DNA from: Mucilaginibacter rubeus
Lineage (GTDB): Bacteria > Bacteroidota > Bacteroidia > Sphingobacteriales > Sphingobacteriaceae
DNA: 64,000 bases
Assembly (NCBI RefSeq): GCF_014643835.1
Contig: NZ_BMKD01000014.1
Coordinates: forward strand, 1 to 64,000
Direction of reading: 5' to 3'
How positions within the stretch are numbered: the first letter of the stretch is position 1; every line of letters starts with the position of its first letter. Below are positions 1-64,000 of the stretch, piece by piece. The position numbers were made by a program, and so were the translations under genes. Under the pieces are notes generated by a model, which made no database searches, was not told the origin of the DNA, and saw nothing but the letters and a program-made list of their open reading frames with translations.

Positions 1-85
1 AAATATTCCTGGCAAATTTTTCGCTTAAACTCCTCACTGTACTGGCTCTGCCATTTACCCCCATACACTTTTGAATATCTTTCCA
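1..85 (-). CDS. IS3-family transposase OrfA, N-terminal fragment cut by window edge
   Basis: Reading leftward from an ATG at 85, the strand encodes 28 residues beginning MERYSKVYGGKWQSQY and continuing with a Glu-Glu-Phe-Lys-Arg-Lys segment. That pattern is typical of the start of IS3-family OrfA proteins, where a helix-turn-helix DNA-binding domain follows. The rest lies outside the window, so completeness cannot be judged. About 15-40 bases upstream of the start sits a candidate terminal inverted repeat. Assignment is by pattern only; another HTH transposase subunit is possible. Confidence 0.55.
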
Positions 86-99
86 TTTTTGTTTACTGA

Positions 100-127
100 T
101 GTGTAAACCTATTTCAGGACAAGACAT
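100..127 (-). mobile_element. Candidate terminal inverted repeat of the IS3-like element
   Basis: Just upstream of the OrfA start the minus strand reads TGTCTTGTCCTGAAATAGG and then TTTACAC, a TG-starting end of the kind found on IS3-family elements. It would mark the element boundary at about 127, only ten bases from the first RAYT-associated repeat. The other end is outside the window, so no target duplication can be checked. Confidence 0.4.
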
Positions 128-136
128 ATTGTCGAA

Positions 137-187
137 GCACAAGTCTCCAGCTACGCATCCCCGGGGGCTCAAGACTTGCGCTAAAAC
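137..187 (+). repeat. REP family A copy, left flank of the RAYT gene
   Basis: The element starts GCACAAGT and ends ACTTGCGCTAAAA, so its ends can pair (CAAGT with ACTTG), with a GC-rich centre. A second copy in the same orientation stands on the other side of the transposase gene at 804-851, and further copies are at 7281-7327, 33389-33432 and 49970-50015. Confidence 0.75.
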
Positions 188-203
188 TCAAAAAAAATGT
201 AAA

Positions 204-761
204 TTAATATGCTACTTCAACTTCCCACAAAATGCCGCCCTTTTCTTCATAATTAGAGGCGCTACTATAAACATATGCTGAAGATTCGTTAACCCATCCT
301 GCTTTAACAGGATTTTGGTGAATATAATTCAACTTTTGATCAAACATATTTGAGTGTGGCTCAATTTCTATTGGGTGGTTTTCTTGTTGCCATAACTGAT
401 AATGGGTATTATTCGTATTTGCTTTTCCTGTGTCAGCAAAGAGTTTAAGCATCCAGAGTTTTCGGCTTTCTACCGGATTTTCTATGATCTCCCTGATAAT
501 CTTAACAGATGAAAACTTTTTCATATCCCGCATGATGGCTGATAGACTTTGATCCGCTTTTTTGCCTATAAGCAAATGAACATGATTGCTCATAATAACA
601 AACCCATAAATAATTAAACCTTTTTCCTTTATACAATAACGAAAGCTATCAAGTAAGATATCACGATAAATGTTTCTTGTAAAAACATCGACCCAATGAA
701 CAACGGCGAAAGTCACGAAGTATATCCCCTCCGGATTAGCGAATTTATATTTAGTACTCAC
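204..761 (-). CDS. REP-associated tyrosine transposase (RAYT, Y1/IS200-like HUH)
   Basis: An HUH single-strand nuclease related to IS200/IS605 TnpA. RAYTs cut and rejoin single-stranded DNA at REP palindromes. The HUH pair is visible in MSNHVHLLIG (His60 and His62 from the chosen start), and the catalytic tyrosine region is in NYIHQNPVKAGWV, which also carries the usual Asn-Pro. A GTG at 761 is preferred as start because the product then begins VSTKYKFANPEGIYFVTF, as family members do; an upstream start at 809 would add an unrelated hydrophobic stretch. Length is 185 residues, normal for the family. It is bracketed by two copies of REP family A, the classic REPtron arrangement. No frameshift is seen, so it may be active. 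Confidence 0.88.
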   Translation of the reverse strand: MSTKYKFANPEGIYFVTFAVVHWVDVFTRNIYRDILLDSFRYCIKEKGLIIYGFVIMSNHVHLLIGKKADQSLSAIMRDMKKFSSVKIIREIIENPVESRKLWMLKLFADTGKANTNNTHYQLWQQENHPIEIEPHSNMFDQKLNYIHQNPVKAGWVNESSAYVYSSASNYEEKGGILWEVEVAY

Positions 762-803
762 GCACTGAAAATAGTTAAATACAATTATAAATGTATAAAG
801 AAA

Positions 804-851
804 GCACAAGTGAGCGCCCCTCCAGCCAACCGCACAACACTTGCGCTAAAA
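804..851 (+). repeat. REP family A copy, right flank of the RAYT gene
   Basis: Begins GCACAAGTGAGCGCCC and ends CAACACTTGCGCTAAAA, matching the left-flank element in both ends and orientation while the centre differs. Conserved ends with a variable loop are expected of a RAYT substrate. Confidence 0.75.
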
Positions 852-892
852 AAGGTTCAACGGCAATGATTTTCATAGGATGTATGAATAAT

Positions 893-1261
893 CTACCCCT
901 TCAATTCCTCGCTAAAGGTTAACCTGTTGCCAAAAGGGTCATGAACAGTCATGGTGATAGCCCGGTCATTCCATTCGGGCACCTCCAAACCAGGACGGTT
1001 ATATTTATATTTTTTGGCGATGAGGTGGGCGTGGTAATCCCTTAGCTCACTAAAGTCATCGATCGCTATGTGGCTGCCCGGACTGGCATCGCCATGATGT
1101 TCGGAAAGGTAAAGCACTACATCGCGCATGGAAATTTGGATGTATACCGGCACCCCTTCGGGTTTGTGTTCCCAATCGGTTTTAAAGCCAAGCCAGTTGA
1201 TATAAAATTCACTGGCTTTATCATAATCAAAAATTCGGAGGATGGGTTTTGTTATTGACAT
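893..1261 (-). CDS. VOC-family (glyoxalase/bleomycin-resistance-like) protein
   Basis: A 122-residue single-domain vicinal-oxygen-chelate protein. It opens with the usual strand SITKPILRIFDYDKASEFYI, has a central SHIAI strand and closes with HDPFGNRLTF, a family hallmark (DPFGN). Such proteins are often annotated as glyoxalase superfamily or bleomycin resistance proteins, but the substrate cannot be read from sequence. The gene is monocistronic, between the RAYT element and the histidine kinase, and divergent from the latter. Confidence 0.8.
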   Translation of the reverse strand: MSITKPILRIFDYDKASEFYINWLGFKTDWEHKPEGVPVYIQISMRDVVLYLSEHHGDASPGSHIAIDDFSELRDYHAHLIAKKYKYNRPGLEVPEWNDRAITMTVHDPFGNRLTFSEELKG

Positions 1262-1489
1262 AGGTAATTAGTTATTAAACAAATTTAACGGAAAATGCCA
1301 CCTTTTTTATACAGCGAAACCGCTTGTTTTCAATTAGCTGCCTTCAAATGTTAATAGATGTTAAATATGCCTTGTGCAGCACCTGAAATTAGGTTTCCAT
1401 ACAACAGATACCGTACTTTCGTCGGCACATTTTGCCCCATCGTCTATTACATTGAATGCGGGTTTAAAATGAGGCTACCTTAGCATGAT

Positions 1490-2524
1490 ATGTTTAAACG
1501 GATAAAGCCGGCGTTGATTATCGAAATTTGTATCCACCTGTTATTTTGGGCATTGATCATTTTTACGCCCATCATTTCCAGGCCGGATATGCGCGGCTTT
1601 CCGCAGCCTGCTTTTTCGCTGGGGCACATTATCAGTTTTAACCTGGTGCTCGCGGCCGAATTCTACCTGAATGCGTTTTTCCTTATTCCCAGGATCTTAA
1701 AAAATAATTTCTGGCTTTACTTTTTTGCCTTGCTTGCCTCCTTTGTGGTGTTCAATGCAATACTAATGGAAGTACGGCATTATTTCCCTGTGCCTCATTT
1801 TCCCTGGATGGGGCATCATCGTCGCCCCCCGGGGCCGTTCCTGGTTATTTTCCCCTTATTATCTGTTACCGCCGGCAGCTTTGCCTATCATTACCTGGCC
1901 GATCAGTTTAAGGCTATCAACAAAAAAAAGGATATTGATAATGCATCACTGATCTCTGAACTGGCTTTTTTACGCTCACAAATCAGTCCGCATTTTATTT
2001 TTAATGTTATTAACAGTGCGGTGGCGCTTTCGCGTTTAAACCCTTCGGCAGTTGAACCTACACTCATCCAGCTTTCTAAATTGCTTCGTTATATGCTTTA
2101 TGTAACCGATGCGGAAAAGGTTACGCTTTGCCAAAAGGAAGACTACCTACGCAGCTATATCGAACTTCAGCAGCTCCGGTTCCGTGACCAGGTAAAGGTC
2201 AGTTTCAGCTCGGATATCAAAGCTCCCGAAAAAAGTATTGAGCCTATGCTGCTGATCCCCTTTGTGGAAAATGCTTTTAAGCATGGCACGGGCGATATTG
2301 AGTCGCCGGCTATAGCCATCACACTTTTTACCGATGAAAAAAACCTGCGTTTCAGTGTACAAAACGTGTACAACCCAACCGAAGAAAGTAAAGATAATGC
2401 CTCGGGTATTGGTCTGGCTAATGTTAAACGCCGGCTTGAGCTGTTATACCCCGGCAAACACAATCTATATATCAACAAAAACGAGCAGGCTTATATAGTT
2501 ATGCTACAACTGGAACTTAAATGA
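1490..2524 (+). CDS. LytS/YpdA-type sensor histidine kinase
   Basis: A 344-residue inner-membrane kinase. About four hydrophobic segments occupy residues 8-150, with no separate periplasmic sensor. The His_kinase domain follows, with LRSQISPHFIFNVINS carrying the phospho-acceptor His. The ATPase part shows IPFVENAFKHG (N box) and GIGLANVKRRLELLYPG (G box). Its stop overlaps the start of the next gene in an ATGA at 2521-2524, so the two are translationally coupled and the regulator at 2521 is the expected phosphorelay partner. The His-Pro-rich loop near residues 100-125 is unusual but has no assigned role. Confidence 0.9.
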   Translation: MFKRIKPALIIEICIHLLFWALIIFTPIISRPDMRGFPQPAFSLGHIISFNLVLAAEFYLNAFFLIPRILKNNFWLYFFALLASFVVFNAILMEVRHYFPVPHFPWMGHHRRPPGPFLVIFPLLSVTAGSFAYHYLADQFKAINKKKDIDNASLISELAFLRSQISPHFIFNVINSAVALSRLNPSAVEPTLIQLSKLLRYMLYVTDAEKVTLCQKEDYLRSYIELQQLRFRDQVKVSFSSDIKAPEKSIEPMLLIPFVENAFKHGTGDIESPAIAITLFTDEKNLRFSVQNVYNPTEESKDNASGIGLANVKRRLELLYPGKHNLYINKNEQAYIVMLQLELK

Positions 2525-3225
2525 TGCGATGTTTAATAATTGACGATGAGCCACTTGCGCTCGACTTGCTGGAAGATAACCTGAAGCATGTAAACACCAT
2601 ACAGGTAGTGGCGCGTTGCCGCAACGCGGGCGAGGCGATCATTGCCATGCAAAAAGAACAGATAGACCTTATCTTCAGCGATATATACATGCCCGGCATC
2701 AATGGTTTACAACTCATCAGGAGTTTGACGCAAAAGCCCATGGTGATATTTGTAACCGCTTATGAAAAATTTGCGTTGGAAGGCTTTGAACTTGATGTGG
2801 TTGACTACCTGGTTAAGCCCGTACCCTTAGACCGCTTTTTGAAGGCCTGCCACAAAGCGCTCGACTTATATGAGCTTCGCCGCAGTTATGTGCCGCAGCC
2901 AACCACTAAAAACTATTTCTTTTTGCATGCTGATTATAACCTCGTTAAGATCAGCTTTGACCAGGTTGAATACATTGAGGGGCTTAAAGATTATATTAAA
3001 GTACACCTCATCAATCAGCAAAAACCGGTATTGTCCCGTATCAGCCTCAAAGCTATTGAGCTGCAATTACCGCCCGACCAGTTTTTCCGGGTACATAAAT
3101 CATACCTCGTTAACCTCGACCATGTATCCCAAATGCGCCGTGCCCGTATCAAACTCATCAATACCGAGATACCTTTAAGCGACGGATATCGCGATGTGAT
3201 CAACAGGATGATTGGGAAGGTGTAA
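2521..3225 (+). CDS. LytTR-family response regulator
   Basis: A 234-residue regulator. The N-terminal receiver has the acidic DD at residues 8-9, the phospho-acceptor Asp54 in FSDIYMPGINGLQL, and the conserved Lys in VDYLVKP. A LytTR DNA-binding domain fills roughly residues 130-230 (DQVEYIEGLKDYIKVHL and FFRVHKSYLVNL). It pairs with the overlapping kinase. Targets cannot be told from this window; LytTR proteins usually bind direct repeats upstream of membrane or export genes, and the receptor gene 420 bases downstream is one candidate (inference). Confidence 0.93.
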   Translation: MMRCLIIDDEPLALDLLEDNLKHVNTIQVVARCRNAGEAIIAMQKEQIDLIFSDIYMPGINGLQLIRSLTQKPMVIFVTAYEKFALEGFELDVVDYLVKPVPLDRFLKACHKALDLYELRRSYVPQPTTKNYFFLHADYNLVKISFDQVEYIEGLKDYIKVHLINQQKPVLSRISLKAIELQLPPDQFFRVHKSYLVNLDHVSQMRRARIKLINTEIPLSDGYRDVINRMIGKV

Positions 3226-3316
3226 AGCTTTAACACATAAAAAAACATACCATTGCCACGCAGCGCTCGTAATAGTATACCTTGTAGCCAGAGGCTGCGA
3301 TCAACGACACTTTCAA

Positions 3317-3490
3317 AATCCCCTCTTGAGAGGGGGCGCGGAGGGACGAGCGGTTAGCAGGGGTGTGTTTCTGCTGTAGGCTTATCAAAGCAGAGCCCCC
3401 CCTTCCGCCCCTCTCAAGAGGGGAATCGCACGTTCCCCCGCTTTCTATTCCTTAAGTTGACGGCTATGCTCTCAAGAGGGGAATCGCACG
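3317..3490. repeat. Palindromic intergenic repeat with duplicated right arm
   Basis: The left arm ATCCCCTCTTGAGAGGGG (3318 on) pairs with CCCCTCTCAAGAGGGGAATC (about 3408-3427). The right arm CTCTCAAGAGGGGAATCGCACG is then repeated at about 3470-3490. It fills much of the 420-base gap before the TonB receptor gene; nothing else is recognisable there apart from the expected promoter. Confidence 0.7.
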
Positions 3491-3645
3491 AGGCCACGCT
3501 TTTCATAGTAAAATAATAGGCTACTCTACCAATACCCTACCACACATCCGGGCATCTGGTCTACAGAAAACCTCCCATGGTCGATTTTATTTGAGGCGCT
3601 TCAAAACATGGTGCATTTTCGGCATCGAAGAAAATATACCCCTAC

Positions 3646-6447
3646 ATGAAGAAATTTTCCCTAATGTTAATAAGCTCCCTGATTTTGTGCGGTACGGTGG
3701 CCCATAGTCAGCAAACCCAACAAAAGCTAAAAAAGATTGTAGTTAACCATTTTTTTTCGTGCCCGCTTGATGAGCTCTTTGATACACTGGCCATGAACTA
3801 TAAAGTCCGCATAGTATTTGAACGGGAGCCTTTACATGAGATGGACGTTGTGGAGCACTTTTTTGAAGAACCGCTTAAAAATGTAATTGCCAAGGTTTGT
3901 AATGAAAACAACCTGCATTACTGGATAGAATCAACCGGCACTATCTACATCCTCCAAAACACCGACGATCTGGCGCGGCTGCAAAAACTCAACAAACTCT
4001 CACTGCAGGCAGCCAATGCGGTAAAGGCTAAAGAGATTGAGGCGCCCAAAGCCAAACCCAAACATTTTTTGGTGAGTATTAACGGGCGGGTAATTGATCA
4101 GCAAACAGGCGAGTCGCTGCCATCGGCTACCGTTAAGATCAGGGGTACCGATCTTAACGTAATGACCAATGCTGATGGTTATTTTACCATGTTCAGGGTA
4201 CCTTCAGATACATCGGTAGTGGAGGTCTCCTATACAGGTTATCAAACCGATTATTTTAGGCTAAGCAGCGAAAAGCTGAATTCGCCGCTGATCTGTGGGT
4301 TGTATTCATCGCTCAACAGCTTAAACGAGGTTACTATTACCGGTAAAAAAAGCGGCGTTATGAATACCGATAGCAGGCAGGTTGGCGTGTTACAGCTTTC
4401 GCCGGCCAATTTAGATAAGCTGCCAACCATGGGCGATAAGGACGTACTGCGTGCATTTCAGCTGATGCCCGGTGTAAGCGGTACCAACGAATCGTCATCA
4501 GGTGCTTATGTACGTGGCGGTACCCCCGACCAGAATTTGGTTGTGCTTGACGGCTTTACCATTTACCAGGTTGATCACCTGTATGGCTTTTTCAGTGCTT
4601 TCAATGCCAGTGCCATTAAGGATGTGCAATTATACAAAGGCGGCTTTACGGCCAAATATGGCGGCAGGCTTTCGAGCGTTACCGAACTCAACGGCAAGGA
4701 GGGTAACAAGAATGAAACTAATATTGGTACCGATTTGAGTTTGCTGAGCGCAAGCGGTTACCTGGAAACGCCGCTTTCTGATAAATCGACCTTGCTGTTA
4801 GCGGTAAGGCGCTCATACCAGGGGCCGTTTTATAACAAGATCTTTAACCAGTTTAATCAAACATCAACCACGCAGGGCGGCGGTCCGGGTGGTGGTGGCC
4901 GGGGCGGATTTGGTGGTGGCGGTTTCGCCAACCAGATTACACCAAGCTCCTACTTTTATGATTTTGATGCCAAATACACGTACAGCATCAGTCAAAAAGA
5001 TAAGGTATCATGGACTTTGTACACAGGTACAGATAAAACAGATAACAGCAGAGAGCTTGGCCTGCCATCGTTCCTGTCGTCGGGCAGCAGCGGTATCAAC
5101 ATAACCGATTATACCAAATACGGAAACCTGGGCAGCAGTATCAAATGGTTCAGGCAATGGAATAAAAAGCTATATTCAAACAACTATATTACCTATTCAT
5201 CCTATTTTAATGACAGGAACAGGAGCACTTCGGGCTTTGCACAGATTGATACCAATGGCATTTCGCACACGCTGAGCAACGGAACTTTGGAGACCAACAA
5301 CCTGAAGGATGTAAGCTATAAATCAGAGTGGGAATGGACAGTTAGTAACAAGTATAAGCTGCTCTTCGGCGGTTTTGCATCCTACAAAAAAATAGACTAC
5401 GAGTATACCCAGAACGATACCAGCAAGCTTATCAACCAGCATAACAATGCCATGTTAGCGGGTTTCTACACCGAGCTGGCTATCGACCCAAACAATAAAT
5501 TTCATATTCAGCCTGGTTTGCGGGCCAGTTATTTTGGCCCTACATCCAAGCCTTATTTTGAGCCGCGGCTGTCGGCAAGTTATAGCCTTACCGATAAATT
5601 TACCATAAAAGGCGCTACCGGGCAGTTTTACCAGTTTGAAAACCAGGTGATTCGCGAAGATATTTTAGCCGGTAACCGCAATTTCTGGGTGTTATCCAAT
5701 AACAGTAATATCCCGGTGGGTATGTCAAGGCATTACATTTTAGGCACCAGCTACGAAACGGACGAGCTTTTGTTCAGCGTTGAGGGATACTACAAAACAC
5801 TTAGCGGCTTAACCCAGTACACTGTAAGGCAAACACAGCCTGACGGCGGCGGTTTCAGGATAGAGGCTAACCAAAATCAAACGCAAACCGTTACCGAAAA
5901 CTTTTATGAGGGAACTGGTCGTGCCAAAGGCGTTGAATTTTTGGTGCAGAAAAAAATGGGGCGTTATACCGGCTGGATTAGCTATACCCTTGCCCAGGCC
6001 CAGAATAAATTCTCGGCTTTTGGCAATGATTATTACGCTGCCGACCAGGATGTGCGCCATGAGTTTAAATCCATTAACATGTACCATTACCAGCGCTGGA
6101 ATTTTGCTGCTACTTTCCTGTTCAGCACCGGGCATCCTTATACGGCTCCTCTATCCAGCTACACCATTAAAACGGTTGACGGCAACAGCATCACTTACCT
6201 CAACATCAGCGATAAAAACGCCGAACGTTTGCCGGCTTATCACCGGCTGGACATGTCTGTGTCATATGACCTGCTGAAGATAGACGGGCATAAAATAGGC
6301 TCCATAGGCTTGTCGCTGTTTAACGTTTACAATCATACCAACACCTGGTACCGCGAATACCAGATGCAGAACAACCAGGTTATTACCACCGACGTTAACT
6401 ACCTCGGCTTTACCCCTAACGTTACATTAAGCTTAAGATGGAAATAA
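3646..6447 (+). CDS. TonB-dependent receptor with STN and carboxypeptidase-like N-terminal domains
   Basis: A 933-residue outer-membrane receptor. A signal peptide (residues 1-22, cleavage near AHS-QQ) is followed by a secretin/TonB short N-terminal domain (about 30-100), a carboxypeptidase-regulatory-like beta sandwich (about 143-230, INGRVIDQQTGESLPSATVK), a plug (about 235-350, with VRGGTPDQNLVVLDG) and a 22-strand-type barrel. The STN domain suggests contact with an anti-sigma factor or cell-surface signalling, though no sigma/anti-sigma pair is next to it; the two-component pair is upstream instead. A Gly-rich stretch near residues 410-427 is likely an extracellular loop. It overlaps the DUF4249 gene, a recurrent partner in Bacteroidota. 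Substrate unknown. Confidence 0.9.
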   Translation: MKKFSLMLISSLILCGTVAHSQQTQQKLKKIVVNHFFSCPLDELFDTLAMNYKVRIVFEREPLHEMDVVEHFFEEPLKNVIAKVCNENNLHYWIESTGTIYILQNTDDLARLQKLNKLSLQAANAVKAKEIEAPKAKPKHFLVSINGRVIDQQTGESLPSATVKIRGTDLNVMTNADGYFTMFRVPSDTSVVEVSYTGYQTDYFRLSSEKLNSPLICGLYSSLNSLNEVTITGKKSGVMNTDSRQVGVLQLSPANLDKLPTMGDKDVLRAFQLMPGVSGTNESSSGAYVRGGTPDQNLVVLDGFTIYQVDHLYGFFSAFNASAIKDVQLYKGGFTAKYGGRLSSVTELNGKEGNKNETNIGTDLSLLSASGYLETPLSDKSTLLLAVRRSYQGPFYNKIFNQFNQTSTTQGGGPGGGGRGGFGGGGFANQITPSSYFYDFDAKYTYSISQKDKVSWTLYTGTDKTDNSRELGLPSFLSSGSSGINITDYTKYGNLGSSIKWFRQWNKKLYSNNYITYSSYFNDRNRSTSGFAQIDTNGISHTLSNGTLETNNLKDVSYKSEWEWTVSNKYKLLFGGFASYKKIDYEYTQNDTSKLINQHNNAMLAGFYTELAIDPNNKFHIQPGLRASYFGPTSKPYFEPRLSASYSLTDKFTIKGATGQFYQFENQVIREDILAGNRNFWVLSNNSNIPVGMSRHYILGTSYETDELLFSVEGYYKTLSGLTQYTVRQTQPDGGGFRIEANQNQTQTVTENFYEGTGRAKGVEFLVQKKMGRYTGWISYTLAQAQNKFSAFGNDYYAADQDVRHEFKSINMYHYQRWNFAATFLFSTGHPYTAPLSSYTIKTVDGNSITYLNISDKNAERLPAYHRLDMSVSYDLLKIDGHKIGSIGLSLFNVYNHTNTWYREYQMQNNQVITTDVNYLGFTPNVTLSLRWK

Positions 6448-7250
6448 AAACATACATACGATATACATTTTTTGCACTGATAGCCGGCTGCCTGATGATG
6501 GCATCGGCCTGCAAAAAAAACTCTTCTGATACTGATGCGGTAAACAAACCTGTTGTTGAAGCATACCTGATTGCCGGCCAACCGCTTTCAGTAAAAGTTT
6601 ATCAGCAAAAAGACCTGACGGATACTGCTACTTATGGATCGGCCATTACCGGGCTGACAATTAATGTAAGCAATGGTACACAGACTGTAAAACTCACCGA
6701 AGGAACAAACGGAACTTACACTTACAGCGATGCCTCGTTCGTAACTGCCGGTAAAACTTATTCCATGCAGTTTACCTATAACAATGTGGTTGTGAGCGCA
6801 TCAACAGTGATGCCGGGCAAACCAGTTGGATTTAAATTAACCGACAGTGTATTCCATGAGCCTAATACGCTCGATCAGGCTTATAACGATAAGGTGCGCG
6901 CTACCATTACCTGGACCAACCCCGATTCGTTACAGCATATGTTGCTTTTCAAAAACACCGATAGTAACCCTTTTGAGATCATAGCGGTAAGGAACAACAG
7001 GAACCCAAGCTTCGAGATCAATACCGAACGCGCCTCTACATACAGCATAACGCAAACCACTTTCAAATACTATGGGGCTTATAAAGTAATATTGCTAAGG
7101 GTAAACTACGAATACATTAATATATTAACCAGCAATACACGCGGCAGCTCACAAAACCTGGTAAATACCCCAACCAATGTTGTTAACGGGCTTGGTATTT
7201 TTACCGCAATGCAGGCCGATACCTTGAATTTGAGGGTAACAACAGAGTAA
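6438..7250 (+). CDS. DUF4249-family lipoprotein
   Basis: A 270-residue lipoprotein: a hydrophobic leader ends in a lipobox (MMASAC) with Cys at about residue 25, then two beta-rich halves as in DUF4249 proteins (VEAYLIAGQPLSVKVYQQKD; TYSMQFTYNNVVVSASTVMP). The family is repeatedly found just downstream of STN-containing TonB receptors and is presumed to act with them at the outer membrane, but its biochemical role is unknown. The start lies ten bases inside the receptor gene, in another frame, implying translational coupling. Confidence 0.82.
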   Translation: MEIKTYIRYTFFALIAGCLMMASACKKNSSDTDAVNKPVVEAYLIAGQPLSVKVYQQKDLTDTATYGSAITGLTINVSNGTQTVKLTEGTNGTYTYSDASFVTAGKTYSMQFTYNNVVVSASTVMPGKPVGFKLTDSVFHEPNTLDQAYNDKVRATITWTNPDSLQHMLLFKNTDSNPFEIIAVRNNRNPSFEINTERASTYSITQTTFKYYGAYKVILLRVNYEYINILTSNTRGSSQNLVNTPTNVVNGLGIFTAMQADTLNLRVTTE

Positions 7251-7280
7251 AATCTGATAACTGGCATTGAGTCATCAGCT

Positions 7281-7327
7281 GGTGCAAGTCTTGTGTAGTT
7301 GCCCCCGGTCCGGGCTGACTTGCGCTT
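7281..7327 (-). repeat. REP family A copy
   Basis: On the minus strand it reads GCGCAAGTCAGCCC through to CACAAGACTTGCACC, matching the RAYT-flanking repeats. It lies in the 360-base gap between the DUF4249 and outer-membrane receptor genes, which otherwise holds a small palindrome and the promoter of the next gene. Confidence 0.65.
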
Positions 7328-7352
7328 CTCTTAAAAACCGCGTTGAATCCAG

Positions 7353-7380
7353 ATTTACGAAGTTTCAAAACTTCGTAAAT
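7353..7380. repeat. Perfect 13-bp inverted repeat
   Basis: ATTTACGAAGTTT is followed by CA and then its exact complement AAACTTCGTAAAT. The hairpin is not followed by a T-run, so it is a palindromic repeat rather than a clear terminator. Confidence 0.7.
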
Positions 7381-7609
7381 CTTCCCTGCTGTTGTCATTT
7401 ATCTCCCCTAAGTTTTATCACTCGTAATTGACATGGTTTATATATTGTCGCCTCGTCGCAAATCCCCCTTTTAATCCCCCATTGTAAAATCCCCGGTTAC
7501 ATCATAATAGTGTAACTTATACATTACAAATGCACTATTTGTAAAAAAATAAAAATTCAGCATGTAACATTTAAAGTATTTTCGCCTCCAATTACCAAAA
7601 TAATACTAA

Positions 7610-10120
7610 ATGAAACGTTTTTACATACTTATTGCATTATTCTGCTTCGCGTTATCGGCTCAGGCCCAGTTTGGTGTGGGCGGCGGCGGACCTACAACAA
7701 CAGGCAGAATATCAGGCACTATCATTGATTCGCTAACCAAAAAACCAATGGACTACGCCTCGGTTGGTTTATATCGCAGCGGGGGCAAATCGCCAATTAC
7801 CGGTGTTGTAACCGATGAAAAAGGTAACTTTAAATTGGACAATATAAAGCCGGGCGTATATAAGCTGGCTATCTCCTTTATAGGTTACCCAACTAAATAT
7901 ATTGACCAGGTAACCACTACCCCATCAAAACCAGATGCCAAGCTTGGTCAGGTACTGTTGGCCCCAAGCTCACACGCGCTTAAAGAAGTTTCCGTAGTTG
8001 GCCAGGCCGCATTAATCGAAAACAAGATCGATAAGATAGTTTATAACGCCGAAAAGGATCTTACATCGGTAGGCGGTAACGCTACCGATGTGTTACAGAA
8101 AGTGCCTTTGGTTGCTGTCGACCTTAACGGTAACGTATCTATTCGTGGTGACCAAAACGTACGCGTATTGATCAATGGCAAGCCATCCGGTGCTACATCT
8201 GCCAGCTTATCGGATGTATTGAAAACCATCCCCGCCGACCAGATCAAGAGTATCGAGGTGGTAACTTCACCATCTGCCAAATATGATGCAGAAGGTTCGG
8301 CCGGTATCTTGAACATCATTACCAAGCAAAAAAATGTTTCGGGTATCAGCGGTTCAATCAGCGGTGGTGTTGGTACACGTCAAAACAACGGCAACGCCAA
8401 TATCAACTATAACCACAACAGGTTTAGCTTATCGGCAAACGCCGGTGGTAACGCAACGTGGCCTCAAACCTCGCTTACCTCAAGCGATCAGAACTTTAAT
8501 TATAACGACCCTACCAAACACTATGAGCAAACATCTACCGGAACCAGCCGCGTTAAACGTCACGGCGTAATAGGTTCTGTTTCGGCTGGCTATGATTTTA
8601 ACGCGTACAACAACTTACGTACTTCTATCCGTTTAAATCAGGGTGGTTTTGATCCGCATTCGCTGTCAACCACAAATCAAACCTATTATTTTGATCACAC
8701 CAAAGATCAGTCTTACACTTCTGATGGTCGCGGTCACAATAGTTTTGGTGGCTTTGACTGGAACATTGATTACACGCACAAATTTAAAAAAGAAGGTCAT
8801 GAATTGGACCTGTCTGCACAATGGAGCCATAGCAAAATTGTTACCGATTATACTAACTTGTATTCGGCGGTGTTTGATTCCCTTCAAAACAATATTAACG
8901 GTAAAAACAACGAGTATACCATACAAGCCGACTATACTTTACCTGTAAGCAAACTGCTTAAGCTGGAAGCCGGCGGCAAAAACATCATCAGGAGGATAAA
9001 AAGTATTTCGGATTATTTTGTACCGGACGGAAACGGCGGTTTTGTATTCAGCGATCCAAACTCAAACAGGTATAATTATAATCAGACAGTTTGGGCCGGT
9101 TATACCGTATTAACTTTCTCTCTGCCTAAAGGCTACTCCATCATGACAGGTGCGAGGCTTGAAAATACGGATATTCACGGCGAGCCAATCAATAGTGCTC
9201 AAAATCTTAGCCCTTTTGATCAAAACTATAATACGTTTATACCAAGCTTAACTTTTCAAAAGGCGCTTACACCTACTCAAACTATCAAATTATCATATAG
9301 CAAGCGTATAACACGCCCAAGCTTACAGTTTTTGAACCCCTTTGTTAACAGGAGCAATATTACAGCGCAAACAGTTGGTAACCCCGACTTAGCGCCCGAA
9401 ATATCGCAAACAGTTGAATTGGGTTATAACACATTCATAAAATCGTCTGTGATCAACCTGTCGGCTTATTATAAGCATACATCAGGCCTAATTGAAGGTA
9501 TAGTTGAAAACCTGCCACCTAATGGTGATCAGAACGCTACTTTAACTACCTATCAAAACATTGGTGTAAATAACTCATATGGCGCAAGCTTTTTTGGTTC
9601 GGTAACCCCATTCAAGATCCTGACCATACGCGGACAAATCAACGCTTACACTTACAAACCAACCGCTATCGACCAGTTTACGCATCAACAAACACAAACC
9701 AATACTTATGTGCAGTACAACGCATTTTTAAGTGCTCAGCTTACACTGCCAAACAACTTTATAGCTGAGGCATTTGCTGTTGAAAATTCGGCACGCCGCA
9801 CCATTCAGGGCTCAAATCCATCGTTCAGCATTATGGGCTTTGGCTTTAAAAAACAGTTTATGCAAAAGAAACTTGCATTGGGTATTAATGCCATTGAGCC
9901 ATTCAATACTTACAAAAACTTTAATACCGACATAAAAACACCAACATTTACGCAAAGCAGCAAATTTGCGTTCCCATTCCGTTCGTTTGGTGTAACGTTT
10001 AGCTACAGCTTCGGTAAATTAAGCTTCAGCAACCCGCAACAGCAGAAAAAAGGCATCAACAATGATGACATGAAACAAGGCGACCAGGGTGCCGGCGGTT
10101 CACCTACAGGAGGCCGATAA
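7610..10120 (+). CDS. TonB-dependent receptor, outer-membrane beta-barrel 3 family
   Basis: An 836-residue outer-membrane protein: signal peptide (1-19, ending AQAQ), carboxypeptidase-regulatory-like domain (about 32-115, GRISGTIIDSLTKKPMDYAS), plug (about 130-230, with VRVLINGKPSG and SAKYDAEGSAGILNII), and a barrel of the OMP_b-brl_3 type. The C-terminus is a Gln/Gly-rich hydrophilic tail rather than the aromatic end usual for barrels. It has its own terminator. No SusD-like partner is adjacent, so a glycan role cannot be claimed; the ligand is unknown. Confidence 0.9.
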   Translation: MKRFYILIALFCFALSAQAQFGVGGGGPTTTGRISGTIIDSLTKKPMDYASVGLYRSGGKSPITGVVTDEKGNFKLDNIKPGVYKLAISFIGYPTKYIDQVTTTPSKPDAKLGQVLLAPSSHALKEVSVVGQAALIENKIDKIVYNAEKDLTSVGGNATDVLQKVPLVAVDLNGNVSIRGDQNVRVLINGKPSGATSASLSDVLKTIPADQIKSIEVVTSPSAKYDAEGSAGILNIITKQKNVSGISGSISGGVGTRQNNGNANINYNHNRFSLSANAGGNATWPQTSLTSSDQNFNYNDPTKHYEQTSTGTSRVKRHGVIGSVSAGYDFNAYNNLRTSIRLNQGGFDPHSLSTTNQTYYFDHTKDQSYTSDGRGHNSFGGFDWNIDYTHKFKKEGHELDLSAQWSHSKIVTDYTNLYSAVFDSLQNNINGKNNEYTIQADYTLPVSKLLKLEAGGKNIIRRIKSISDYFVPDGNGGFVFSDPNSNRYNYNQTVWAGYTVLTFSLPKGYSIMTGARLENTDIHGEPINSAQNLSPFDQNYNTFIPSLTFQKALTPTQTIKLSYSKRITRPSLQFLNPFVNRSNITAQTVGNPDLAPEISQTVELGYNTFIKSSVINLSAYYKHTSGLIEGIVENLPPNGDQNATLTTYQNIGVNNSYGASFFGSVTPFKILTIRGQINAYTYKPTAIDQFTHQQTQTNTYVQYNAFLSAQLTLPNNFIAEAFAVENSARRTIQGSNPSFSIMGFGFKKQFMQKKLALGINAIEPFNTYKNFNTDIKTPTFTQSSKFAFPFRSFGVTFSYSFGKLSFSNPQQQKKGINNDDMKQGDQGAGGSPTGGR

Positions 10121-10165
10121 TCTTTAAGAGTCAAGACTGTTAGAGTCAGGATATAAGAAAAAATT

Positions 10166-10204
10166 AAAGAGCCGGGAGCGTAAATGCTTCCGGCTCTTTT
10201 TCTG
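10166..10204 (+). terminator. Rho-independent terminator of the receptor gene
   Basis: A strong stem AAAGAGCCGGGAGC / GCTTCCGGCTCTTT with a short loop is followed by a T-run, about 45 bases after the receptor stop codon. Confidence 0.85.
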
Positions 10205-10316
10205 AACCAGGATTGTCTGAACTCGAATTTGTTGAATTCATTGAATTGACAGAATTTTAAAATTCGATAAATTCTTAAAATTCGTTTAATTCGAGTTCAG
10301 ACAAAATCCCGGTTCT
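10204..10316. repeat. Palindromic repeat family D with GAATT-rich centre
   Basis: The outer arms GAACCAGGATTGTCTGAACT and AGTTCAGACAAAATCCCGGTTC pair, and the AT-rich interior is built from repeated GAATT/AATTC blocks. It reaches the stop codon of the MutS-like gene. A second copy is at 22487-22608. Confidence 0.75.
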
Positions 10317-12123
10317 ATTCTGCGTCCACCTCAATCCCTATCTGTTTAAGCAATAGCGAGGCGTTAAAAGTTTTGCATTCACCGTGCTTGATCTTGTAAT
10401 CAAACAGCATTTCGCCGTTCACTACCTGGATATCAAAATAAAAATTACGTACGTAATCAGGATATTTGGTTTCGAGATGGGCTATCTGTAAATCGTGAGT
10501 GGCTACCATACCCACCGCATTTTTGTGGATGAGCTGCTCGATAACCGCTTTTGAGCCGAGGTATTTATCAACCGAATTGGTACCGCGCAGCATTTCATCA
10601 ATCAGGAAAAACACTTTAGGCTCATTTTCAACCGCGGCCAGCAGCATCTGCAGGCGGTCAAGCTCGGCCTTAAAGGTTGAGGTGCTTTCATTGAGCGAAT
10701 CTTTGATGCGCATATAACTGATCATGGTGATCACCGATACCTGCATACTTTGGGCGCAAACAGGGGCACCGCTTAAGGCCAGCACGGTATTAATGCCCAC
10801 GGTACGCAAAAAGGTGCTCTTACCGGCCATGTTTGATCCGGTGATGATATCAACCTTAAAGGTGTTATCCAGTTCGTAATCATTTTCTATACGTTTGGTG
10901 GCGTCAATAAGCGGGTGGGCAATGGCTTTAGCTGTAAGGGTATAGCCCGGCCTGTCGTCAATAACAGGAAAACTCCAATCCGGATAGTTTACGGCCAAAC
11001 CGGCCAGGCTTAACAGCGATTCAAATTCAGCAATGACATCAAAAGCGGCTTCAAGGCTGTCCTGGTTTTGACGTTTCCAGTTTTCAATGGCGATGATCTG
11101 GCGGATATCCCATAAGAAAAACAGGTTGAGCACAAAGCCGATTAACAGGTTAAGATGATAATTAAGCTTATTGATCAACTCCCCCAGTTCTTTTATTTTG
11201 GCCGATGTCTTGTCTGTTTTTAGCTGTTGCGCCAGGGTGTTGCTATAACCGGCCTGCCATTGCTGGTCTTCAATGCACTTAAATACATTTGCATAGTTGG
11301 ATAAAGTATCACCTATTTTACCGGCAATAAGATCGGCTTTGCTGATGTAGGCTGCTTTTGAAAACACCACCCCCATATTAAACAAGCCAACCACGATGGC
11401 CGCAAGCTTCACCGGCGAATAAAAATAAGCGACAACCAACAACGCCGTAAACAAGTAAGGCGCTATTTTGGTATAAGCGGCAAGCCATTTTTCGCCTGGC
11501 ATATCGAGCGGAATGTGCAGGTATTTGAAAAGGTTTTTAAGCTGGTTCACGTCCTGCTTTATGGCGAAAATGAGCCGTGTTTGCAGATCGAGCTTCCAGC
11601 TGTGCTTAGCGGCTATTTCTTTAACGGCTTCCTGCCGCTGTAATACGGTTTGCTTGCTTGCCGGGGCATTGAGCCAACCTGCCAGTTTATTATTTCCCGG
11701 GGTAGTAGCTGCACGGTTGATGAGCTGGTATAACGATGCATTACCGTAAATATCCAGGTCGGAAGTGTAGAAGTGTTTGTCGTTAGCGTAGCGCGCGCCA
11801 TCGTTGTAGATAGTTCCGTGGGTTTGGATACTAACTATCTCGTTTTCATTTACCTGCTGCAGATCGTCATAATACTGTTTCTGCTTTTCAAACGCACTTT
11901 GTCGCGCTACCAGCCAGGCAAAGGCAAAAACCAGCAATACAAAGGCTATGGCGATAATACTAAAATTATCGAAGTGAATGGCAAAGGCTATAGTTACAGC
12001 CACCATGGCAAAAATGCCGAGCCTCAGCAGTGAATAGGTATTGGCAAGCTTTTTATATTTGGCCGCTTCTGCAGCGGCGAGGCTTGCTCTTTGAGTATAA
12101 TCGTTTATAATTGTTTGTTCCAT
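10315..12123 (-). CDS. MutS-related ATPase with N-terminal membrane segments
   Basis: A 602-residue protein whose C-terminal third is a MutS-type ABC ATPase: Walker A GSNMAGKSTFLRT (about residues 427-440), Walker B FLIDEMLRGTNS, and the switch ATHDLQIAH. The mismatch-recognition and connector domains of MutS are missing. Instead the N-terminus has two hydrophobic segments (about 33-75), and another hydrophobic pair lies near residues 220-255, so it is probably inner-membrane bound. Such proteins are labelled DNA mismatch repair protein MutS in Bacteroidota, but sequence gives no reason to assume mismatch repair. Divergent from rlmH. Confidence 0.82.
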   Translation of the reverse strand: MEQTIINDYTQRASLAAAEAAKYKKLANTYSLLRLGIFAMVAVTIAFAIHFDNFSIIAIAFVLLVFAFAWLVARQSAFEKQKQYYDDLQQVNENEIVSIQTHGTIYNDGARYANDKHFYTSDLDIYGNASLYQLINRAATTPGNNKLAGWLNAPASKQTVLQRQEAVKEIAAKHSWKLDLQTRLIFAIKQDVNQLKNLFKYLHIPLDMPGEKWLAAYTKIAPYLFTALLVVAYFYSPVKLAAIVVGLFNMGVVFSKAAYISKADLIAGKIGDTLSNYANVFKCIEDQQWQAGYSNTLAQQLKTDKTSAKIKELGELINKLNYHLNLLIGFVLNLFFLWDIRQIIAIENWKRQNQDSLEAAFDVIAEFESLLSLAGLAVNYPDWSFPVIDDRPGYTLTAKAIAHPLIDATKRIENDYELDNTFKVDIITGSNMAGKSTFLRTVGINTVLALSGAPVCAQSMQVSVITMISYMRIKDSLNESTSTFKAELDRLQMLLAAVENEPKVFFLIDEMLRGTNSVDKYLGSKAVIEQLIHKNAVGMVATHDLQIAHLETKYPDYVRNFYFDIQVVNGEMLFDYKIKHGECKTFNASLLLKQIGIEVDAE

Positions 12124-12186
12124 TTGCAGATAAATTCAACCAAAATAAACACATATATTTTAAATAAACGTTTATTTGTTGCAGAT

Positions 12187-12660
12187 ATGAAGATCACGTT
12201 CCTTACCGTTGGAAAAACAGAGGATGCCTATTTAAAGGAAGGCATTGATAAATATGTAAAACGGCTAAAACACTATACCAAACTGGAGCTTGCCGAAATC
12301 CCCGAGTTGAAGAACACCAAAGCGCTGAGCCCCGAGCAGCAAAAGGCCAAAGAAGCCGAGTTGATCCTCAAGAAAATCACCCCGCTTGATTTTGTGATCC
12401 TGATGGATGAGAAAGGTTCTGAATTTACCTCAACCCAGTTTGCAGCTTATATCAATAAAAAAGAAGTTACCACATCTGCCAATTTAATATTCATCATAGG
12501 CGGGCCTTATGGCTTTGATACCTCCGTTTACCAGCGGGCTAACGACAAGATCTCTCTTTCGCGCATGACATTTTCGCACCAGATGGTACGCCTGTTTTTT
12601 GTGGAGCAACTGTACAGGGCATATACCATTATGAAGGGAGAGCCTTATCATCATGAATAA
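12187..12660 (+). CDS. rlmH: 23S rRNA (pseudouridine1915-N3)-methyltransferase
   Basis: A SPOUT methyltransferase of 157 residues that modifies pseudouridine 1915 in helix 69 of 23S rRNA. The start MKITFLTVGKTEDAYL at 12187 matches the family; an upstream ATG at 12091 would add 32 residues antisense to the neighbouring gene. The knot region shows IFIIGGPYGFDTSVYQRA and the C-terminal LSRMTFSHQMVRLFFVEQLYRA, both diagnostic. Monocistronic. Confidence 0.95.
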   Translation: MKITFLTVGKTEDAYLKEGIDKYVKRLKHYTKLELAEIPELKNTKALSPEQQKAKEAELILKKITPLDFVILMDEKGSEFTSTQFAAYINKKEVTTSANLIFIIGGPYGFDTSVYQRANDKISLSRMTFSHQMVRLFFVEQLYRAYTIMKGEPYHHE

Positions 12661-12662
12661 TC

Positions 12663-12800
12663 CGAACCATGATTTTTAGGATTTAAGGATTGCCCTGATG
12701 ATTGATCAAATAAACAGATACGGAGCGGGATTATGACCACAACGATGTTACAGCAAATGCTTATTTCAGGAAATCCTAAAATCATGCGAATCAAGGTTTT
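12663..12800. repeat. Imperfect palindromic repeat
   Basis: CGAACCATGATTTTTAGGAT at the left end is mirrored by AAATCCTAAAATCATGCG and an imperfect outer arm on the right. It fills the gap between rlmH and the cation efflux gene. Confidence 0.65.
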
Positions 12801-12816
12801 TACCTACCTTTGTTAA

Positions 12817-13755
12817 ATGTCAGCAGGTCACGATCATTCACACTCACATTCGCACGGGCACCATCATCACGACCATGCCCCTAAGCTTGATCATTTAAAT
12901 TCGGCTTTTATTTGGGGCATAGTGCTTAACTCGGTGTTTGTGGTGGTTGAGGCTATTACAGGTTTTATTACACACTCGTTGTCCCTGTTAACCGACGCCG
13001 GCCATAACCTGAGCGATGTGGCCTCCCTCGCGTTAGCCTTGCTTGCTTTTAAACTCACCAAAGTAAGCGCTAACAGTAAGTATACCTACGGCTATAAGCG
13101 GTCGACCATCATCGTATCTTTTTTTAACGCGGTAATATTATTTGCGGCCGTTGGTTTTATTATTTATGAGGCTATTACGCGCTTCATGAACCCCGAAATA
13201 GTATCGGGCGGCACCATGGCCTGGGTTGCTTTTATAGGCATTGGCATTAACGCTTTTACAGCGTGGCTGTTTGTTAAAGATAAAGATACCGACCTCAATA
13301 TTAAAGGCGCTTACCTGCACATGGCTGTTGATGCCATAGTATCCTTTGGTGTGGTGATATCTGGTATTATCATATACTTTACCAAACTGTACTGGATTGA
13401 CAGCACAGTGAGCCTGATAATAGGTTTTGTGATATTACGCGGCACCTGGAGCTTGCTTACAGCCAGCCTGCGTTTGGAAATGGACGGCGTACCTGCCGAA
13501 ATGGACCTTGACAAGATCAAAGCCGAACTTAAAAAAGCCAAAGGTGTGGTTGATGTTCACCACATGCACGTTTGGGCACTCAGCACCACCGAAAACGCAC
13601 TTACTGCCCACCTGGTGATCAAGCCTGAAGCCATGGCCGATTTTGATAATATCAAGCATGACCTTCGCCACCGACTGGAACATCTTGATATCAGCCACAG
13701 CACTTTTGAACCCGAATTTTCGGAAGAAGGGTGCAAGCAGCCGGAGTGTTTGTAG
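12817..13755 (+). CDS. Cation diffusion facilitator (CzcD/ZitB type)
   Basis: A 312-residue inner-membrane divalent-metal/proton antiporter. The N-terminus is a His-rich metal-binding tail (residues 4-22). Six membrane segments follow, with the metal-site motifs LLTDAGHNLSDV (TM2) and LHMAVDAIVSFG (TM5), then a cytoplasmic ferredoxin-like domain (about 215-300, VDVHHMHVWALS). The paired HD/DD motifs point to zinc as the likeliest substrate. The product ends in a Cys-containing tail (CKQPECL). No regulator is adjacent. Confidence 0.92.
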   Translation: MSAGHDHSHSHSHGHHHHDHAPKLDHLNSAFIWGIVLNSVFVVVEAITGFITHSLSLLTDAGHNLSDVASLALALLAFKLTKVSANSKYTYGYKRSTIIVSFFNAVILFAAVGFIIYEAITRFMNPEIVSGGTMAWVAFIGIGINAFTAWLFVKDKDTDLNIKGAYLHMAVDAIVSFGVVISGIIIYFTKLYWIDSTVSLIIGFVILRGTWSLLTASLRLEMDGVPAEMDLDKIKAELKKAKGVVDVHHMHVWALSTTENALTAHLVIKPEAMADFDNIKHDLRHRLEHLDISHSTFEPEFSEEGCKQPECL

Positions 13756-13821
13756 GCTGCTTCTTCATATTTCATAAAACCCCTCAGTTTTCTTATTTTT
13801 GAGGTAAACAATTACCTTAAC

Positions 13822-14103
13822 ATGAGCAAAGCCCAAACCTTAAAAGTACTATCCGTTATCACTTTTCTTGAAATCGTCGGAATGATGGCATGGCCGGTTA
13901 TATTAGGCTGGGGGCAGCTTATGAGCTCGGCGGGACTGCTGCTTTCCGTAATATTCGTTTTTCCGCTTATCTACTATGTGGTTTTTATCATATTCCTGTC
14001 CCGCTATGCGCAGAGAGATGTGCAGGATCAGAACATCGGGCTTGTGATATTTTTAAATGTGCTGCCTGTTATTGTGCTGCTTTATGTTTTGGATGTGTTT
14101 TGA
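13822..14103 (+). CDS. Small membrane protein of unknown function
   Basis: 93 residues with three predicted membrane helices (about 8-28, 33-57 and 72-92) joined by a short charged loop (RYAQRDVQDQN). No family is recognised. The start is 66 bases after the cation efflux gene in the same direction, so they could be cotranscribed. The hydrophobic pattern and the clean end before the next gene support it being real. Confidence 0.65.
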   Translation: MSKAQTLKVLSVITFLEIVGMMAWPVILGWGQLMSSAGLLLSVIFVFPLIYYVVFIIFLSRYAQRDVQDQNIGLVIFLNVLPVIVLLYVLDVF

Positions 14104-14167
14104 TTGAAACAACTTATAAACGTTTTAAATAATTCTTACTACCTTGAAAGCGATTATTTAACCTGTC

Positions 14168-14575
14168 ATGAAATCAACCCGAAGAAAATTCATAACCACA
14201 ACAGCGGCACTGGCTGCAGGTACAGTTACAGCATCGGCAATATCGCTGAAAGAGCAAAAAGAAGAATGGCCAATAGTTCACCATGTGTTTTTCTGGCTTA
14301 AAAATCCGGGATCAACAGAAGACCGTGATAAATTGGTAGCCGGAGTTAAAACCCTTGCCAAAATTGAAACCATACGCAAACTTCGCGTAGGTATCGTAGC
14401 CAGTACCGAAAAACGCGACGTAGTAGATAACTCCTGGGCGGTGTCCGAACTGATGTTTTTCAGCGATCTGGCCGGACAAGCCACTTATCAAACCCATCCT
14501 ATCCACCTGGAGTTTATTAAAAACTGCAGCCATCTTTGGGAAAAGGTTATTGTTTATGATGCGATGGATGTATAG
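14168..14575 (+). CDS. Dabb (stress-responsive alpha/beta barrel) domain protein with Tat-like leader
   Basis: 135 residues. The N-terminus MKSTRRKFITTTAALAAG carries a twin-arginine motif and a hydrophobic segment, indicating Tat export. The rest is one Dabb domain, with the typical WPIVHHVFFWLKNPGS opening and a final HLWEKVIVYDAMDV. Dabb proteins form dimeric ferredoxin-like barrels; the ligand or reaction is unknown here. Export of a single Dabb domain is common in Bacteroidota. Confidence 0.8.
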   Translation: MKSTRRKFITTTAALAAGTVTASAISLKEQKEEWPIVHHVFFWLKNPGSTEDRDKLVAGVKTLAKIETIRKLRVGIVASTEKRDVVDNSWAVSELMFFSDLAGQATYQTHPIHLEFIKNCSHLWEKVIVYDAMDV

Positions 14576-14662
14576 CTTTTAACAAAAGCTTAATCAGATT
14601 CCTGCAAACCAATCATTTATGTTTGAGTTAATTAATACAAGTTAACCAAAACACTAAATGAT

Positions 14663-15382
14663 ATGAAAGTTAAACACCTGGCTATTTGCCTTGCTATTTC
14701 AAGCTTCACATTACATTTAAGCGCCACCGCTAATGCAAAAAGCGGAGGCGCCTATCACAAACCAGCAAAGGCTGCTCCTGCCGTTGAAGGATGGTATTTC
14801 AGGGCTGTAAGTGGCTATCCTGCTGCCATTGCCTTTGAACCCGTAGTATTATTTAAAAACGGCGAATACTTTGACGTTGGTGATGAGCCAATTGAAACGC
14901 TGGATGTAACAGCCGCTAAAAGCAGCCGCCCTAAAGCCTGGGGAACCTGGAAAAAAACGGGCGCAACCTTTTATCTTACTAATAACGAAGGAAAAACCTA
15001 TGATTATAAGTTGGGTGAAGGCAATTGGTTCCCGGCCTATCCGTATACAGGCAGTATTAAGCTAAAAAAAGGATATGAAAAAGTAAGCGGCGGCGATTAT
15101 GGCAACGGCACAAATGCCCTGGTAATCAAAAAGATCAATTTTATTGATGATACTCATTTTACTGAAGGATCAAACGGCGGAATCATGACACCTGCTGCCA
15201 GCGCCTGGAAAAAAACCGGAGGCAAAGGCGGCACCTACAAAATTTACGGCAACACCATCGAACTGAATTATGGCAGCAAGGTGATCAAAAAATCATTTGC
15301 CTTAGGTGCTTCGGGTTCACCTGCACACGCAACAAATACAATGATCTTTATTGGGGGCGATGCTTATACTGATACCGAGTAA
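14663..15382 (+). CDS. Secreted protein of unknown function
   Basis: 239 residues with a signal peptide (1-25, cleavage near ANA-KS). The mature part is beta-rich with two similar parts: WGTWKKTGATFYLTNNEGK in the first half and SAWKKTGGKGGTYKIYGNT in the second, followed by a conserved-looking LNYGSKVIKKSFALG segment. The repeated W-KKTG pattern suggests a duplicated lipocalin-like or beta-sandwich unit (inference). No family recognised. Confidence 0.7.
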   Translation: MKVKHLAICLAISSFTLHLSATANAKSGGAYHKPAKAAPAVEGWYFRAVSGYPAAIAFEPVVLFKNGEYFDVGDEPIETLDVTAAKSSRPKAWGTWKKTGATFYLTNNEGKTYDYKLGEGNWFPAYPYTGSIKLKKGYEKVSGGDYGNGTNALVIKKINFIDDTHFTEGSNGGIMTPAASAWKKTGGKGGTYKIYGNTIELNYGSKVIKKSFALGASGSPAHATNTMIFIGGDAYTDTE

Positions 15383-15423
15383 TGCTCTTAAATACCCGTA
15401 TGTTCTTATAATATCATAAAGAA

Positions 15424-15570
15424 GATGTCATTTCGACGAACCGGCCGGGGAACAAACGGGATGGGTGAGGAGAAATCTTCTACGACATAAAATCAACGTT
15501 TTACAGGGCGTATAAGATTTCTCGGCCTTGCCTTCACAATTTCCATCCTTCCAGGCTTCGAAATGACATC
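15424..15570. repeat. Palindromic intergenic repeat (GTCATTTCGA family)
   Basis: GATGTCATTTCGACGAA at the left end is complementary to TTCGAAATGACATC at the right end, and inner arms GAGAAATCTTCTA / TATAAGATTTCTC also pair. It separates the secreted protein from the convergent DUF5606 gene. Confidence 0.7.
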
Positions 15571-15607
15571 ATTTAAAGCACGCAGGACGATGGGAATCGC
15601 TATAACT

Positions 15608-15635
15608 AAAAAAAGCCGATTATTCGGCTTTTTTT
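15608..15635 (-). terminator. Terminator whose loop contains the DUF5606 stop codon
   Basis: On the minus strand the last codons and the stop form AAAAAAGCCGA-ATAA-TCGGCTTTTTTT: stem arms of A/GCCGA and TCGGC/T with the TAA stop (15620-15622) inside the four-base loop. The flanking A and T runs make it a plausible terminator in both directions. Confidence 0.8.
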
Positions 15636-16126
15636 GTGGCTTTTTTAGCTTTTGCTTTTGGTGCTGCTGGCTCAGCTTCCGGTTCAGCAGTTACTGCTTC
15701 GGCAACCGGTTCTTCTGCAACCGGGGCGGGTGCCTGGGTTGGATCGGCCTCTTCAAAAATTGGAAGGGGCTTTAATATCTGGAACCAGGATATTACCTTT
15801 TTAATGTCTGATGAGTAAACTTTTTCTTCATCATGATCTGGCGCTACTTCATAAAAGAAGGTACGCAACGCTTTACCGTCGGCTTTAACGTCAGGTATGT
15901 TTGATGCTGACTTCATGCGCTCAAGCACATCAGTTAACCTGATATCATCCTCAACACCAAAAATGGTGATCTCACTTAAAGCAGCTAATTTGGCTGTAGA
16001 AAGGTTGGCTATCAGTTTTGTTTTCTGTGCATCTAAACTTTCCAGCACATAGCCGGTTTTATTTTGTGCCAAAGCTTTCCATAAACCCGGTTTTCCTGAT
16101 ACCGATACAATTCCCTGTAAATTCAT
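15620..16126 (-). CDS. DUF5606 domain protein
   Basis: 168 residues. The N-terminal 120 form a DUF5606 domain (NLQGIVSVSGKPGLWKALAQ; AALSEITIFGVEDDIRL; FFYEVAPDHDEEKVYSSDIK). The C-terminal 45 are an Ala/Pro/Glu stretch ending in a Lys/Ala tail. The family is nearly restricted to Bacteroidota; its role is unknown, although the basic tail suggests nucleic-acid or ribosome contact (inference). Upstream, 80 bases away, lies the cyclophilin gene in the same direction. Confidence 0.85.
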   Translation of the reverse strand: MNLQGIVSVSGKPGLWKALAQNKTGYVLESLDAQKTKLIANLSTAKLAALSEITIFGVEDDIRLTDVLERMKSASNIPDVKADGKALRTFFYEVAPDHDEEKVYSSDIKKVISWFQILKPLPIFEEADPTQAPAPVAEEPVAEAVTAEPEAEPAAPKAKAKKATKKAE

Positions 16127-16205
16127 ATATTTTTTGTTAGTAGGATTGATGAGGCGAATGATTTACGTAATAACAGGTAAATCACCCGCCCTATCAACTA
16201 TTCAC

Positions 16206-16643
16206 TTAATCCTCTATAACTTCGATTCCTAAAATTTTATCTCCCTGGCGAATAGCGTCAACAACGTCAACATTTTCAATCACTTTACCAAAAACGGTAT
16301 GGTTACGGTCAAGGTGGGCAGTGTTTGTGCGGTTGTGGCAAATGAAAAACTGTGAGCCACCAGTGTTGCGGCCTGCATGTGCCATTGAAAGCACACCACG
16401 GTCATGGTATTGGTTGTTGCCGGTAAGCTCGCAATCAATTTTGTAGCCTGGGCCACCAGCACCGGTACCGGTTGGATCGCCGCCCTGAATCATAAAATTA
16501 GGGATAACACGGTGAAATATCACGTTATCATAAAAGTTTGATTTTGCTAATTTTTTAAAGTTAGCAACGGTATTAGGGGCATCCTGATCGTAAAACTCTA
16601 CGGTCATGTCGCCTTTTTCGGTTTTGATTATTGCTTTGCTCAT
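16206..16643 (-). CDS. Cyclophilin-type peptidyl-prolyl isomerase
   Basis: 145 residues, cytoplasmic (no signal peptide). Active-site signatures are present: FHRVIPNFMIQGGDPTGTG (catalytic Arg and Phe/Met/Gln) and GVLSMAHAGRNTGGSQFFIC, and the C-terminal HTVFGKVIENVDVVDAI. It is a typical short bacterial PpiB. It may be cotranscribed with the DUF5606 gene. Confidence 0.93.
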   Translation of the reverse strand: MSKAIIKTEKGDMTVEFYDQDAPNTVANFKKLAKSNFYDNVIFHRVIPNFMIQGGDPTGTGAGGPGYKIDCELTGNNQYHDRGVLSMAHAGRNTGGSQFFICHNRTNTAHLDRNHTVFGKVIENVDVVDAIRQGDKILGIEVIED

Positions 16644-16695
16644 GTTTTTGTTTTTTAGAAAACAGTTGGCAAAGGTAATAAAATTGAGGATTAAA

Positions 16696-16733
16696 GAAAA
16701 AGGTTAAAGGCGAAAGGTTAAAGGTGAAAGGTT
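16696..16733. repeat. Simple repeat of the CCTTT(T/A)ACCTTTCGCC type
   Basis: On the plus strand AGGTTAAAGGCGAAAGGTTA and AAGGTGAAAGG follow each other in a 12-15-base tandem pattern. Related tracts occur at 17463-17498, 33302-33335 and 33454-33484. Confidence 0.6.
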
Positions 16734-16747
16734 TGAATATTTATTAA

Positions 16748-17251
16748 TTACCAGGGTGTAAAAGTCATGGTAAGTAATCTTTGTTTTGGCGAATAACTAA
16801 TCTCGCCTTTTCTTTTTGAATCAAACATTTTAATTTCCGAAAGCGGCTTTTTATAATCTTTACCCAATTCGGCCAGTTGGGCAAAAAACCAGTCGAGTCC
16901 TTCCTGATCACCCAAAGTATTGGCAAACCAGGCCAGTTTTTGCAGTTCGGCGAGGTTCACTTTTTCGTCGGCGGTAAAAACGTAAGTCCATTTAACTATT
17001 GCCAGCTCATCGGGCTTGCCAATTAGTTGGGCCCGGCTTCCATTGGCATCTGTGGCGACAAAATTTGGCAACAGGCTGATATCTGTGTCCTGCTTAAAAA
17101 CAAGACTGCTGTCGGCTTCTGTAAGCTTTTTAATCAACGCATCACGATTGAGGCGCATACCCGAACTTCCGTTCTGCGCGTGCGCGGCCAAACAGGATAT
17201 TAATAAAACACCGACAAGGAAAATATTTCTGACAATAACAGATAAACTCAT
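16748..17251 (-). CDS. Secreted protein of unknown function
   Basis: 167 residues with a signal peptide (about 1-25, ending AHAQ). The mature protein has Asp/Leu-rich helices and a C-terminal beta segment ending LTMTFTPW. A Trp-rich stretch (LAWFANTLGDQEGLDWFFAQ) stands out. No family is recognised. Confidence 0.65.
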   Translation of the reverse strand: MSLSVIVRNIFLVGVLLISCLAAHAQNGSSGMRLNRDALIKKLTEADSSLVFKQDTDISLLPNFVATDANGSRAQLIGKPDELAIVKWTYVFTADEKVNLAELQKLAWFANTLGDQEGLDWFFAQLAELGKDYKKPLSEIKMFDSKRKGEISYSPKQRLLTMTFTPW

Positions 17252-17394
17252 TTAAGGACCAGATTTAACAACGCCATAAAGCTAAAACAACATGCATATA
17301 GCCAGAAGCCCTTATGTGTTAAAAATGGTTAAAATACATTAGCCCTTTATTCGTTACATTTGATAACCCGGCAGTAAACAAATTAACAAGGATC

Positions 17395-18708
17395 GTGAAT
17401 AATTCATCAGGCAATAACTTTTCACCTCTTACATTTCGTCTATTACTTATAAAGCTAAAGTTCCTTTTACCTTTCGCCTTTTACCTTTTACCTTTAACGT
17501 CGCGGGCTGCATCTATCTTAATCCCTATGGATGATGAGCAAAAGGACCATCTGAAATCGTACGGGATAGCTTTCTGGGTGCTCAAAAACGGCGAAGAAGT
17601 CGACTGGCTGCTCAACTATCGTGGTGGCAGTTTCATGATGAAGTACGGGCAAAAAGTTGAGGAAGAGTGCAAGATCCGCGGGGTAAGCTACGAAGTTATT
17701 GCCGATGCCAAAGCCACCGAAATTATTACCGAAGTAAGCGATCCATCGGTAAATATGGACCTGGTTAAACTGGAGAAAGCCCCCCGCATGGCGGTTTACT
17801 CCCCCAAAAACAAGCTGCCCTGGGATGATGCAGTTACCTTGGTTTTAAAATATGCCGAAATTCCGTACGACGTAGTTTACGACGAAGAGGTGATCCACGG
17901 CGAACTGCCTAAGTATGATTGGCTGCACCTGCACCACGAGGATTTTACAGGGCAATACAGCAAGTTTTATGGCGCCTTCCGTTACGCGCAATGGTATACC
18001 GATGATATCAAAATCCAGGAGACCATGGCCCATAAACTGGGCTTTAGCAAGGTATCAAAAATGAAGCTGGCCGTAGCCCAAAACATCCGAGATTTTTGCG
18101 CAGGCGGCGGCTTCCTGTTTGCCATGTGCTCAGGTACCGATACTTTTGACATTGCACTATCGGCTGCTAATACAGATATCTGCGAACGTATGTTCGACGG
18201 TGATGCTGCCGACCAGGACGCGCAATCCAAACTCGATTTTAGTCAAACGTTCGCCTTTCAGAATTTTACGCTGGATATGAACCCCATTTCGCATTCCTTC
18301 AGCAATATCGACGTTACCACCACCCGCCAGGTTGATCGTACCCGGGATTTCTTTACGTTGTTTGATTTTTCGGCCAAATGGGATGTTGTGCCGAGCATGC
18401 TTACGCAGGATCATGACAAAGTAATAAAAGGCTTTATGGGCCTTACCACGGCCTACAACAAAAGTATGCTCAAACCGGGCGTTACCATCATGGGCGAAAT
18501 GAAAACCGCCAATGAAGCCCGTTACATTCACGGCGAATACGGCAAAGGCCAATGGACCTTTTACGGCGGCCACGACCCTGAAGATTACCAGCATGCTGTA
18601 AATGATCCGCCGACAGATTTGAAACTACACCCCAATTCTCCCGGCTACAGACTGATCCTAAACAATGTGCTGTTCCCAGCTGCTAAGAAGAAAAAGCAGA
18701 AAACGTGA
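17395..18708 (+). CDS. Secreted protein usually labelled asparagine synthetase B
   Basis: 437 residues from a GTG start. Relatives in Bacteroidota carry the name asparagine synthetase B, but I see neither the N-terminal Cys2 of a glutaminase nor the SGGxDS pyrophosphatase loop of AsnB, so that label is doubtful. What is visible is an N-terminal hydrophobic leader (about 21-37) before SILIPMDDEQKDHLKSYG, a central HLHHEDFTGQYSKFYGAFRY, and a Cys-containing CAGGGFLFAMCSGTDTF segment resembling a class-I glutamine-amidotransferase-like fold. The C-terminus has GEYGKGQWTFYGGHDPEDY. A secreted GATase-like enzyme or binding protein is the best reading; function unknown. The leader is encoded by the simple repeat at 17463-17498. 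Confidence 0.7.
   Translation: MNNSSGNNFSPLTFRLLLIKLKFLLPFAFYLLPLTSRAASILIPMDDEQKDHLKSYGIAFWVLKNGEEVDWLLNYRGGSFMMKYGQKVEEECKIRGVSYEVIADAKATEIITEVSDPSVNMDLVKLEKAPRMAVYSPKNKLPWDDAVTLVLKYAEIPYDVVYDEEVIHGELPKYDWLHLHHEDFTGQYSKFYGAFRYAQWYTDDIKIQETMAHKLGFSKVSKMKLAVAQNIRDFCAGGGFLFAMCSGTDTFDIALSAANTDICERMFDGDAADQDAQSKLDFSQTFAFQNFTLDMNPISHSFSNIDVTTTRQVDRTRDFFTLFDFSAKWDVVPSMLTQDHDKVIKGFMGLTTAYNKSMLKPGVTIMGEMKTANEARYIHGEYGKGQWTFYGGHDPEDYQHAVNDPPTDLKLHPNSPGYRLILNNVLFPAAKKKKQKT
17463..17498. repeat. Simple repeat inside the leader-coding region
   Basis: CCTTTTACCTTTCGCC is followed by two further CCTTTTACC blocks and then CTTTAAC. It is the same repeat as in three intergenic sites but here lies within a gene and encodes the hydrophobic LLPFAFYLLPL part of the leader. 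Confidence 0.65.
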
Positions 18709-18736
18709 TTGCTTTTAAAAGATGTATAATAAAAAT

Positions 18737-18824
18737 GTCATTGCGAGCGAAGCGTGGCAACCGCACGGAGGCATAGCCGCTCTGTATAGCATGCGATTGC
18801 TTCGTCGTTCCTCCTCGCAATGAC
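18737..18824. repeat. Palindromic repeat family B (GTCATTGCGAG)
   Basis: GTCATTGCGAGCGAAGC at the left is complementary to the right arm GCTTCG...CTCGCAATGAC, with the inner arms also pairing. Other members are at 43941-43991, 44177-44314, 45855-45934, 47446-47778 and a worn one near 60228-60296. Confidence 0.75.
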
Positions 18825-18877
18825 ATGTTTTTTTAACTGGTATTCATAATAAACTCACGTTATAAACAGATGCAAGT

Positions 18878-19408
18878 TCAAAAAAGACCTGCCTGCGGGA
18901 ATTTTTGCTGGTCTATATAATTAAACTGCTTCTTAAAATAAACCCGGGGTACTTTGCTTAAAAACGTTTCTATTATCTTATCATATAATAGCGAAGGCAC
19001 TGTAAATTTGGTAATGAGTATCTTTTTATCATCAATGGTATAAATCACCATATAATCATACTTCCCAAACTTACCCATATCCTTTTGCTCATACAGCTCA
19101 ACCCTAACAAGATCAGCCCTGTTTAATACAAGGGTTTGATCCTGATATATTAAAGTGGCCACTTCTCTGCCGTCACTTATAATTAACTGTTTCCCTCGAT
19201 CATATTCATTAAACTGATTTATCACCCTAACAACATAAACCTGGAAGTAAAGAAACGTTGCCGGCAAAAGTGCTAAAAACAGCGCAATTAATGGATGCTG
19301 GTAAACTTTGATAACAATGAAAATAATTAAAGCAACATTAACGGCCATAATAATCACCTCAGCTGTAAGCTTATTATTTTTAAAAGTGTATACCTTGGGT
19401 TGCTTCAT
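18878..19408 (-). CDS. Two-helix membrane protein with PH-like cytoplasmic domain
   Basis: 176 residues. Two adjacent hydrophobic helices (about 17-35 and 41-62) are followed by a beta-rich domain (ISDGREVATLIYQDQTLVLN; DKKILITKFTVPSLLYDKII) reminiscent of bacterial PH-like domains. The tail is basic and aromatic. The gene stands alone between repeats. The PH-like reading is by pattern only. Confidence 0.65.
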   Translation of the reverse strand: MKQPKVYTFKNNKLTAEVIIMAVNVALIIFIVIKVYQHPLIALFLALLPATFLYFQVYVVRVINQFNEYDRGKQLIISDGREVATLIYQDQTLVLNRADLVRVELYEQKDMGKFGKYDYMVIYTIDDKKILITKFTVPSLLYDKIIETFLSKVPRVYFKKQFNYIDQQKFPQAGLF

Positions 19409-19440
19409 TTATCCATAAATATACCATAACGACCTTAAAC

Positions 19441-19700
19441 AAAAAAGAGGCTGTATCATAAATCAATTTCGCTAAGACGTAGGTCGGCCTCAAAATGGAA
19501 TGAAAAAAGGGCAATTTTCAAATCGAAAATTGCCCTTTTTGATAAGTAACTGACCGGTATCAAAATTTTATCCTGATCTCGCTCGTTTGCAACGAGTGTG
19601 TAACCTGGGCTCGCGTTTATAACGCACGAGCGATGCAATCGCCAAATCATATTAAGTGCTCGTTGCAAACGAGCGCAAGGTTAAAGAAGCAGAAAACGTG
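19441..19700. other. Gene-free stretch with hairpins and a probable transposon-end relic
   Basis: The left side, AAAAAAGAGGCTGTATCATA, looks like the end of an insertion sequence followed by a degenerate coding tail (EADLRLSEIDL on the minus strand). At 19507-19540 a strong hairpin GGGCAATTTT/AAAATTGCCC is followed by a T-run. From 19585 three arms related to GCTCGTTTGCAACGAG form a palindromic cluster. No intact gene is visible. Confidence 0.4.
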
Positions 19701-19714
19701 ATTTTAACAATTGC

Positions 19715-21259
19715 TTATTGCACCACATCAAAATGAAACTCCTGTACCAATGGCGGGTTTTCGGGTGTAAGTGTAAAACTCACTTTGATATTTCCAGTTT
19801 CACATTTGATTATAAAATAACCGCGCAACTGGTTCTCGGCAACAATATCACCGGCGCTTATTATTCTGCCTGTTTTTGCAAAAGCTTCAGTTGCGGCTGC
19901 TTGAAGTTTATCGGGGAAATAATCCATAAAAAAGTTATCAGCAAAAATGCCGCTTTCTTTAGCCTTGCTCCAATCAGCAATAACTTTAAGCAGATCATTT
20001 TTACGTTGCTCTAATATGGCTGATGCCGGCAATTGCCGTGGTTTTATACCCGAAAGAGCCAGTAAAGTATCCAGAGCCTGGTTATTGGGATAACCAGCAC
20101 GGGCATAGGTCAGGTTGGCAAATGAGACAACGCCCACACCGTACTCCGGCAAGATATTCCACTGACTGCCGAAACCCGGTAAGCCCCCTGTATGACCAAT
20201 GTATACGCGGTTATCACAATCCTTTGCCCAACGTAAACCGTAGGCATAGGCACTGACATTGGGGCATGGTCTGCCCGTGGTTGTTTTGGCATTTACAGTT
20301 AAATAATTCACATCCCAGGGGTACTGCATTTCCCGGATAGAACTACGTTTTACAGGCAGGGCTTCGGCATCATCGCGCGGGGGCCAGGCATCCATGTGTA
20401 CAGCTATGTATTTGCTAAAATCCTCAATAGTGGTGATCAGGCCGCCCATAGCACCGTAAGCCCCGTCATGCAGCAGAGGCTGTTCAACCCATTTACCATC
20501 AAGCCAGCGATAGCCATGCGCCAGTTTATCTTTGGGCACTTTGGCATATTCCCAATAGGTATGTATCATACCTAACGGTTTAAGGATATTTTCTGTGATG
20601 TATTGCTCGTAAGTTTTGCCCGATACTTTTTTGATGATATATCCCAGCGTAGCAAAACCAAGGTTGCTGTACTCATAGCCCTGACCGGGATCATTGGAAA
20701 ATGAAACACCTTTTTTGTATAACGCCAGGAGTTCTTCATCGCTAACTGCAAGTTGCCTGTCGCCCCATGGGTTATCTTCCGGGTAACCTGCTGTATGCGT
20801 AAGCAGGTGTCTTACGGTTACCGGGACAGCATCTTTGGTCAAATATTTCAACCCCTTCATCTCGGGGATATAAATATAAGCCGGATCATCCAGTTTTAGC
20901 TTGCCCTCATCCCTGAGTTTTAGGATAGCCATAGCGGTAAGGCTTTTGGTCATGGAGGCGATCCGAAAATCCGACGATGAATCAGCCTTGATCCTGGCAT
21001 CAATATCGGTATATCCTAAGCCACCGGTATGTACCAGCTTACCATCAACCACAATGCCATACACCAATCCCGGCCAGTGATTATCTTCAGCATATTTTTT
21101 ATAAAGCTGATCGATTACCGGGAAAGTAGCCCGGATTTTTTTTAACCTGTCGGGATCAGTAAACGTTGCGGGCTTGTAGGGTTGAGCAGTGGAGGTGTAA
21201 CTTACCGTAGCCAACAAGAGGGCAAAAGCGGATTTAAGCAGATTTTTGACCATATACAT
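19715..21259 (-). CDS. Serine hydrolase of the class C beta-lactamase/DD-peptidase family
   Basis: 514 residues with a signal peptide (about 1-26). The serine penicillin-recognising fold is clear: SxxK motif as SMTK in RIASMTKSLTAMAIL, YxN motif as YSN in YEYSNLGFATLGYI, and HTG motif in YIGHTGGLPGFGS. About 110 residues follow the hydrolase domain, ending in a beta segment. The substrate could be a peptidoglycan peptide, an ester or a beta-lactam; an AmpC-type resistance role should not be assumed. Two ATGs six bases apart are equally plausible starts. Confidence 0.88.
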   Translation of the reverse strand: MYMVKNLLKSAFALLLATVSYTSTAQPYKPATFTDPDRLKKIRATFPVIDQLYKKYAEDNHWPGLVYGIVVDGKLVHTGGLGYTDIDARIKADSSSDFRIASMTKSLTAMAILKLRDEGKLKLDDPAYIYIPEMKGLKYLTKDAVPVTVRHLLTHTAGYPEDNPWGDRQLAVSDEELLALYKKGVSFSNDPGQGYEYSNLGFATLGYIIKKVSGKTYEQYITENILKPLGMIHTYWEYAKVPKDKLAHGYRWLDGKWVEQPLLHDGAYGAMGGLITTIEDFSKYIAVHMDAWPPRDDAEALPVKRSSIREMQYPWDVNYLTVNAKTTTGRPCPNVSAYAYGLRWAKDCDNRVYIGHTGGLPGFGSQWNILPEYGVGVVSFANLTYARAGYPNNQALDTLLALSGIKPRQLPASAILEQRKNDLLKVIADWSKAKESGIFADNFFMDYFPDKLQAAATEAFAKTGRIISAGDIVAENQLRGYFIIKCETGNIKVSFTLTPENPPLVQEFHFDVVQ

Positions 21260-21298
21260 AGATACGGAAAAAGTACTCCAAATTATTTTTAAAACTAA

Positions 21299-21330
21299 AA
21301 AATCCCGGCCAAATCATGACCGGGATCTTC
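21299..21330 (-). terminator. Terminator of sucD
   Basis: On the minus strand GATCCCGGTCATGATTTGGC CGGGAT followed by T6 makes a stable stem-loop 40 bases after the sucD stop codon. Confidence 0.85.
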
Positions 21331-21372
21331 AATATTAAAAAGCTTTTCGCTTTCGGCTTTACGCCTTAAGCT

Positions 21373-22251
21373 TTACGCTAACTTAGCCAGTTCTTCAGCC
21401 ATGGCAGCGCCAATTTCGGCTGGTGATTCAACCACACGGATCCCGCACTCGGCCATGATCTTCATTTTAGCAGCAGCAGTATCGTCAGCACCGCCAACAA
21501 TAGCACCTGCGTGGCCCATACGGCGGCCCGGAGGCGCTGTTTGGCCAGCAATGAAACCAACAACCGGTTTAGTACCGTTCGCTTTGATCCAGCGGGCAGC
21601 ATCGGCTTCCATATTTCCGCCAATTTCACCAATCATGATTATACCATGAGTTTCAGGATCGTTCATTAATAATTCAACAGCTTCTTTGGTTGGTGTACCA
21701 ATAATTGGGTCGCCACCGATACCGATAGCTGTAGTGATACCCAAACCGGCTTTAACCACCTGGTCAACCGCTTCATAAGTTAAAGTACCTGATTTTGAAA
21801 CCACGCCAACGTTACCTTTTTTGAAGATAAAGCCAGGCATGATACCAATTTTGCTTTCATCGGCAGTGATGATACCAGGGCAGTTAGGACCAATCAGGCG
21901 TGCATCCTTATCTGTAAGATATTCTTTTACTGCGATCATATCCTTTGTAGGGATCCCTTCGGTAATACAAACAATAACCTTAATGCCGGCTTCAGCAGCT
22001 TCCATAATAGCATCTGCACCAAAAGCAGGAGGCACAAAAATGATGGATACATCGGCACCGGTTGCAACAACGGCATCTTTAACCGTGTTAAAAACCGGCC
22101 TGTCTAAATGGGTTTGACCACCTTTACCTGGTGTAACACCACCAACTAACTGAGTACCATAAGCAATCATTTGCTCGGCATGGTATGACCCTTCTTTACC
22201 GGTGAAACCTTGTACAATAACTTTTGAATCTTTATTTACGAGTACACTCAT
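21373..22251 (-). CDS. sucD: Succinate--CoA ligase (ADP-forming) subunit alpha
   Basis: 292 residues. It catalyses, with SucC, the reversible conversion of succinyl-CoA to succinate with nucleotide phosphorylation in the TCA cycle. Diagnostic parts: [20 protein letters not shown] with the CoA-binding Rossmann fold, [20 protein letters not shown], and the phospho-histidine loop [13 protein letters not shown]. sucC is not adjacent, which is common in Bacteroidota. Full length. Confidence 0.96.
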
Positions 22252-22462
22252 TGGTTTTTTCGTTTTAGTACGGCAAAGCTAAAGTTTTTGCCCGAATGTC
22301 AAACCCTATTGTAATCTAAATTTATATGTTAACATAAAAGTGACTTTTAAGGGGATTGGATGTGGTTATAGGGTGTTTATGTGTTTTAAATTTTTTATGA
22401 TTATAAAGTTCCCGTTGAATAAAACTCCTAACTGAAAACTATCTACTGCCAACTAAATTAGG

Positions 22463-22483
22463 GCGTTGCCTGCGGCCCAGGCT
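22463..22483. repeat. Partial copy of palindromic repeat family C
   Basis: GGGCGTTGCCTGCGGCCCAG matches one end of the larger elements at 44011-44125 and 60413-60532. Only this end is present, abutting repeat family D. Confidence 0.5.
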
Positions 22484-22486
22484 ATT

Positions 22487-22608
22487 TGTCTGAACTCGAA
22501 TTAAACGAATTTTAGCAATTTATTGAATTTGCTTTTCATTCTGGTAGATTCGGGTTCAGACAAAAAAACCGTAAATCAAAAAAATCCTATAAATCCCGGT
22601 TCAGACAA
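22487..22608. repeat. Palindromic repeat family D, second copy
   Basis: TGTCTGAACTCGAATT at the left pairs with the right arm around GATTCGGGTTCAGACA, with an extra copy of GGTTCAGACAAAATCC at the end. The region 22260-22650 holds this element, the partial family C element and AT-rich sequence; no gene is seen in it. Confidence 0.7.
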
Positions 22609-22650
22609 AATCCGAAATCATTACACTGCCATCCATAACGTGGCCAATTA

Positions 22651-22858
22651 CTAATTGAATGCAATTGCAAATTCAACCGCTGTAATTAAAACGAACACCA
22701 AAAACGTAGCAAGAAATATAATCCCGGCTTTTTTAAGTTTCACTTTATCGCCAGAAATACCCGGGATAAAATTGATCGCAGTAAATGTCAAACCAGTTAA
22801 CAATACCAGTGCTTTGAAAATTGTTAATAATATATATATATATATCCGATTTATTCAT
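22651..22858 (-). pseudogene. Small two-helix membrane protein gene, out of frame at an (AT)8 tract
   Basis: An ATG at 22858 lies within the end of the symporter gene (8-bp overlap). It starts M-N-K-S-D and then enters an (AT)8 tract, after which its frame is wrong. The correct frame after the tract is fully open to a TAG at 22651-22653 and encodes a convincing small membrane protein: ILLTIFKALVLLTGLTFTAI, a GISGDKVKLKKAG charged hinge, and GIIFLATFLVFVLITAVEF. With (AT)9 or (AT)6 the ATG would join this frame, giving about 69 or 67 residues. Either a phase-variable gene in its off state, a recent loss, or a sequencing error in the tract. No in-frame ATG or GTG precedes the first helix. No family is recognised. 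Confidence 0.65.
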
Positions 22859-24098
22859 TAACTCCCCTTTCAGCCGGCTGTTCAACAAACTCCCCCTCAC
22901 TCTTCGCAATCACAATAGTAGCAACACCGTTCCCTATCACATTGGTAATGGCCCGTGCTTCCGACATAAACCTGTCAACCCCTATTAATATCGCCAAACC
23001 TTCTACCGGTATTATTTTGATGGCTGTAAGCGTACTGGTCAATACAATAAAACCGCTGCCGGTTACGCCCGCCGCACCTTTGGAGGTGATCATCAGGATC
23101 CCGATTATGGTTAGCTCCTGCCCCAACGAAAGCGGGATATTAAACACCTGCGCCAAAAATATCACGCACATGGAAAGATAAATGGTAGTGCCATCCAAAT
23201 TAAAAGAATACCCCGTGGGGATCACCAAACCCACCACCGATTTGGAACAGCCAAACTTTTCCATCTTCTCCATCATAGCAGGTAAAGCCGATTCGGACGA
23301 GGATGTACCAAGCACTATCAGGATCTCCTGCCTGATGTATTTCAGATATTCCCAAAGGCTGAATTTAAACAACCTGCAAATGATATTCAATACCACAAAT
23401 ATGAACAGGAACATGGTCAGATAAACCGAGCCCATCAACAAAGCCAGCGGTTTAAGGGTTTGAATACCATATTTGCTCACCGTAAAAGCCATACCCGCAA
23501 AAGCCCCTATCGGCGCCACCTTCATCACTATTTTCATGATATTAAAAAACACTTTCGAAAGCTTATCAAATAGCTGAATAACCGCTTCGCCACTTTTACC
23601 CATCCGGCTTAACCCAAAACCAAACAGTATCGCAAAAAACAGGATCTGCAAAATATCGCCTTCAACAAAAGCTTTGAAGATGTTTGAAGGTACTATGTGG
23701 GCCAGGAAGTCGCCCCAGTGCATTTCGGCGGCGGCTTTTTCGTATACGGCTAATTTGCCGGTATCCATTTTTGCAGCATGGTTTTCAAAACCGGCACCGG
23801 GTTTAATAATATTGGCTACGGTAACGCCGATGACAAGCGCGAACGTGGTTACGATCTCGAAATACAACAAAGCTTTACCGCCTACCCTGCCCACTTTTTT
23901 CATATCGTTCATGCCGGCAATGCCCAGCACAATGGTTAAAAAGATGATAGGCGCAATCAGCATGGTGATGAGACTGATGAACTTCTTGCTAATCAGTTCG
24001 GCAGTTGGGGCAAAGCCTTTAACGTATAAGCCGGCCACTACCCCAAGGGCAATGGCAATAAGTACCTGGAAAGTTAGGTTTGATAAGAGGCGTTTCAT
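22851..24098 (-). CDS. Dicarboxylate/amino acid:cation symporter (DAACS family)
   Basis: 415 residues, polytopic. Hallmarks are the Ser-rich re-entrant loop in LGTSSSESALPAMMEKM, and PTGYSFNLDGTTIYLSM, which carries the NxDG motif that binds substrate and sodium. The C-terminal half has the AITNVIGNGVATIVIAK segment of the family. It probably takes up glutamate, aspartate or C4-dicarboxylates; which one cannot be told. Its last codons overlap the start of the small membrane-protein gene that follows it. Confidence 0.92.
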   Translation of the reverse strand: MKRLLSNLTFQVLIAIALGVVAGLYVKGFAPTAELISKKFISLITMLIAPIIFLTIVLGIAGMNDMKKVGRVGGKALLYFEIVTTFALVIGVTVANIIKPGAGFENHAAKMDTGKLAVYEKAAAEMHWGDFLAHIVPSNIFKAFVEGDILQILFFAILFGFGLSRMGKSGEAVIQLFDKLSKVFFNIMKIVMKVAPIGAFAGMAFTVSKYGIQTLKPLALLMGSVYLTMFLFIFVVLNIICRLFKFSLWEYLKYIRQEILIVLGTSSSESALPAMMEKMEKFGCSKSVVGLVIPTGYSFNLDGTTIYLSMCVIFLAQVFNIPLSLGQELTIIGILMITSKGAAGVTGSGFIVLTSTLTAIKIIPVEGLAILIGVDRFMSEARAITNVIGNGVATIVIAKSEGEFVEQPAERGVNE

Positions 24099-24172
24099 GA
24101 TTGATCCCCCGGCGCCCTAAAGGGGGAGCAACAGAATGGGACGGCAATATAATAAGTTATTGTTTCAGGCAC

Positions 24173-24206
24173 AAAAAAGCCCCGTACCGAAAAACGGCAC
24201 AGGGCA
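24173..24206 (-). terminator. Terminator of the lipoprotein gene
   Basis: On the minus strand GCCCTGTGCCG-TTTTT-CGGTACGGGGC is followed by T6, 25 bases beyond the lipoprotein stop codon. Confidence 0.8.
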
Positions 24207-24231
24207 TAATTGATTGATTGAAAGATCGTGA

Positions 24232-25008
24232 TTATGCAGGCGTTGATTTACCGGTTAGTAAATCAATTAAGAAAATTTTATTAAGGAAAGTCAGCTTTGC
24301 CTTGTGGTTGCCCAGGAAAACGATAGTGCCGCTGTAATCCCAGCCCCCGCCGTTTGTTTTTCCTTCCGAACGGAAAGTAGCTGTGCCGCTGGTGATATCA
24401 AACTTATCGTTGCCATGTACATACAGGTTAGTAAACACGTAGGTATTATGCACCCTGCTAAACGTTTTGTATTTGGTGTATTCGTTGTCAACATAGGCTT
24501 TCATAGGGCCATCAAGCGAGAAGTTTGAGTTATTGGTGTTAAGGCCCCTAACCTTATATTTCTGCACAATATTGTAAACGAATGAATAACCCGGGCCACT
24601 GCCTACCGTGTTTAATGAATCAACCGAATCGTAACCAACAGTTTTGTTGCCGTCACAAATAAAATAATATTTGGTACCGCCTGTTTTGGTTGCTTTTAAA
24701 GTATCACCTTGATTAAATACACGGTTCAGGCTGGTATCAATATAAAAACCGCAACTATATGTACTCTGTACTTTAAGCTTTGATGAGGCATTGGTTGAGG
24801 GGGTAACACCGTCGTTAAGGCTGGCCCCTCCAAATGAACCGGCCAATGATTTTGCCAGGTTATCTGCAATTGCCGAACTGGCTACATTATCGCTGGCTTT
24901 TACAGTTGATGGATCGGATTTTACATTAATTCCTGTTTTTGTACAGGCCGAATAAAGAATAGCCACACCTGTTAATAAAGGTAATACACTGCGTAGATTT
25001 AGTTTCAT
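24232..25008 (-). CDS. Lipoprotein of unknown function, paralogue of the next gene
   Basis: 258 residues with a lipobox (LYSAC, Cys at about 22). The C-terminal part (TATFRSEGKTNGGGWDYSG, then IVFLGNHKAKLTFLNK, IDLLTGK) closely resembles the end of the protein at 25345, and an N-terminal IADNLAKSLAGSFGG helix matches IAQSLVGIFNPENGG there. The mature protein is beta-rich with one CGFYIDTS segment. It has no known domain. Tandem paralogous lipoproteins suggest duplication of a surface or periplasmic protein. Confidence 0.72.
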   Translation of the reverse strand: MKLNLRSVLPLLTGVAILYSACTKTGINVKSDPSTVKASDNVASSAIADNLAKSLAGSFGGASLNDGVTPSTNASSKLKVQSTYSCGFYIDTSLNRVFNQGDTLKATKTGGTKYYFICDGNKTVGYDSVDSLNTVGSGPGYSFVYNIVQKYKVRGLNTNNSNFSLDGPMKAYVDNEYTKYKTFSRVHNTYVFTNLYVHGNDKFDITSGTATFRSEGKTNGGGWDYSGTIVFLGNHKAKLTFLNKIFLIDLLTGKSTPA

Positions 25009-25190
25009 AAACGTATAAGATAAAGTTTAGATCTCTTTGCCTCAATTGGCAATAAGCATACCACCAGGTAAAAAATTCGCAAAAAAAACGGCCGGGATAT
25101 GTGTTTTTAGGCTCATTTTCCTTTTTTATAAAACAGTTAAAGATTTATACTGCTGATAGCAACGGAACACAAAACACACCCACTACCTGC

Positions 25191-25210
25191 TTTCCCCGCT
25201 TCGGGGAAAA
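25191..25210. terminator. GC hairpin between the two lipoprotein genes
   Basis: TTTCCCCGCTTCGGGGAAAA is a tight hairpin with T-runs on the minus strand. It may back up the stronger terminator at 25290-25322 or act in the leader of the downstream lipoprotein gene. Confidence 0.45.
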
Positions 25211-25289
25211 ATACGTGGAAAATATTCCCCGTTTTTTATCAAATACACAGGTGATAAAAAGCATGCCGTTTTGAAAAACCATAGCATAC

Positions 25290-25322
25290 AAAAAGCCCTG
25301 CCTCCGGTTAGGGGGCAGGGCT
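25290..25322 (-). terminator. Terminator of the second lipoprotein gene
   Basis: On the minus strand AGCCCTGCCCC...GGAGGCAGGGCT is followed by T5, 22 bases after the stop codon. Confidence 0.8.
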
Positions 25323-25344
25323 CTACATATATTTAAAAACGAAT

Positions 25345-26145
25345 TTAATTAACTTCGCCTGTCATCAGATCGGCAGTATAAACAGTGCCGTCGATAGTGA
25401 TCTTTGCTTTGTGACCACCCAAAAACGTTATCGTCCCTTTATAGTTCCAGACATTTTTTCCGATACTTCCTTTACTCGAAAAGGCAGCACTTCCGCTTAA
25501 AATAAAATCGGGGTCTTTTGTTGGATCAACAACAATTGATTTAAAATTGTAGTTAAACGTGCCTTCAACATTTGGCTGGTCTGTTGTAGGTTTGGTGTAG
25601 TTAACCCTGGCATAATAATTCACAGGGCCATCAAAAGAGTATTGCGCGTGTTCAACACCCGGATTAAGGCTTCTGAGTATCAGGTTTTCACCCATTTTTA
25701 AAACCATTGTAAAACCGCTGCCTGCCATAGTCATATTTAAACTATCATTAGCGGTAACCCCTGAAGGTACTCCATTGGTACAGGTAAGCTCATATTTAAC
25801 CTTAGCCCAGATATCTATTTTTGAGGTATCGCTTTGATCTAAATTAAATGCTATCGTAGTATCCATTTTGGCGCCGCACTGTGGCTGAGGGTCAACAGAT
25901 TGTACTTTGATCTTACCTTTTTTGTTCAGGGATAGATCGGTTGGCATACTTAAACCGCTCTTAAAATCAAACCCGCCGTTTTCGGGGTTAAAAATGCCAA
26001 CAAGGCTTTGCGCAATTTGCACACTCGCTTCTTTTTTACTTACTGTACTTTGATTGTTAGGCGCCATGTTAAGCTTATGGCACGAAGTGTAAATGGCAGT
26101 AATACCGGCAAGCAGCAATACTATAATTTTGTACTTGTGTTTCAT
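25345..26145 (-). CDS. Lipoprotein of unknown function, paralogue of the previous gene
   Basis: 266 residues from the ATG at 26145, chosen because it gives a normal leader MKHKYKIIVLLLAGI with a lipobox ending TSC; an upstream in-frame start at 26169 would add eight residues. It shares the NVWNYKGTITFLGGHKAKIT ending and the N-terminal helix with the protein at 24232. The central part carries CGAKMDTTIAFNLDQSD, the counterpart of the CGFYIDTS segment there. Function unknown. Confidence 0.72.
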   Translation of the reverse strand: MKHKYKIIVLLLAGITAIYTSCHKLNMAPNNQSTVSKKEASVQIAQSLVGIFNPENGGFDFKSGLSMPTDLSLNKKGKIKVQSVDPQPQCGAKMDTTIAFNLDQSDTSKIDIWAKVKYELTCTNGVPSGVTANDSLNMTMAGSGFTMVLKMGENLILRSLNPGVEHAQYSFDGPVNYYARVNYTKPTTDQPNVEGTFNYNFKSIVVDPTKDPDFILSGSAAFSSKGSIGKNVWNYKGTITFLGGHKAKITIDGTVYTADLMTGEVN

Positions 26146-26312
26146 GTTTAGGATTTTAATTCCGCGCAAAGTTAACTTATTATCAATTAATTAAAGAAAT
26201 TTTGAAAATATTTAGGAGCAGAATGCTATAATATTGTTCATACCCATTTTGAACGATGAGTAAGGGCAAAAGGTTAGCCAATGTGTCGCCCACGGTTAGG
26301 AGACTCGGTTGG

Positions 26313-26373
26313 AGCCTGCCATTCTTTAAAGTTTCTATAACTTATCAGAGCTCTCTGAGGCCGAATGGCAGGC
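26313..26373. repeat. Inverted repeat in the gap before the GH31 gene
   Basis: GCCTGCCATTC at 26313-26323 is exactly complementary to GAATGGCAGGC at 26363-26373. The 300-base gap 26170-26464 also begins with the lipoprotein promoter region. A 66-codon frame here has no gene-like features. Confidence 0.6.
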
Positions 26374-26464
26374 CGGCCTGTTTAGAGCGCCTGAGTCCCC
26401 CCTCCCGCCGCGTATTACAAACCATGAGACTGGTTCGATCACTACCCAAGAAATGAAACAACAA

Positions 26465-28729
26465 TTATAATTTCACTTCAATCTCTCCGCTTTTATTCTC
26501 TATTATTTCTTCCTGAAGCTTAACCCCATCAAAACCATGCAAAACAAATTTCAGCTGCATAAACCTCGATTTAGATGAGCCTTCAACTGATGATAAACTG
26601 AGGCTCTTTTCTATGGGATTGAAACTGATAACACGTTTATAATAAATACCCTGCTCATAATCATATGATACGCCATCATCTTCGTAATAAATAAAACTAT
26701 TTGCTTCCCTGCCGTTCCATACGTGTACCTGCAATATACCGTCGCCTTTTTCATTGGTGCTTTGTACAACACTTTGCATAGGGATAATGCCGCCTGCCTT
26801 TACAAATACCGGCAGATCGGTTAATGGCGCCTGAACATTAACAATCTGTTCTCCCTCATAAAACTTATCGCTGCTTAACCTATACCACGAGCCTCGGGGC
26901 AGGTAAACATCTTCGGTTAGTTTAGTGCTTTCAACAGGAGCAACCAGCATCGCGTCGCCAAACATAAATTCATTTTGAAAGCGCTCATCAAAAACATTCC
27001 CGTCAAAACTGTGCTCAATAGCTAATGTACGGCTTACCGGCAGGCCGGTTTGGGTTGATTGATAAAAGCTGCTGTACAGGTAGGGCAGGAGTTTGTACCG
27101 TTGTTCAATGTCCTTCTTAATGGTCTGTTCATTATTTTTACCCCATTCCCATGGTTCGCGCATTTTACTACCTTGTATGGCATGATTGCGGAACATTGGG
27201 GTATATGCACCCAGGGAGTTCCAACGTACCATGAGCTCAGGCGTAGGATTGCCGCTGAAGCCGCCGATATCCACCCCGATAAAACTCATACCTGTAATGC
27301 CCAAACTATTTACCAGTCGTTGTCCTAAAAGCATATGGGCATCGGTGCCGGTGTTGTCGCCCGTCCACACGGCCGAATAGCGCTGCGTGCCCGAATAGGC
27401 TGCCCGGGTAAGTACAAACGGTCGTTTGTTTCCCATGATCTTTCTTGTGCCATCATAAGTGGCGCGGGCCATTTGCATGCCATAGGCATTACGCACTTCC
27501 GGCATAAACTTATCTCCAAATTTTACTATCCAGGGGATATTTTGCCCCCAGGCGGCAGGCTCGTTCATATCATTCCAGAAACCTTCAACGCCGGGTTGGG
27601 TAAGAGCGGTGAAGGCTGCTCCCCACCATTCGCGTACCTCTCCCCTGAAAAAATCCGGAAAGTGACAGCGGCCCGGCCACACATAGCCGGTATAATTTTC
27701 GCCGTCGGGATATTTGGCAAAATAATCCTGCTCAATACCCTCATCGTATTCCTTATAACCTTCTTCTACCTTAATTCCCGGATCAACAATGGTAACCAGC
27801 CTAAAGTCCATCGCCTTTAGTTTATCGAGCATTTGCTTGGGTTTAGGGAAAGTTTTTTTGTTCCAGGTGAAGATCTTGAAATCGTCCATATAGTCGATAT
27901 CGCAGTACATTACATCGGCAGGGATCTGTTTTTTGCGGAAGGTTTGGGCGATGTTCAATACTTCATCGGCGCTCATATAGCTCCATCGGCATTGCTGATA
28001 GCCCAGGCTCCAGAGCGGCGGCATTTCCATCCTGCCGGTAAGCCAGGTATAATCTTCAATTATTTTCGCAACACCTTGTGCCCCGAAAAAGTAGTAATTC
28101 AAATCGCCGCCATCTGCCCCGAACCAGCTTGTTTCCTCATCTGTGGATGCACCAAAGTCGAAGTAGCTTTTATGGGTATTGTCAAGAAACAAACCGTAAG
28201 TTAACCCGCTGTGTAATCCTATAAAAAACGGAAAGGTTTTATACAGCGGATCGGATTCGGGCGTGTGGTTTGGCGCATCGGTATTCCAGTTTACGTAGGC
28301 CGCGCTACGCCTGTCGAGGTTACCGGTTTTTTCGCCCAGGCCAATAAACCGTTCACCCTCAAACAACCGGCGATAACAGGTCACCCGTTCGCCCTGCCAG
28401 TTTGTACCAAAGCGGGCGTCATCTTCACTCAGCGAGCTACCTGCAGCCGTGAAAAAGTTGAACCTTAAAGGCGATTTCTGAATACTGAGCTTCAAGGCTG
28501 GTGTAGTAATATCAATATTGGCCGATGACTCATCAAAATCGAAATCGGCCAGTGGCTGCCTGATTACCGCAAAGGAAGGATCATCCGGGTTGAAATTTTT
28601 ACTGATGCTTACCCTGATAATTGTAGGGCTATAGATATAAACCCTTGCTTCGGCTTCGGCGGTTTTAATTGTTAAAATACCATCCTGTTGTTTAAAGCCC
28701 TGTACGTTACCTGCAATTTCTAAATTCAT
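26465..28729 (-). CDS. Glycoside hydrolase family 31 (alpha-glucosidase-like)
   Basis: 754 residues, no signal peptide from the ATG at 28729, which is preferred over a TTG at 28771 because a typical N-terminal beta domain begins at once. Catalytic nucleophile Asp is in EGFWNDMNEPA and the acid/base Asp in VWTGDNTGTDAHML; GYQQCRWSYMSADEV and PADVMYCDIDYMDDFKIFTW are strong family signatures. A C-terminal DUF5110-like beta domain is present. Likely acts on alpha-1,4 or alpha-1,6 glucosides (isomaltose, maltose) or alpha-xylosides in the cytoplasm; specificity is not certain. Stands alone and divergent from a secreted-protein gene. Confidence 0.93.
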   Translation of the reverse strand: MNLEIAGNVQGFKQQDGILTIKTAEAEARVYIYSPTIIRVSISKNFNPDDPSFAVIRQPLADFDFDESSANIDITTPALKLSIQKSPLRFNFFTAAGSSLSEDDARFGTNWQGERVTCYRRLFEGERFIGLGEKTGNLDRRSAAYVNWNTDAPNHTPESDPLYKTFPFFIGLHSGLTYGLFLDNTHKSYFDFGASTDEETSWFGADGGDLNYYFFGAQGVAKIIEDYTWLTGRMEMPPLWSLGYQQCRWSYMSADEVLNIAQTFRKKQIPADVMYCDIDYMDDFKIFTWNKKTFPKPKQMLDKLKAMDFRLVTIVDPGIKVEEGYKEYDEGIEQDYFAKYPDGENYTGYVWPGRCHFPDFFRGEVREWWGAAFTALTQPGVEGFWNDMNEPAAWGQNIPWIVKFGDKFMPEVRNAYGMQMARATYDGTRKIMGNKRPFVLTRAAYSGTQRYSAVWTGDNTGTDAHMLLGQRLVNSLGITGMSFIGVDIGGFSGNPTPELMVRWNSLGAYTPMFRNHAIQGSKMREPWEWGKNNEQTIKKDIEQRYKLLPYLYSSFYQSTQTGLPVSRTLAIEHSFDGNVFDERFQNEFMFGDAMLVAPVESTKLTEDVYLPRGSWYRLSSDKFYEGEQIVNVQAPLTDLPVFVKAGGIIPMQSVVQSTNEKGDGILQVHVWNGREANSFIYYEDDGVSYDYEQGIYYKRVISFNPIEKSLSLSSVEGSSKSRFMQLKFVLHGFDGVKLQEEIIENKSGEIEVKL

Positions 28730-29073
28730 GCCTGTGGGGTACCCAGAATAGATAAAGGTACTTAAAGGCAACGTTGTTTGGTTAGGTTGGTTTTGTTAAA
28801 TGTAGATTTTGAAAACGTTGCATGGATTTTTCTATTTCATCCCCGAAAACGACCAACCCGCTTTCCTGCCCGATCAACACCCTTTAATTTTCGACCAACT
28901 TGTAAAATACTGATAATTAGTGCGTTTTTGGTGTTTGCCGAATGCTTTTGGGTATTGGTCTATATCTTTTCGGTGCTGGTATAACACTTTTTAGCACTTA
29001 AAATTAATGTTGTTCATTTGATCATTGAAAATAACAAACACAAAATATTTAACATACTTAAAAGCTCAAAATC

Positions 29074-29460
29074 ATGAAAACTTCAATAAAATTATCAGCA
29101 CTATTCTTCTTATTAAGCGCAGGTGTATTTGCTACTACAGCAGCTAAAGCCGCCGATGTAACTCCTAAAGCTAAAGAGGTTGTTACCTTTAAAGCCCTTG
29201 ACCACGACCGCGGTGTTAAGCTAACGCTCGCAAAATCAGAAAACGGCCGTTCATTCGTACGCGTTTACAGCAAACAAAATGAACTTTTGCTGAAAGACGT
29301 TGTATCAACCAAAACCGATGTTGAAAGGGGTTATGTTTTAACCAACCTTGAAGATGGTGATTACATTATGGAAGTTAAAACCAATAACCAGGTGGTTAAG
29401 AAAACCCTGCACGTTTATGAAGACGGCGATCAAAAAACATTCTTTATTTACCAGGACTAA
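29074..29460 (+). CDS. Small secreted beta-rich protein
   Basis: 128 residues with a signal peptide (1-27, ending AKAAD). The mature protein alternates strands (GVKLTLAKSENGRSFVRVYS; DYIMEVKTNNQVVKKTLHVY), like a single Ig-like or T9SS-sorting-like domain (LxNLEDGDYIMEVKT resembles the usual L.dG.Y...I core). The final FFIYQD lacks the basic end of a T9SS signal. Relatives are common in Sphingobacteriaceae, role unknown. Confidence 0.7.
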   Translation: MKTSIKLSALFFLLSAGVFATTAAKAADVTPKAKEVVTFKALDHDRGVKLTLAKSENGRSFVRVYSKQNELLLKDVVSTKTDVERGYVLTNLEDGDYIMEVKTNNQVVKKTLHVYEDGDQKTFFIYQD

Positions 29461-29476
29461 TTTAGGAAGCCATATC

Positions 29477-29519
29477 AAACAAAAAGCTCCCGTTCGGTTG
29501 GAACGGGAGCTTTTTGTTT
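29477..29519. terminator. Bidirectional terminator
   Basis: AAACAAAAAGCTCCCGTTC - GGTT - GGAACGGGAGCTTTTTGTTT is a near-perfect hairpin with A and T runs on both sides, between two convergent genes. Confidence 0.92.
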
Positions 29520-29536
29520 GAAGGAGCAAATATTAA

Positions 29537-30439
29537 TTAGTCCCAAAGTTTTTCGGGGTAAACGCCGCCTGTAACCAGGTCTGAGATACATTTTTGCACT
29601 ATTGGTTTATCTTCCTTGTAAGTAACTCCAAACCATTTTGCACCGGTTGGGATCACCTTAAAAGAGGCTGTACCATTTTTGATCAGCTTATCGGCAACCA
29701 GGGGAATAAAGAACTCCGATTTCGGGTTGTTTTCGTTAGCAGCAACAAACTCCCTGAACATATCTTCACTTTGCTTGAAAATAGCCGGTGTAAATCCCCA
29801 GAAATTCATCGATACACGTGTTTCATTATCAAGCGGATGTTCGCCGGTTGCGTCTTTATAAGCTACGCTGCCGTCCTCTTTAAAATAAACTTCAGTACGT
29901 TCGTTAATTTCAACCATGTTACCATTATCATCAACGCTGCAAACACCACGCGATACCGAGCCATAGTCAGATAATGTACGGTCAATCTGGTATCCGATTA
30001 TTGAATACTGGTCGTCTTTAACGTCGGTGGTTAAAAATTTAGCCATTTTTTCAAATGAATCATAGCCGTAAAAGTCATCAGCATTGATCACACAAAAAGG
30101 CTCGTTGATCTGGTTGCGGGCCGCTAACACGGCATGGGCTGTTCCCCATGGCTTGGCACGTTCAATCTCTTTATCAATACCAAATGGCTTAAGATCAAAG
30201 CTTTGATATACATAGTCTGTTTCAATGCGGCCGGCAAGCTTAGGCTCAAAAATCGCCTTGAAGTTTTCGGCAAACTCTTCGCGTATAATAAAACTCACCT
30301 TGCCAAAGCCCGCTTTTATAGCATCATATATTGAGTAATCAATAATTGTTTCGCCGTTGGGGCCAAAGCCGTCAACTTGTTTCATACTGCCATAACGGCT
30401 GGCCATCCCTGCGGCCAATATCAGTAAGGTTGGTTTCAT
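29537..30439 (-). CDS. Sugar-phosphate nucleotidyltransferase
   Basis: 300 residues of the NTP_transferase fold. The N-terminus has LILAAGMASRYGSMKQVDGF (nucleotide-binding GxxxRxGxxK) and FCVINADDFYGYDSF carries the metal-binding Asp. The C-terminal half has FGVTYKEDKPIVQKCI. It resembles UDP-glucose or dTDP-glucose pyrophosphorylases but is shorter at the C-terminus, so the substrate is uncertain. The gene is alone, 96 bases from the M42 peptidase gene in the same direction. Confidence 0.85.
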   Translation of the reverse strand: MKPTLLILAAGMASRYGSMKQVDGFGPNGETIIDYSIYDAIKAGFGKVSFIIREEFAENFKAIFEPKLAGRIETDYVYQSFDLKPFGIDKEIERAKPWGTAHAVLAARNQINEPFCVINADDFYGYDSFEKMAKFLTTDVKDDQYSIIGYQIDRTLSDYGSVSRGVCSVDDNGNMVEINERTEVYFKEDGSVAYKDATGEHPLDNETRVSMNFWGFTPAIFKQSEDMFREFVAANENNPKSEFFIPLVADKLIKNGTASFKVIPTGAKWFGVTYKEDKPIVQKCISDLVTGGVYPEKLWD

Positions 30440-30535
30440 AGATAGTATCGGGGGTATTTGTTAAAAGCTATTTTATAATTAATGTTAATAAGGAATGGAT
30501 TTTTGCCCTTATTGTTTTACAAATTGTACTTTTTG

Positions 30536-31651
30536 TTATTTGATGTACCTAAAGTCCTGGCCGGCCTGGATATTCAGCAGCGACTCGTATATCAAACGGA
30601 TTACGTTATCAACATCTTCTTTGTGGATCATCTCGACCGTGGTATGCATATACCGTAAAGGTAATGAGATTAATGCCGATGGCACGCCGTCATTTGAGTA
30701 AGCAAAAGCATCGGTATCGGTCCCTGTTGACCGTGATGATGCCTGACGCTGGAACGGTATGCCCGCTTTTTGAGCACTTTCAATAAGCAGCTTATTCAGG
30801 TTGTTTTGTACTGCCGGAGCATATGATACAACAGGGCCTTTACCGCAGGCTAAGTCGCCCTGGGTAATTTTGTTGATCATTGGTGTTTGGGTATCATGCG
30901 TAACATCGGTAACAATAGCCACATTGGGTTTAATTTTATGCGCTATCATTTCGGCACCGCGTAAACCTATCTCCTCCTGTACCGCGTTAACTATATATAA
31001 ACCGAAAGGAAGTTTTACATTGTTTTCTTTAAGTAAACGGGCAACCTCGGCAATCATGAACCCGCCTGCACGGTTATCAAGCGCACGGCCAACATAATAG
31101 CGATCGTTAAGCACCATAAATTCATCTTCGTAAGTGATAACACAACCTACGTGGATACCCAGTTTTTCAACTTCTTCTTTTGAGGTGCAACCGCAATCTA
31201 AAAAGATATTTTTAAGGGTAGGCGCTTCTTCTTTATCACCGCCCAGGCGGGTGTGGATAGCAGGCCAGCCGAAAACAGCTTTAACCACGCCATTATCGGT
31301 ATGGATATTTACACGTTTTGAAGGTGCTATCTGATGATCGGAGCCGCCATTGCGGATAACATATATTAAACCATCGTTAGTGATGTAATTCACAAACCAT
31401 GAAATCTCATCTGCATGAGCTTCAATAACTACTTTGTAATCGGCTTTAGGATTGATGATGCCAACCGCGGTGCCGTAATTATCAACATAATGGGTGTCAA
31501 TATAGGGCTTCAGGTATTCGAGCCAAAGCTCCTGGCCTTTCCATTCAAAACCTGTAGGTGAGGGGTTGTTGATATATTTTTCAAAAAAAGCGAGTGAAGT
31601 TTCGTTTACAACAGACGTATGCTGTGGGGCGTCAGATTTCTTTTTGGCCAT
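30536..31651 (-). CDS. M42-family metallopeptidase (glutamyl/deblocking aminopeptidase type)
   Basis: 371 residues. Metal-binding and catalytic parts are in order: VVIEAHADEISWFVNYI (first metal His and catalytic Asp), YVGRALDNRAGGFMI (bridging Asp), and IVNAVQEEIGLRGAEM (catalytic Glu-Glu), with later SRSTGTDTDAF and LRYMHTTVEM (metal His). M42 enzymes form dodecameric tetrahedral aminopeptidases in the cytosol. Full length. Confidence 0.93.
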   Translation of the reverse strand: MAKKKSDAPQHTSVVNETSLAFFEKYINNPSPTGFEWKGQELWLEYLKPYIDTHYVDNYGTAVGIINPKADYKVVIEAHADEISWFVNYITNDGLIYVIRNGGSDHQIAPSKRVNIHTDNGVVKAVFGWPAIHTRLGGDKEEAPTLKNIFLDCGCTSKEEVEKLGIHVGCVITYEDEFMVLNDRYYVGRALDNRAGGFMIAEVARLLKENNVKLPFGLYIVNAVQEEIGLRGAEMIAHKIKPNVAIVTDVTHDTQTPMINKITQGDLACGKGPVVSYAPAVQNNLNKLLIESAQKAGIPFQRQASSRSTGTDTDAFAYSNDGVPSALISLPLRYMHTTVEMIHKEDVDNVIRLIYESLLNIQAGQDFRYIK

Positions 31652-31894
31652 ATTGAATTAATGTTTTCAATCTAAATGTAGTAATACAGCAAATATAATA
31701 AAGCTCATGACATTGCACTAAAATTAAGCCGCATATAAGCAGTAAATCAATTATATAAAATCAATATTAAACGTTTTTGAAAATATTTAGTCACAATGAA
31801 GGCGTTGGTTTGTTTTGATACAAAAATGACCGGCTATTTCATAAAGCATTCATGCTTATGTTATACCTTTCCGCGATATTTAATTTTTAATAAG

Positions 31895-32791
31895 GTGAAA
31901 CTATTCAGGCTAACTTGTATCTTATTTGCAGCATGTTTTTTAGCAGCATGCAGCGTACCTCAATATGTAAATGTTCCGGTTGATTACGCGCCGAAGCTGA
32001 ATTTTAACAGGGCAAAAACAACTATCGTGGTTATTAACCACTACATGCCCGATTCGACCCGTAACCGCAATAAACGCGTATTAACTACATTTAAAGCCGC
32101 CGCTTATACCGCTATAAACAACGCGGCGGTACAGCTGCATGCGCTGCCCGGTGTAAAAGTTGTACAACTGGTTGATTCGGTTAATTTTACCGCCAATACC
32201 GATTCGGTGAAATTTCTGGCAAAAAAATACAACGCTTCTTATGTGCTCGCGTTTGAGGATTTTAAAGGCGAAACCAAATTGCAGCAGGATTATTATAACG
32301 GCGTACCGTCGGTTTACCGGGTATCGGTGGTTAAAACCAGCTTTACTCTTTATGAAGCCAATGGCATCTACTTTAAAAGGCTAAACGGCGAGGCTGAAAT
32401 AAATGACAATAATCCTTATGGTAATGCATCCAGCTTACTTGCCCATGGCGGGCCTTTATTTGATGCTATCCGTAATTCGGCATTGGATGCCCTAAAGGAT
32501 TACCTGCCGTACACCGATTATCATGACAGGCCCCTGTATACTAATGGCGACCAGCTAAGCAGCTCGGTAGAACTGATCAAAGCCGGAAAATTTGATCAGG
32601 CTTTCAAGGTACTAAACCCGCTTATTGACGGGCCCGACCTGAAGCTTGCCAGCCGTGCAGCTTACAACCTTGCGGTGGTTTATGAGGCGCAGGGCGATAT
32701 CGAGGCCGCACTTGAGGTGGCTAAGACCTCGAACCAGAAACAGCCCAATGATTTTGCCAAAGCTATTATTGTTGATTTGATGAAAGAGTAA
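31895..32791 (+). CDS. DUF6340-like lipoprotein with C-terminal TPR
   Basis: 298 residues from a GTG at 31895, preferred because it places a proper leader (LFRLTCILFAACFLAAC) directly at the N-terminus; a longer frame opens at 31796. The lipobox is LAAC. The body has AKTTIVVINHYMPDS and YNASYVLAFEDFKGE strands. A TPR-like pair of helices ends the protein (AAYNLAVVYEAQGDIEAALE). The family is confined to Bacteroidota, function unknown. Confidence 0.75.
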   Translation: MKLFRLTCILFAACFLAACSVPQYVNVPVDYAPKLNFNRAKTTIVVINHYMPDSTRNRNKRVLTTFKAAAYTAINNAAVQLHALPGVKVVQLVDSVNFTANTDSVKFLAKKYNASYVLAFEDFKGETKLQQDYYNGVPSVYRVSVVKTSFTLYEANGIYFKRLNGEAEINDNNPYGNASSLLAHGGPLFDAIRNSALDALKDYLPYTDYHDRPLYTNGDQLSSSVELIKAGKFDQAFKVLNPLIDGPDLKLASRAAYNLAVVYEAQGDIEAALEVAKTSNQKQPNDFAKAIIVDLMKE

Positions 32792-32858
32792 TTATAAAGC
32801 GGAAAGCAAAATGCACAAAGCCTAAAACAGTTGTGCGCTCGATAGCTTACCACTCTTG

Positions 32859-33293
32859 TTATTGCTGGCCTGGGGAAGGAATAAGTTGTTTTTCGAGGAT
32901 CTCGTAGTCGAAGCCGTTTTTTGAAAAAAGCTTGCCGGTATGTGTGAAGCCATGTTTTAAATAGAAACCAATGGCCGATACCCTGGCATTGCACCATAAT
33001 AACGCGCCTCCATTAGTAAGGGCAAAATCGGTTATATGCTCCAGCATTGCTTTACCGATGCCCATTTTTTGAACTGTTTCATCAACAGCAAATTTGCGAA
33101 ACTGCCATTCGGTGCCTTTATTAAAAAGGGATACTACCGCTATGATATGATTATCTTTAAAAGCAGCAAAGTGATAGCCGTGGTTATCCTCTTCCATCTC
33201 CATTTCATAAAGTTTGCTTTCGGGATATAAGATACGTTGCCTTAACCGCCAGGTAAGCTCCGGACGGATTTGTTCGATAGAGATGTTTTTCAT
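32859..33293 (-). CDS. GNAT-family N-acetyltransferase
   Basis: 144 residues from the ATG at 33293 (MKNISIEQIRPELTWRLRQR). The acetyl-CoA pyrophosphate loop is VQKMGIGKAMLEHI and the C-terminal strand is FYLKHGFTHTGKLF. A longer upstream frame only translates simple repeat DNA. Substrate unknown. Confidence 0.85.
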   Translation of the reverse strand: MKNISIEQIRPELTWRLRQRILYPESKLYEMEMEEDNHGYHFAAFKDNHIIAVVSLFNKGTEWQFRKFAVDETVQKMGIGKAMLEHITDFALTNGGALLWCNARVSAIGFYLKHGFTHTGKLFSKNGFDYEILEKQLIPSPGQQ

Positions 33294-33301
33294 TTTTTTT
33301 T

Positions 33302-33335
33302 GAGGCGAAAGGTAAAAGGCGAAAGGTAAAAGGTT
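33302..33335. repeat. Simple repeat of the CCTTTTACCTTTCGCC type
   Basis: AGGCGAAAGGTAAAAGGCGA and a further AAGGTAAAAGG copy lie directly upstream of the GNAT start. Same repeat as at 16696 and 17463. Confidence 0.6.
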
Positions 33336-33388
33336 TTTTTCAAATTCGCCAAACGCAAAGCTTTTAATGACACCGGATAGGCTAAAAG

Positions 33389-33432
33389 GCACAAGTAATC
33401 CCTGCACTGGCAGCTCTACAATACTTGCGCCG
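33389..33432 (+). repeat. REP family A copy
   Basis: GCACAAGTAATCC through to ACAATACTTGCGCCGGAA matches the RAYT-flanking repeats in end sequence and orientation. Confidence 0.65.
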
Positions 33433-33453
33433 GAAAAAACGGACGTGCAAACC

Positions 33454-33484
33454 TTTGGCCTTTTACCTTTCGCCTTTAACCTAC
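33454..33484. repeat. Simple repeat of the CCTTTTACCTTTCGCC type
   Basis: GGCCTTTTACCTTTCGCCTT then TAACCT, ending at the stop codon of the carboxylase gene. Confidence 0.55.
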
Positions 33485-35022
33485 AAAGGAATATTCCCGT
33501 GTTTCTTCCTTGGGTTGTTTACTACTTTATTTTCCAGCATTTTAAAAGCCTGGATCAATTTAATGCGCGTTTCGGCGGGTTCAATTACTTCATCTATAAA
33601 GCCGCGCTCGGCAGCGCGGTAGGGATTGGCAAAGGTATCGGAATATAATTGTTCCATCTCCAGCCATTTGGCTTCATGGTCTTCGGCCTTCGTGATCTCC
33701 CGTTTAAAAATGATTTCGGCGGCCCCTTTGGCGCCCATCACCGCAATTTCGGCCGATGGCCAGGCGAAATTCATATCGGCACCAATGTGTTTGGAGTTCA
33801 TCACATCATAAGCGCCGCCATAAGCCTTACGCGTAATTACAGTAACACGCGGAACGGTAGCTTCACAAAAAGCATATAATAGTTTAGCGCCATTGGTGAT
33901 AATGGCATTCCATTCCTGGTCGGTACCGGGCAAAAAACCGGGAACATCTTCAAACACCAGCAGCGGGATGTTGAAAGAATCGCAAAAGCGCACAAAGCGG
34001 GCGGCCTTGGTTGATGAATGGATATCCAGAACCCCGGCCAAAAAAGCGGGCTGATTGGCGACTATGCCAATACTGCGGCCAGCCAGGCGCGCGAAACCCA
34101 CTACAATGTTTTCGGCAAAATCTTTATGCACTTCCAAAAACGAAGCTTTATCGATAATATGATCAATAACCTCACGGATATCATAAGGTTGTGACGCAAT
34201 GGATGGCAGGATGGTATTAAGCTCGGGCCTAAGCTCGTCGCCGTTTTCGTAGGGAGCAGCAGGAGCTTTATCCTCACAATTTTGAGGCATATAGCTCAGC
34301 AGGCTTTTGATGTGCTGAATGGCGGCTATTTCATTGGCACAGGCAAAGTGCGTAACACCCGATTTGCTGGCGTGGGTGTTAGCGCCGCCCAGTTCTTCGG
34401 AGGTTACCACTTCATGCGTAACCGTTTTTACTACGTTGGGCCCGGTAACAAACATGTATGAGGTATGCTCAACCATTAAAATAAAATCGGTAATGGCTGG
34501 CGAGTAAACAGCGCCGCCTGCACATGGCCCCATAATGGCCGAGATTTGCGGGATAACGCCGGATGCCATGGTATTGCGGTAAAAAATATCGGCATAACCG
34601 CCAAGGGATACCACACCCTCCTGGATGCGCGCACCGCCCGAGTCATTAAGGCCGATAAGGGGAGCGCCATTCTTTAGGGCGAGATCCATGATCTTGCAGA
34701 TCTTTTCGGCATGGGTTTCGGAAAGCGAGCCACCGAAAACCGTAAAATCCTGGGAAAATACGTAGGTGAGCCGCCCGTTTATGGTGCCATAACCTGTAAC
34801 AACACCATCGCCGGGATATTTTTCTTTTTCCATACCAAAATCAATGGAGCGGTGGGTAACCAGCATACCTATCTCCTGGAACGAGCCTTCATCCAATAAA
34901 AAATGCAAACGTTCACGTGCCGTTAATTTTCCTTTTTTATGCTGACTTTCAATACGTACCGGGCCTCCGCCCTGCATGGCTTCATGACGTTTTAGCCTTA
35001 ACAGATCAAGCTTTTTATCCAC
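33481..35022 (-). CDS. Acyl-CoA carboxylase subunit beta (propionyl-CoA carboxylase type)
   Basis: 513 residues with both carboxyltransferase domains. The N-terminal one shows [16 protein letters not shown] and [20 protein letters not shown], the C-terminal one [19 protein letters not shown] and [19 protein letters not shown]. It transfers CO2 from biotin to an acyl-CoA. The biotin carboxylase/BCCP subunits are not adjacent and must be elsewhere. Substrate (propionyl- or methylcrotonyl-CoA) is inferred from overall length only. Confidence 0.92.
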
Positions 35023-35115
35023 AATTCAGGTTGTTAGTAATTGTCTAAAAATAGTAATTATATTGTAAGAATAGCTTTTGCTTACTTATTCTGGTGGTTT
35101 AATAACGGATTTTTA

Positions 35116-35123
35116 TATATTTG
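35116..35123 (+). promoter_or_regulatory. Candidate Bacteroidota -7 element
   Basis: TATATTTG fits the TAnnTTTG consensus of the primary sigma factor in Bacteroidota and lies five bases before an ATG, implying a very short leader. No clear -33 TTTG is seen at the expected distance, so support is weak. Confidence 0.3.
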
Positions 35124-35128
35124 TGTTG

Positions 35129-35461
35129 ATGAAGATCAGGAATAATAAAATATGGGTAGTGGCGCTGTTCATGACCGTCTTTGTAATAAAGATGGGCATT
35201 TCGCTTGCACCTGTTTTTTTATATCTTGATAATAAAACGGTAAGTGCGGTGATCCTTCAGCTGGAGCAGGAAAGCAAAACTGAAAAAGACAGCCCCGAGA
35301 AAGACCTTGTGAAGGAGAAAAAAATCTTCGATGAGTATGATATTCATACCATAAACTTCATCACATTTATTACAGAAACCAAGGTTCTCCATAACCAGGA
35401 AAACGCCTTATATAAGCAGGTATATCACCCTGTGGTCCCCACGCCGCCGCCAAACGTTTAA
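35129..35461 (+). CDS. Single-helix protein of unknown function
   Basis: 110 residues from the ATG at 35129, chosen because the hydrophobic segment (about 8-33) then sits at the N-terminus. It is a signal anchor or signal peptide. The rest is charged (QESKTEKDSPEKDLVKEKK) and ends PVVPTPPPNV. It lies 80 bases before the SulP gene in the same direction; no family is recognised. Confidence 0.6.
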   Translation: MKIRNNKIWVVALFMTVFVIKMGISLAPVFLYLDNKTVSAVILQLEQESKTEKDSPEKDLVKEKKIFDEYDIHTINFITFITETKVLHNQENALYKQVYHPVVPTPPPNV

Positions 35462-35541
35462 AATGATTAACCGGATACTTCCCTATCCGGATAGCAATGC
35501 TATTTAATTCATTTTAAAGTTTTACTCAATCTTTCATTCTT

Positions 35542-37146
35542 ATGCAAATCAAGCAAGGTGAGGCTGCTATGGGCAATCTCAACCTAAAAAAATATTTTCT
35601 GCCCAAAAATTTAAAAAGGGATATTCCTTCAAGTGTCGTTGTGTTCCTGGTGGCTTTGCCGCTGTGTTTAGGTATAGCGCTGGCATCAGGAGCGCCGCTC
35701 TTCGCGGGCGTATTAACAGGCATTATTGGCGGTATAGTAGTAGGCACGCTCAGCGGCTCACAATTAAGTGTGGCCGGTCCTGCAGCCGGTTTAACGGTAA
35801 TTGTACTTAATGCCATTACTACACTTGGCGCTTACGAAACCTTTTTAATGGCCCTGGTACTGGCGGGTGTTTTCCAGATCATACTTGGAATTGTTAAAGC
35901 CGGCACCATTGCCAATTACTTCCCGTCATCGGTTATTGAGGGGATGCTGGCAGCGATAGGTATTATTTTGATCATGAAGCAGTTTCCGCACGCGGTTGGC
36001 TATGATGCCGATTTTGAGGGCGATGAGGGCTTCAGACAAATTGATGAACATAACACTTTTTCGGGTATAACACGGGCTTTCGCCAGGATAAACTATGGCG
36101 CGGTGATCATCAGCGTGGTATCCCTGGCATTCATGATCTACTGGCCTAAGTTTAAAAAGCTGGCTATAGTTCCTGCTCCGTTATTGGTGGTACTGGCTGG
36201 TATCGGGCTAAGCCTTGCGTTTTCCGGAACAGGCCTTGCCTTGCTTGATAAGCAGTTTGTACGCATACCGCTGGTGAACAGCAGTGCCGAATTTTTTGCG
36301 CTGTTTAAATCGGCAGATTTTAGCCAGATAGGCAACAAGCAGGTTTGGATAACGGCCTTCACCATTGCGGTGGTTGCCAGTTTAGAAACACTGCTGAGCC
36401 TTGAAGCTGTAGATAAAATAGATCCTATCAAACGTATCTCGCCCACTAACCGCGAACTGCTTGCACAGGGAACGGCCAATATAGTTAGCGGTATGCTTGG
36501 CGGCTTACCCATGACGGCAGTTATCGTTCGTTCGTCGGCAAACGTAAATGCCGGTGCCCGCACTAAAGTGAGCGCCATACTGCATGGTATATTGTTATTG
36601 GTTGCTTTACTGGCGATACCGTCTTTAATTAACCATATCCCGCTGTCGTGTTTGGCGGCGATCCTGCTTATGACTGGGTATAAACTGGCCCGGATAAGCC
36701 TTTTCAAGCACATGTGGCACCAGGGCTTGAGCCAGTTTATCCCTTTCGTAGTTACCATTGTAGCCGTTGTTATGACCGATCTGCTTATTGGTGTGGGCAT
36801 AGGCATGCTGGTGGGGATCTTTTATATTCTGCGTACCAACCTGCGTAATCCTTATTTCTATCACATTGAAAAAAATGGCAGCAAAAAAGTTATTAAGATT
36901 AAGCTGGCCGAGGAAGTATCCTTCCTGAACAAGGCTGCCATACAGGTAACGCTTACCAGCTTACCACAAGGCGCCGAAGTGGTGATCGACGGATCGAACT
37001 CAAGGTACATCGATCCGGATGTACTGGAGATCATCCACAATTACAAGCACAATGCCTATACCAAGGGCATTATTGTGCAACTGAACGAAGTAAAGGACAA
37101 GTACGATGTACCTCCTTTAAAAGAACTGGTTTATAACCCTAACTAA
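35542..37146 (+). CDS. SulP-family anion transporter with STAS domain
   Basis: 534 residues with 10-14 hydrophobic segments and a short cytoplasmic STAS domain (about 445-525, [20 protein letters not shown]). Family parts include [20 protein letters not shown] and [23 protein letters not shown]. An ATG at 35569 is preceded by AAGGTGAGG and could be the true start, nine residues shorter. Placed 14 bases before a beta-carbonic anhydrase gene, it most likely carries bicarbonate (as BicA and relatives do), though sulfate is not excluded. Confidence 0.9.
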
Positions 37147-37160
37147 AAAATCGAAAAACA

Positions 37161-37877
37161 ATGTCAACACAAGAAAAAACAAACGGCAAAGCCGTAATAG
37201 ATACAAACAATATTAAACTGGCCCAGTCAAGCAGTTACAGTACTTTAATTAAAAACAACGCCGCCTGGGTTGAGCGTAAACTTGCCGAGGATGGTGAGTA
37301 CTTTAAGAACCTGGCCAAAGGTCAGAGTCCTGAAGTGCTGTGGATAGGCTGCTCAGACAGTCGTGTACCGGCTAACGAAGTAACCGGAACCAAACCCGGC
37401 GAAGTATTTGTGCACCGCAATATTGCCAACGTATGCGTACACTCGGACATGAACATGCTGAGCGTACTTGACTATGCCGTTAACGTACTAAAAGTAAAAC
37501 ACGTTATTGTTGCCGGACATTATGGTTGCGGCGGTGTTGCCGCTGCTATGAGCAGCAAACAATTTGGCTTAATTGATAACTGGCTGCGCCACATTAAAGA
37601 CGTTTACCGTTTGCATAGTCATGAACTTGACCGTATAACCGACGAGACTACCAAAGTTAACCGCCTGGTTGAGCTTAACGTTACCGAGCAGGTATATAAC
37701 CTGTGTAAAACCACCATTATCCAAAACGCGTGGAAAGAACGTCATGACCTTGAAGTACACGGTTGGGTAATTGACCTGGGCAGCGGCCTGGTTAAAGATC
37801 TGAAAGTTAGCAGCAGCAGCCCGCATAATTTAGGCTACGTATACGAGCTTGACGTTGAAGCTGTAGCTGCACACTAA
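37161..37877 (+). CDS. Beta-class carbonic anhydrase
   Basis: 238 residues. Zinc ligands and catalytic dyad are visible: Cys in [13 protein letters not shown] (with Asp and Arg) and His/Cys in [12 protein letters not shown]. It interconverts CO2 and bicarbonate in the cytoplasm. Position 14 bases after the SulP gene suggests it feeds or drains imported bicarbonate. Compared with the second copy at 38918 it has a longer N-terminal arm (about 30 residues) and a different C-terminus. Confidence 0.95.
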
Positions 37878-37940
37878 AATATAATTTGATCAGTGCTTCC
37901 GACGCTGTAAGGGGCGTAGGGAGGTTTGATTGTTAAGTTG

Positions 37941-37975
37941 ATCCCGGCTCTTAGGAAGTGGCCGGGATTTTTTTT
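37941..37975 (+). terminator. Terminator of the first carbonic anhydrase gene
   Basis: ATCCCGGCTCTTAGGAAGTG then GCCGGGAT and T8: a clear stem-loop with a T-run 60 bases after the stop codon. Confidence 0.88.
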
Positions 37976-38054
37976 AGCCCCAACCCAAACCCTCCCCGGA
38001 AGGGAGGGCTTAAAATTAAAAATCCCCCTTCCGGGGGAGATTTAGAGGGGGCTT
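37976..38054. repeat. Palindromic repeat of the AGCCCC...GGGGGCTT type
   Basis: Outer arms AGCCCCAACCCAAACCCTCC / GGGGGAGATTTAGAGGGGGC pair imperfectly around CCCTCCCCGGAAGGGAGGG and CCCCCTTCCGGGGG hairpins. Confidence 0.65.
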
Positions 38055-38144
38055 ATTAAAATATTACCCCTTGCATCAAACAAGCTTATGTAAACTTGGT
38101 TAAGGTTTTGTAAATTGTAACTGAACCCCTGCCGTGAAATATCT

Positions 38145-38897
38145 ATGCTTAAAGCTGTAAAAGAACAACGTACCCTTAAAGAAAACCTGATGCTGGCCTC
38201 ATCAACGGCATTTGTAGCAGGCGTTACCAATGTGGCCGGCATGCTGGCTTTTTTGGCTTTTACCTCAAATATTACCGGGCATGTGGCTAACCTTGCCAAA
38301 CACATTATTGAACAAAACTACCGCCAGATGATCATCTTTTTAGTTTGGCTGCTGATGTTCTTTGCAGGGGCTTTTGTATCCAGTTTCATTGTACGCTCAT
38401 TTGATGATAAAAGCAGGTGGCGGGCAAACTCCACCCCAATGGTAATTGAAGCTATGATTTTACTGGGAGTTGCCATTTACGGGCATAATTTTTACCAGGA
38501 AACACAGATGGAGCGCGAAATTGTGATCAGCGCTATTTTGTTTTCGATGGGATTGCAGAATAGCCTGGTTTCCAATATCTCGGGCGGCCTGATCAAATCG
38601 AGTCATTTAACCGGTTTATTTACCGATCTGGGCAGTGAGGTGGCCGAATGGTTTCATCCCCGCACAGAAAATACCGAAACGGCAGGTAATAAAATATTGA
38701 TCAGGTTTACAGTGCTTGGCTTTTACCTGTTTGGTGCACTGGCAGGCGGATACTTTTTTAACCTGTATGAGTTTGCCATATTTTATTTTATCCCTGTTAT
38801 TTTGCTCACCATTATGTATTATGACGTTTCGCCGCTTGCTTTGCATAAACTTAGCCGTATGTTTGCATCGGGCAGAAAACGTCAAACCGCATCTTAA
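38145..38897 (+). CDS. YoaK-family (DUF1275) membrane protein
   Basis: 250 residues with six hydrophobic segments. DUF1275 signatures: SSTAFVAGVTNVAGMLAFLA at the N-terminus, FTSNITGHVANLAKHI, and SGGLIKSSHLTGLFTDLGSE in the middle. Family function is unknown; transporter roles have been suggested. Lying between two carbonic anhydrase genes, 20 bases before the second, it may belong to the same bicarbonate-related unit. Confidence 0.87.
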   Translation: MLKAVKEQRTLKENLMLASSTAFVAGVTNVAGMLAFLAFTSNITGHVANLAKHIIEQNYRQMIIFLVWLLMFFAGAFVSSFIVRSFDDKSRWRANSTPMVIEAMILLGVAIYGHNFYQETQMEREIVISAILFSMGLQNSLVSNISGGLIKSSHLTGLFTDLGSEVAEWFHPRTENTETAGNKILIRFTVLGFYLFGALAGGYFFNLYEFAIFYFIPVILLTIMYYDVSPLALHKLSRMFASGRKRQTAS

Positions 38898-38917
38898 AAC
38901 ATCAATCTCAAAAATAT

Positions 38918-39574
38918 ATGTGCGCTCAAATTCATGATACCAGTCATATCACCTATGAAGGCTTACTGGAAGGGAACAAAAAATTTATTGAAGGTGCTTT
39001 AGCCGAAGACCCTCAATATTTTGATAAGCTGGCTAACGGGCAAAAGCCCCCTATCCTTTGGATAGGCTGCGCGGACAGCCGCGTACCTGCCAACCAGATC
39101 ACCAATACCGCCCCGGGCGAGATCTTTGTGCACCGCAACATCGCCAACATGGTTATACACTCGGATATGAATATGCTGAGCGTACTTGACTATGCCGTGA
39201 ACGTATTGAAAGTAAAACACGTAATAGTGACCGGTCATTACGGTTGTGGTGGAGTTAATGCCGCTATGAGTAACAACCAATTCGGCCTGATTGATAACTG
39301 GCTGCGCCACATTAAAGACGTTTACCGTTTACATGCCGATGAGCTTGATGCTATTACCGATGAAACTGAGCGCAGTAACCGCCTGGTTGAACTGAATGTG
39401 ATAGAAAATGTAAACAACCTTTGCAAAACATCCATCGTGCAAAATGCCTGGAAAAATGGGCAGGCACTTGCTGTACACGGCTGGGTTTACAGCCTCAGCA
39501 CCGGCCTTATCAACGATATGAAAGTAAGCACATCCAGCAACGAAAATATGGATGCTGTGTTTAAATTCAAGTAA
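38918..39574 (+). CDS. Beta-class carbonic anhydrase, second copy
   Basis: 218 residues with the same zinc motifs ([26 protein letters not shown]). The middle third is almost identical to the first copy in protein and often in DNA. The TAA stop lies inside an inverted repeat shared with the convergent dehydrogenase gene. Confidence 0.95.
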   Translation: MCAQIHDTSHITYEGLLEGNKKFIEGALAEDPQYFDKLANGQKPPILWIGCADSRVPANQITNTAPGEIFVHRNIANMVIHSDMNMLSVLDYAVNVLKVKHVIVTGHYGCGGVNAAMSNNQFGLIDNWLRHIKDVYRLHADELDAITDETERSNRLVELNVIENVNNLCKTSIVQNAWKNGQALAVHGWVYSLSTGLINDMKVSTSSNENMDAVFKFK

Positions 39575-39696
39575 CCCCCCGGCCCCCTGAAGGGGGAGGA
39601 ATGGTGCAAAAGAAAAAGCCTGTTTCCAATTGAGAAACAGGCTTTTTAATATAAAGTCTTTCTTTAACCTCCCCCTTTAGGGGGCCGGGGGGTTAA
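39572..39696. repeat. Inverted repeat enclosing both stop codons of a convergent gene pair
   Basis: TAACCCCCCGGCCCCCTGAA ends and mirrors TTTAGGGGGCCGGGGGGTTA, with GGGGGAGG/CCTCCCCC completing the arms. The left TAA is the carbonic anhydrase stop, and the right TTA is the dehydrogenase stop read on the other strand. A terminator hairpin lies between the arms. Confidence 0.8.
39613..39647. terminator. Bidirectional terminator
   Basis: AAAAAGCCTGTTTC - CAATTGA - GAAACAGGCTTTTT is a perfect hairpin with A and T runs, in the centre of the larger inverted repeat. Confidence 0.9.
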
Positions 39697-41330
39697 ACCT
39701 CTTTAGCCAAAAACGGGTACCTGTAATCCTTCGGTGGATCAAAGGTTTCTTTGATGGTGCGTGGCGATACCCAGCGAAGCAAGTTAATCATTGAACCGGC
39801 TTTATCATTAGTGCCCGACCCTCTTGCGCCGCCAAATGGCTGCTGACCAACTACCGCGCCTGTAGGTTTATCATTAATGTAGAAGTTACCTGCCGCGTTG
39901 CGTAAACGGGTGGTAGCTTTTTCAATAGCATACCTATCCTGCGAGATGATTGAGCCTGTAAGCGCGTAGATAGAAGTTTTGTCTACAATGTCAAGGATCT
40001 CATCAAATTTATCATCTTCGTAAACATATACGGTTAGTACCGGGCCAAAAAGCTCCTCGCACATGGTTACGTAATACGGGTCTTCAACTTTTAGCACAGT
40101 TGGCTCAATGAACCAGCCTTTGCTTTTATCGTAGTTACCACCGGCAACAATTTCAACACCCTCGTCGGTTTTGGCAGCGTCGATATATTTGGCCAGTTTA
40201 TCAAACGATACTTCGGTGATCACGGCATTGATGAAGTTTTCAAAATCCTCTACCGGGCCAATTTTAAACGAAGTAATGTCGCGCTGCATGTTTGCTTTTA
40301 CCGCAGGCCACAATGAAGCCGGGATATAAGCCCTTGAAGCAGCCGAACATTTTTGTCCCTGGTATTCAAAAGCGCCGCGAACAAGGGCAGTGCTTACCAC
40401 ATCGGCGTTGGCGCTTGGGTGGGCAAGTACGAAGTCTTTACCACCGGTCTCGCCTACAATACGTGGATATGTTTTGTATTTGTGGATGTTGGTGCCAATA
40501 GTTTGCCAGATGTTCTGGAACACTTTGGTTGAACCGGTGAAGTGGATCCCTGCAAAATCAGGGTGGTTAAAGATCACCTCGCCTGCAACCGGGCCATCAA
40601 CGTAGATCAGGTTGATAACGCCATCGGGTACGCCGGCTTCTTTAAAAATCTTCATGATCACGTTAGCAGCGTAGATCTGCGTATAAGCAGGTTTCCAAAC
40701 CACTACGTTGCCCATCATGGCTGCAGATGCAGGCAGGTTCCCGGCAATAGCCGTGAAGTTGAATGGTGTAAGCGCGAACACAAATCCTTCAAGCGGGCGT
40801 TGTTCTACACGGTTCCAAACACCTTTGCCCGATACCGGCGGCTGTTGTTTGTAGATCTCGGTCATGTACTCCACATTGAAACGCAGGAAGTCGATCAGCT
40901 CGCAAGCCGAATCGATTTCGGCCTGGTAAGCGTTCTTTGACTGACCAAGCATGGTGGCTGCATTGATTTCAGCACGGTATGGGCCGGCTATCAGTTCGGC
41001 AGCTTTCAGGAATATGGCAGCACGTTGTTCCCAGGCCAGGTTTTCCCAGCCGGCTTTGGCTGCCAGGGCTGCATCAATAGCGGCGGTAACGTGGCTTGCA
41101 TCACCTTCGCTGAAGGTAGCCAGCAAATGTTTATGATCATGCGGCGGACGGATTTCCAACTTAGTGTTGGTACGTACTTCTTTGCCGCCAATGTACATAG
41201 GTATATCTAATTGTTGGGCACGACCGGCTTCTAAAGCTGCCTTAAGCGCCACACGCTCCAAACTCCGCGGACCGTAATTTAAAACGGGCTCATTTACCGG
41301 TGCCGGAACATTAAAAAATCCTTTAAGCAT
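39693..41330 (-). CDS. pruA: L-glutamate gamma-semialdehyde dehydrogenase (P5C dehydrogenase)
   Basis: 545 residues from the ATG at 41330 (MLKGFFNVPAPVNEPVLNY), the family's usual start. It oxidises glutamate semialdehyde to glutamate with NAD in proline breakdown. Visible motifs: FALTPFNFTAIAGNLPASAA (NAD site), GETGGKDFVLAHP (general-base Glu) and FEYQGQKCSAASRAYIP (catalytic Cys). The proline dehydrogenase gene is not adjacent. Confidence 0.94.
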   Translation of the reverse strand: MLKGFFNVPAPVNEPVLNYGPRSLERVALKAALEAGRAQQLDIPMYIGGKEVRTNTKLEIRPPHDHKHLLATFSEGDASHVTAAIDAALAAKAGWENLAWEQRAAIFLKAAELIAGPYRAEINAATMLGQSKNAYQAEIDSACELIDFLRFNVEYMTEIYKQQPPVSGKGVWNRVEQRPLEGFVFALTPFNFTAIAGNLPASAAMMGNVVVWKPAYTQIYAANVIMKIFKEAGVPDGVINLIYVDGPVAGEVIFNHPDFAGIHFTGSTKVFQNIWQTIGTNIHKYKTYPRIVGETGGKDFVLAHPSANADVVSTALVRGAFEYQGQKCSAASRAYIPASLWPAVKANMQRDITSFKIGPVEDFENFINAVITEVSFDKLAKYIDAAKTDEGVEIVAGGNYDKSKGWFIEPTVLKVEDPYYVTMCEELFGPVLTVYVYEDDKFDEILDIVDKTSIYALTGSIISQDRYAIEKATTRLRNAAGNFYINDKPTGAVVGQQPFGGARGSGTNDKAGSMINLLRWVSPRTIKETFDPPKDYRYPFLAKEV

Positions 41331-41482
41331 AGATGATAATTTATGTTGCCGCAAAGATAGGGATTTTGCAGGGGAAGGTTGGGTAGGCGAATGTCAAAAT
41401 AATGGTGGAGGAAACCCGTAGTTGTAGTTAATTTATTTGTGGATGGAAAAAAGTTCGGCATCTTTAACATAAAATCCTAAAT

Positions 41483-42415
41483 ATGTTTTCCTTTTTTAAA
41501 CGCCCTCGTAATAATGTTGTAGCACCCCAATGGGCTTCTTTTTTTAGTGACGCTGAATACCGGGATTTTATTAAGGCAATTGATAAGTTTTTTTACAAGA
41601 AGAACATCAGTTACAAGATAGAAGATGATGCTTCGATAAAGGTTGGGCCTAATGATTTTGGATTGAATATTTTAGGTTTAACAAATGTTGCACAATTATG
41701 CAAGCAAGACGAGAGGCGAAACTACTATGAATTAATTTCCGGCCATTTTGATGCACTGATAAGGACTTATCTGTTCGATAAGGATTTTAACGCGATCGTT
41801 GACGATTACGAAGCAGTAGAGAAATATCTTGCCACCCGCCTTTATCCTTTAGGCTACCTGGAATACGGAGGCGAAGAAAATAAGATCTATAGCATGATTG
41901 CAGGCGAAATAGCTAAGGTGTTAGTATTTGATTTGCCGGATGCAATTCAGACAATAACACCTGAGCAAGCGGAAAAATGGAATAAAACCTACGATGAGCT
42001 GTTTGAAAAAGGCGTTGAAAATGTAAGGCAGAAATATCCGTGCAGTATTTCGAGGGAGAAAATAGGCGAATTTGAAGTCTTACTTGCCCAGGGCGATCAT
42101 TTTTTCGCACCGAATATTGTATTTGATCTGGAGAAACAAAGTCTCGTTGGCAATTGGGGAGCGATTATCGGGGTACCTCACAGGCATGCTGCAATTATAT
42201 ATCCGCTTGAAACATTAGCGGTTGTCAATGCTGTTACTTCGATTATCCCCGTCGTTGATAATATGAGTAAACAGGGGCCCGGAGGGGTTAGCAATAATCT
42301 GATCTGGTATAAGGATGGTGTTTTTGAACAACTACGGTATAAAATGGAAAATAATAATATCGAGATTTATCCATCGGAAAAGTTTTTGGAAGTGCTGAAC
42401 AATATGGCTGAATGA
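41483..42415 (+). CDS. Protein of unknown function (possibly DUF1444-like)
   Basis: 310 residues, no signal or membrane segment. The C-terminal two-thirds contains EFEVLLAQGDHFFAPNIVF and HRHAAIIYPLETLAVVNAVT, similar in layout to YtpQ/DUF1444 proteins, a weak match by pattern. The DUF1801 gene follows after seven bases, so they are probably cotranscribed. Confidence 0.6.
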   Translation: MFSFFKRPRNNVVAPQWASFFSDAEYRDFIKAIDKFFYKKNISYKIEDDASIKVGPNDFGLNILGLTNVAQLCKQDERRNYYELISGHFDALIRTYLFDKDFNAIVDDYEAVEKYLATRLYPLGYLEYGGEENKIYSMIAGEIAKVLVFDLPDAIQTITPEQAEKWNKTYDELFEKGVENVRQKYPCSISREKIGEFEVLLAQGDHFFAPNIVFDLEKQSLVGNWGAIIGVPHRHAAIIYPLETLAVVNAVTSIIPVVDNMSKQGPGGVSNNLIWYKDGVFEQLRYKMENNNIEIYPSEKFLEVLNNMAE

Positions 42416-42422
42416 TAAGGTT

Positions 42423-42809
42423 ATGCAACTCACTCCAATCGACGACCACTTCTACCTCACCAAAGATGAACCCAACCGAAGCTGCCTGTTAGCCCTGCGT
42501 GATATTATCCTTGCGCAGGATCCCGATATCACCGCCGAATGGAAATACAACATGCCTTTCTTTTGCTATAAAGGCAAAATGTTTTGCTACTTGTGGATAC
42601 ACACAAAAAGGCAATGGCCATTCTTAGGCATGGTTGAGGGTAAGCACCTGCACCATCCCTATTTAACATTTGAAGATAGAGCTCGCATCAAGATCATGAT
42701 TTTTAATCCGGAAGAGGATTTACCTGTTGATACTATCCGGTTCATTTTAAATGCGGCGATTGATCTGTACAGATCAGGATTGATTAAATTGCCGAAGAGG
42801 AAGAGTTGA
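42423..42809 (+). CDS. DUF1801 domain protein
   Basis: 128 residues. DUF1801 layout: ITAEWKYNMPFFCYKGKMFC, a central GMVEGKHLHHPYL and the C-terminal IRFILNAAIDLYRSG. These small proteins (YdhG-like) are of unknown function. It is sandwiched between two short-spaced genes, suggesting a three-gene operon with the VOC gene. Confidence 0.8.
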   Translation: MQLTPIDDHFYLTKDEPNRSCLLALRDIILAQDPDITAEWKYNMPFFCYKGKMFCYLWIHTKRQWPFLGMVEGKHLHHPYLTFEDRARIKIMIFNPEEDLPVDTIRFILNAAIDLYRSGLIKLPKRKS

Positions 42810-42813
42810 AGCA

Positions 42814-43164
42814 ATGAAACTAAAATTACTGGTTATAAGAACTGCCAATATGCAAAAGCTGGTTGATTTTTATCAGCTACTTGGAGTTAGCTTTGATTAT
42901 CATAAGCATGGTAATTCCCCATATCATTATTCAGCTACTGTTGATGGAACGGTGATTGAAATATATCCGCTTACAAAAAATCAAACTGAAGCGGATGGAA
43001 ACCTGCGCTTAGGTTTTGAATTAGAAGATTTTGATAAGGTAATTAAATTATTAAAAGAAAGCCAGTTGCGGTTCGCATCTGAACCTGCACAAACTGATTT
43101 TGGTTTTATGGCAGTAGTTGTTGATCCGGACGACAGAAAGGTGGAGTTGTATAAGAGACATTGA
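42814..43164 (+). CDS. VOC-family (glyoxalase-like) protein
   Basis: 116 residues with the VOC pattern: LLVIRTANMQKLVDFYQLLG, then IEIYPLTKNQTEADGNLRLG, and PDDRKVELYKRH at the end. It begins five bases after the DUF1801 gene. Substrate unknown; it differs from the VOC protein at 893. Confidence 0.8.
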   Translation: MKLKLLVIRTANMQKLVDFYQLLGVSFDYHKHGNSPYHYSATVDGTVIEIYPLTKNQTEADGNLRLGFELEDFDKVIKLLKESQLRFASEPAQTDFGFMAVVVDPDDRKVELYKRH

Positions 43165-43326
43165 TATAAACCGTTGTCATCGACTGAGCGGGAAGCGCCG
43201 AGCGTAGATGCGAAAGAGAATCTTGTACGCCATGCAAATCCGGTAAGCATGGCGGTTGATCATCTTTATTTAATTTAAAGAGACCGGAAACCATCCCATT
43301 CCCTCTAACCTTTTACATTTGCCCCT

Positions 43327-43893
43327 ATGCAATCCCTACTCTTCGAAGATCAAACTTTTACCAAAATAACCGCCGGCCAGCTCAAAGGCGCCACTTACGA
43401 AAACTGTAAATTCGTCAACTGCGACCTCGCCCATGCCCATCTCACGGGCATTACTTTTGTTGATTGCCTGTTTGATACCTGCAACCTGCTCCTTGCCGAA
43501 TTAGGCAATACCGGTTTGCAGAACATCCGCTTTAAGCACTGCAAAATAAGCGGCGTAAACTTTGGCAAGGCTAACGACTTTTTGTTCGAGGTACATTTTG
43601 AGGATTGTATTTTAGATAATGCCGTGTTTTATAAAAAGAAGAACAAGAAGGCTACCTACGCCGATTGTTCCATGATGGAAACCGACTTGACCGAGGCTGA
43701 CCTGAGCGATTGTAAATTCATTAACTGTAATCTTAAAAACGCTTTCTTCAGTCGTACCATCCTTAAAAACGCCGACCTAAGCACATCCTATAACTTCATC
43801 ATCGATCCGGATGATAACATCATCAAAAAAGCAAAGTTCTCGCTTCATGGTTTACCAGGATTGCTTGCCAAATATGATATCCGGATAGGATAA
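43327..43893 (+). CDS. Pentapeptide repeat protein
   Basis: 188 residues made of A(D/N)LxX-type repeats folding as a right-handed quadrilateral beta helix, e.g. ADLSDCKFINCNLKNAFF. Cys is common at the last repeat position. Some such proteins mimic DNA and protect gyrase (Qnr/MfpA), but that is not implied by this sequence. Confidence 0.85.
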   Translation: MQSLLFEDQTFTKITAGQLKGATYENCKFVNCDLAHAHLTGITFVDCLFDTCNLLLAELGNTGLQNIRFKHCKISGVNFGKANDFLFEVHFEDCILDNAVFYKKKNKKATYADCSMMETDLTEADLSDCKFINCNLKNAFFSRTILKNADLSTSYNFIIDPDDNIIKKAKFSLHGLPGLLAKYDIRIG

Positions 43894-43940
43894 TATTTTG
43901 GCGACTTATTAGTTAATATCAAAAGCATAAAATTAAGAAT

Positions 43941-43991
43941 CGTCATTGCGAGTACCCATCAGGGAAGCCCTGAAAAAAAACGTAATGACAT
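43941..43991. repeat. Short palindromic repeat family B member
   Basis: CGTCATTGCGAGTACCCATC through to CGTAATGACATG pairs end to end, a compact version of the family B element. The 460-base gap 43894-44354 is filled by this and the next two repeats; no gene is seen in it. Confidence 0.6.
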
Positions 43992-44010
43992 GTAAAACAT
44001 ATTTTAGCGG

Positions 44011-44125
44011 TGTTGCGCGTGGGCCGCGTTAGGGATTGCAGTGTAAAGCCCGCAGCGTGTAGAGAAGTTGCGGGCAGGAAAGGCGAGGACTTGCAACGGA
44101 AAGCCCGGGCCGCAGGCAACGCCCG
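44011..44125. repeat. Palindromic repeat family C
   Basis: Starts GCGTGGGCCGCGTTAGGGAT and ends GGGCCGCAGGCAACGCCC. It is the reverse complement of the element at 60413-60532 (GGGCTTT...CCTCGCC and CAATCCCTAACG in both). Confidence 0.7.
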
Positions 44126-44176
44126 TGTTATAAAATTCATCAAAAAAATATACTTAATAATCAACAACTTACAATT

Positions 44177-44314
44177 ACGTCATTATAAGAAACGAAGACA
44201 ACCGAGCGAAGGGAGCTCATTAATACCTATAAAAAACAAATTATAGATATTAATAATCGCGAACTATACAGAGCGGATCTGCTAATCGGGGATTGCTTCG
44301 TTCCTCGCAATGAC
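44177..44314. repeat. Palindromic repeat family B member with an interrupted centre
   Basis: A worn left arm GTCATTATAAGAAACGAAG pairs with the right arm CTTCGTTCCTCGCAATGAC. Between them an AT-rich insert (about 44215-44260) breaks the usual element. Confidence 0.55.
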
Positions 44315-44354
44315 GCGTTTGAAATCTTGAAACTACTTACTGACCACAAACCTT

Positions 44355-45080
44355 ATGCAAAAACTTGTCCTGTTTTTTTCTTTTCTGTTGATAAGCACCG
44401 GGGCTTTAGCCCAGGCCGATACTTCTGCGTTTACCAAATTCAATGATTTTAATAACATAGTTTTAAACGGTGGTGTCAAAAAACCGGAAGCTCAAAAGCA
44501 ATTTGAAACCCTGTTAAAACGAATTAACATCCTGGAAATGATCCGTGCTGAGCGGATTATTCCAAAAACGCAATGGGTATTCCCCTTAAAGGGCTATAAA
44601 AGCAGCGCCATTGGTGGTACCCATGGTAATGGTTACTTTGATAAGGGTTACCGTTACCTTGACGGCAACAAACATGGCGCCCATCCTGCTCACGATATTT
44701 TTATTAATGATAAAAACCAGGATTGTATCGATGACCGTACCAGTAAGCCTGTTGAGGTAGTTAGTGTAGATGATGGCTGGGTAATAGCCTGTACCAATCA
44801 ATGGGAACCGAACAGCAATATGCGGGGAGGCAAATTTATCTGGATCTATCATCCGGCAACTCATATTTTTACGTACTATGCGCACAATAACCAGATTTTC
44901 GTAAAACCGGGTGACTACGTTACGCAGGGACAAAAAATAGCCGAAGTTGGCCGCACGGGTTATAACGCTTATAAAAAACGTTCGCCTACCCACCTGCATT
45001 TTTCGGCATTTAAACTGGCAGACGGCATCCCCGTACCTTATAACCCTTATGAACAGCTAAAAAAAGCCAAAACGTTATGA
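44355..45080 (+). CDS. M23-family metallopeptidase (LytM-type)
   Basis: 241 residues with a signal peptide (1-19, ending ALAQ). Zinc ligands are in HPAHDIFI (HxxxD) and PTHLHFSAF (HxH), with the usual WIYHPATHIFTYYAHNN and VKPGDYVTQGQKIAEVGRTG between. It probably cuts peptidoglycan cross-bridges in the periplasm. The stop overlaps the next start in an ATGA, so it is coupled to the DUF4846 gene. Confidence 0.9.
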   Translation: MQKLVLFFSFLLISTGALAQADTSAFTKFNDFNNIVLNGGVKKPEAQKQFETLLKRINILEMIRAERIIPKTQWVFPLKGYKSSAIGGTHGNGYFDKGYRYLDGNKHGAHPAHDIFINDKNQDCIDDRTSKPVEVVSVDDGWVIACTNQWEPNSNMRGGKFIWIYHPATHIFTYYAHNNQIFVKPGDYVTQGQKIAEVGRTGYNAYKKRSPTHLHFSAFKLADGIPVPYNPYEQLKKAKTL

Positions 45081-45835
45081 AAATCCTGATCACCTGCCTG
45101 CTCTTATTTTTTAATATTAACATTGCTCCTCCGGATAACGTGATTAAAAGATTCGCGGTACCGGCAGGCTATCAGCGTATAACAGCGTCGCCCGGCAGTT
45201 TCGGGGCATGGCTGCAGGCTTTACCTTTAAAGCCGGCGGGCACACCAACCAAAACTTATAAAGGCGATATTGCCCGTACCGATGTTTACACCGCTGCGGT
45301 TATTGACATGAGCATAGGCAACCAGGACTTACAGCAATGCGCCGACGCAGTGATGCGCCTCCGTGCCGAATACCTTTATCAGCAAAAAAAATACGACGAA
45401 ATTTCTTTCAACTTTACCAGTGGTTTTAAATGCGACTATGCTCATTATGCCAAGGGCTATCGCTACAAAAACGACCATTGGGTATTGAAAGCCAAACCCG
45501 ATTATTCGTACCCGGCATTTTTAAATTACATGAACCTGGTGTTCAGTTATGCGGGCACCCTGTCCCTGCAAAAAGAATTAAAACCTGTAACTAACCCCAA
45601 GGATGTAAAACCAGGTGATGTGTTCATCCGTGGGGGCTCGCCCGGGCATTGTTTTATTGTGCTCGATGTTGTAGAAAATGCCGCTCATCAAAAGCAATTT
45701 TTACTGGCGCAGAGTTTTATGCCGGCCCAAAATATCCAGGTGCTAAAATATGATTCACCCTGGTTTGCTATGGACCAGCACAGCGGGATCATGTATGGCG
45801 AGCTGATCAGTAAAAACTATCTGAAGCGGTTTTAG
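45077..45835 (+). CDS. DUF4846 domain protein
   Basis: 252 residues with an N-terminal signal peptide (about 1-20). DUF4846 parts: RITASPGSFGAWLQALPLKP, DVYTAAVIDMSIGNQDLQQCADAVMRLRAEYLY (in two pieces) and PGDVFIRGGSPGHCFIVLDV, where the Gly-Ser-Pro-Gly-His-Cys looks catalytic. Coupled by overlap to an M23 peptidase, it is probably an envelope enzyme of cell-wall turnover (inference). Confidence 0.82.
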   Translation: MKILITCLLLFFNINIAPPDNVIKRFAVPAGYQRITASPGSFGAWLQALPLKPAGTPTKTYKGDIARTDVYTAAVIDMSIGNQDLQQCADAVMRLRAEYLYQQKKYDEISFNFTSGFKCDYAHYAKGYRYKNDHWVLKAKPDYSYPAFLNYMNLVFSYAGTLSLQKELKPVTNPKDVKPGDVFIRGGSPGHCFIVLDVVENAAHQKQFLLAQSFMPAQNIQVLKYDSPWFAMDQHSGIMYGELISKNYLKRF

Positions 45836-45854
45836 ATGAAGTGTATAAAAGAGC

Positions 45855-45934
45855 GTCATTGCGAGGAACGAAGCAATCCCCTATTAGCAGGTCCGCTCTG
45901 CATAGTTTGGGATTGCTTCGTTCCTCGCAATGAC
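45855..45934. repeat. Palindromic repeat family B, best-preserved copy
   Basis: GTCATTGCGAGGAACGAAGC (left) is the perfect complement of GCTTCGTTCCTCGCAATGAC (right), a 20-base arm. It stands between two convergent genes. Confidence 0.85.
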
Positions 45935-45959
45935 GTTGCAGTGGATTGGTAGAGGCAGG

Positions 45960-46979
45960 CTACCTCTTCTGCACCCTGTCATAAAACCCACCGAAACTGT
46001 TCATTTTCACGGCATCCTCATTGAAAAAGTCGCCGGGGAAACCTAATTCAATAGCGCTTACTTCATTCAGCTTTTTGAAATGTTCGGGGGTTAATTTGGT
46101 GTCGATGGCTTTGAGGTTATCGTTTAGCTGGTCAATTTTGGTAGCGCCCACAATGGGGATACAGCTAAAATCCCTGTCCATCATCCATTGCAGGGCAACA
46201 TGGCTTTCGGATACCCCTAATTCAGCGGCGATGTCAACAACCGCTTCAGTAATAGTTTTAGCCCTGTCGTTACGGCGGTTACTTTCCGGTTTTACACGTC
46301 CCGGTTCGCCGCGCAGGTATTTGCCGGTTAATGCACCACCTGCCAACGGGGCCCAGGGGGTAACCGTCATGCCGTAATGTTTTGCCATCGGTATCAGCTC
46401 CCGCTCGGCAGTCCGGGCCAGCAGGCTGTACTCCACTTGTAAGGCAATGAACTGGCTCCAGCCCATCAGCCCGGCAAGGGTATTCCCTTTTGACACCACC
46501 CACGCGGGCGTATCACTGATAGCGGCATAGGTTACTTTGCCCTGTTTTATCAGGTCGTCCAACCCGCGCAGCACCTCATCAATAGGTGTAATATTATCCC
46601 ATATATGCAGGTACAGCACATCAATAAAATCAGTTTTGAGGCGTTTAAGGCTTTCTTCCACGCTCCGCATCATGTTTTTGCGGTTATTGCCCGATGCATT
46701 AGGATTGGTAGTATTATCTTTCAGCGTGTATTTGGTAGCCAGCACAAAATAATCGCGGTCATGATTACCCAGGTATTCGCCAATGATCTTCTCGCTGGTA
46801 CCCAGTTTGTACACATTGGCAGTATCAATAAAATTGCCGCCTGCATTGGCAAAGGCATCCATAATGGCAAAGCTGGTATCTTTTTCGGCGCCCCAGCCGC
46901 CTTCGGTACCGAAGCCCATAGTGCCCAGGCATAATTCAGAAACTTTAAGGCCCGAGCGGCCTAATAATTTGTAGTTCAT
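45960..46979 (-). CDS. Aldo/keto reductase
   Basis: 339 residues of the (beta/alpha)8 NADPH-dependent oxidoreductase family. Signatures: LLGRSGLKVSELCLGTMGFG, AGGNFIDTANVYKLGTSE (catalytic Asp/Tyr), VLATKYTL (catalytic Lys) and LYLHIWDNITPI (His). The C-terminal NADP loop is IPIVGATKIDQLNDNLKAI. Physiological substrate unknown. Confidence 0.92.
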   Translation of the reverse strand: MNYKLLGRSGLKVSELCLGTMGFGTEGGWGAEKDTSFAIMDAFANAGGNFIDTANVYKLGTSEKIIGEYLGNHDRDYFVLATKYTLKDNTTNPNASGNNRKNMMRSVEESLKRLKTDFIDVLYLHIWDNITPIDEVLRGLDDLIKQGKVTYAAISDTPAWVVSKGNTLAGLMGWSQFIALQVEYSLLARTAERELIPMAKHYGMTVTPWAPLAGGALTGKYLRGEPGRVKPESNRRNDRAKTITEAVVDIAAELGVSESHVALQWMMDRDFSCIPIVGATKIDQLNDNLKAIDTKLTPEHFKKLNEVSAIELGFPGDFFNEDAVKMNSFGGFYDRVQKR

Positions 46980-47066
46980 ATATGGTGATGTTTTGTGTAA
47001 CGTTTTTAAAATATGTAATTGGCGAAGCGTGGCAATCTTGTAACCAATGCATTGCGGCTATGCAGA

Positions 47067-47363
47067 TCAATCATACCAGTCTACACTTAAATCTCCCCAC
47101 GATGGATTAGCTGCCACTATCAAATCAATTTTCTTTTGCCTTGATCCTGCTTTCAATTGTTTTTCTCTGGCTATGGCATCGTCTATCCATTGAAATTGTT
47201 CAAAGTATACCAATTTATCGCACGCATATTTTGCCGTATAACCTTTATAGATCTTTTTCTTATGCTCTAATATCCTGTTATGTAAATCACTCGATACTCC
47301 TACGTACAACACTGTGTTAGCTTTGTTTGTTAAAATATAAACGAAGTATTGGTGTACTTTCAT
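47067..47363 (-). CDS. GIY-YIG nuclease-fold protein
   Basis: 98 residues of the short YhbQ/UPF0213 type. The motif runs YFVYILTNKANTVLYVGVS with GIY-YIG varied to VYI...YVG, then LHNRILEHK (Arg and His) and a catalytic-position Glu in YFEQF. Whether it cuts DNA is unknown. It is next to a dense repeat cluster, which is common for this family in Bacteroidota. Confidence 0.85.
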   Translation of the reverse strand: MKVHQYFVYILTNKANTVLYVGVSSDLHNRILEHKKKIYKGYTAKYACDKLVYFEQFQWIDDAIAREKQLKAGSRQKKIDLIVAANPSWGDLSVDWYD

Positions 47364-47445
47364 TAGATAAGGTTTGGCGCTAATCTAAAAGAATTAATAT
47401 TAAACTACACCATTTTTAAACATCCACCTCATTGCGGGGAGGCAG

Positions 47446-47778
47446 ATTGGCACATGCATAATCCAACCATTAAAAGTTATGTCATTGCGAGGAGCAGCAC
47501 GGGCAAAAGAGCGTCCGGGCGACGTGGCAATCTCGTCGTTATGCCTCTACGATATGCAAAGCCGCTGAGCATAGCTACGAGATTGCCGCGCTTCGCTCGC
47601 AATGACATATTGGATTGGCACATATATAATCCAACCATTAAAAGTTATGTCATTGCGAGGAGCAGCACGGGCTAAAGAGCATTCGGGCGACGTGGCAATC
47701 TCTTCGTTATGCCTCTGTGATATGCAAAGTCGCGGAGCATAGCTACGAGATTGCCGCGCTTCGCTCGCAATGACATAT
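47446..47778. repeat. Tandem duplication, 168-bp unit, containing family B palindromes
   Basis: Two copies of a unit starting ATTGGCACAT at 47446 and 47614. Each contains ATAATCCAACCATTAAAAGT, then GTCATTGCGAGGAGCAGCAC, and ends CGCTTCGCTCGCAATGACAT. The copies differ at scattered positions. The 500 bases 47364-47862 contain nothing else apart from the promoter of the next gene. Confidence 0.8.
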
Positions 47779-47862
47779 TTTTTTATAATCAGAGGAAAGT
47801 CGAGTACAAACAATCCCTCCTTCAACTTTGTACTATTTAATACATCGCTAATATACCAAATT

Positions 47863-48189
47863 ATGAAAATCATCACCCTCCATACCAATACCGACATCAA
47901 CCAGTTATACCAGTTACTGCACGAAAAACTTAACCCGCTGTTTCAGGAGCAACGAAAAAGCGAATTAAATTTCACCGTTGAGCGCAAAGGCGGGGCGGTT
48001 GAAATTTCGTTGCCTGCTGTTTACGAAGGCGCCCTGTTCAGCATCGCGATTAACGGTAACGAACTTTGGATTACCCGGAATGAACATTATGTTGATGATG
48101 TAAATTCGCTCACCGTCGAATCGATCCTGAACGATCTGTTCAGCAAAATTGCCGGTAATTTGGGGACGGATCTGGTACAGGAGGGATAG
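47863..48189 (+). CDS. Small protein of unknown function
   Basis: 108 residues from the ATG at 47863; a longer frame upstream only crosses repeat DNA. It has alternating strands and helices (IITLHTNTDINQLYQLLHEK; FSIAINGNELWITRNEHYVD). No family is recognised. The codon pattern and clean end before the MscS gene support a real gene. Confidence 0.6.
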   Translation: MKIITLHTNTDINQLYQLLHEKLNPLFQEQRKSELNFTVERKGGAVEISLPAVYEGALFSIAINGNELWITRNEHYVDDVNSLTVESILNDLFSKIAGNLGTDLVQEG

Positions 48190-48255
48190 TGGGCATAACG
48201 CTAAGCAAATTGAAATGAGCCAAATAATTTTTAGCTTTAACAGAAAAACATCCCT

Positions 48256-49869
48256 ATGCCTAAAATTTATAGCCTGCTCATCCTTTTTCTGTTTGCTACA
48301 TTTACCATACGGGCACAAAAACTCCCTGAAAAAAACGGCGAACCGGTGATCATTAACCGGGATACCCTGTTTAAATTTTATGCCCCGCAGGGATTGTTTG
48401 ATCCTAAAGAGCGCGCCGGGATTGTTACCCAACGCATTAAGGACCTGATGAACCGGATAGATTTTAACCCGGATTCGTTAACACTTAAAAACGATACGTC
48501 CATATCGATAATAACCTACAACGGCCAGATGATCATGGGCGTTAATAATACCGATGCCTCTTACTCCGAACTGAACCGGCCGCAGCTTGCAGCAAGCTAT
48601 CTGTCTATATTAAAAAATAAGCTCGGCAACGTTTTTGAAAGCAACAGCCCTAAACAACTAATTACAAACTTGCTTGAGGCCGTGGCGGTTATTATACTGC
48701 TTATTGTGCTGATCTGGATTGTTAATAAAGGTTTTAGGTGGATAAAACTTAAAATTATACGGGGATGGGAAAACCGTGTTAAAAAGCTGGCAGAAAAAGG
48801 AGCTCCAATAGCCTATGCCTCGCGGCTTCTTCCGTTTATCAGTGGACTGGTAAATATTGGCCGGCTGCTCATTATCCTGCTGCTGGTTTACCTGGCTTTA
48901 CCCGTATTGTTTTATATCTTCCCTTCCTCGCAGCCTATCGCCACACAGTTAATCGGCTTTGTGGTTAACCCCTTGAAAAGTATCCTGCTGGCCATTGTCC
49001 GTTTTATACCCAACCTGCTTACTATAACGGTTATTTACCTGGTCACCCGCTACATTGTAAAACTGGTAAAATTTATAGCTACCGAAATAGCAAACGGGGC
49101 CATCGCTTTACAGGGTTTTTACCCGGAATGGGCTATCCCAACTTACAATATCATCCGGGTACTCATGTACGCGTTTATGTTTGTGGTGATATTTCCATAT
49201 TTGCCGGGGTCGCAGTCTAAAGTGTTCCAGGGGGTTACGGTGTTTATAGGCGTACTGTTTTCTTTAGGTTCCTCCTCGGCCATTGCCAATATGGTATCGG
49301 GCATTGTACTTACCTATATGCGCCCCTTTAAAATTGGCGACCGCATCAAAGTTGGCGAAATTATGGGCGATGTAATTGAGAAAAACCTGCTGGTTACCCG
49401 CGTACGCACCATTAAAAACGAAGACGTAACCGTGCCCAATGCTACCATTTTAAGCGGTGCTACGGTTAACTATACTTCATCGTCAAAAACTTTGGGGTTG
49501 ATACTGAATACCAGTGTTACTATAGGCTACGATGCCCCCTGGGAAACCATCCACAATCTGCTCATCAGCGCGGCCGAAGCAACAGAAGGCATTCTTGCCA
49601 ACCCAAAACCGTTTGTACTGCAAACCGCTTTGAATGATTTTAATGTAAGCTACCAGATAAATGCTTATACCGATCAGCCCGGCAAAATGGCCATGATCTA
49701 TTCGGTATTGTATCAAAACATACAGGATAAGTTTAACGAAGCAGGCATGGAGATCATGTCGCCGCATTTTACAGCTGTACGCGATGGAAGCCACATCCAG
49801 ATCCCCGAAAACTACGTTGCCGATGGATATAAAAAACCGGGGTATAAGATAGAACGGGAAGAAAGCTAA
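48256..49869 (+). CDS. Mechanosensitive channel, MscS family
   Basis: 537 residues with a signal peptide (ending IRAQ), an extracytoplasmic N-terminal part (about 25-110), several membrane segments, and the MscS pore and beta domain (GVTVFIGVLFSLGSSSAIAN; RPFKIGDRIKVGEIMGDVIE; RTIKNEDVTVPNATI). It releases solutes on hypo-osmotic shock. The pore helix has the Gly/Ala/Ser packing of the family. Confidence 0.92.
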   Translation: MPKIYSLLILFLFATFTIRAQKLPEKNGEPVIINRDTLFKFYAPQGLFDPKERAGIVTQRIKDLMNRIDFNPDSLTLKNDTSISIITYNGQMIMGVNNTDASYSELNRPQLAASYLSILKNKLGNVFESNSPKQLITNLLEAVAVIILLIVLIWIVNKGFRWIKLKIIRGWENRVKKLAEKGAPIAYASRLLPFISGLVNIGRLLIILLLVYLALPVLFYIFPSSQPIATQLIGFVVNPLKSILLAIVRFIPNLLTITVIYLVTRYIVKLVKFIATEIANGAIALQGFYPEWAIPTYNIIRVLMYAFMFVVIFPYLPGSQSKVFQGVTVFIGVLFSLGSSSAIANMVSGIVLTYMRPFKIGDRIKVGEIMGDVIEKNLLVTRVRTIKNEDVTVPNATILSGATVNYTSSSKTLGLILNTSVTIGYDAPWETIHNLLISAAEATEGILANPKPFVLQTALNDFNVSYQINAYTDQPGKMAMIYSVLYQNIQDKFNEAGMEIMSPHFTAVRDGSHIQIPENYVADGYKKPGYKIEREES

Positions 49870-49965
49870 AAGCCATTAATAAGCCGAAAGCCGAAGGCTA
49901 TAGGAAAGAAGCTAAAAGCAAAAAGCTTAAAGCACAAAGCTATGAAAAAGAAGCGCTTTATCGGA
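49870..49965. repeat. AGC-rich simple repeat between convergent genes
   Basis: Runs of AAGC(T/C) spaced by A-rich triplets, e.g. AAGCCGAAAGCCGAAGGC and AGCTTAAAGCACAAAGC. Similar short tracts lie near 21340-21380 and 32800-32825. No hairpin or gene. Confidence 0.4.
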
Positions 49966-49969
49966 TAGG

Positions 49970-50015
49970 GCACAAGTCATTCACCCTCATGCCAGCCACA
50001 CAAGACTTGCGCCAG
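49970..50015 (+). repeat. REP family A copy
   Basis: GCACAAGTCATTCACC through to CACAAGACTTGCGCCAGAAA matches the RAYT-flanking elements. Confidence 0.7.
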
Positions 50016-50070
50016 AAAAGTGAAAAAGAAGCTTATCAAACCGATTGCAAAGCAAAGCTTTAAGCTAAAA

Positions 50071-51051
50071 TCAACCGTTAATCCAGGTAAACTTATACTC
50101 CAGCATTGGGTTTTTCATGCGCTCGGCTACACGCAGTAAGCGGGCCGGAAGGTTTACCACGTAATCGCGGGCCTTTTCGCCGGCTTCGTCCAAACCTGTG
50201 ATACTTTCGATGTGCCAGTCGGTCAAAAGCTCTTTCAGGATATCCACATAGTCGATAGCTGTATAGATCCCCAAACGCTGGGCAGCATCGGTAAAGTGAC
50301 CAAAAGTTTGACCAACCTTTAAACCAACCTCACGCAGGAAGTGGGCAGGCATTACAATCTTTTTACGCATCATATCCTCAAAAGCTACCATAGCCTCACT
50401 TGGATCTACCTCAAATATTTTTTCGATAAAGTACTTATAAGCTTTAGCATGGCGGGCTTCGTCGGATGCAATAACACCGCACATTTTTGAAAGCAGCGGA
50501 TCGCCGTATTTTTTAGCCTGTGATGCTACACGACGGTGCGATACATTGGTTGCCAGCTCCTGGAAAGAGGTATATATAAAGTTACGGTACGGATCATGAC
50601 CGGTACCGATGTCAAAACCATCGGAGATGAGGTATTGGGTGGAGATCTCCATCATGCGCATATCCACACGACCAGACAGGTACAAGTATTTGTTAAGCAG
50701 GTCGCCATGGCGGTTTTCTTCACCGGTCCAGTGGCGGGTCCATTTCATCCAGCCGCCCTCTTCATTGTCAGATACCCCTTCAACCATGGTAAGCCATGAT
50801 TCGTAAGTAGGCAACGCTTCTTCGGTAATGGTATCGCCAATTAAAACGGCGATCAGATCATACGAAAGACCTGCGGCGCTTTCCTGCAATTCCTTAATTT
50901 CAGTAAAGAACGAGTCCCTTGAAGAATCGGGCAAAAAATCAGACGGCTGCCAGATGGTATCAATCGGTTTCAGGTATTCATGTATCTTTTCTAACATGAA
51001 CTTTTCGATATGCACCATTACTTCTCTGCGCTTTTCTTCAAAAAATCTCAT
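50071..51051 (-). CDS. Acyl-ACP desaturase (ferritin-like di-iron)
   Basis: 326 residues of the soluble stearoyl-ACP desaturase family. Iron-binding motifs: EENRHGDLLNKYLYL (EENRH) and ASDEARHAKAYKYF (DEARH). It introduces a cis double bond into ACP-bound fatty acids in the cytosol. The reductase partner is not adjacent. In Bacteroidota one such gene is widespread. Confidence 0.93.
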   Translation of the reverse strand: MRFFEEKRREVMVHIEKFMLEKIHEYLKPIDTIWQPSDFLPDSSRDSFFTEIKELQESAAGLSYDLIAVLIGDTITEEALPTYESWLTMVEGVSDNEEGGWMKWTRHWTGEENRHGDLLNKYLYLSGRVDMRMMEISTQYLISDGFDIGTGHDPYRNFIYTSFQELATNVSHRRVASQAKKYGDPLLSKMCGVIASDEARHAKAYKYFIEKIFEVDPSEAMVAFEDMMRKKIVMPAHFLREVGLKVGQTFGHFTDAAQRLGIYTAIDYVDILKELLTDWHIESITGLDEAGEKARDYVVNLPARLLRVAERMKNPMLEYKFTWING

Positions 51052-51105
51052 AACTGTATATTAGTGAGCAAAGGTAATAAAATTGTAACATTAATGTTTA
51101 AAATT

Positions 51106-52190
51106 TCACTGTACGGCGCTAATTGCGTCTTTCATACACAAGGGCAAATTTCTTATAACCGGCCTGCCGTTAACCAGTGAAAAACTACTGTTATAATCCC
51201 AAAGCATGCCAAAAATATCAAGCTCTTTTAAAGCCTTGCGTACAGATTTAATATAACGGCGGCGGCTATCGGCAGCGGCATATTTGTTATAGACGCTTTA
51301 CGTACCACAATAATGGGCACATCATATTTCAGGGCGCGTTTTTTATAATTTGCTATTTATCATTTATAGATTGTTCGTTACCATCTCGCGGGTACGTCCG
51401 GTAATTGCTTTGGCCGCGGGTATTTTTTGCTTTTGGATTAAGTGCAGGAAAATTTTCCGCATTGTATGGAAATGATACCCCGGTGATTGAAACCTGGTCA
51501 CCTATCCGGCTTGCGCCCCGGTGAATAAAAAAGAAAGGCCCGTAAAAGTGAAAATTGCAGATGATATGGTTATCGGCCAGCCTTTACCAACCTGCTTAGC
51601 TCATAGATGCTGATATAATTTGATGCACTTACGATCAGGGTTTGTTGTTTATCAATCTACGGATAAGCGTAACAATATTATACGCGGCAACTTTCCACAG
51701 TTTGGGGTTAATATGGGGCAGTTCATTATAATTCTCAAAAAACAGGTTATTATAATCTGCGTTTTTATACCTTTTAGTTAATTTTAGCCACAAATCAATT
51801 GTTTGCGGTGTTTCTGTGAGATAATTATTGTCGCCTAACCTGCCATAATGATAATCTGTCACCTGCTTCAATCCATAAGCATTGCATCGCTTAGCAACTT
51901 TATCCATATTAGGTAAATAGTCGCGCTGTTGTTTTAAGGCCAAAAGAAGTGAAAGCCACGGGCAGCTTAATACTTTTAAAGCCCAGCTTTTTGAACAGCA
52001 GAAAATCGGATTTTTTTAATGGCGTTTGGGCCGCTGAGCTTTCGTTCCGGATTTGCGCAAGCCATAAAATACTGATGCCCTTGCTTAAACTTTGGCCCGG
52101 TTTAAAAGCGACCTTCCGAACTTACCGGGGAATTGGACGGCTTTTTGCAACGGCGTTTATTACTGTTGGCAACAGTAACAACAAACCTGT
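51106..52190 (-). pseudogene. Decayed glycoside hydrolase family 5 (cellulase-like) gene
   Basis: Several frames in order on the minus strand give a GH5 protein. First a leader-like GLLLLLPTVINAVA, an in-frame TAA, then KVAFKPGQSLSKGISILWLA and SDFLLFKKLGFKSIKLPVAF. After a frameshift comes KVAKRCNAYGLKQVTDYHYG, LTETPQTIDLWLKLTKRYKN and FFENYNELPHINPKLW (the NE acid/base region). Another shift leads to LIVSASNYISIYELSRLV, and then QVSITGVSFPYNAENFPALN. The last frame, SRRRYIKSVRKALKELDIFG then NSSFSLVNGRPVIRNLPLCM, ends at a TGA at 51106-51108. At least one nonsense codon and several frameshifts make it non-functional. It is divergent from the exopolysaccharide operon. Confidence 0.8.
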
Positions 52191-52289
52191 TTAAATTATC
52201 GTATAACGAATATTTTTGTCTATCAATATTAAACGGAGTTAATTTAAACAGCGGCCTTAATTTTTAATTACAATTCAAGATAACAAATA

Positions 52290-53636
52290 ATGTTTGTTCA
52301 AATTACCAACGAAGAATTAATTAGAGAGACCTCCAAAAAAGCATGGTACCAAACCAATAATATAATCTGGACAATTATATTCCTGTACCCTCTTTTTAGT
52401 ATTGTTGATTTTATTTACGCTACAAACTATTGGCTGCAGTTTTTTATTATCCGCATTATAACTATCCTTATTATATACGGCCTGTTCAGCTATTTTCAGC
52501 ATAAACAATTTAGTTACCGCATATTATTGCATATCAGTTTCTTTATGCTTTCGGTAACGGCAGCTATATTATGCAACCTGGTAAACATTCAGTTCCTGAC
52601 CATTTATTTTATGCTGTTTGCTACCACCCTGCTATTTTTTAACCTGCAGGTTTTTTGGGAGCCTTTAAACTCCATCATCCAAACCTTAATGGCACTATTG
52701 TTACTGGCCATTTTCTTTAACCTGCTAAGCGAATACAACCTCGACCTGGTTTTAAGTAACGGCGGGCAGATCTTTTTTATCATCTCGGGCATCTCCTGCT
52801 TAATACCCGGGGCGCGTTATAAGGTGATCCAGCGTGAAGTACGCGCGCAGATCATGATCGAAAAATCAAACGAACAGCTTAAACAGCAAAACAAGGATAT
52901 CAACGAAAAAAATAACCTCATCGATCATCAGTATGAGCAGCTCCGCAAGCTCGACAGCCAGAAGAACAGCTTTATCAATATTGCCGGGCACGACCTTAAA
53001 AACCTCATCGGCTCTATCATAATGAGCAACAACATGATCAGGGAAGAAGATTTCAGGCTCAGCACCGACCAGAAAGAATTTGTAGGCTACATCGCCGAAT
53101 CGGCCGATAAGATGCAGTATATGCTTAACAAGCTGATGGATGTTAAGGAGATCGAATCGCCGGATATGAAATTCAACATGGAGATCTTTGATATCAACGT
53201 TGAAGTGATGCATGTTTTTAAAGGCCTGTACGAAACTGCCCTCATGAAAAACATCCACCTGGTTGATAATATCCTGAAGCTGCCTCTCAACGTGCGGCTC
53301 GACAAAGTATTTGCAGGCCAGGTATTTCAAAACCTGTTATCAAACGCCATCAAATTTTCGCAAACCAATAACAGTATTAAGGTAGTAACCAGCCTGCAGC
53401 GCCAGCGTTTTGTTTTCGAGATCATTGACGAAGGTATAGCCATAGGCCAGCAGGAGCTGGACATGATGTTCAACAAGCTTAAAACCCTTAACGATACGCA
53501 CGGCGTTACCGAAAGCCGCCTGGGTTTGGGCTTATCAATTGCCAAGCTGATGACCCAGGAAATGGGCGGCGAGCTCAGCTACCGCAGTGATGACAACGGT
53601 AATTATTTCAGAGTAGAATTTTACGTAATAAATTAA
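52290..53636 (+). CDS. Membrane sensor histidine kinase
   Basis: 448 residues. Six or so hydrophobic segments fill residues 20-190, followed by a coiled coil (about 190-225, Gln/Asn/Lys-rich) and a HisKA domain with His234 in NIAGHDLKNLIGSI. The ATPase domain has the N box FQNLLSNAIKFSQ and the G2 box RLGLGLSIAKLM. The G1 box reads DEGIAIG instead of DxGxG, a substitution of the second glycine. No response regulator is adjacent; it leads the exopolysaccharide genes, two bases before the BcsB-like frame opens. Confidence 0.88.
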   Translation: MFVQITNEELIRETSKKAWYQTNNIIWTIIFLYPLFSIVDFIYATNYWLQFFIIRIITILIIYGLFSYFQHKQFSYRILLHISFFMLSVTAAILCNLVNIQFLTIYFMLFATTLLFFNLQVFWEPLNSIIQTLMALLLLAIFFNLLSEYNLDLVLSNGGQIFFIISGISCLIPGARYKVIQREVRAQIMIEKSNEQLKQQNKDINEKNNLIDHQYEQLRKLDSQKNSFINIAGHDLKNLIGSIIMSNNMIREEDFRLSTDQKEFVGYIAESADKMQYMLNKLMDVKEIESPDMKFNMEIFDINVEVMHVFKGLYETALMKNIHLVDNILKLPLNVRLDKVFAGQVFQNLLSNAIKFSQTNNSIKVVTSLQRQRFVFEIIDEGIAIGQQELDMMFNKLKTLNDTHGVTESRLGLGLSIAKLMTQEMGGELSYRSDDNGNYFRVEFYVIN

Positions 53637-53647
53637 TATTGATATCA

Positions 53648-55735
53648 ATGAATAAGTTTTTTACCTTATTAGCCTTTATCCTATTATTCAACACGGCTTC
53701 GCAGGCCCAGGGCAACAGCATTGCATCCTTTAAAGCCTACGGCCATGACGATGAGGTGGTATACGGCATGAGCGGCGCTATTTCATTTTATTTCAAGGTT
53801 ACCCCTTTGATTGAAATGAATGGCAGTAAACTGGTTTTATTTTTTGAACCGTCGCAGGCATTGATAAAATCGCATTCGTACATCAACCTGGTTATTAATA
53901 ACAAACCGGCATACAGCAGCCGCCTGGGTCCCGATTCTATCCAGAAGATCACCCTTAACCTGAGCCGTGCCGACCTGAGCCCCGATAAGTTCCTCAAGAT
54001 CCAGATCAAAACCCTGCTCACCATCACCGACGACCAGTGTAAGGACCTGGATAACCCGGCGATGTGGTTAAGGATCAAGAACTACTCATACCTGTCGCTG
54101 GTTAAAAGCAATAAAAACTTTTTTGATAACGTAAATATCAGCAACTGCTTCGACTCCAAAAAAGCTATCGTTTACCCGTCAAACCCAAGCCTGCATGACC
54201 TTAAGGCTGTAGCCTGGGCCTATTCAAGGTTAAAAAAGACCCAAACACGTGAAATTGCCGTTTACGAAGAAAGCAAACTGCCCGACAGCGTTCGTAACTA
54301 CATCAGGGTAGGCGCCATTGATAAATTACCTGCCGATGCGCGTGCATTGGTAAAAGTTACCCCGCAAAATACGCAGGGTTTATTCTACCTGCATAAATCG
54401 GTAAGCCTGCTCACTGATACCATTGTGCACATGGTTGATGTAAAAGGCCGGTTTGTGCCGGTTAAAACCGTAACGCAGGAGCAATCGCCCAAAGAGGTGC
54501 TGTTTGTTACCGGCGGCGATGATACAGGTTATGAAAAGGCCATCACCGCCCTGGGCAACATGAACATCTTGAACTCAACCTATGGCGATTACCTGCTGAT
54601 CAACAAGGCCGAGAACACCTTCTTTAAAACTATCGACGAAAACCGCTCAAAGCTATCCTTAAAGCAAATTGGCGGCGTGAGCGACTTCCTGTCGGGCATT
54701 GGCTCATTAAAGAGCGCTTACAGCTTTAAAAACAGTGATTTCAGCTTCACCCCTAAAGAAGTGGAGATCCGTTTTGTTGCCAATTACAGCGGCCTTGCCC
54801 CCGGCGACCGTGGTTTCTTCAACATATACCTTAACGGTTTGCTCATCAGCAGCGAAAAACTAGATGCATCGGGCAAGCTGAACAGCTCTATCACCATTAA
54901 CCGTTATCAGCACCATAAATACAACACACTGGAGGCCGAATTCAGGTTTTATCCTACCAACGGCAACTGCCGCAACAGCTTTACCAACTTTTTTGCCGAG
55001 GTTGACGTTGACAAATCATACCTCGAATCAAAGAACCCCTTCATCACCAGCGACCTGAGCTTTTACCAGTATCCCGAGGCCTTTAACAACGGCACAACCA
55101 AAATTGTAGTAAGCGAGGAATACGCCAAATATGCCGCCGGTGCTATGGGCGAGATCATTTACGAGCTTAACAATAACATCAACGCCAATAACTTCCCCGA
55201 GTTTGTTTACTCGAAAGATTTGAAGCCAACTGATCTGAAGCAATACAATATCATAGCCCTGCTATCAAAAGATGATAAAGTACTTAAGGAGTTTCGCGAT
55301 GCCCCTATCCAGTTCGACAGGAACTTCAGGCTGTACAACACCGATAATAATACCCCGGTTTACGCGCTTTCGGATACGGTATCAAACGGCCTGGCGCAAA
55401 TCTTTTACGGCGTAAGCAACAATGCTACCCTGGTGCTTACCGCTACCGGCACGCATGTTTCTGAAGCTTTTTTGGCGGTATCCAAATCCATTACCGAGCA
55501 GCTTTCAACCCTGTCGAGCAATGTTTGTATCTCGGATGTTAACTCCAACAAATACCTGTTCAACATCAACAAATCCAGCGAAAACCTGGAGTACATCGAT
55601 ACCAAGAGCGGCCTTACCCGTTTCTGGGACAGCTATAACCTGTACATTTTGTTGGGCATCCTGATCCTGATCCTGCTTTCGTTCCTGTATGTGCGGTCAA
55701 AAGTTCAAAAATCGCAGGATCTGTTTAACGATTAG
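53648..55735 (+). CDS. BcsB-like cellulose/exopolysaccharide synthase subunit
   Basis: 695 residues from the ATG at 53648 (an alternative lies at 53639). Signal peptide (ending SQAQ), then BcsB-type domains: a jelly-roll (MSGAISFYFKVTPLIEMNG), a flavodoxin-like module (NYIRVGAIDKLPADARALVK) and a second pair (YSGLAPGDRGFFNIYLNGLL; RYQHHKYNTLEAEFRFYPTN). One C-terminal membrane helix (about 667-685) is followed by a short charged tail. In cellulose synthase this protein sits in the periplasm and guides the glucan from BcsA. Here the partner synthase is the GT2 enzyme downstream rather than a canonical PilZ-containing BcsA. Confidence 0.85.
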   Translation: MNKFFTLLAFILLFNTASQAQGNSIASFKAYGHDDEVVYGMSGAISFYFKVTPLIEMNGSKLVLFFEPSQALIKSHSYINLVINNKPAYSSRLGPDSIQKITLNLSRADLSPDKFLKIQIKTLLTITDDQCKDLDNPAMWLRIKNYSYLSLVKSNKNFFDNVNISNCFDSKKAIVYPSNPSLHDLKAVAWAYSRLKKTQTREIAVYEESKLPDSVRNYIRVGAIDKLPADARALVKVTPQNTQGLFYLHKSVSLLTDTIVHMVDVKGRFVPVKTVTQEQSPKEVLFVTGGDDTGYEKAITALGNMNILNSTYGDYLLINKAENTFFKTIDENRSKLSLKQIGGVSDFLSGIGSLKSAYSFKNSDFSFTPKEVEIRFVANYSGLAPGDRGFFNIYLNGLLISSEKLDASGKLNSSITINRYQHHKYNTLEAEFRFYPTNGNCRNSFTNFFAEVDVDKSYLESKNPFITSDLSFYQYPEAFNNGTTKIVVSEEYAKYAAGAMGEIIYELNNNINANNFPEFVYSKDLKPTDLKQYNIIALLSKDDKVLKEFRDAPIQFDRNFRLYNTDNNTPVYALSDTVSNGLAQIFYGVSNNATLVLTATGTHVSEAFLAVSKSITEQLSTLSSNVCISDVNSNKYLFNINKSSENLEYIDTKSGLTRFWDSYNLYILLGILILILLSFLYVRSKVQKSQDLFND

Positions 55736-55737
55736 TA

Positions 55738-55886
55738 CCTCACCCTGCCCTCTCCAAAGGAGAGGGTTTTAAGAAAGTGACGCTAAGGCGTCATCATAAA
55801 TACAGTAACAAACCGGCTCCCTCTCCAAAGGAGAAGGCTTAAAAAAAAAGAGCTCCCTCTCCTTTGGAGAGGGCGGGGGGTGAGGT
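55738..55886. repeat. Palindromic repeat inside the exopolysaccharide operon
   Basis: Outer arms CCTCACCCTGCCCTCTCC and GGAGAGGGCGGGGGGTGAGG pair, with further CCCTCTCCAAAGGAGA blocks between them. It begins right after the BcsB-like stop codon and ends 15 bases before the glycosyltransferase start. Confidence 0.8.
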
Positions 55887-55901
55887 TATAAAACACCTAA
55901 T

Positions 55902-57755
55902 ATGGATACATTGAGTATTTCTGTTCCTGAAATTTTGGTTGCCCACGGATTTATTTCGCCGGCCGACCAGGAAAAGATCCATGCTTTTTCGGAAAGATCG
56001 GGTATGTCATACCTCAAAATAGCCCTTAACTTCGGCTATGTTTCCCGCAAAAACTATGAACGCGCCTTGGGCAACGCAGGCTACCACTTTGCCGAAATCC
56101 GCCAGGAAGCCTTCGACCAAAAGATCCTCGACCAGGTTGACCTTAAATTTGCCAACGACCAGCTGGGCCTTCCCCTCCGCATCGAAAACAATAAGGTGGT
56201 TACCGTTATGGCCGACCCCGGCAATGAACTTTTCCTTGATTTTGTAAGGTTTACCTATGACCTGGAACCCGAAATCATCGTAGCATCCGATTTGGAGATC
56301 ACCTGGCTAAGCCACAAGCTTACCGGGCAAAAATATGTGAAGGCATCCGTTTTTGAGCTCCTTAAGCGCGACCCTAAAAGCTCGGCCTCAACAACGTTCA
56401 CCACATCACAACTTGTTTTCATTTTTGCCTTGTGGGGCATTACCGCCATCGGCCTGTTCCTCAACTTTAAAAACGTATCCATCACCATTAACTTAATCAT
56501 CAGTTCGTTTTTCCTGATAGCTATCATCTTCAAACTGTTTTTGGCGCTGGTAGGCTCCCGGTTTGAGCTGCACCAGGCCGTCACCAAAAATGATCTGCGC
56601 ACTATCGTAAACGAGGAGCTACCTGTATACACCATCCTGCTGCCTGTTTACAAGGAGGATAAGCTGATCAAAAAACTCATCTGGAACCTGCAAAGCCTCG
56701 ACTATCCGCGCGAGCAGCTGGATATCAAACTGCTTATTGAAGAAGATGATGATAAAACATTAAACGCCGTAAAAAACCTCGATTTCCCCGCTGTGTTTGA
56801 AGTTATTGTGGTGCCTTTCCACATGCCTAAAACCAAGCCCAAGGCCTGTAATTACGGTCTTCATTTTTCGAGGGGCGAATACCTCACCATTTACGATGCC
56901 GAGGATATCCCCGATACCGATCAGCTTAAAAAAGTGGTGGCCCTGTTTCATAAGCTGCCCGAAAACTATATCTGCATTCAAAGCGCCTTAAACTACTTTA
57001 ACCGCAACGAAAACTTCCTTACCCGGATGTTCACCCTCGAATATTCGTACTGGTTTGATTATATGCTGCCCGGTTTGGATACGCTGGATATCCCCATCCC
57101 GCTTGGCGGCACCAGCAATCACTTTAAAATGGACGCGCTGATTGAGCTTGGCGCCTGGGACCCCTTTAACGTAACCGAAGATGCCGACCTTGGCGTACGC
57201 GCCTATGCCAAAGGCTATAAGGTGGCCATAGTAAACTCCACCACGTATGAAGAAGCCAATAATAACTTCTGGAACTGGATCCGCCAGCGCTCGCGCTGGA
57301 TCAAGGGCTACATGCAAACCTACCTGGTGCACATGCGCAACCCGCCGGCCCTCATCCGTAAAATAGGCTTTCGCGGTTTCCTGGGTTTTAACTTTTTCAT
57401 CGGCGCCACATCAGCCACCTTTTTAATTTACCCGGTGTTGCTCATCATCTTTATCTGTTACCTCATATTTGATTTTTCAACCATCCGTAATTTGTTTCCG
57501 GACTGGGTGTTGTTCATGTCGATATTTAACCTCATGGTGGGTAATATCCTCATGATCTATATCAACATGATGGCCGTATTTAAACGCCGCTATTTCGAGC
57601 TCATTTTGTTTGCCATAGCCAACCCGGTTTACTGGCTCATGCACTCGGTAGCAGCCTATATGGGCCTGTACCAGCTCATCACCAATCCGTTTTACTGGGA
57701 AAAAACCAACCACGGTTTAAGTAAGGTTAATAACCCCACAAACGTTATTAAATGA
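55902..57755 (+). CDS. Processive GT2 glycosyltransferase with N-terminal MshEN/GspE_N-like module
   Basis: 617 residues. The N-terminus (1-150) has two helical repeats of the T2SSE_N/MshEN type: VPEILVAHGFISPADQEKI and YLKIALNFGYVSRKNYERAL, a fold that binds cyclic di-GMP in some proteins, though the motif here is not canonical. Two membrane helices (about 168-225) precede the catalytic domain: YTILLPVYKEDKLIKKLIWN, YDAEDIPD (DxD, about 331), TEDADLGVRAYAKGYK (about 425) and QRSRWIKGYMQT (QxxRW, about 463). Several membrane helices end it. This arrangement equals a cellulose-synthase-like enzyme without PilZ. Its stop overlaps the next start by four bases. Confidence 0.87.
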   Translation: MDTLSISVPEILVAHGFISPADQEKIHAFSERSGMSYLKIALNFGYVSRKNYERALGNAGYHFAEIRQEAFDQKILDQVDLKFANDQLGLPLRIENNKVVTVMADPGNELFLDFVRFTYDLEPEIIVASDLEITWLSHKLTGQKYVKASVFELLKRDPKSSASTTFTTSQLVFIFALWGITAIGLFLNFKNVSITINLIISSFFLIAIIFKLFLALVGSRFELHQAVTKNDLRTIVNEELPVYTILLPVYKEDKLIKKLIWNLQSLDYPREQLDIKLLIEEDDDKTLNAVKNLDFPAVFEVIVVPFHMPKTKPKACNYGLHFSRGEYLTIYDAEDIPDTDQLKKVVALFHKLPENYICIQSALNYFNRNENFLTRMFTLEYSYWFDYMLPGLDTLDIPIPLGGTSNHFKMDALIELGAWDPFNVTEDADLGVRAYAKGYKVAIVNSTTYEEANNNFWNWIRQRSRWIKGYMQTYLVHMRNPPALIRKIGFRGFLGFNFFIGATSATFLIYPVLLIIFICYLIFDFSTIRNLFPDWVLFMSIFNLMVGNILMIYINMMAVFKRRYFELILFAIANPVYWLMHSVAAYMGLYQLITNPFYWEKTNHGLSKVNNPTNVIK

Positions 57756-59320
57756 AAATTGCCAAAAGTACATACCTGTTTATATTTACCCTGGTGCTGG
57801 CAGCCTGGTACCTGGTTATCGGCATATACCTTAACCACTTAGGCTATTATAACCAGGAAAGCCTTTTTTATATCGAAAAAACAAAGATCGTGTTTGAGGG
57901 GCTGGGCAACCGCCTCAAGGTAATGGGCTTAACCGCCCCGCTGCTGCCCTTTTACTCCTCGCTTATATTTTCGTGGGTAAACGGTTACCTCGCGCCGGTC
58001 ATAGCATCGGCACTGGGTACGGCAGGCTTCTTCTATCTTATTTCGCGCTCGTTTGTAATCAGGGTGAAGGACGATTTTTACCTCATCATGGTAGCCATCC
58101 TGTTCCTGCTGCACCCCGGTATCATTTACATGGCCTGCTCGGGCAAAGCCATTTACCTGGTAGTGATCTTCGTGTACCTGTTTTTCCTTAACCTGCTTAA
58201 GTTTTACCGCTCAAACACCACGTTCCACGTATCCATAGCCAGTATCTGTTTGGTGATGCTCATTTTTTGCGATTACCGCTTCATCTGGCTTACGCTGTTC
58301 TTTATTCCGCTGGTACTGTCCATAACGCTGGCCAGCCTAAACCTGGGCGAAAAGGAATCCATTTTCAGGCTGTTCATGAGCTTTAACAGTCCGTCGTTAC
58401 GGCGCAAGCTTATCAATAAAACTTTTGCCATTTACGTGATCCTGTTTATCCTACCCGTGGTATCGCTGGTTTGCTACCAGCTGCTTAACCAAACCCACGC
58501 CAGCGACTATAACTACTTTATGGAAAGCCCCCTGGCCACCTGGAACGTACTGGTCGACAAGCTGAATTATGACACCGCCGCCACTGCCGTAAACTACCAG
58601 CTGCCCGAACTCAGCATCCTGGTGTCATTGAGGGTCGTTTATTTTTGTCCGCTGATACTGTTTGGCCTGTACCTGCTGCGCGAAAGCACTTATCATGTGC
58701 TAACCGTACTCACCCTGTTTGCCTTTGTGGAGTTTTTGCACATTAAGTACGATAAACTGTTTCTCACCTACCAGTACTACCTTATATTTTTATTTGTGGC
58801 GCTGCTGTGTATCATATTTAAGGTACATACCATCAAAAATAAACTGGCCGTTAAACTGGGCCTGGCCTTTGTGATTGTACTGCAGCTGTATACCGGCTAC
58901 ACCTTTTTAACCCACTCGCTCATTACCGACGAGCGCCGCTTCATCACCACCCTTAGCCACCTGCAGCCCAATACCGATCAAAGCGAAAGCAAAGAAATAG
59001 CAGCCTACATCAACAGCCTGCCCGACGGTACGCACATCCTCATGGACGATGCCGTATCATACCCCATTGTGGCCTTTACCGATAACATCAAAAAGCTAAC
59101 CCTGCCCTACCAGCTCAACTCGTTCCTGTCGGCCATTGAAACCCCATACAAATACGACGACTATATCCTGATAGCCACCCCTAAAAACCCCTTTACCGGC
59201 TACACCCAGCTCAGCGACAGGTACATCCCCGAAATCCGCCGCCTCAACAGCGGCGTAAACTACAAACGGGCGTATGAAACGGATGGATGGATTTTGTACA
59301 AGGTGGTGACGTTGCAATAA
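57752..59320 (+). CDS. Polytopic membrane protein of the exopolysaccharide operon
   Basis: 522 residues with about ten hydrophobic segments, starting MKIAKSTYLFIFTLVLAAWY. The layout (first loop with YYNQESLFYIEKTKIVFEG, last soluble domain of about 110 residues from DERRFITTLSH) resembles GT-C enzymes, but no DxD or acidic motif is obvious in the first loop. It may polymerise, modify or export the glycan. ATGA overlap with the GT2 gene shows tight coupling. Confidence 0.75.
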   Translation: MKIAKSTYLFIFTLVLAAWYLVIGIYLNHLGYYNQESLFYIEKTKIVFEGLGNRLKVMGLTAPLLPFYSSLIFSWVNGYLAPVIASALGTAGFFYLISRSFVIRVKDDFYLIMVAILFLLHPGIIYMACSGKAIYLVVIFVYLFFLNLLKFYRSNTTFHVSIASICLVMLIFCDYRFIWLTLFFIPLVLSITLASLNLGEKESIFRLFMSFNSPSLRRKLINKTFAIYVILFILPVVSLVCYQLLNQTHASDYNYFMESPLATWNVLVDKLNYDTAATAVNYQLPELSILVSLRVVYFCPLILFGLYLLRESTYHVLTVLTLFAFVEFLHIKYDKLFLTYQYYLIFLFVALLCIIFKVHTIKNKLAVKLGLAFVIVLQLYTGYTFLTHSLITDERRFITTLSHLQPNTDQSESKEIAAYINSLPDGTHILMDDAVSYPIVAFTDNIKKLTLPYQLNSFLSAIETPYKYDDYILIATPKNPFTGYTQLSDRYIPEIRRLNSGVNYKRAYETDGWILYKVVTLQ

Positions 59321-59390
59321 TCAGTTGGCAGTTTTGGGTGGGCAGTTTGCAGTTAGTTTTTTTAGTGGCAGTAGCAGTTGCAGTGATAGT

Positions 59391-59880
59391 GGCCTGTCAC
59401 CCTGAGCCTGTCGAAGGGTCGCGCGCAGAGGCCTAACCCACCATGCTTCGAGAACCTCAGCATGACACCCGTTTTAATGTTGTCAACCTGAGTGCAAAGG
59501 CCTGTCACCCTGAGCTTGTCGAAGGGTCGCGCGCTGAGGCCTAACCCACCATGCTTCGAGAACCTCAGCGTGACACCCGTTTTAATATTGTCAACCTGAG
59601 TGCAAAGGCCTGTCACCCTGAGCTTGTCGAAGGGTCGCGTGCAGAGGCCTAACCCACCATGCTTCGAGAACCTCAGCATGACAACCGTTTTAATGTTGTC
59701 AACCTGAGTGCAAAGGCCTGTCACCCTGAGCCTGTCGAAGGGTCGCGCGCAGAGGCCTCACCCACCATGCTTCGAGAACCTCAGCATGACACCCGTTTTA
59801 ATGTTGTCAACCTGAGTGCAAAGGCCTGTCAGCCTGAGCTTGTCGAAGGGTCGCGCGCAGAGGCCCTTCGACAAGCTACC
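59391..59880. repeat. Tandem array, 108-bp unit, about 4.5 copies
   Basis: Units begin GGCCTGTCACCCTGAGC at 59391, 59499, 59607 and 59715, with a variant start at 59823. Each holds TGTCGAAGGGTCGCGCGCAG, then CATGCTTCGAGAACCTCAGC and ATGACACCCGTTTTAATGTT. The period is constant at 108 bases and the array ends in an inverted CCCTTCGACAAGCT arm. Because 108 is divisible by three, long reading frames run through it on both strands; these are not genes. Confidence 0.9.
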
Positions 59881-60412
59881 CATGACAAGATAAAAAATGT
59901 GTTTTTTCGCAGCAGATCAGCTTCGGGTGAGAAAACGAGTAGAACGATGCTGGGCGGTGCGGCTGCAGGGGCATAGCACGTTTTTGCAGAAGCGGAGGCA
60001 TTGCGTGCGAATCGGGCAAAATGATTGCAGCCCGTGGTTCTGTTCGTTTTGCAGGGTGAAGGCCGCGCCGAGGGCTATGGGGTCAGGTTGTGCGCAAAGA
60101 AGCCTCTCTGCTGCAAGCCTTTTTGGTTACTTTTGTGTCAAGACAAACGGCGGAGCCTTCTTGAGCAGCTTAAAAAATGAACAATAGCGAAAAACGTAAC
60201 TGGCCCCGCGCGGCCAGGAGCGCGACGATGTAAGTTCAATACTAATGAAGCCCGTTACCAGTCTGTCGGGGATTGCTTCATTCCTTACAGCAATGACGTG
60301 GTGGATTTGTCATTTTACCTTCAGAAGCCCCGGATTTAAACACTCAGCATAACACCCGTTTCTCCATACCTTAAATCCGAAATCGAAAATCCCAATTCCG
60401 AAATCAAAATAA
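59881..60412. other. Gene-free repeat-rich stretch
   Basis: Contains a GCAAGCCTTTTTGGTTACTT motif followed by TTGTGTCAAGACAAA (about 60113-60150), and a worn family B palindrome (about 60228-60296, ending GCAATGACG). A 96-codon frame here has no gene-like content. Nothing else is recognised. Confidence 0.5.
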
Positions 60413-60532
60413 TGGCGTTGCCTGCGGCCCGGGCTTTACGCTGCAAATCCTCGCCTTGGCCTCGCGCGCAGGCCTGCACAAGGCTGTGGGTTTTCCGCTG
60501 CAATCCCTAACGTGGCTCGGGCGCGGGGCCCG
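60413..60532. repeat. Palindromic repeat family C
   Basis: Begins TGGCGTTGCCTGCGGCCCGG and ends GGCTCGGGCGCGGGGCCCG. Matches the reverse complement of 44011-44125 almost throughout. Confidence 0.72.
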
Positions 60533-60758
60533 AAAGGGGATGAAAAATGGTTTGTCCGTCAGTTTTGGGGAAGGGGTAGTTGAGGACGGCTTTTTAAGTT
60601 TCTTCTTATGAGGCCAGGGTAAGCGACTTTGCTCACCGTTTAACCTTGCATACGGGCCAAGCCGGGAGGCTTGCGGCAGCGATTTGCTACCGCAACCGTC
60701 CTCGCGTGTGGTTCGTTATCATTGAATTTGCTTGCGGTAGCAAAGGTTGGGACAAAGA

Positions 60759-60965
60759 TTATATTATAATGTATTGAGTAAATAAATTGATTGCATTTTC
60801 AATTTTTGATTGAGAACACTTATGATTCGCGCCAACTTCGTTACATACATCTATCCAATATTTTTGAGAGCATCGTTTATTATTCCCTTTATGTCTATTG
60901 GGTAGCCCGAGTGCATGTTTAACTTTTGAAACAATACACGGTGACAATTGAATATAACTATGCAT
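60759..60965 (-). CDS. Short protein of unknown function, possibly a fragment
   Basis: 68 residues from an ATG at 60965 (MHSYIQLSPCIVSKVKHALG), ending NLFTQYIII. The composition (many Lys, Asn, Cys) is protein-like, but no family is recognised. It lies immediately downstream of a decayed small gene in the same direction, in an area of relics, so it may itself be a remnant. Confidence 0.35.
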   Translation of the reverse strand: MHSYIQLSPCIVSKVKHALGLPNRHKGNNKRCSQKYWIDVCNEVGANHKCSQSKIENAINLFTQYIII

Positions 60966-60985
60966 AAAATAAGTCACAATTGATG

Positions 60986-61175
60986 TCAACTACTTGTTTT
61001 TGTTAATGCTGCTTCTTTTTTAGCCTTTAAAGACTTCAGTTTGTCGCCCGGTTTTGGTTAAGCTTTACCAAGAAACGAAGCCTTTATAACCTCTTCAAAA
61101 GTACCATGTATTTTAAACTCGCTTTTTTCGTACTTCTCTAAACGTTTCTTTTTAAGTTCGTCGCCTTTTTGTCAT
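60986..61175 (-). pseudogene. Decayed small Bacteroidota protein (IHGTFEEVIKAS type)
   Basis: From the ATG at 61175 the frame is off by one A in a short A-run and stops at once. The correct frame gives GDELKKKRLEKYEKSEFKIH, GTFEEVIKASFLGKA, a TAA, then PKPGDKLKSLKAKKEAALTK and a TGA at 60986-60988. The F-x-I-H-G-T-F-E-E-V-I-K pattern is common in small proteins of this phylum. One frameshift and one nonsense codon make it a pseudogene. Confidence 0.6.
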
Positions 61176-61187
61176 ACACAAATTTAC

Positions 61188-61373
61188 TTAATTAAGTGAG
61201 CACAAGCGTTTGCCATTAACATTTTTTGGGCTTTCAATAAAGCGAACTGTATCTAATGCCTTACGTATATTGTATTTGTACCTGAACTCGTGGCAATAAC
61301 GATGTAAATGTTTGGTTTATACTTTATGAAAAGCACCTATCTTCCAAATTTGCCACAAAATACATTTAACCAT
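61188..61373 (-). pseudogene. C-terminal relic of an IS1595-type transposase
   Basis: On the minus strand the frame reads WQIWKIGAFHKV, a TAA, then TKHLHRYCHEFRYKYNIRKA and LDTVRFIESPKNVNGKR before a TAA at 61188-61190. The K-H-L-H-R-Y-C-H-E-F block is the end of the DDE domain of IS1595-family transposases. Only the last 60 residues survive. Confidence 0.65.
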
Positions 61374-61433
61374 TTGATTATTAGTTAGTTTTACTATTTA
61401 ATATATTTAGCGTAGATAATTAAACGTTATATA

Positions 61434-61441
61434 TATATTTG
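61434..61441 (+). promoter_or_regulatory. Candidate -7 element of the PIN module
   Basis: TATATTTG (TAnnTTTG consensus) lies seven bases before the ATG at 61449, so transcripts could begin near the start codon. The expected upstream TTTG is not clear (TTTA at 61406). Confidence 0.3.
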
Positions 61442-61448
61442 TTAAGCC

Positions 61449-62192
61449 ATGATAAAGTTTTCGATTAAGATAGATGATGAAGCCCATTCTTTGAATGAAG
61501 AAGACGGTATCGGACTGGACAAAATTGGCGATTTTCTTAAAAATCTTTACTGTGCTATCGATAACGGCACAGAGCATAAAGTAACATTAGGGAATGTTAG
61601 AGGCAACTGCTATGCACTTGATTTTTACACAAGAGACAATGCGCTTTACGAGAACTTTTTAACTGTTCATAAAAACATAGAACAATTGGATGTCGATTCA
61701 CTTCCAATTGAACAAAAGAGATATGCGGCCTCTCTAAAAGCTATTTTAGGTGGTAAGTATTTTTTAACCGCGTATGATAAAAACGATCAAGAGGTAGCCG
61801 CAATAAATGAAATCGGCAAAAAGCAAATAGCAAGTTTTTACTATTCTACCGATACGGTTTATGGTATTTTATCTGAATTGGGAAGTTCAACCTTAACAAG
61901 TGCTAAAAAACATATATATATTGACGGAATAGGATATAAAATTTTTATATCCCGAGATCAAGATTTAGAGTTAAAACCATTTTATGGAACACATAAATTA
62001 AGAATAGAGCTAAGACAAAAACGTTCGTCTACAGATGGACATATAGTTAATTCGGAGTTACTTTCTTTTACTGCAGTAAGTAAAGGCAATCTAATAGATA
62101 ATTTAAACGATAGTGATGCGATTGAACTTAAAATATTAAAAAACACCCATACGATAGAAGATATTCTGAATAGTATATATGCAAGTAGATAA
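61449..62192 (+). CDS. Unknown protein paired with a PIN-domain protein
   Basis: 247 residues, acidic, no signal or membrane segment. The N-terminal half has DGIGLDKIGDFLKNLYCAID and VTLGNVRGNCYALDFYTRDN; the C-terminal half has HIYIDGIGYKIFISRDQDLE and KPFYGTHKLRIELRQKRSS. No family is recognised. It overlaps the PIN gene by 14 bases, suggesting a two-gene unit in which it might neutralise or guide the nuclease (inference). Confidence 0.7.
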   Translation: MIKFSIKIDDEAHSLNEEDGIGLDKIGDFLKNLYCAIDNGTEHKVTLGNVRGNCYALDFYTRDNALYENFLTVHKNIEQLDVDSLPIEQKRYAASLKAILGGKYFLTAYDKNDQEVAAINEIGKKQIASFYYSTDTVYGILSELGSSTLTSAKKHIYIDGIGYKIFISRDQDLELKPFYGTHKLRIELRQKRSSTDGHIVNSELLSFTAVSKGNLIDNLNDSDAIELKILKNTHTIEDILNSIYASR

Positions 62193-62889
62193 AAAGAATG
62201 TTAGAGATTGGGAAACCATATTAATAGACACAGGTCTAATTTTAGCACTATTTCGTGCTAAAAATGGTTCTCAAGACCCTTATATATTATTTGTTAAAAA
62301 GCTACTTACATATCTATGTACGTCTCAAAGTGCAGAAAAAAACGACCGAAAGATTTATATCTCAACAATTACAGTGGGCGAAATATTAACCAAAGAAACG
62401 GAGCAAGCACAAGTAAATAGGATTTTAAAAGTATTAGATAGCAGTAACGTGGAATTTTTAAGTTTCGATATTGAGACTTCTTTGCAATTCAATATTAAAA
62501 TGCAACCATACTTAGAAAAATCAGCCTTACACGAAAAGGCTAAAGAACTGGGCTTTGAGCCGAAAGACTACGGAATGGCAAGGCAATGGATTTCCAAAGA
62601 TTATATGATTGCCATGACTGGCTTTACCAAAAAAGTAGATGCCATTTTAACGTTAGATAAAAAAACATTTTACCCAGTATGTTCTAACTTTGAAAATACT
62701 GAATGTATTTTAGCATACCCTGAATTATTTTTGCATTCAGAACAATATATTTTTGAATATGACTACGCCAATGTCGACAATTTTTTAAAAGGCATACCAT
62801 TTCAAAGCCTAAACGACATCGAAGCACTAAAGCCAAAACCAATTACCCAAACTGATTTGTGGGGCGGAGTCTACACTACATTCAAATAA
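62179..62889 (+). CDS. PIN-domain protein (putative ribonuclease)
   Basis: 236 residues, longer than the 130 typical of VapC. PIN acidic residues can be placed: Asp in ILIDTGLILALFRAK, Glu in ISTITVGEILTKE, and Asp residues in SKDYMIAMTGFTKKVDAILT and LDKKTFYPVCSNFENT. An extra C-terminal 60 residues follow the domain. Overlap with the upstream gene suggests a toxin-antitoxin-like or defence module. Function is inferred from fold only. Confidence 0.72.
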   Translation: MQVDKKNVRDWETILIDTGLILALFRAKNGSQDPYILFVKKLLTYLCTSQSAEKNDRKIYISTITVGEILTKETEQAQVNRILKVLDSSNVEFLSFDIETSLQFNIKMQPYLEKSALHEKAKELGFEPKDYGMARQWISKDYMIAMTGFTKKVDAILTLDKKTFYPVCSNFENTECILAYPELFLHSEQYIFEYDYANVDNFLKGIPFQSLNDIEALKPKPITQTDLWGGVYTTFK

Positions 62890-63115
62890 AAGAAATATAA
62901 ACAAAAGGTATTGTGCTTGATGTGATCTCCCCCCAACCGGCACGAGGATGCAGCGCTGGCAAAAGCGTGGAAATTCTGTATTAAAAAAGATAATTAGCCA
63001 TTGCTAAATAGAAGGCGGGAATAAGCGCCAAATCGCAGTAAAATTCGGTATTCAATTCATCGTCATTGATAAATTATTGACGACGTATAAGATGATTAAA
63101 AGGAATTAATTATTA
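62890..63115. other. Gap with weak transposase-like remnant
   Basis: Near 63015-63060 the plus strand could encode EGGNKRQIAVKFGIQF, like a helix-turn-helix of an IS3/IS630 OrfA, but no longer frame supports it. Nothing else is recognised. Confidence 0.25.
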
Positions 63116-63123
63116 TATATTTG
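63116..63123 (+). promoter_or_regulatory. Candidate -7 element of the ATPase gene
   Basis: TATATTTG, 33 bases before the ATG at 63157, a normal distance for a short leader. No convincing -33 element was found. Confidence 0.3.
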
Positions 63124-63156
63124 AATATTAAATTTCAAAAAACCAAATCCTAAACT

Positions 63157-64000
63157 ATGTTAATGAAATTAACTAATGTCACTGTTAATAAATACAAAAG
63201 CATTCTAAAAAGCCAAAGTGTTGAAATAGAGCCCGACATTACTACAATTGTAGGGATGAACGAATCAGGTAAAACAAGCTTTTTACAAGCAATTGCAAAA
63301 ACCAATTATTTTAACTCTGATAAAGACTTCAAGTTTGATATTACACAAGATTATCCGCGAAACAAATTAGTTGATTTTGAAAGCAGCGGTGAGGATGAGG
63401 AAATATTAAGCTGTACTTATCTTTTATCTGACGAATTATTAAATACTATTAGTAATGATTTGGGAAAAGGGGTTTTTACAACTAAAATTTTCAGCTTCAC
63501 TTATCATTATAAAGGAAGTAGCACCGTCAGCGGTATTGCAGGTAATGAAAAAAAATATTTAGAAGACAAATTAAAAACTTTAGCGCTTGCATCTGATACA
63601 AAAAAAGCGATTAATGCTGTAAATTCATTAAAAGATGTTGCTGCCATTGTGCCGTTAGAAAGTGATACCGATTTTCCAGCATTTAAAGCGGAGATAAAAA
63701 AAATAATGGATGCTTGTCCATCAGGCTGGGGAAATAGTTTTTTAGGATATCATATCTTCTCCACTTACATAAAACCTCATATGCCAAAATTTTGGTATTT
63801 CGATGATTATTATCATTTAGGTGGAAAAATTAATATTAACGAATTAAATAACGGAGCGAACGAAGAAAGACACAAAACAGCTAAGGCTTTATTAGAATTG
63901 GCGCGGATTGATATAAAGGATATTTTAAGTTCTTCCGACTATGAGCGATATATAGCATTACTCGAAGCATCATCCAATAAAATAACAAGCGAGATTTTTA
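63157..64000 (+). CDS. AAA ATPase of the OLD/RecF-like type, C-terminus beyond the window
   Basis: The first 281 residues are present from the ATG at 63157 (or 63163). The N-terminal ABC-type ATPase starts KLTNVTVNKYKSILKSQSVE, and Walker A is GMNESGKTS at residues 33-41, as in OLD-family, RecF-like and many phage-defence ATPases. The middle (DACPSGWGNSFLGYHIFSTY; FWYFDDYYHLGGKININEL) is an insertion of unknown role. Signature, Walker B and any C-terminal nuclease (Toprim) domain are outside, so the specific system cannot be named. Confidence 0.8.
   Translation, partial: MLMKLTNVTVNKYKSILKSQSVEIEPDITTIVGMNESGKTSFLQAIAKTNYFNSDKDFKFDITQDYPRNKLVDFESSGEDEEILSCTYLLSDELLNTISNDLGKGVFTTKIFSFTYHYKGSSTVSGIAGNEKKYLEDKLKTLALASDTKKAINAVNSLKDVAAIVPLESDTDFPAFKAEIKKIMDACPSGWGNSFLGYHIFSTYIKPHMPKFWYFDDYYHLGGKININELNNGANEERHKTAKALLELARIDIKDILSSSDYERYIALLEASSNKITSEIF

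Follow-up and report, generated by a model that had tools for sequence, protein, structure and literature searches.

Directly behind the dctA gene of Mucilaginibacter rubeus, a short reading frame starts from an ATG, runs into eight AT repeats at its fifth codon and loses its frame there. This locus raises the question of whether the tract is a phase-variable switch of a small membrane protein accompanying a dicarboxylate symporter, as proposed in an initial annotation, or the trace of a gene on its way out of the genome. We addressed this question within a stretch of 64 kb, in the following referred to as the window, and in related genomes.

The small frame at the end of dctA

The neighbour of the small gene (22851..24098, minus strand) encodes a C4-dicarboxylate symporter of 415 amino acids. 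It is a clear member of the SDF / DctA symporters as it scores above the curated cut-offs of both Pfam (PF00375, E 4.9e-116) and NCBIfam (PRK01663 DctA, 591.6 bits at a cut-off of 513). The small gene itself (22651..22858, minus strand) starts with an ATG at 22858-22856 and ends with a stop codon at 22653-22651, while the TAA stop of dctA, on the same strand, is located at 22853-22851. The two genes share eight bases, ATGAATAA (22851..22858, minus strand), which are read directly and bear out the former statement that the ATG overlaps the stop region of the symporter gene. This overlap makes a translational coupling possible by which translation of the small gene would depend on that of dctA.

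The (AT)8 tract covers 22830..22845 (minus strand) with its first repeat in codon 5, and codons 5 to 8 (Asp-Ile-Tyr-Ile) are written as AT repeat. With eight repeats present, translation from the ATG yields a product of 37 amino acids (22745..22858, minus strand). Behind the tract, 59 codons plus the stop are open (22651..22830, minus strand), and the frame contains no lesion besides the tract. The outcome of other tract lengths was computed by translating the stretch with five to eleven AT units. Six units lead to a protein of 67 and nine units to one of 69 amino acids, both including both hydrophobic segments, while seven units end in a stub of ten amino acids. Coordinates and translation agree with the earlier description of a two-helix frame of 59 residues that is missed by one dinucleotide, and the arithmetic according to which (AT)9 or (AT)6 opens the frame and (AT)8 does not turned out to be correct. 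In the (AT)6 protein the two hydrophobic segments reach best 19-residue means of 2.12 (from residue 6) and 2.59 (from residue 45), and the loop connecting the helices is positively charged (K37, K39, K41 and K42). A hairpin with such a loop could be inserted in the membrane next to DctA.

Tract length in Mucilaginibacter gossypii and across the genus

The nearest genome compared, M. gossypii Gh-67 (G001, NZ_FNCG01000013.1), has 32% of sampled 31-mers in common with the window and contains a 100% protein match to the downstream frame. It is syntenic with the window and about 95% identical to it, 16 of 20 listed blocks ranging from 92.8 to 96.0%. Its tract consists of six units and its small gene is open for 67 codons (L001:1477-1680). 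Tract length, and with it the frame, differs between these two genomes, which represent different strains or species (eight units in the window vs six in M. gossypii). A DNA query gave matches in one of 149 Mucilaginibacter genomes, namely that of M. gossypii. The N-terminus encoded by its (AT)6 allele, MNKSDIYILLTIFKAL, aligns without any gap to its counterparts in relatives devoid of such a repeat, MNKNTIYIILTLLKAL and MNKNTFYIILTLLKAL, which indicates that six units represent the in-frame length and that the window carries two in excess.

The window carries an OFF allele, most likely a product of slippage. In this reading, the small gene that overlaps dctA codes for a membrane protein with two helices and some 67 residues. 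Slipped-strand mispairing would have altered its repeat, with six units (ON) in M. gossypii Gh-67 and eight (OFF) in the window strain, where ribosomes setting out from the ATG would run out of frame and terminate after 37 residues. One unit more or two units fewer would reopen the frame and, because nothing else in it is damaged, the locus could in principle toggle. To this reading as a whole, comprising a real small gene, its disruption by an eight-unit AT tract made by slippage and the possibility in principle of toggling, we assign a probability of roughly 80%. From the two alleles we infer that slippage is the probable cause, that the change may be reversible and that it could affect dicarboxylate uptake.

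Over 22651..22830, the window differs from M. gossypii in one of 179 aligned bases. The exchange is synonymous and the protein is identical over 59 residues. We rejected this identity as proof of constraint since it extends, little reduced, into the intergenic DNA behind the frame (98.7% vs 99.4% in the small-gene stretch after the tract) and is thus a local feature. As a separate observation, identity to M. gossypii amounts to 93.3% in dctA and to about 99% in the small gene and the DNA following it, a possible sign that this stretch is of mosaic descent.

The pattern (AT)6 gives three overlapping matches in the window, all of them within the one tract, while 0.01 are expected from dinucleotide shuffles; the tract is therefore not a chance run. 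It is the sole dinucleotide run of at least six units in the 64 kb and thus the longest there, and its counterpart is likewise the only such run in the 80 kb examined of M. gossypii. The whole genome of the latter (7.1 Mb) has (AT)6 at three places. One of the other two lies outside any open frame of at least 60 codons, while the second precedes the ATG of a frame for a ROK-like kinase, so named by eye, by a few bases. Runs of (AT)8 or longer were found at 14 places in 149 Mucilaginibacter genomes, one each in 14 genomes. The frames around them were listed if they had at least 70 codons with 50 from an ATG. At ten of the 14 places no listed open frame extends across the tract, while L087, L094 and L097 have (AT)8 within short frames (148, 54 and 73 amino acids from the ATG). 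At L093 (G393), (AT)8 stands directly between two ATG codons, the latter of which opens a frame of 144 amino acids, which makes this locus a possible second case of a start-proximal AT tract.

The small-protein family and its linkage with dctA

By means of a six-row profile, relatives of the small protein were found in 25 of 149 Mucilaginibacter genomes (24 with a 20-row profile). A family-wide draw placed them in 25 of 399 genomes and in eight of 25 genera; none of the nine matches outside the genus, most of which are weak, has a dctA match in the flanks examined. In all of seven pairs, which were chosen out of 120 and have members in common, pN (0.10-0.32) is smaller than pS (0.49-0.83). Judging from these substitution patterns, the small frame is a real protein-coding gene under purifying selection which evolves much faster than DctA. 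A chance frame was rejected in view of the open orthologue and of the family, in which pN falls below pS. Small-protein divergence shows no correlation with DctA divergence (Spearman 0.13, p 0.15, 120 pairs of linked copies; here L015 was represented by 50 amino acids counted from a late ATG and L033 by a shortened frame).

Unlike the SDF / DctA symporters, the small protein is not named by any Pfam or NCBIfam family at curated cut-offs. At E 0.1 the window frame has no Pfam match, and its scores with two NCBIfam models are well under the respective cut-offs. For the (AT)6 protein no family was matched at E 0.01, and weak, scattered matches were obtained with one or two members out of 20. A PDB profile match (SG122_C3, E 6.7e-4 over 24 positions) was taken as chance. 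The AT repeat is not kept across the homologues. In 32 of 33 distinct homologous frames AT runs do not exceed four units, that of M. gossypii being the only longer one. Four AT units are present in L027 at the matching Asp-Ile-Tyr-Ile codons, which gives a hint of how such a repeat can start.

The small gene follows dctA on the same strand in 16 of the 25 Mucilaginibacter genomes that have it, at distances from overlap to about 140 bases, and nine of the 25 copies have no dctA within the flanks examined. Inspection of 30 dctA loci by hydropathy and reading revealed 25 without a frame of the family behind dctA, and the genomes of these 25 also lack a match to either family profile. Among them are the loci with the closest DctA after that of M. 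gossypii (G072, G474, G442 and G018), as well as three (L065, L067 and L068) in which a different membrane-protein frame is found behind dctA. A tree of DctA was drawn from 42 rows, of which 17 have the small gene and 25 do not (the latter being the 25 loci just mentioned, out of 140 genomes with dctA). On this tree, presence of the small gene needs ten changes, at least seven of which are forced by well-supported branches. Shuffled labels need 13.5 changes on average and are as low as ten in 15 of 500 cases, so that presence is only mildly clustered on the tree.

Small membrane proteins such as AcrZ, KdpF and MgtS bind and tune transporters. The Mucilaginibacter protein resembles them in being short and hydrophobic and in adjoining a transporter gene in 16 of 25 genus genomes. 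Unlike them, it has two helices, and nine of its 25 copies are without dctA in the flanks examined. Its position suggests a possible role together with the DctA transporter.

Frame breaks also occur elsewhere in the family. In the dctA-linked homologue L050 (G480), the first codons harbour T7 vs T5 in its sibling L030, which throws the ATG out of frame; an in-frame TTG is present directly after the dctA stop, just upstream of the T run, and the genome is a draft of 170 contigs. L050 may thus represent a second start region of variable length. L017/L046, an unlinked copy found in the metagenome bin of a lichen, has a stop after codon 12, its T run being one shorter than that of its relatives, without a long repeat. 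L033 ends early, and two stops fall inside the match in L052 as well as in L042, which belongs to another genus. These breaks, several of them from draft assemblies, fit either frequent loss or switching.

Recent loss would mean that a dispensable accessory gene was knocked out by slippage in the lineage of the window, without any selected switching, the repeat being merely the weakest point of the gene. The repeated changes of presence on the DctA tree, the short AT runs in nearly all homologous frames and the stop of L017/L046 at a shortened T run point in this direction, and we consider such a loss a serious candidate whose probability falls somewhat short of even odds. However, no second lesion has gathered in the frame, and it is the longest dinucleotide repeat of the window that is found at codon 5, where a switch would be.

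Switching, bypass or error

Repeat-based phase variation is best known from surface structures of host-associated bacteria. A contingency switch at the present locus would imply that the tract is maintained to vary a transporter-associated small protein among cells. It would agree with the ON and OFF lengths in close relatives, with an intact frame downstream of a start-proximal tract, with the rarity of (AT)8 in the genus and with the T runs of different length in L050 and L030. Yet the long AT tract is not conserved beyond two genomes, the small protein, in contrast to the products of the best-known switches, is not a surface structure, and G480 is a draft of many contigs whose in-frame TTG lies just upstream of the T run. 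Moreover, six to eight dinucleotides may slip too slowly. According to passages of PMC6321876, the cut-off for dinucleotides in candidate phase-variable genes of Campylobacter is at least six units, and the tracts thereby listed may mutate at rates below 1e-5. Passages of a study on Neisseria (PMC5953494) give at least eight units in the methods and six in a table note. They describe aligned Neisseria dinucleotide tracts without length change, which were left out of a figure for want of evidence, and add that dinucleotide tracts do cause phase variation in Gram-negative organisms other than these. With eight units inside an open frame and a unit length that is not a multiple of three, the tract of the window reaches both published cut-offs, 6 and 8, as given in these passages (PMC6321876, PMC5953494). 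Overall, we regard a maintained contingency switch as possible but doubtful.

Part of the phase-switch reading put forward in the initial annotation stands: the gene is real and its nearest relative has the opening length of six. It is weakened by a repeat that exceeds four units in one of 33 homologous frames and by a gene that comes and goes in the genus. A conserved frame with varying AT counts among orthologues had been named as support; six vs eight units in two genomes agree with it, while the 32 remaining frames with at most four units do not.

The locus is similar to known dinucleotide SSR phase variation in that a non-triplet repeat is situated at the frame start and its length differs between close relatives, one being ON and one OFF. 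It differs in comprising two genomes only and in concerning a small membrane protein beside a transporter in an environmental member of the Bacteroidota. As far as our literature searches go, repeat-driven frame switching is known, while the gene, the host group and the setting are new: no publication was found that joins Mucilaginibacter and phase variation, and none whose title or opening of the abstract deals with a small membrane protein together with DctA and dicarboxylate. If switching is real, repeat-based phase variation would be extended to transporter tuning in an environmental member of the Bacteroidota. Even without switching, the locus adds a family of small membrane proteins next to dctA which has no Pfam or NCBIfam entry, and it illustrates how a repeat can hide a small gene from annotation. 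PhasomeIt, as described in passages of PMC6321876, applies a minimum of 300 residues to unannotated frames. In a farther-reaching scenario, which we deem rather unlikely, a maintained dinucleotide switch in an environmental member of the Bacteroidota would turn a small DctA partner on and off among cells and thereby diversify the uptake of organic acids; the patchy distribution of the gene would then reflect this on/off variation on a longer time scale.

It is improbable that the 59-residue frame is made anyway, whether because the transcript or the ribosome slips on the AT repeat or because a non-canonical start codon (such as ATA/ATT, or TTG at 22803) is used. Protein identity to M. gossypii over this frame would be in line with such a bypass, as would the dctA-linked copies L002 and L015, whose first usable ATG is located just at that point. 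However, the good frame of the window contains no ATG, GTG or TTG before the TTG at 22803 in the middle of helix 1, and a start at this codon would keep 50 of 67 residues and lose much of the first helix. The identity, in turn, carries little weight given that of the neighbouring intergenic DNA.

The alignment to M. gossypii comprises 44117 bases in listed frames and 10106 outside, with 79 indels listed. Six of these lie inside aligned genes: three of 3 bases, one cancelling -1/+1 pair and the +4 in the AT tract. The gene list has 43 entries, consisting of the small gene and 42 of the 47 frames of at least 150 amino acids; the five frames left out overlap or oppose others, and in one of them (12091-12660) a single-base difference falls on the final base. 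Blocks of at least 90% identity and 400 columns were used for this list, and 37 of the 43 genes align over more than half of their length (the other six are not covered to this extent). Among these 37, no net frame-breaking indel occurs apart from the 4 bp difference of the tract. This argues against sequencing error in general, and poor assembly as a general cause was rejected for the same reason. That a local sequence or assembly error conceals a true tract of six or nine units is very improbable, for although repeats are error-prone on some platforms, 36 other aligned genes are free of net frame-breaking indels.

A few features of the surrounding DNA may be added. Copies of a dispersed intergenic repeat are located at 22485-22609 and 10197-10305, with arms TTTGTCTGAACC in both orientations. 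These arms give six matches in the window at no more than one mismatch vs 0.34 expected, and sequence similar to the repeat follows dctA in the relatives inspected. Upstream of dctA, two neighbouring lipoprotein-like genes (24232-25008 and 25345-26169) look paralogous by eye, with similar C-termini around FLG-HKAK. Upstream of sucD, the minus strand contains TTTG-N18-TAGCTTTG at 22274-22303, which we take to fit the promoter pattern of Bacteroidota. The bins around this element, as those of 100 bases each throughout 22200-22399, show 95-100% identity in relatives where aligned.
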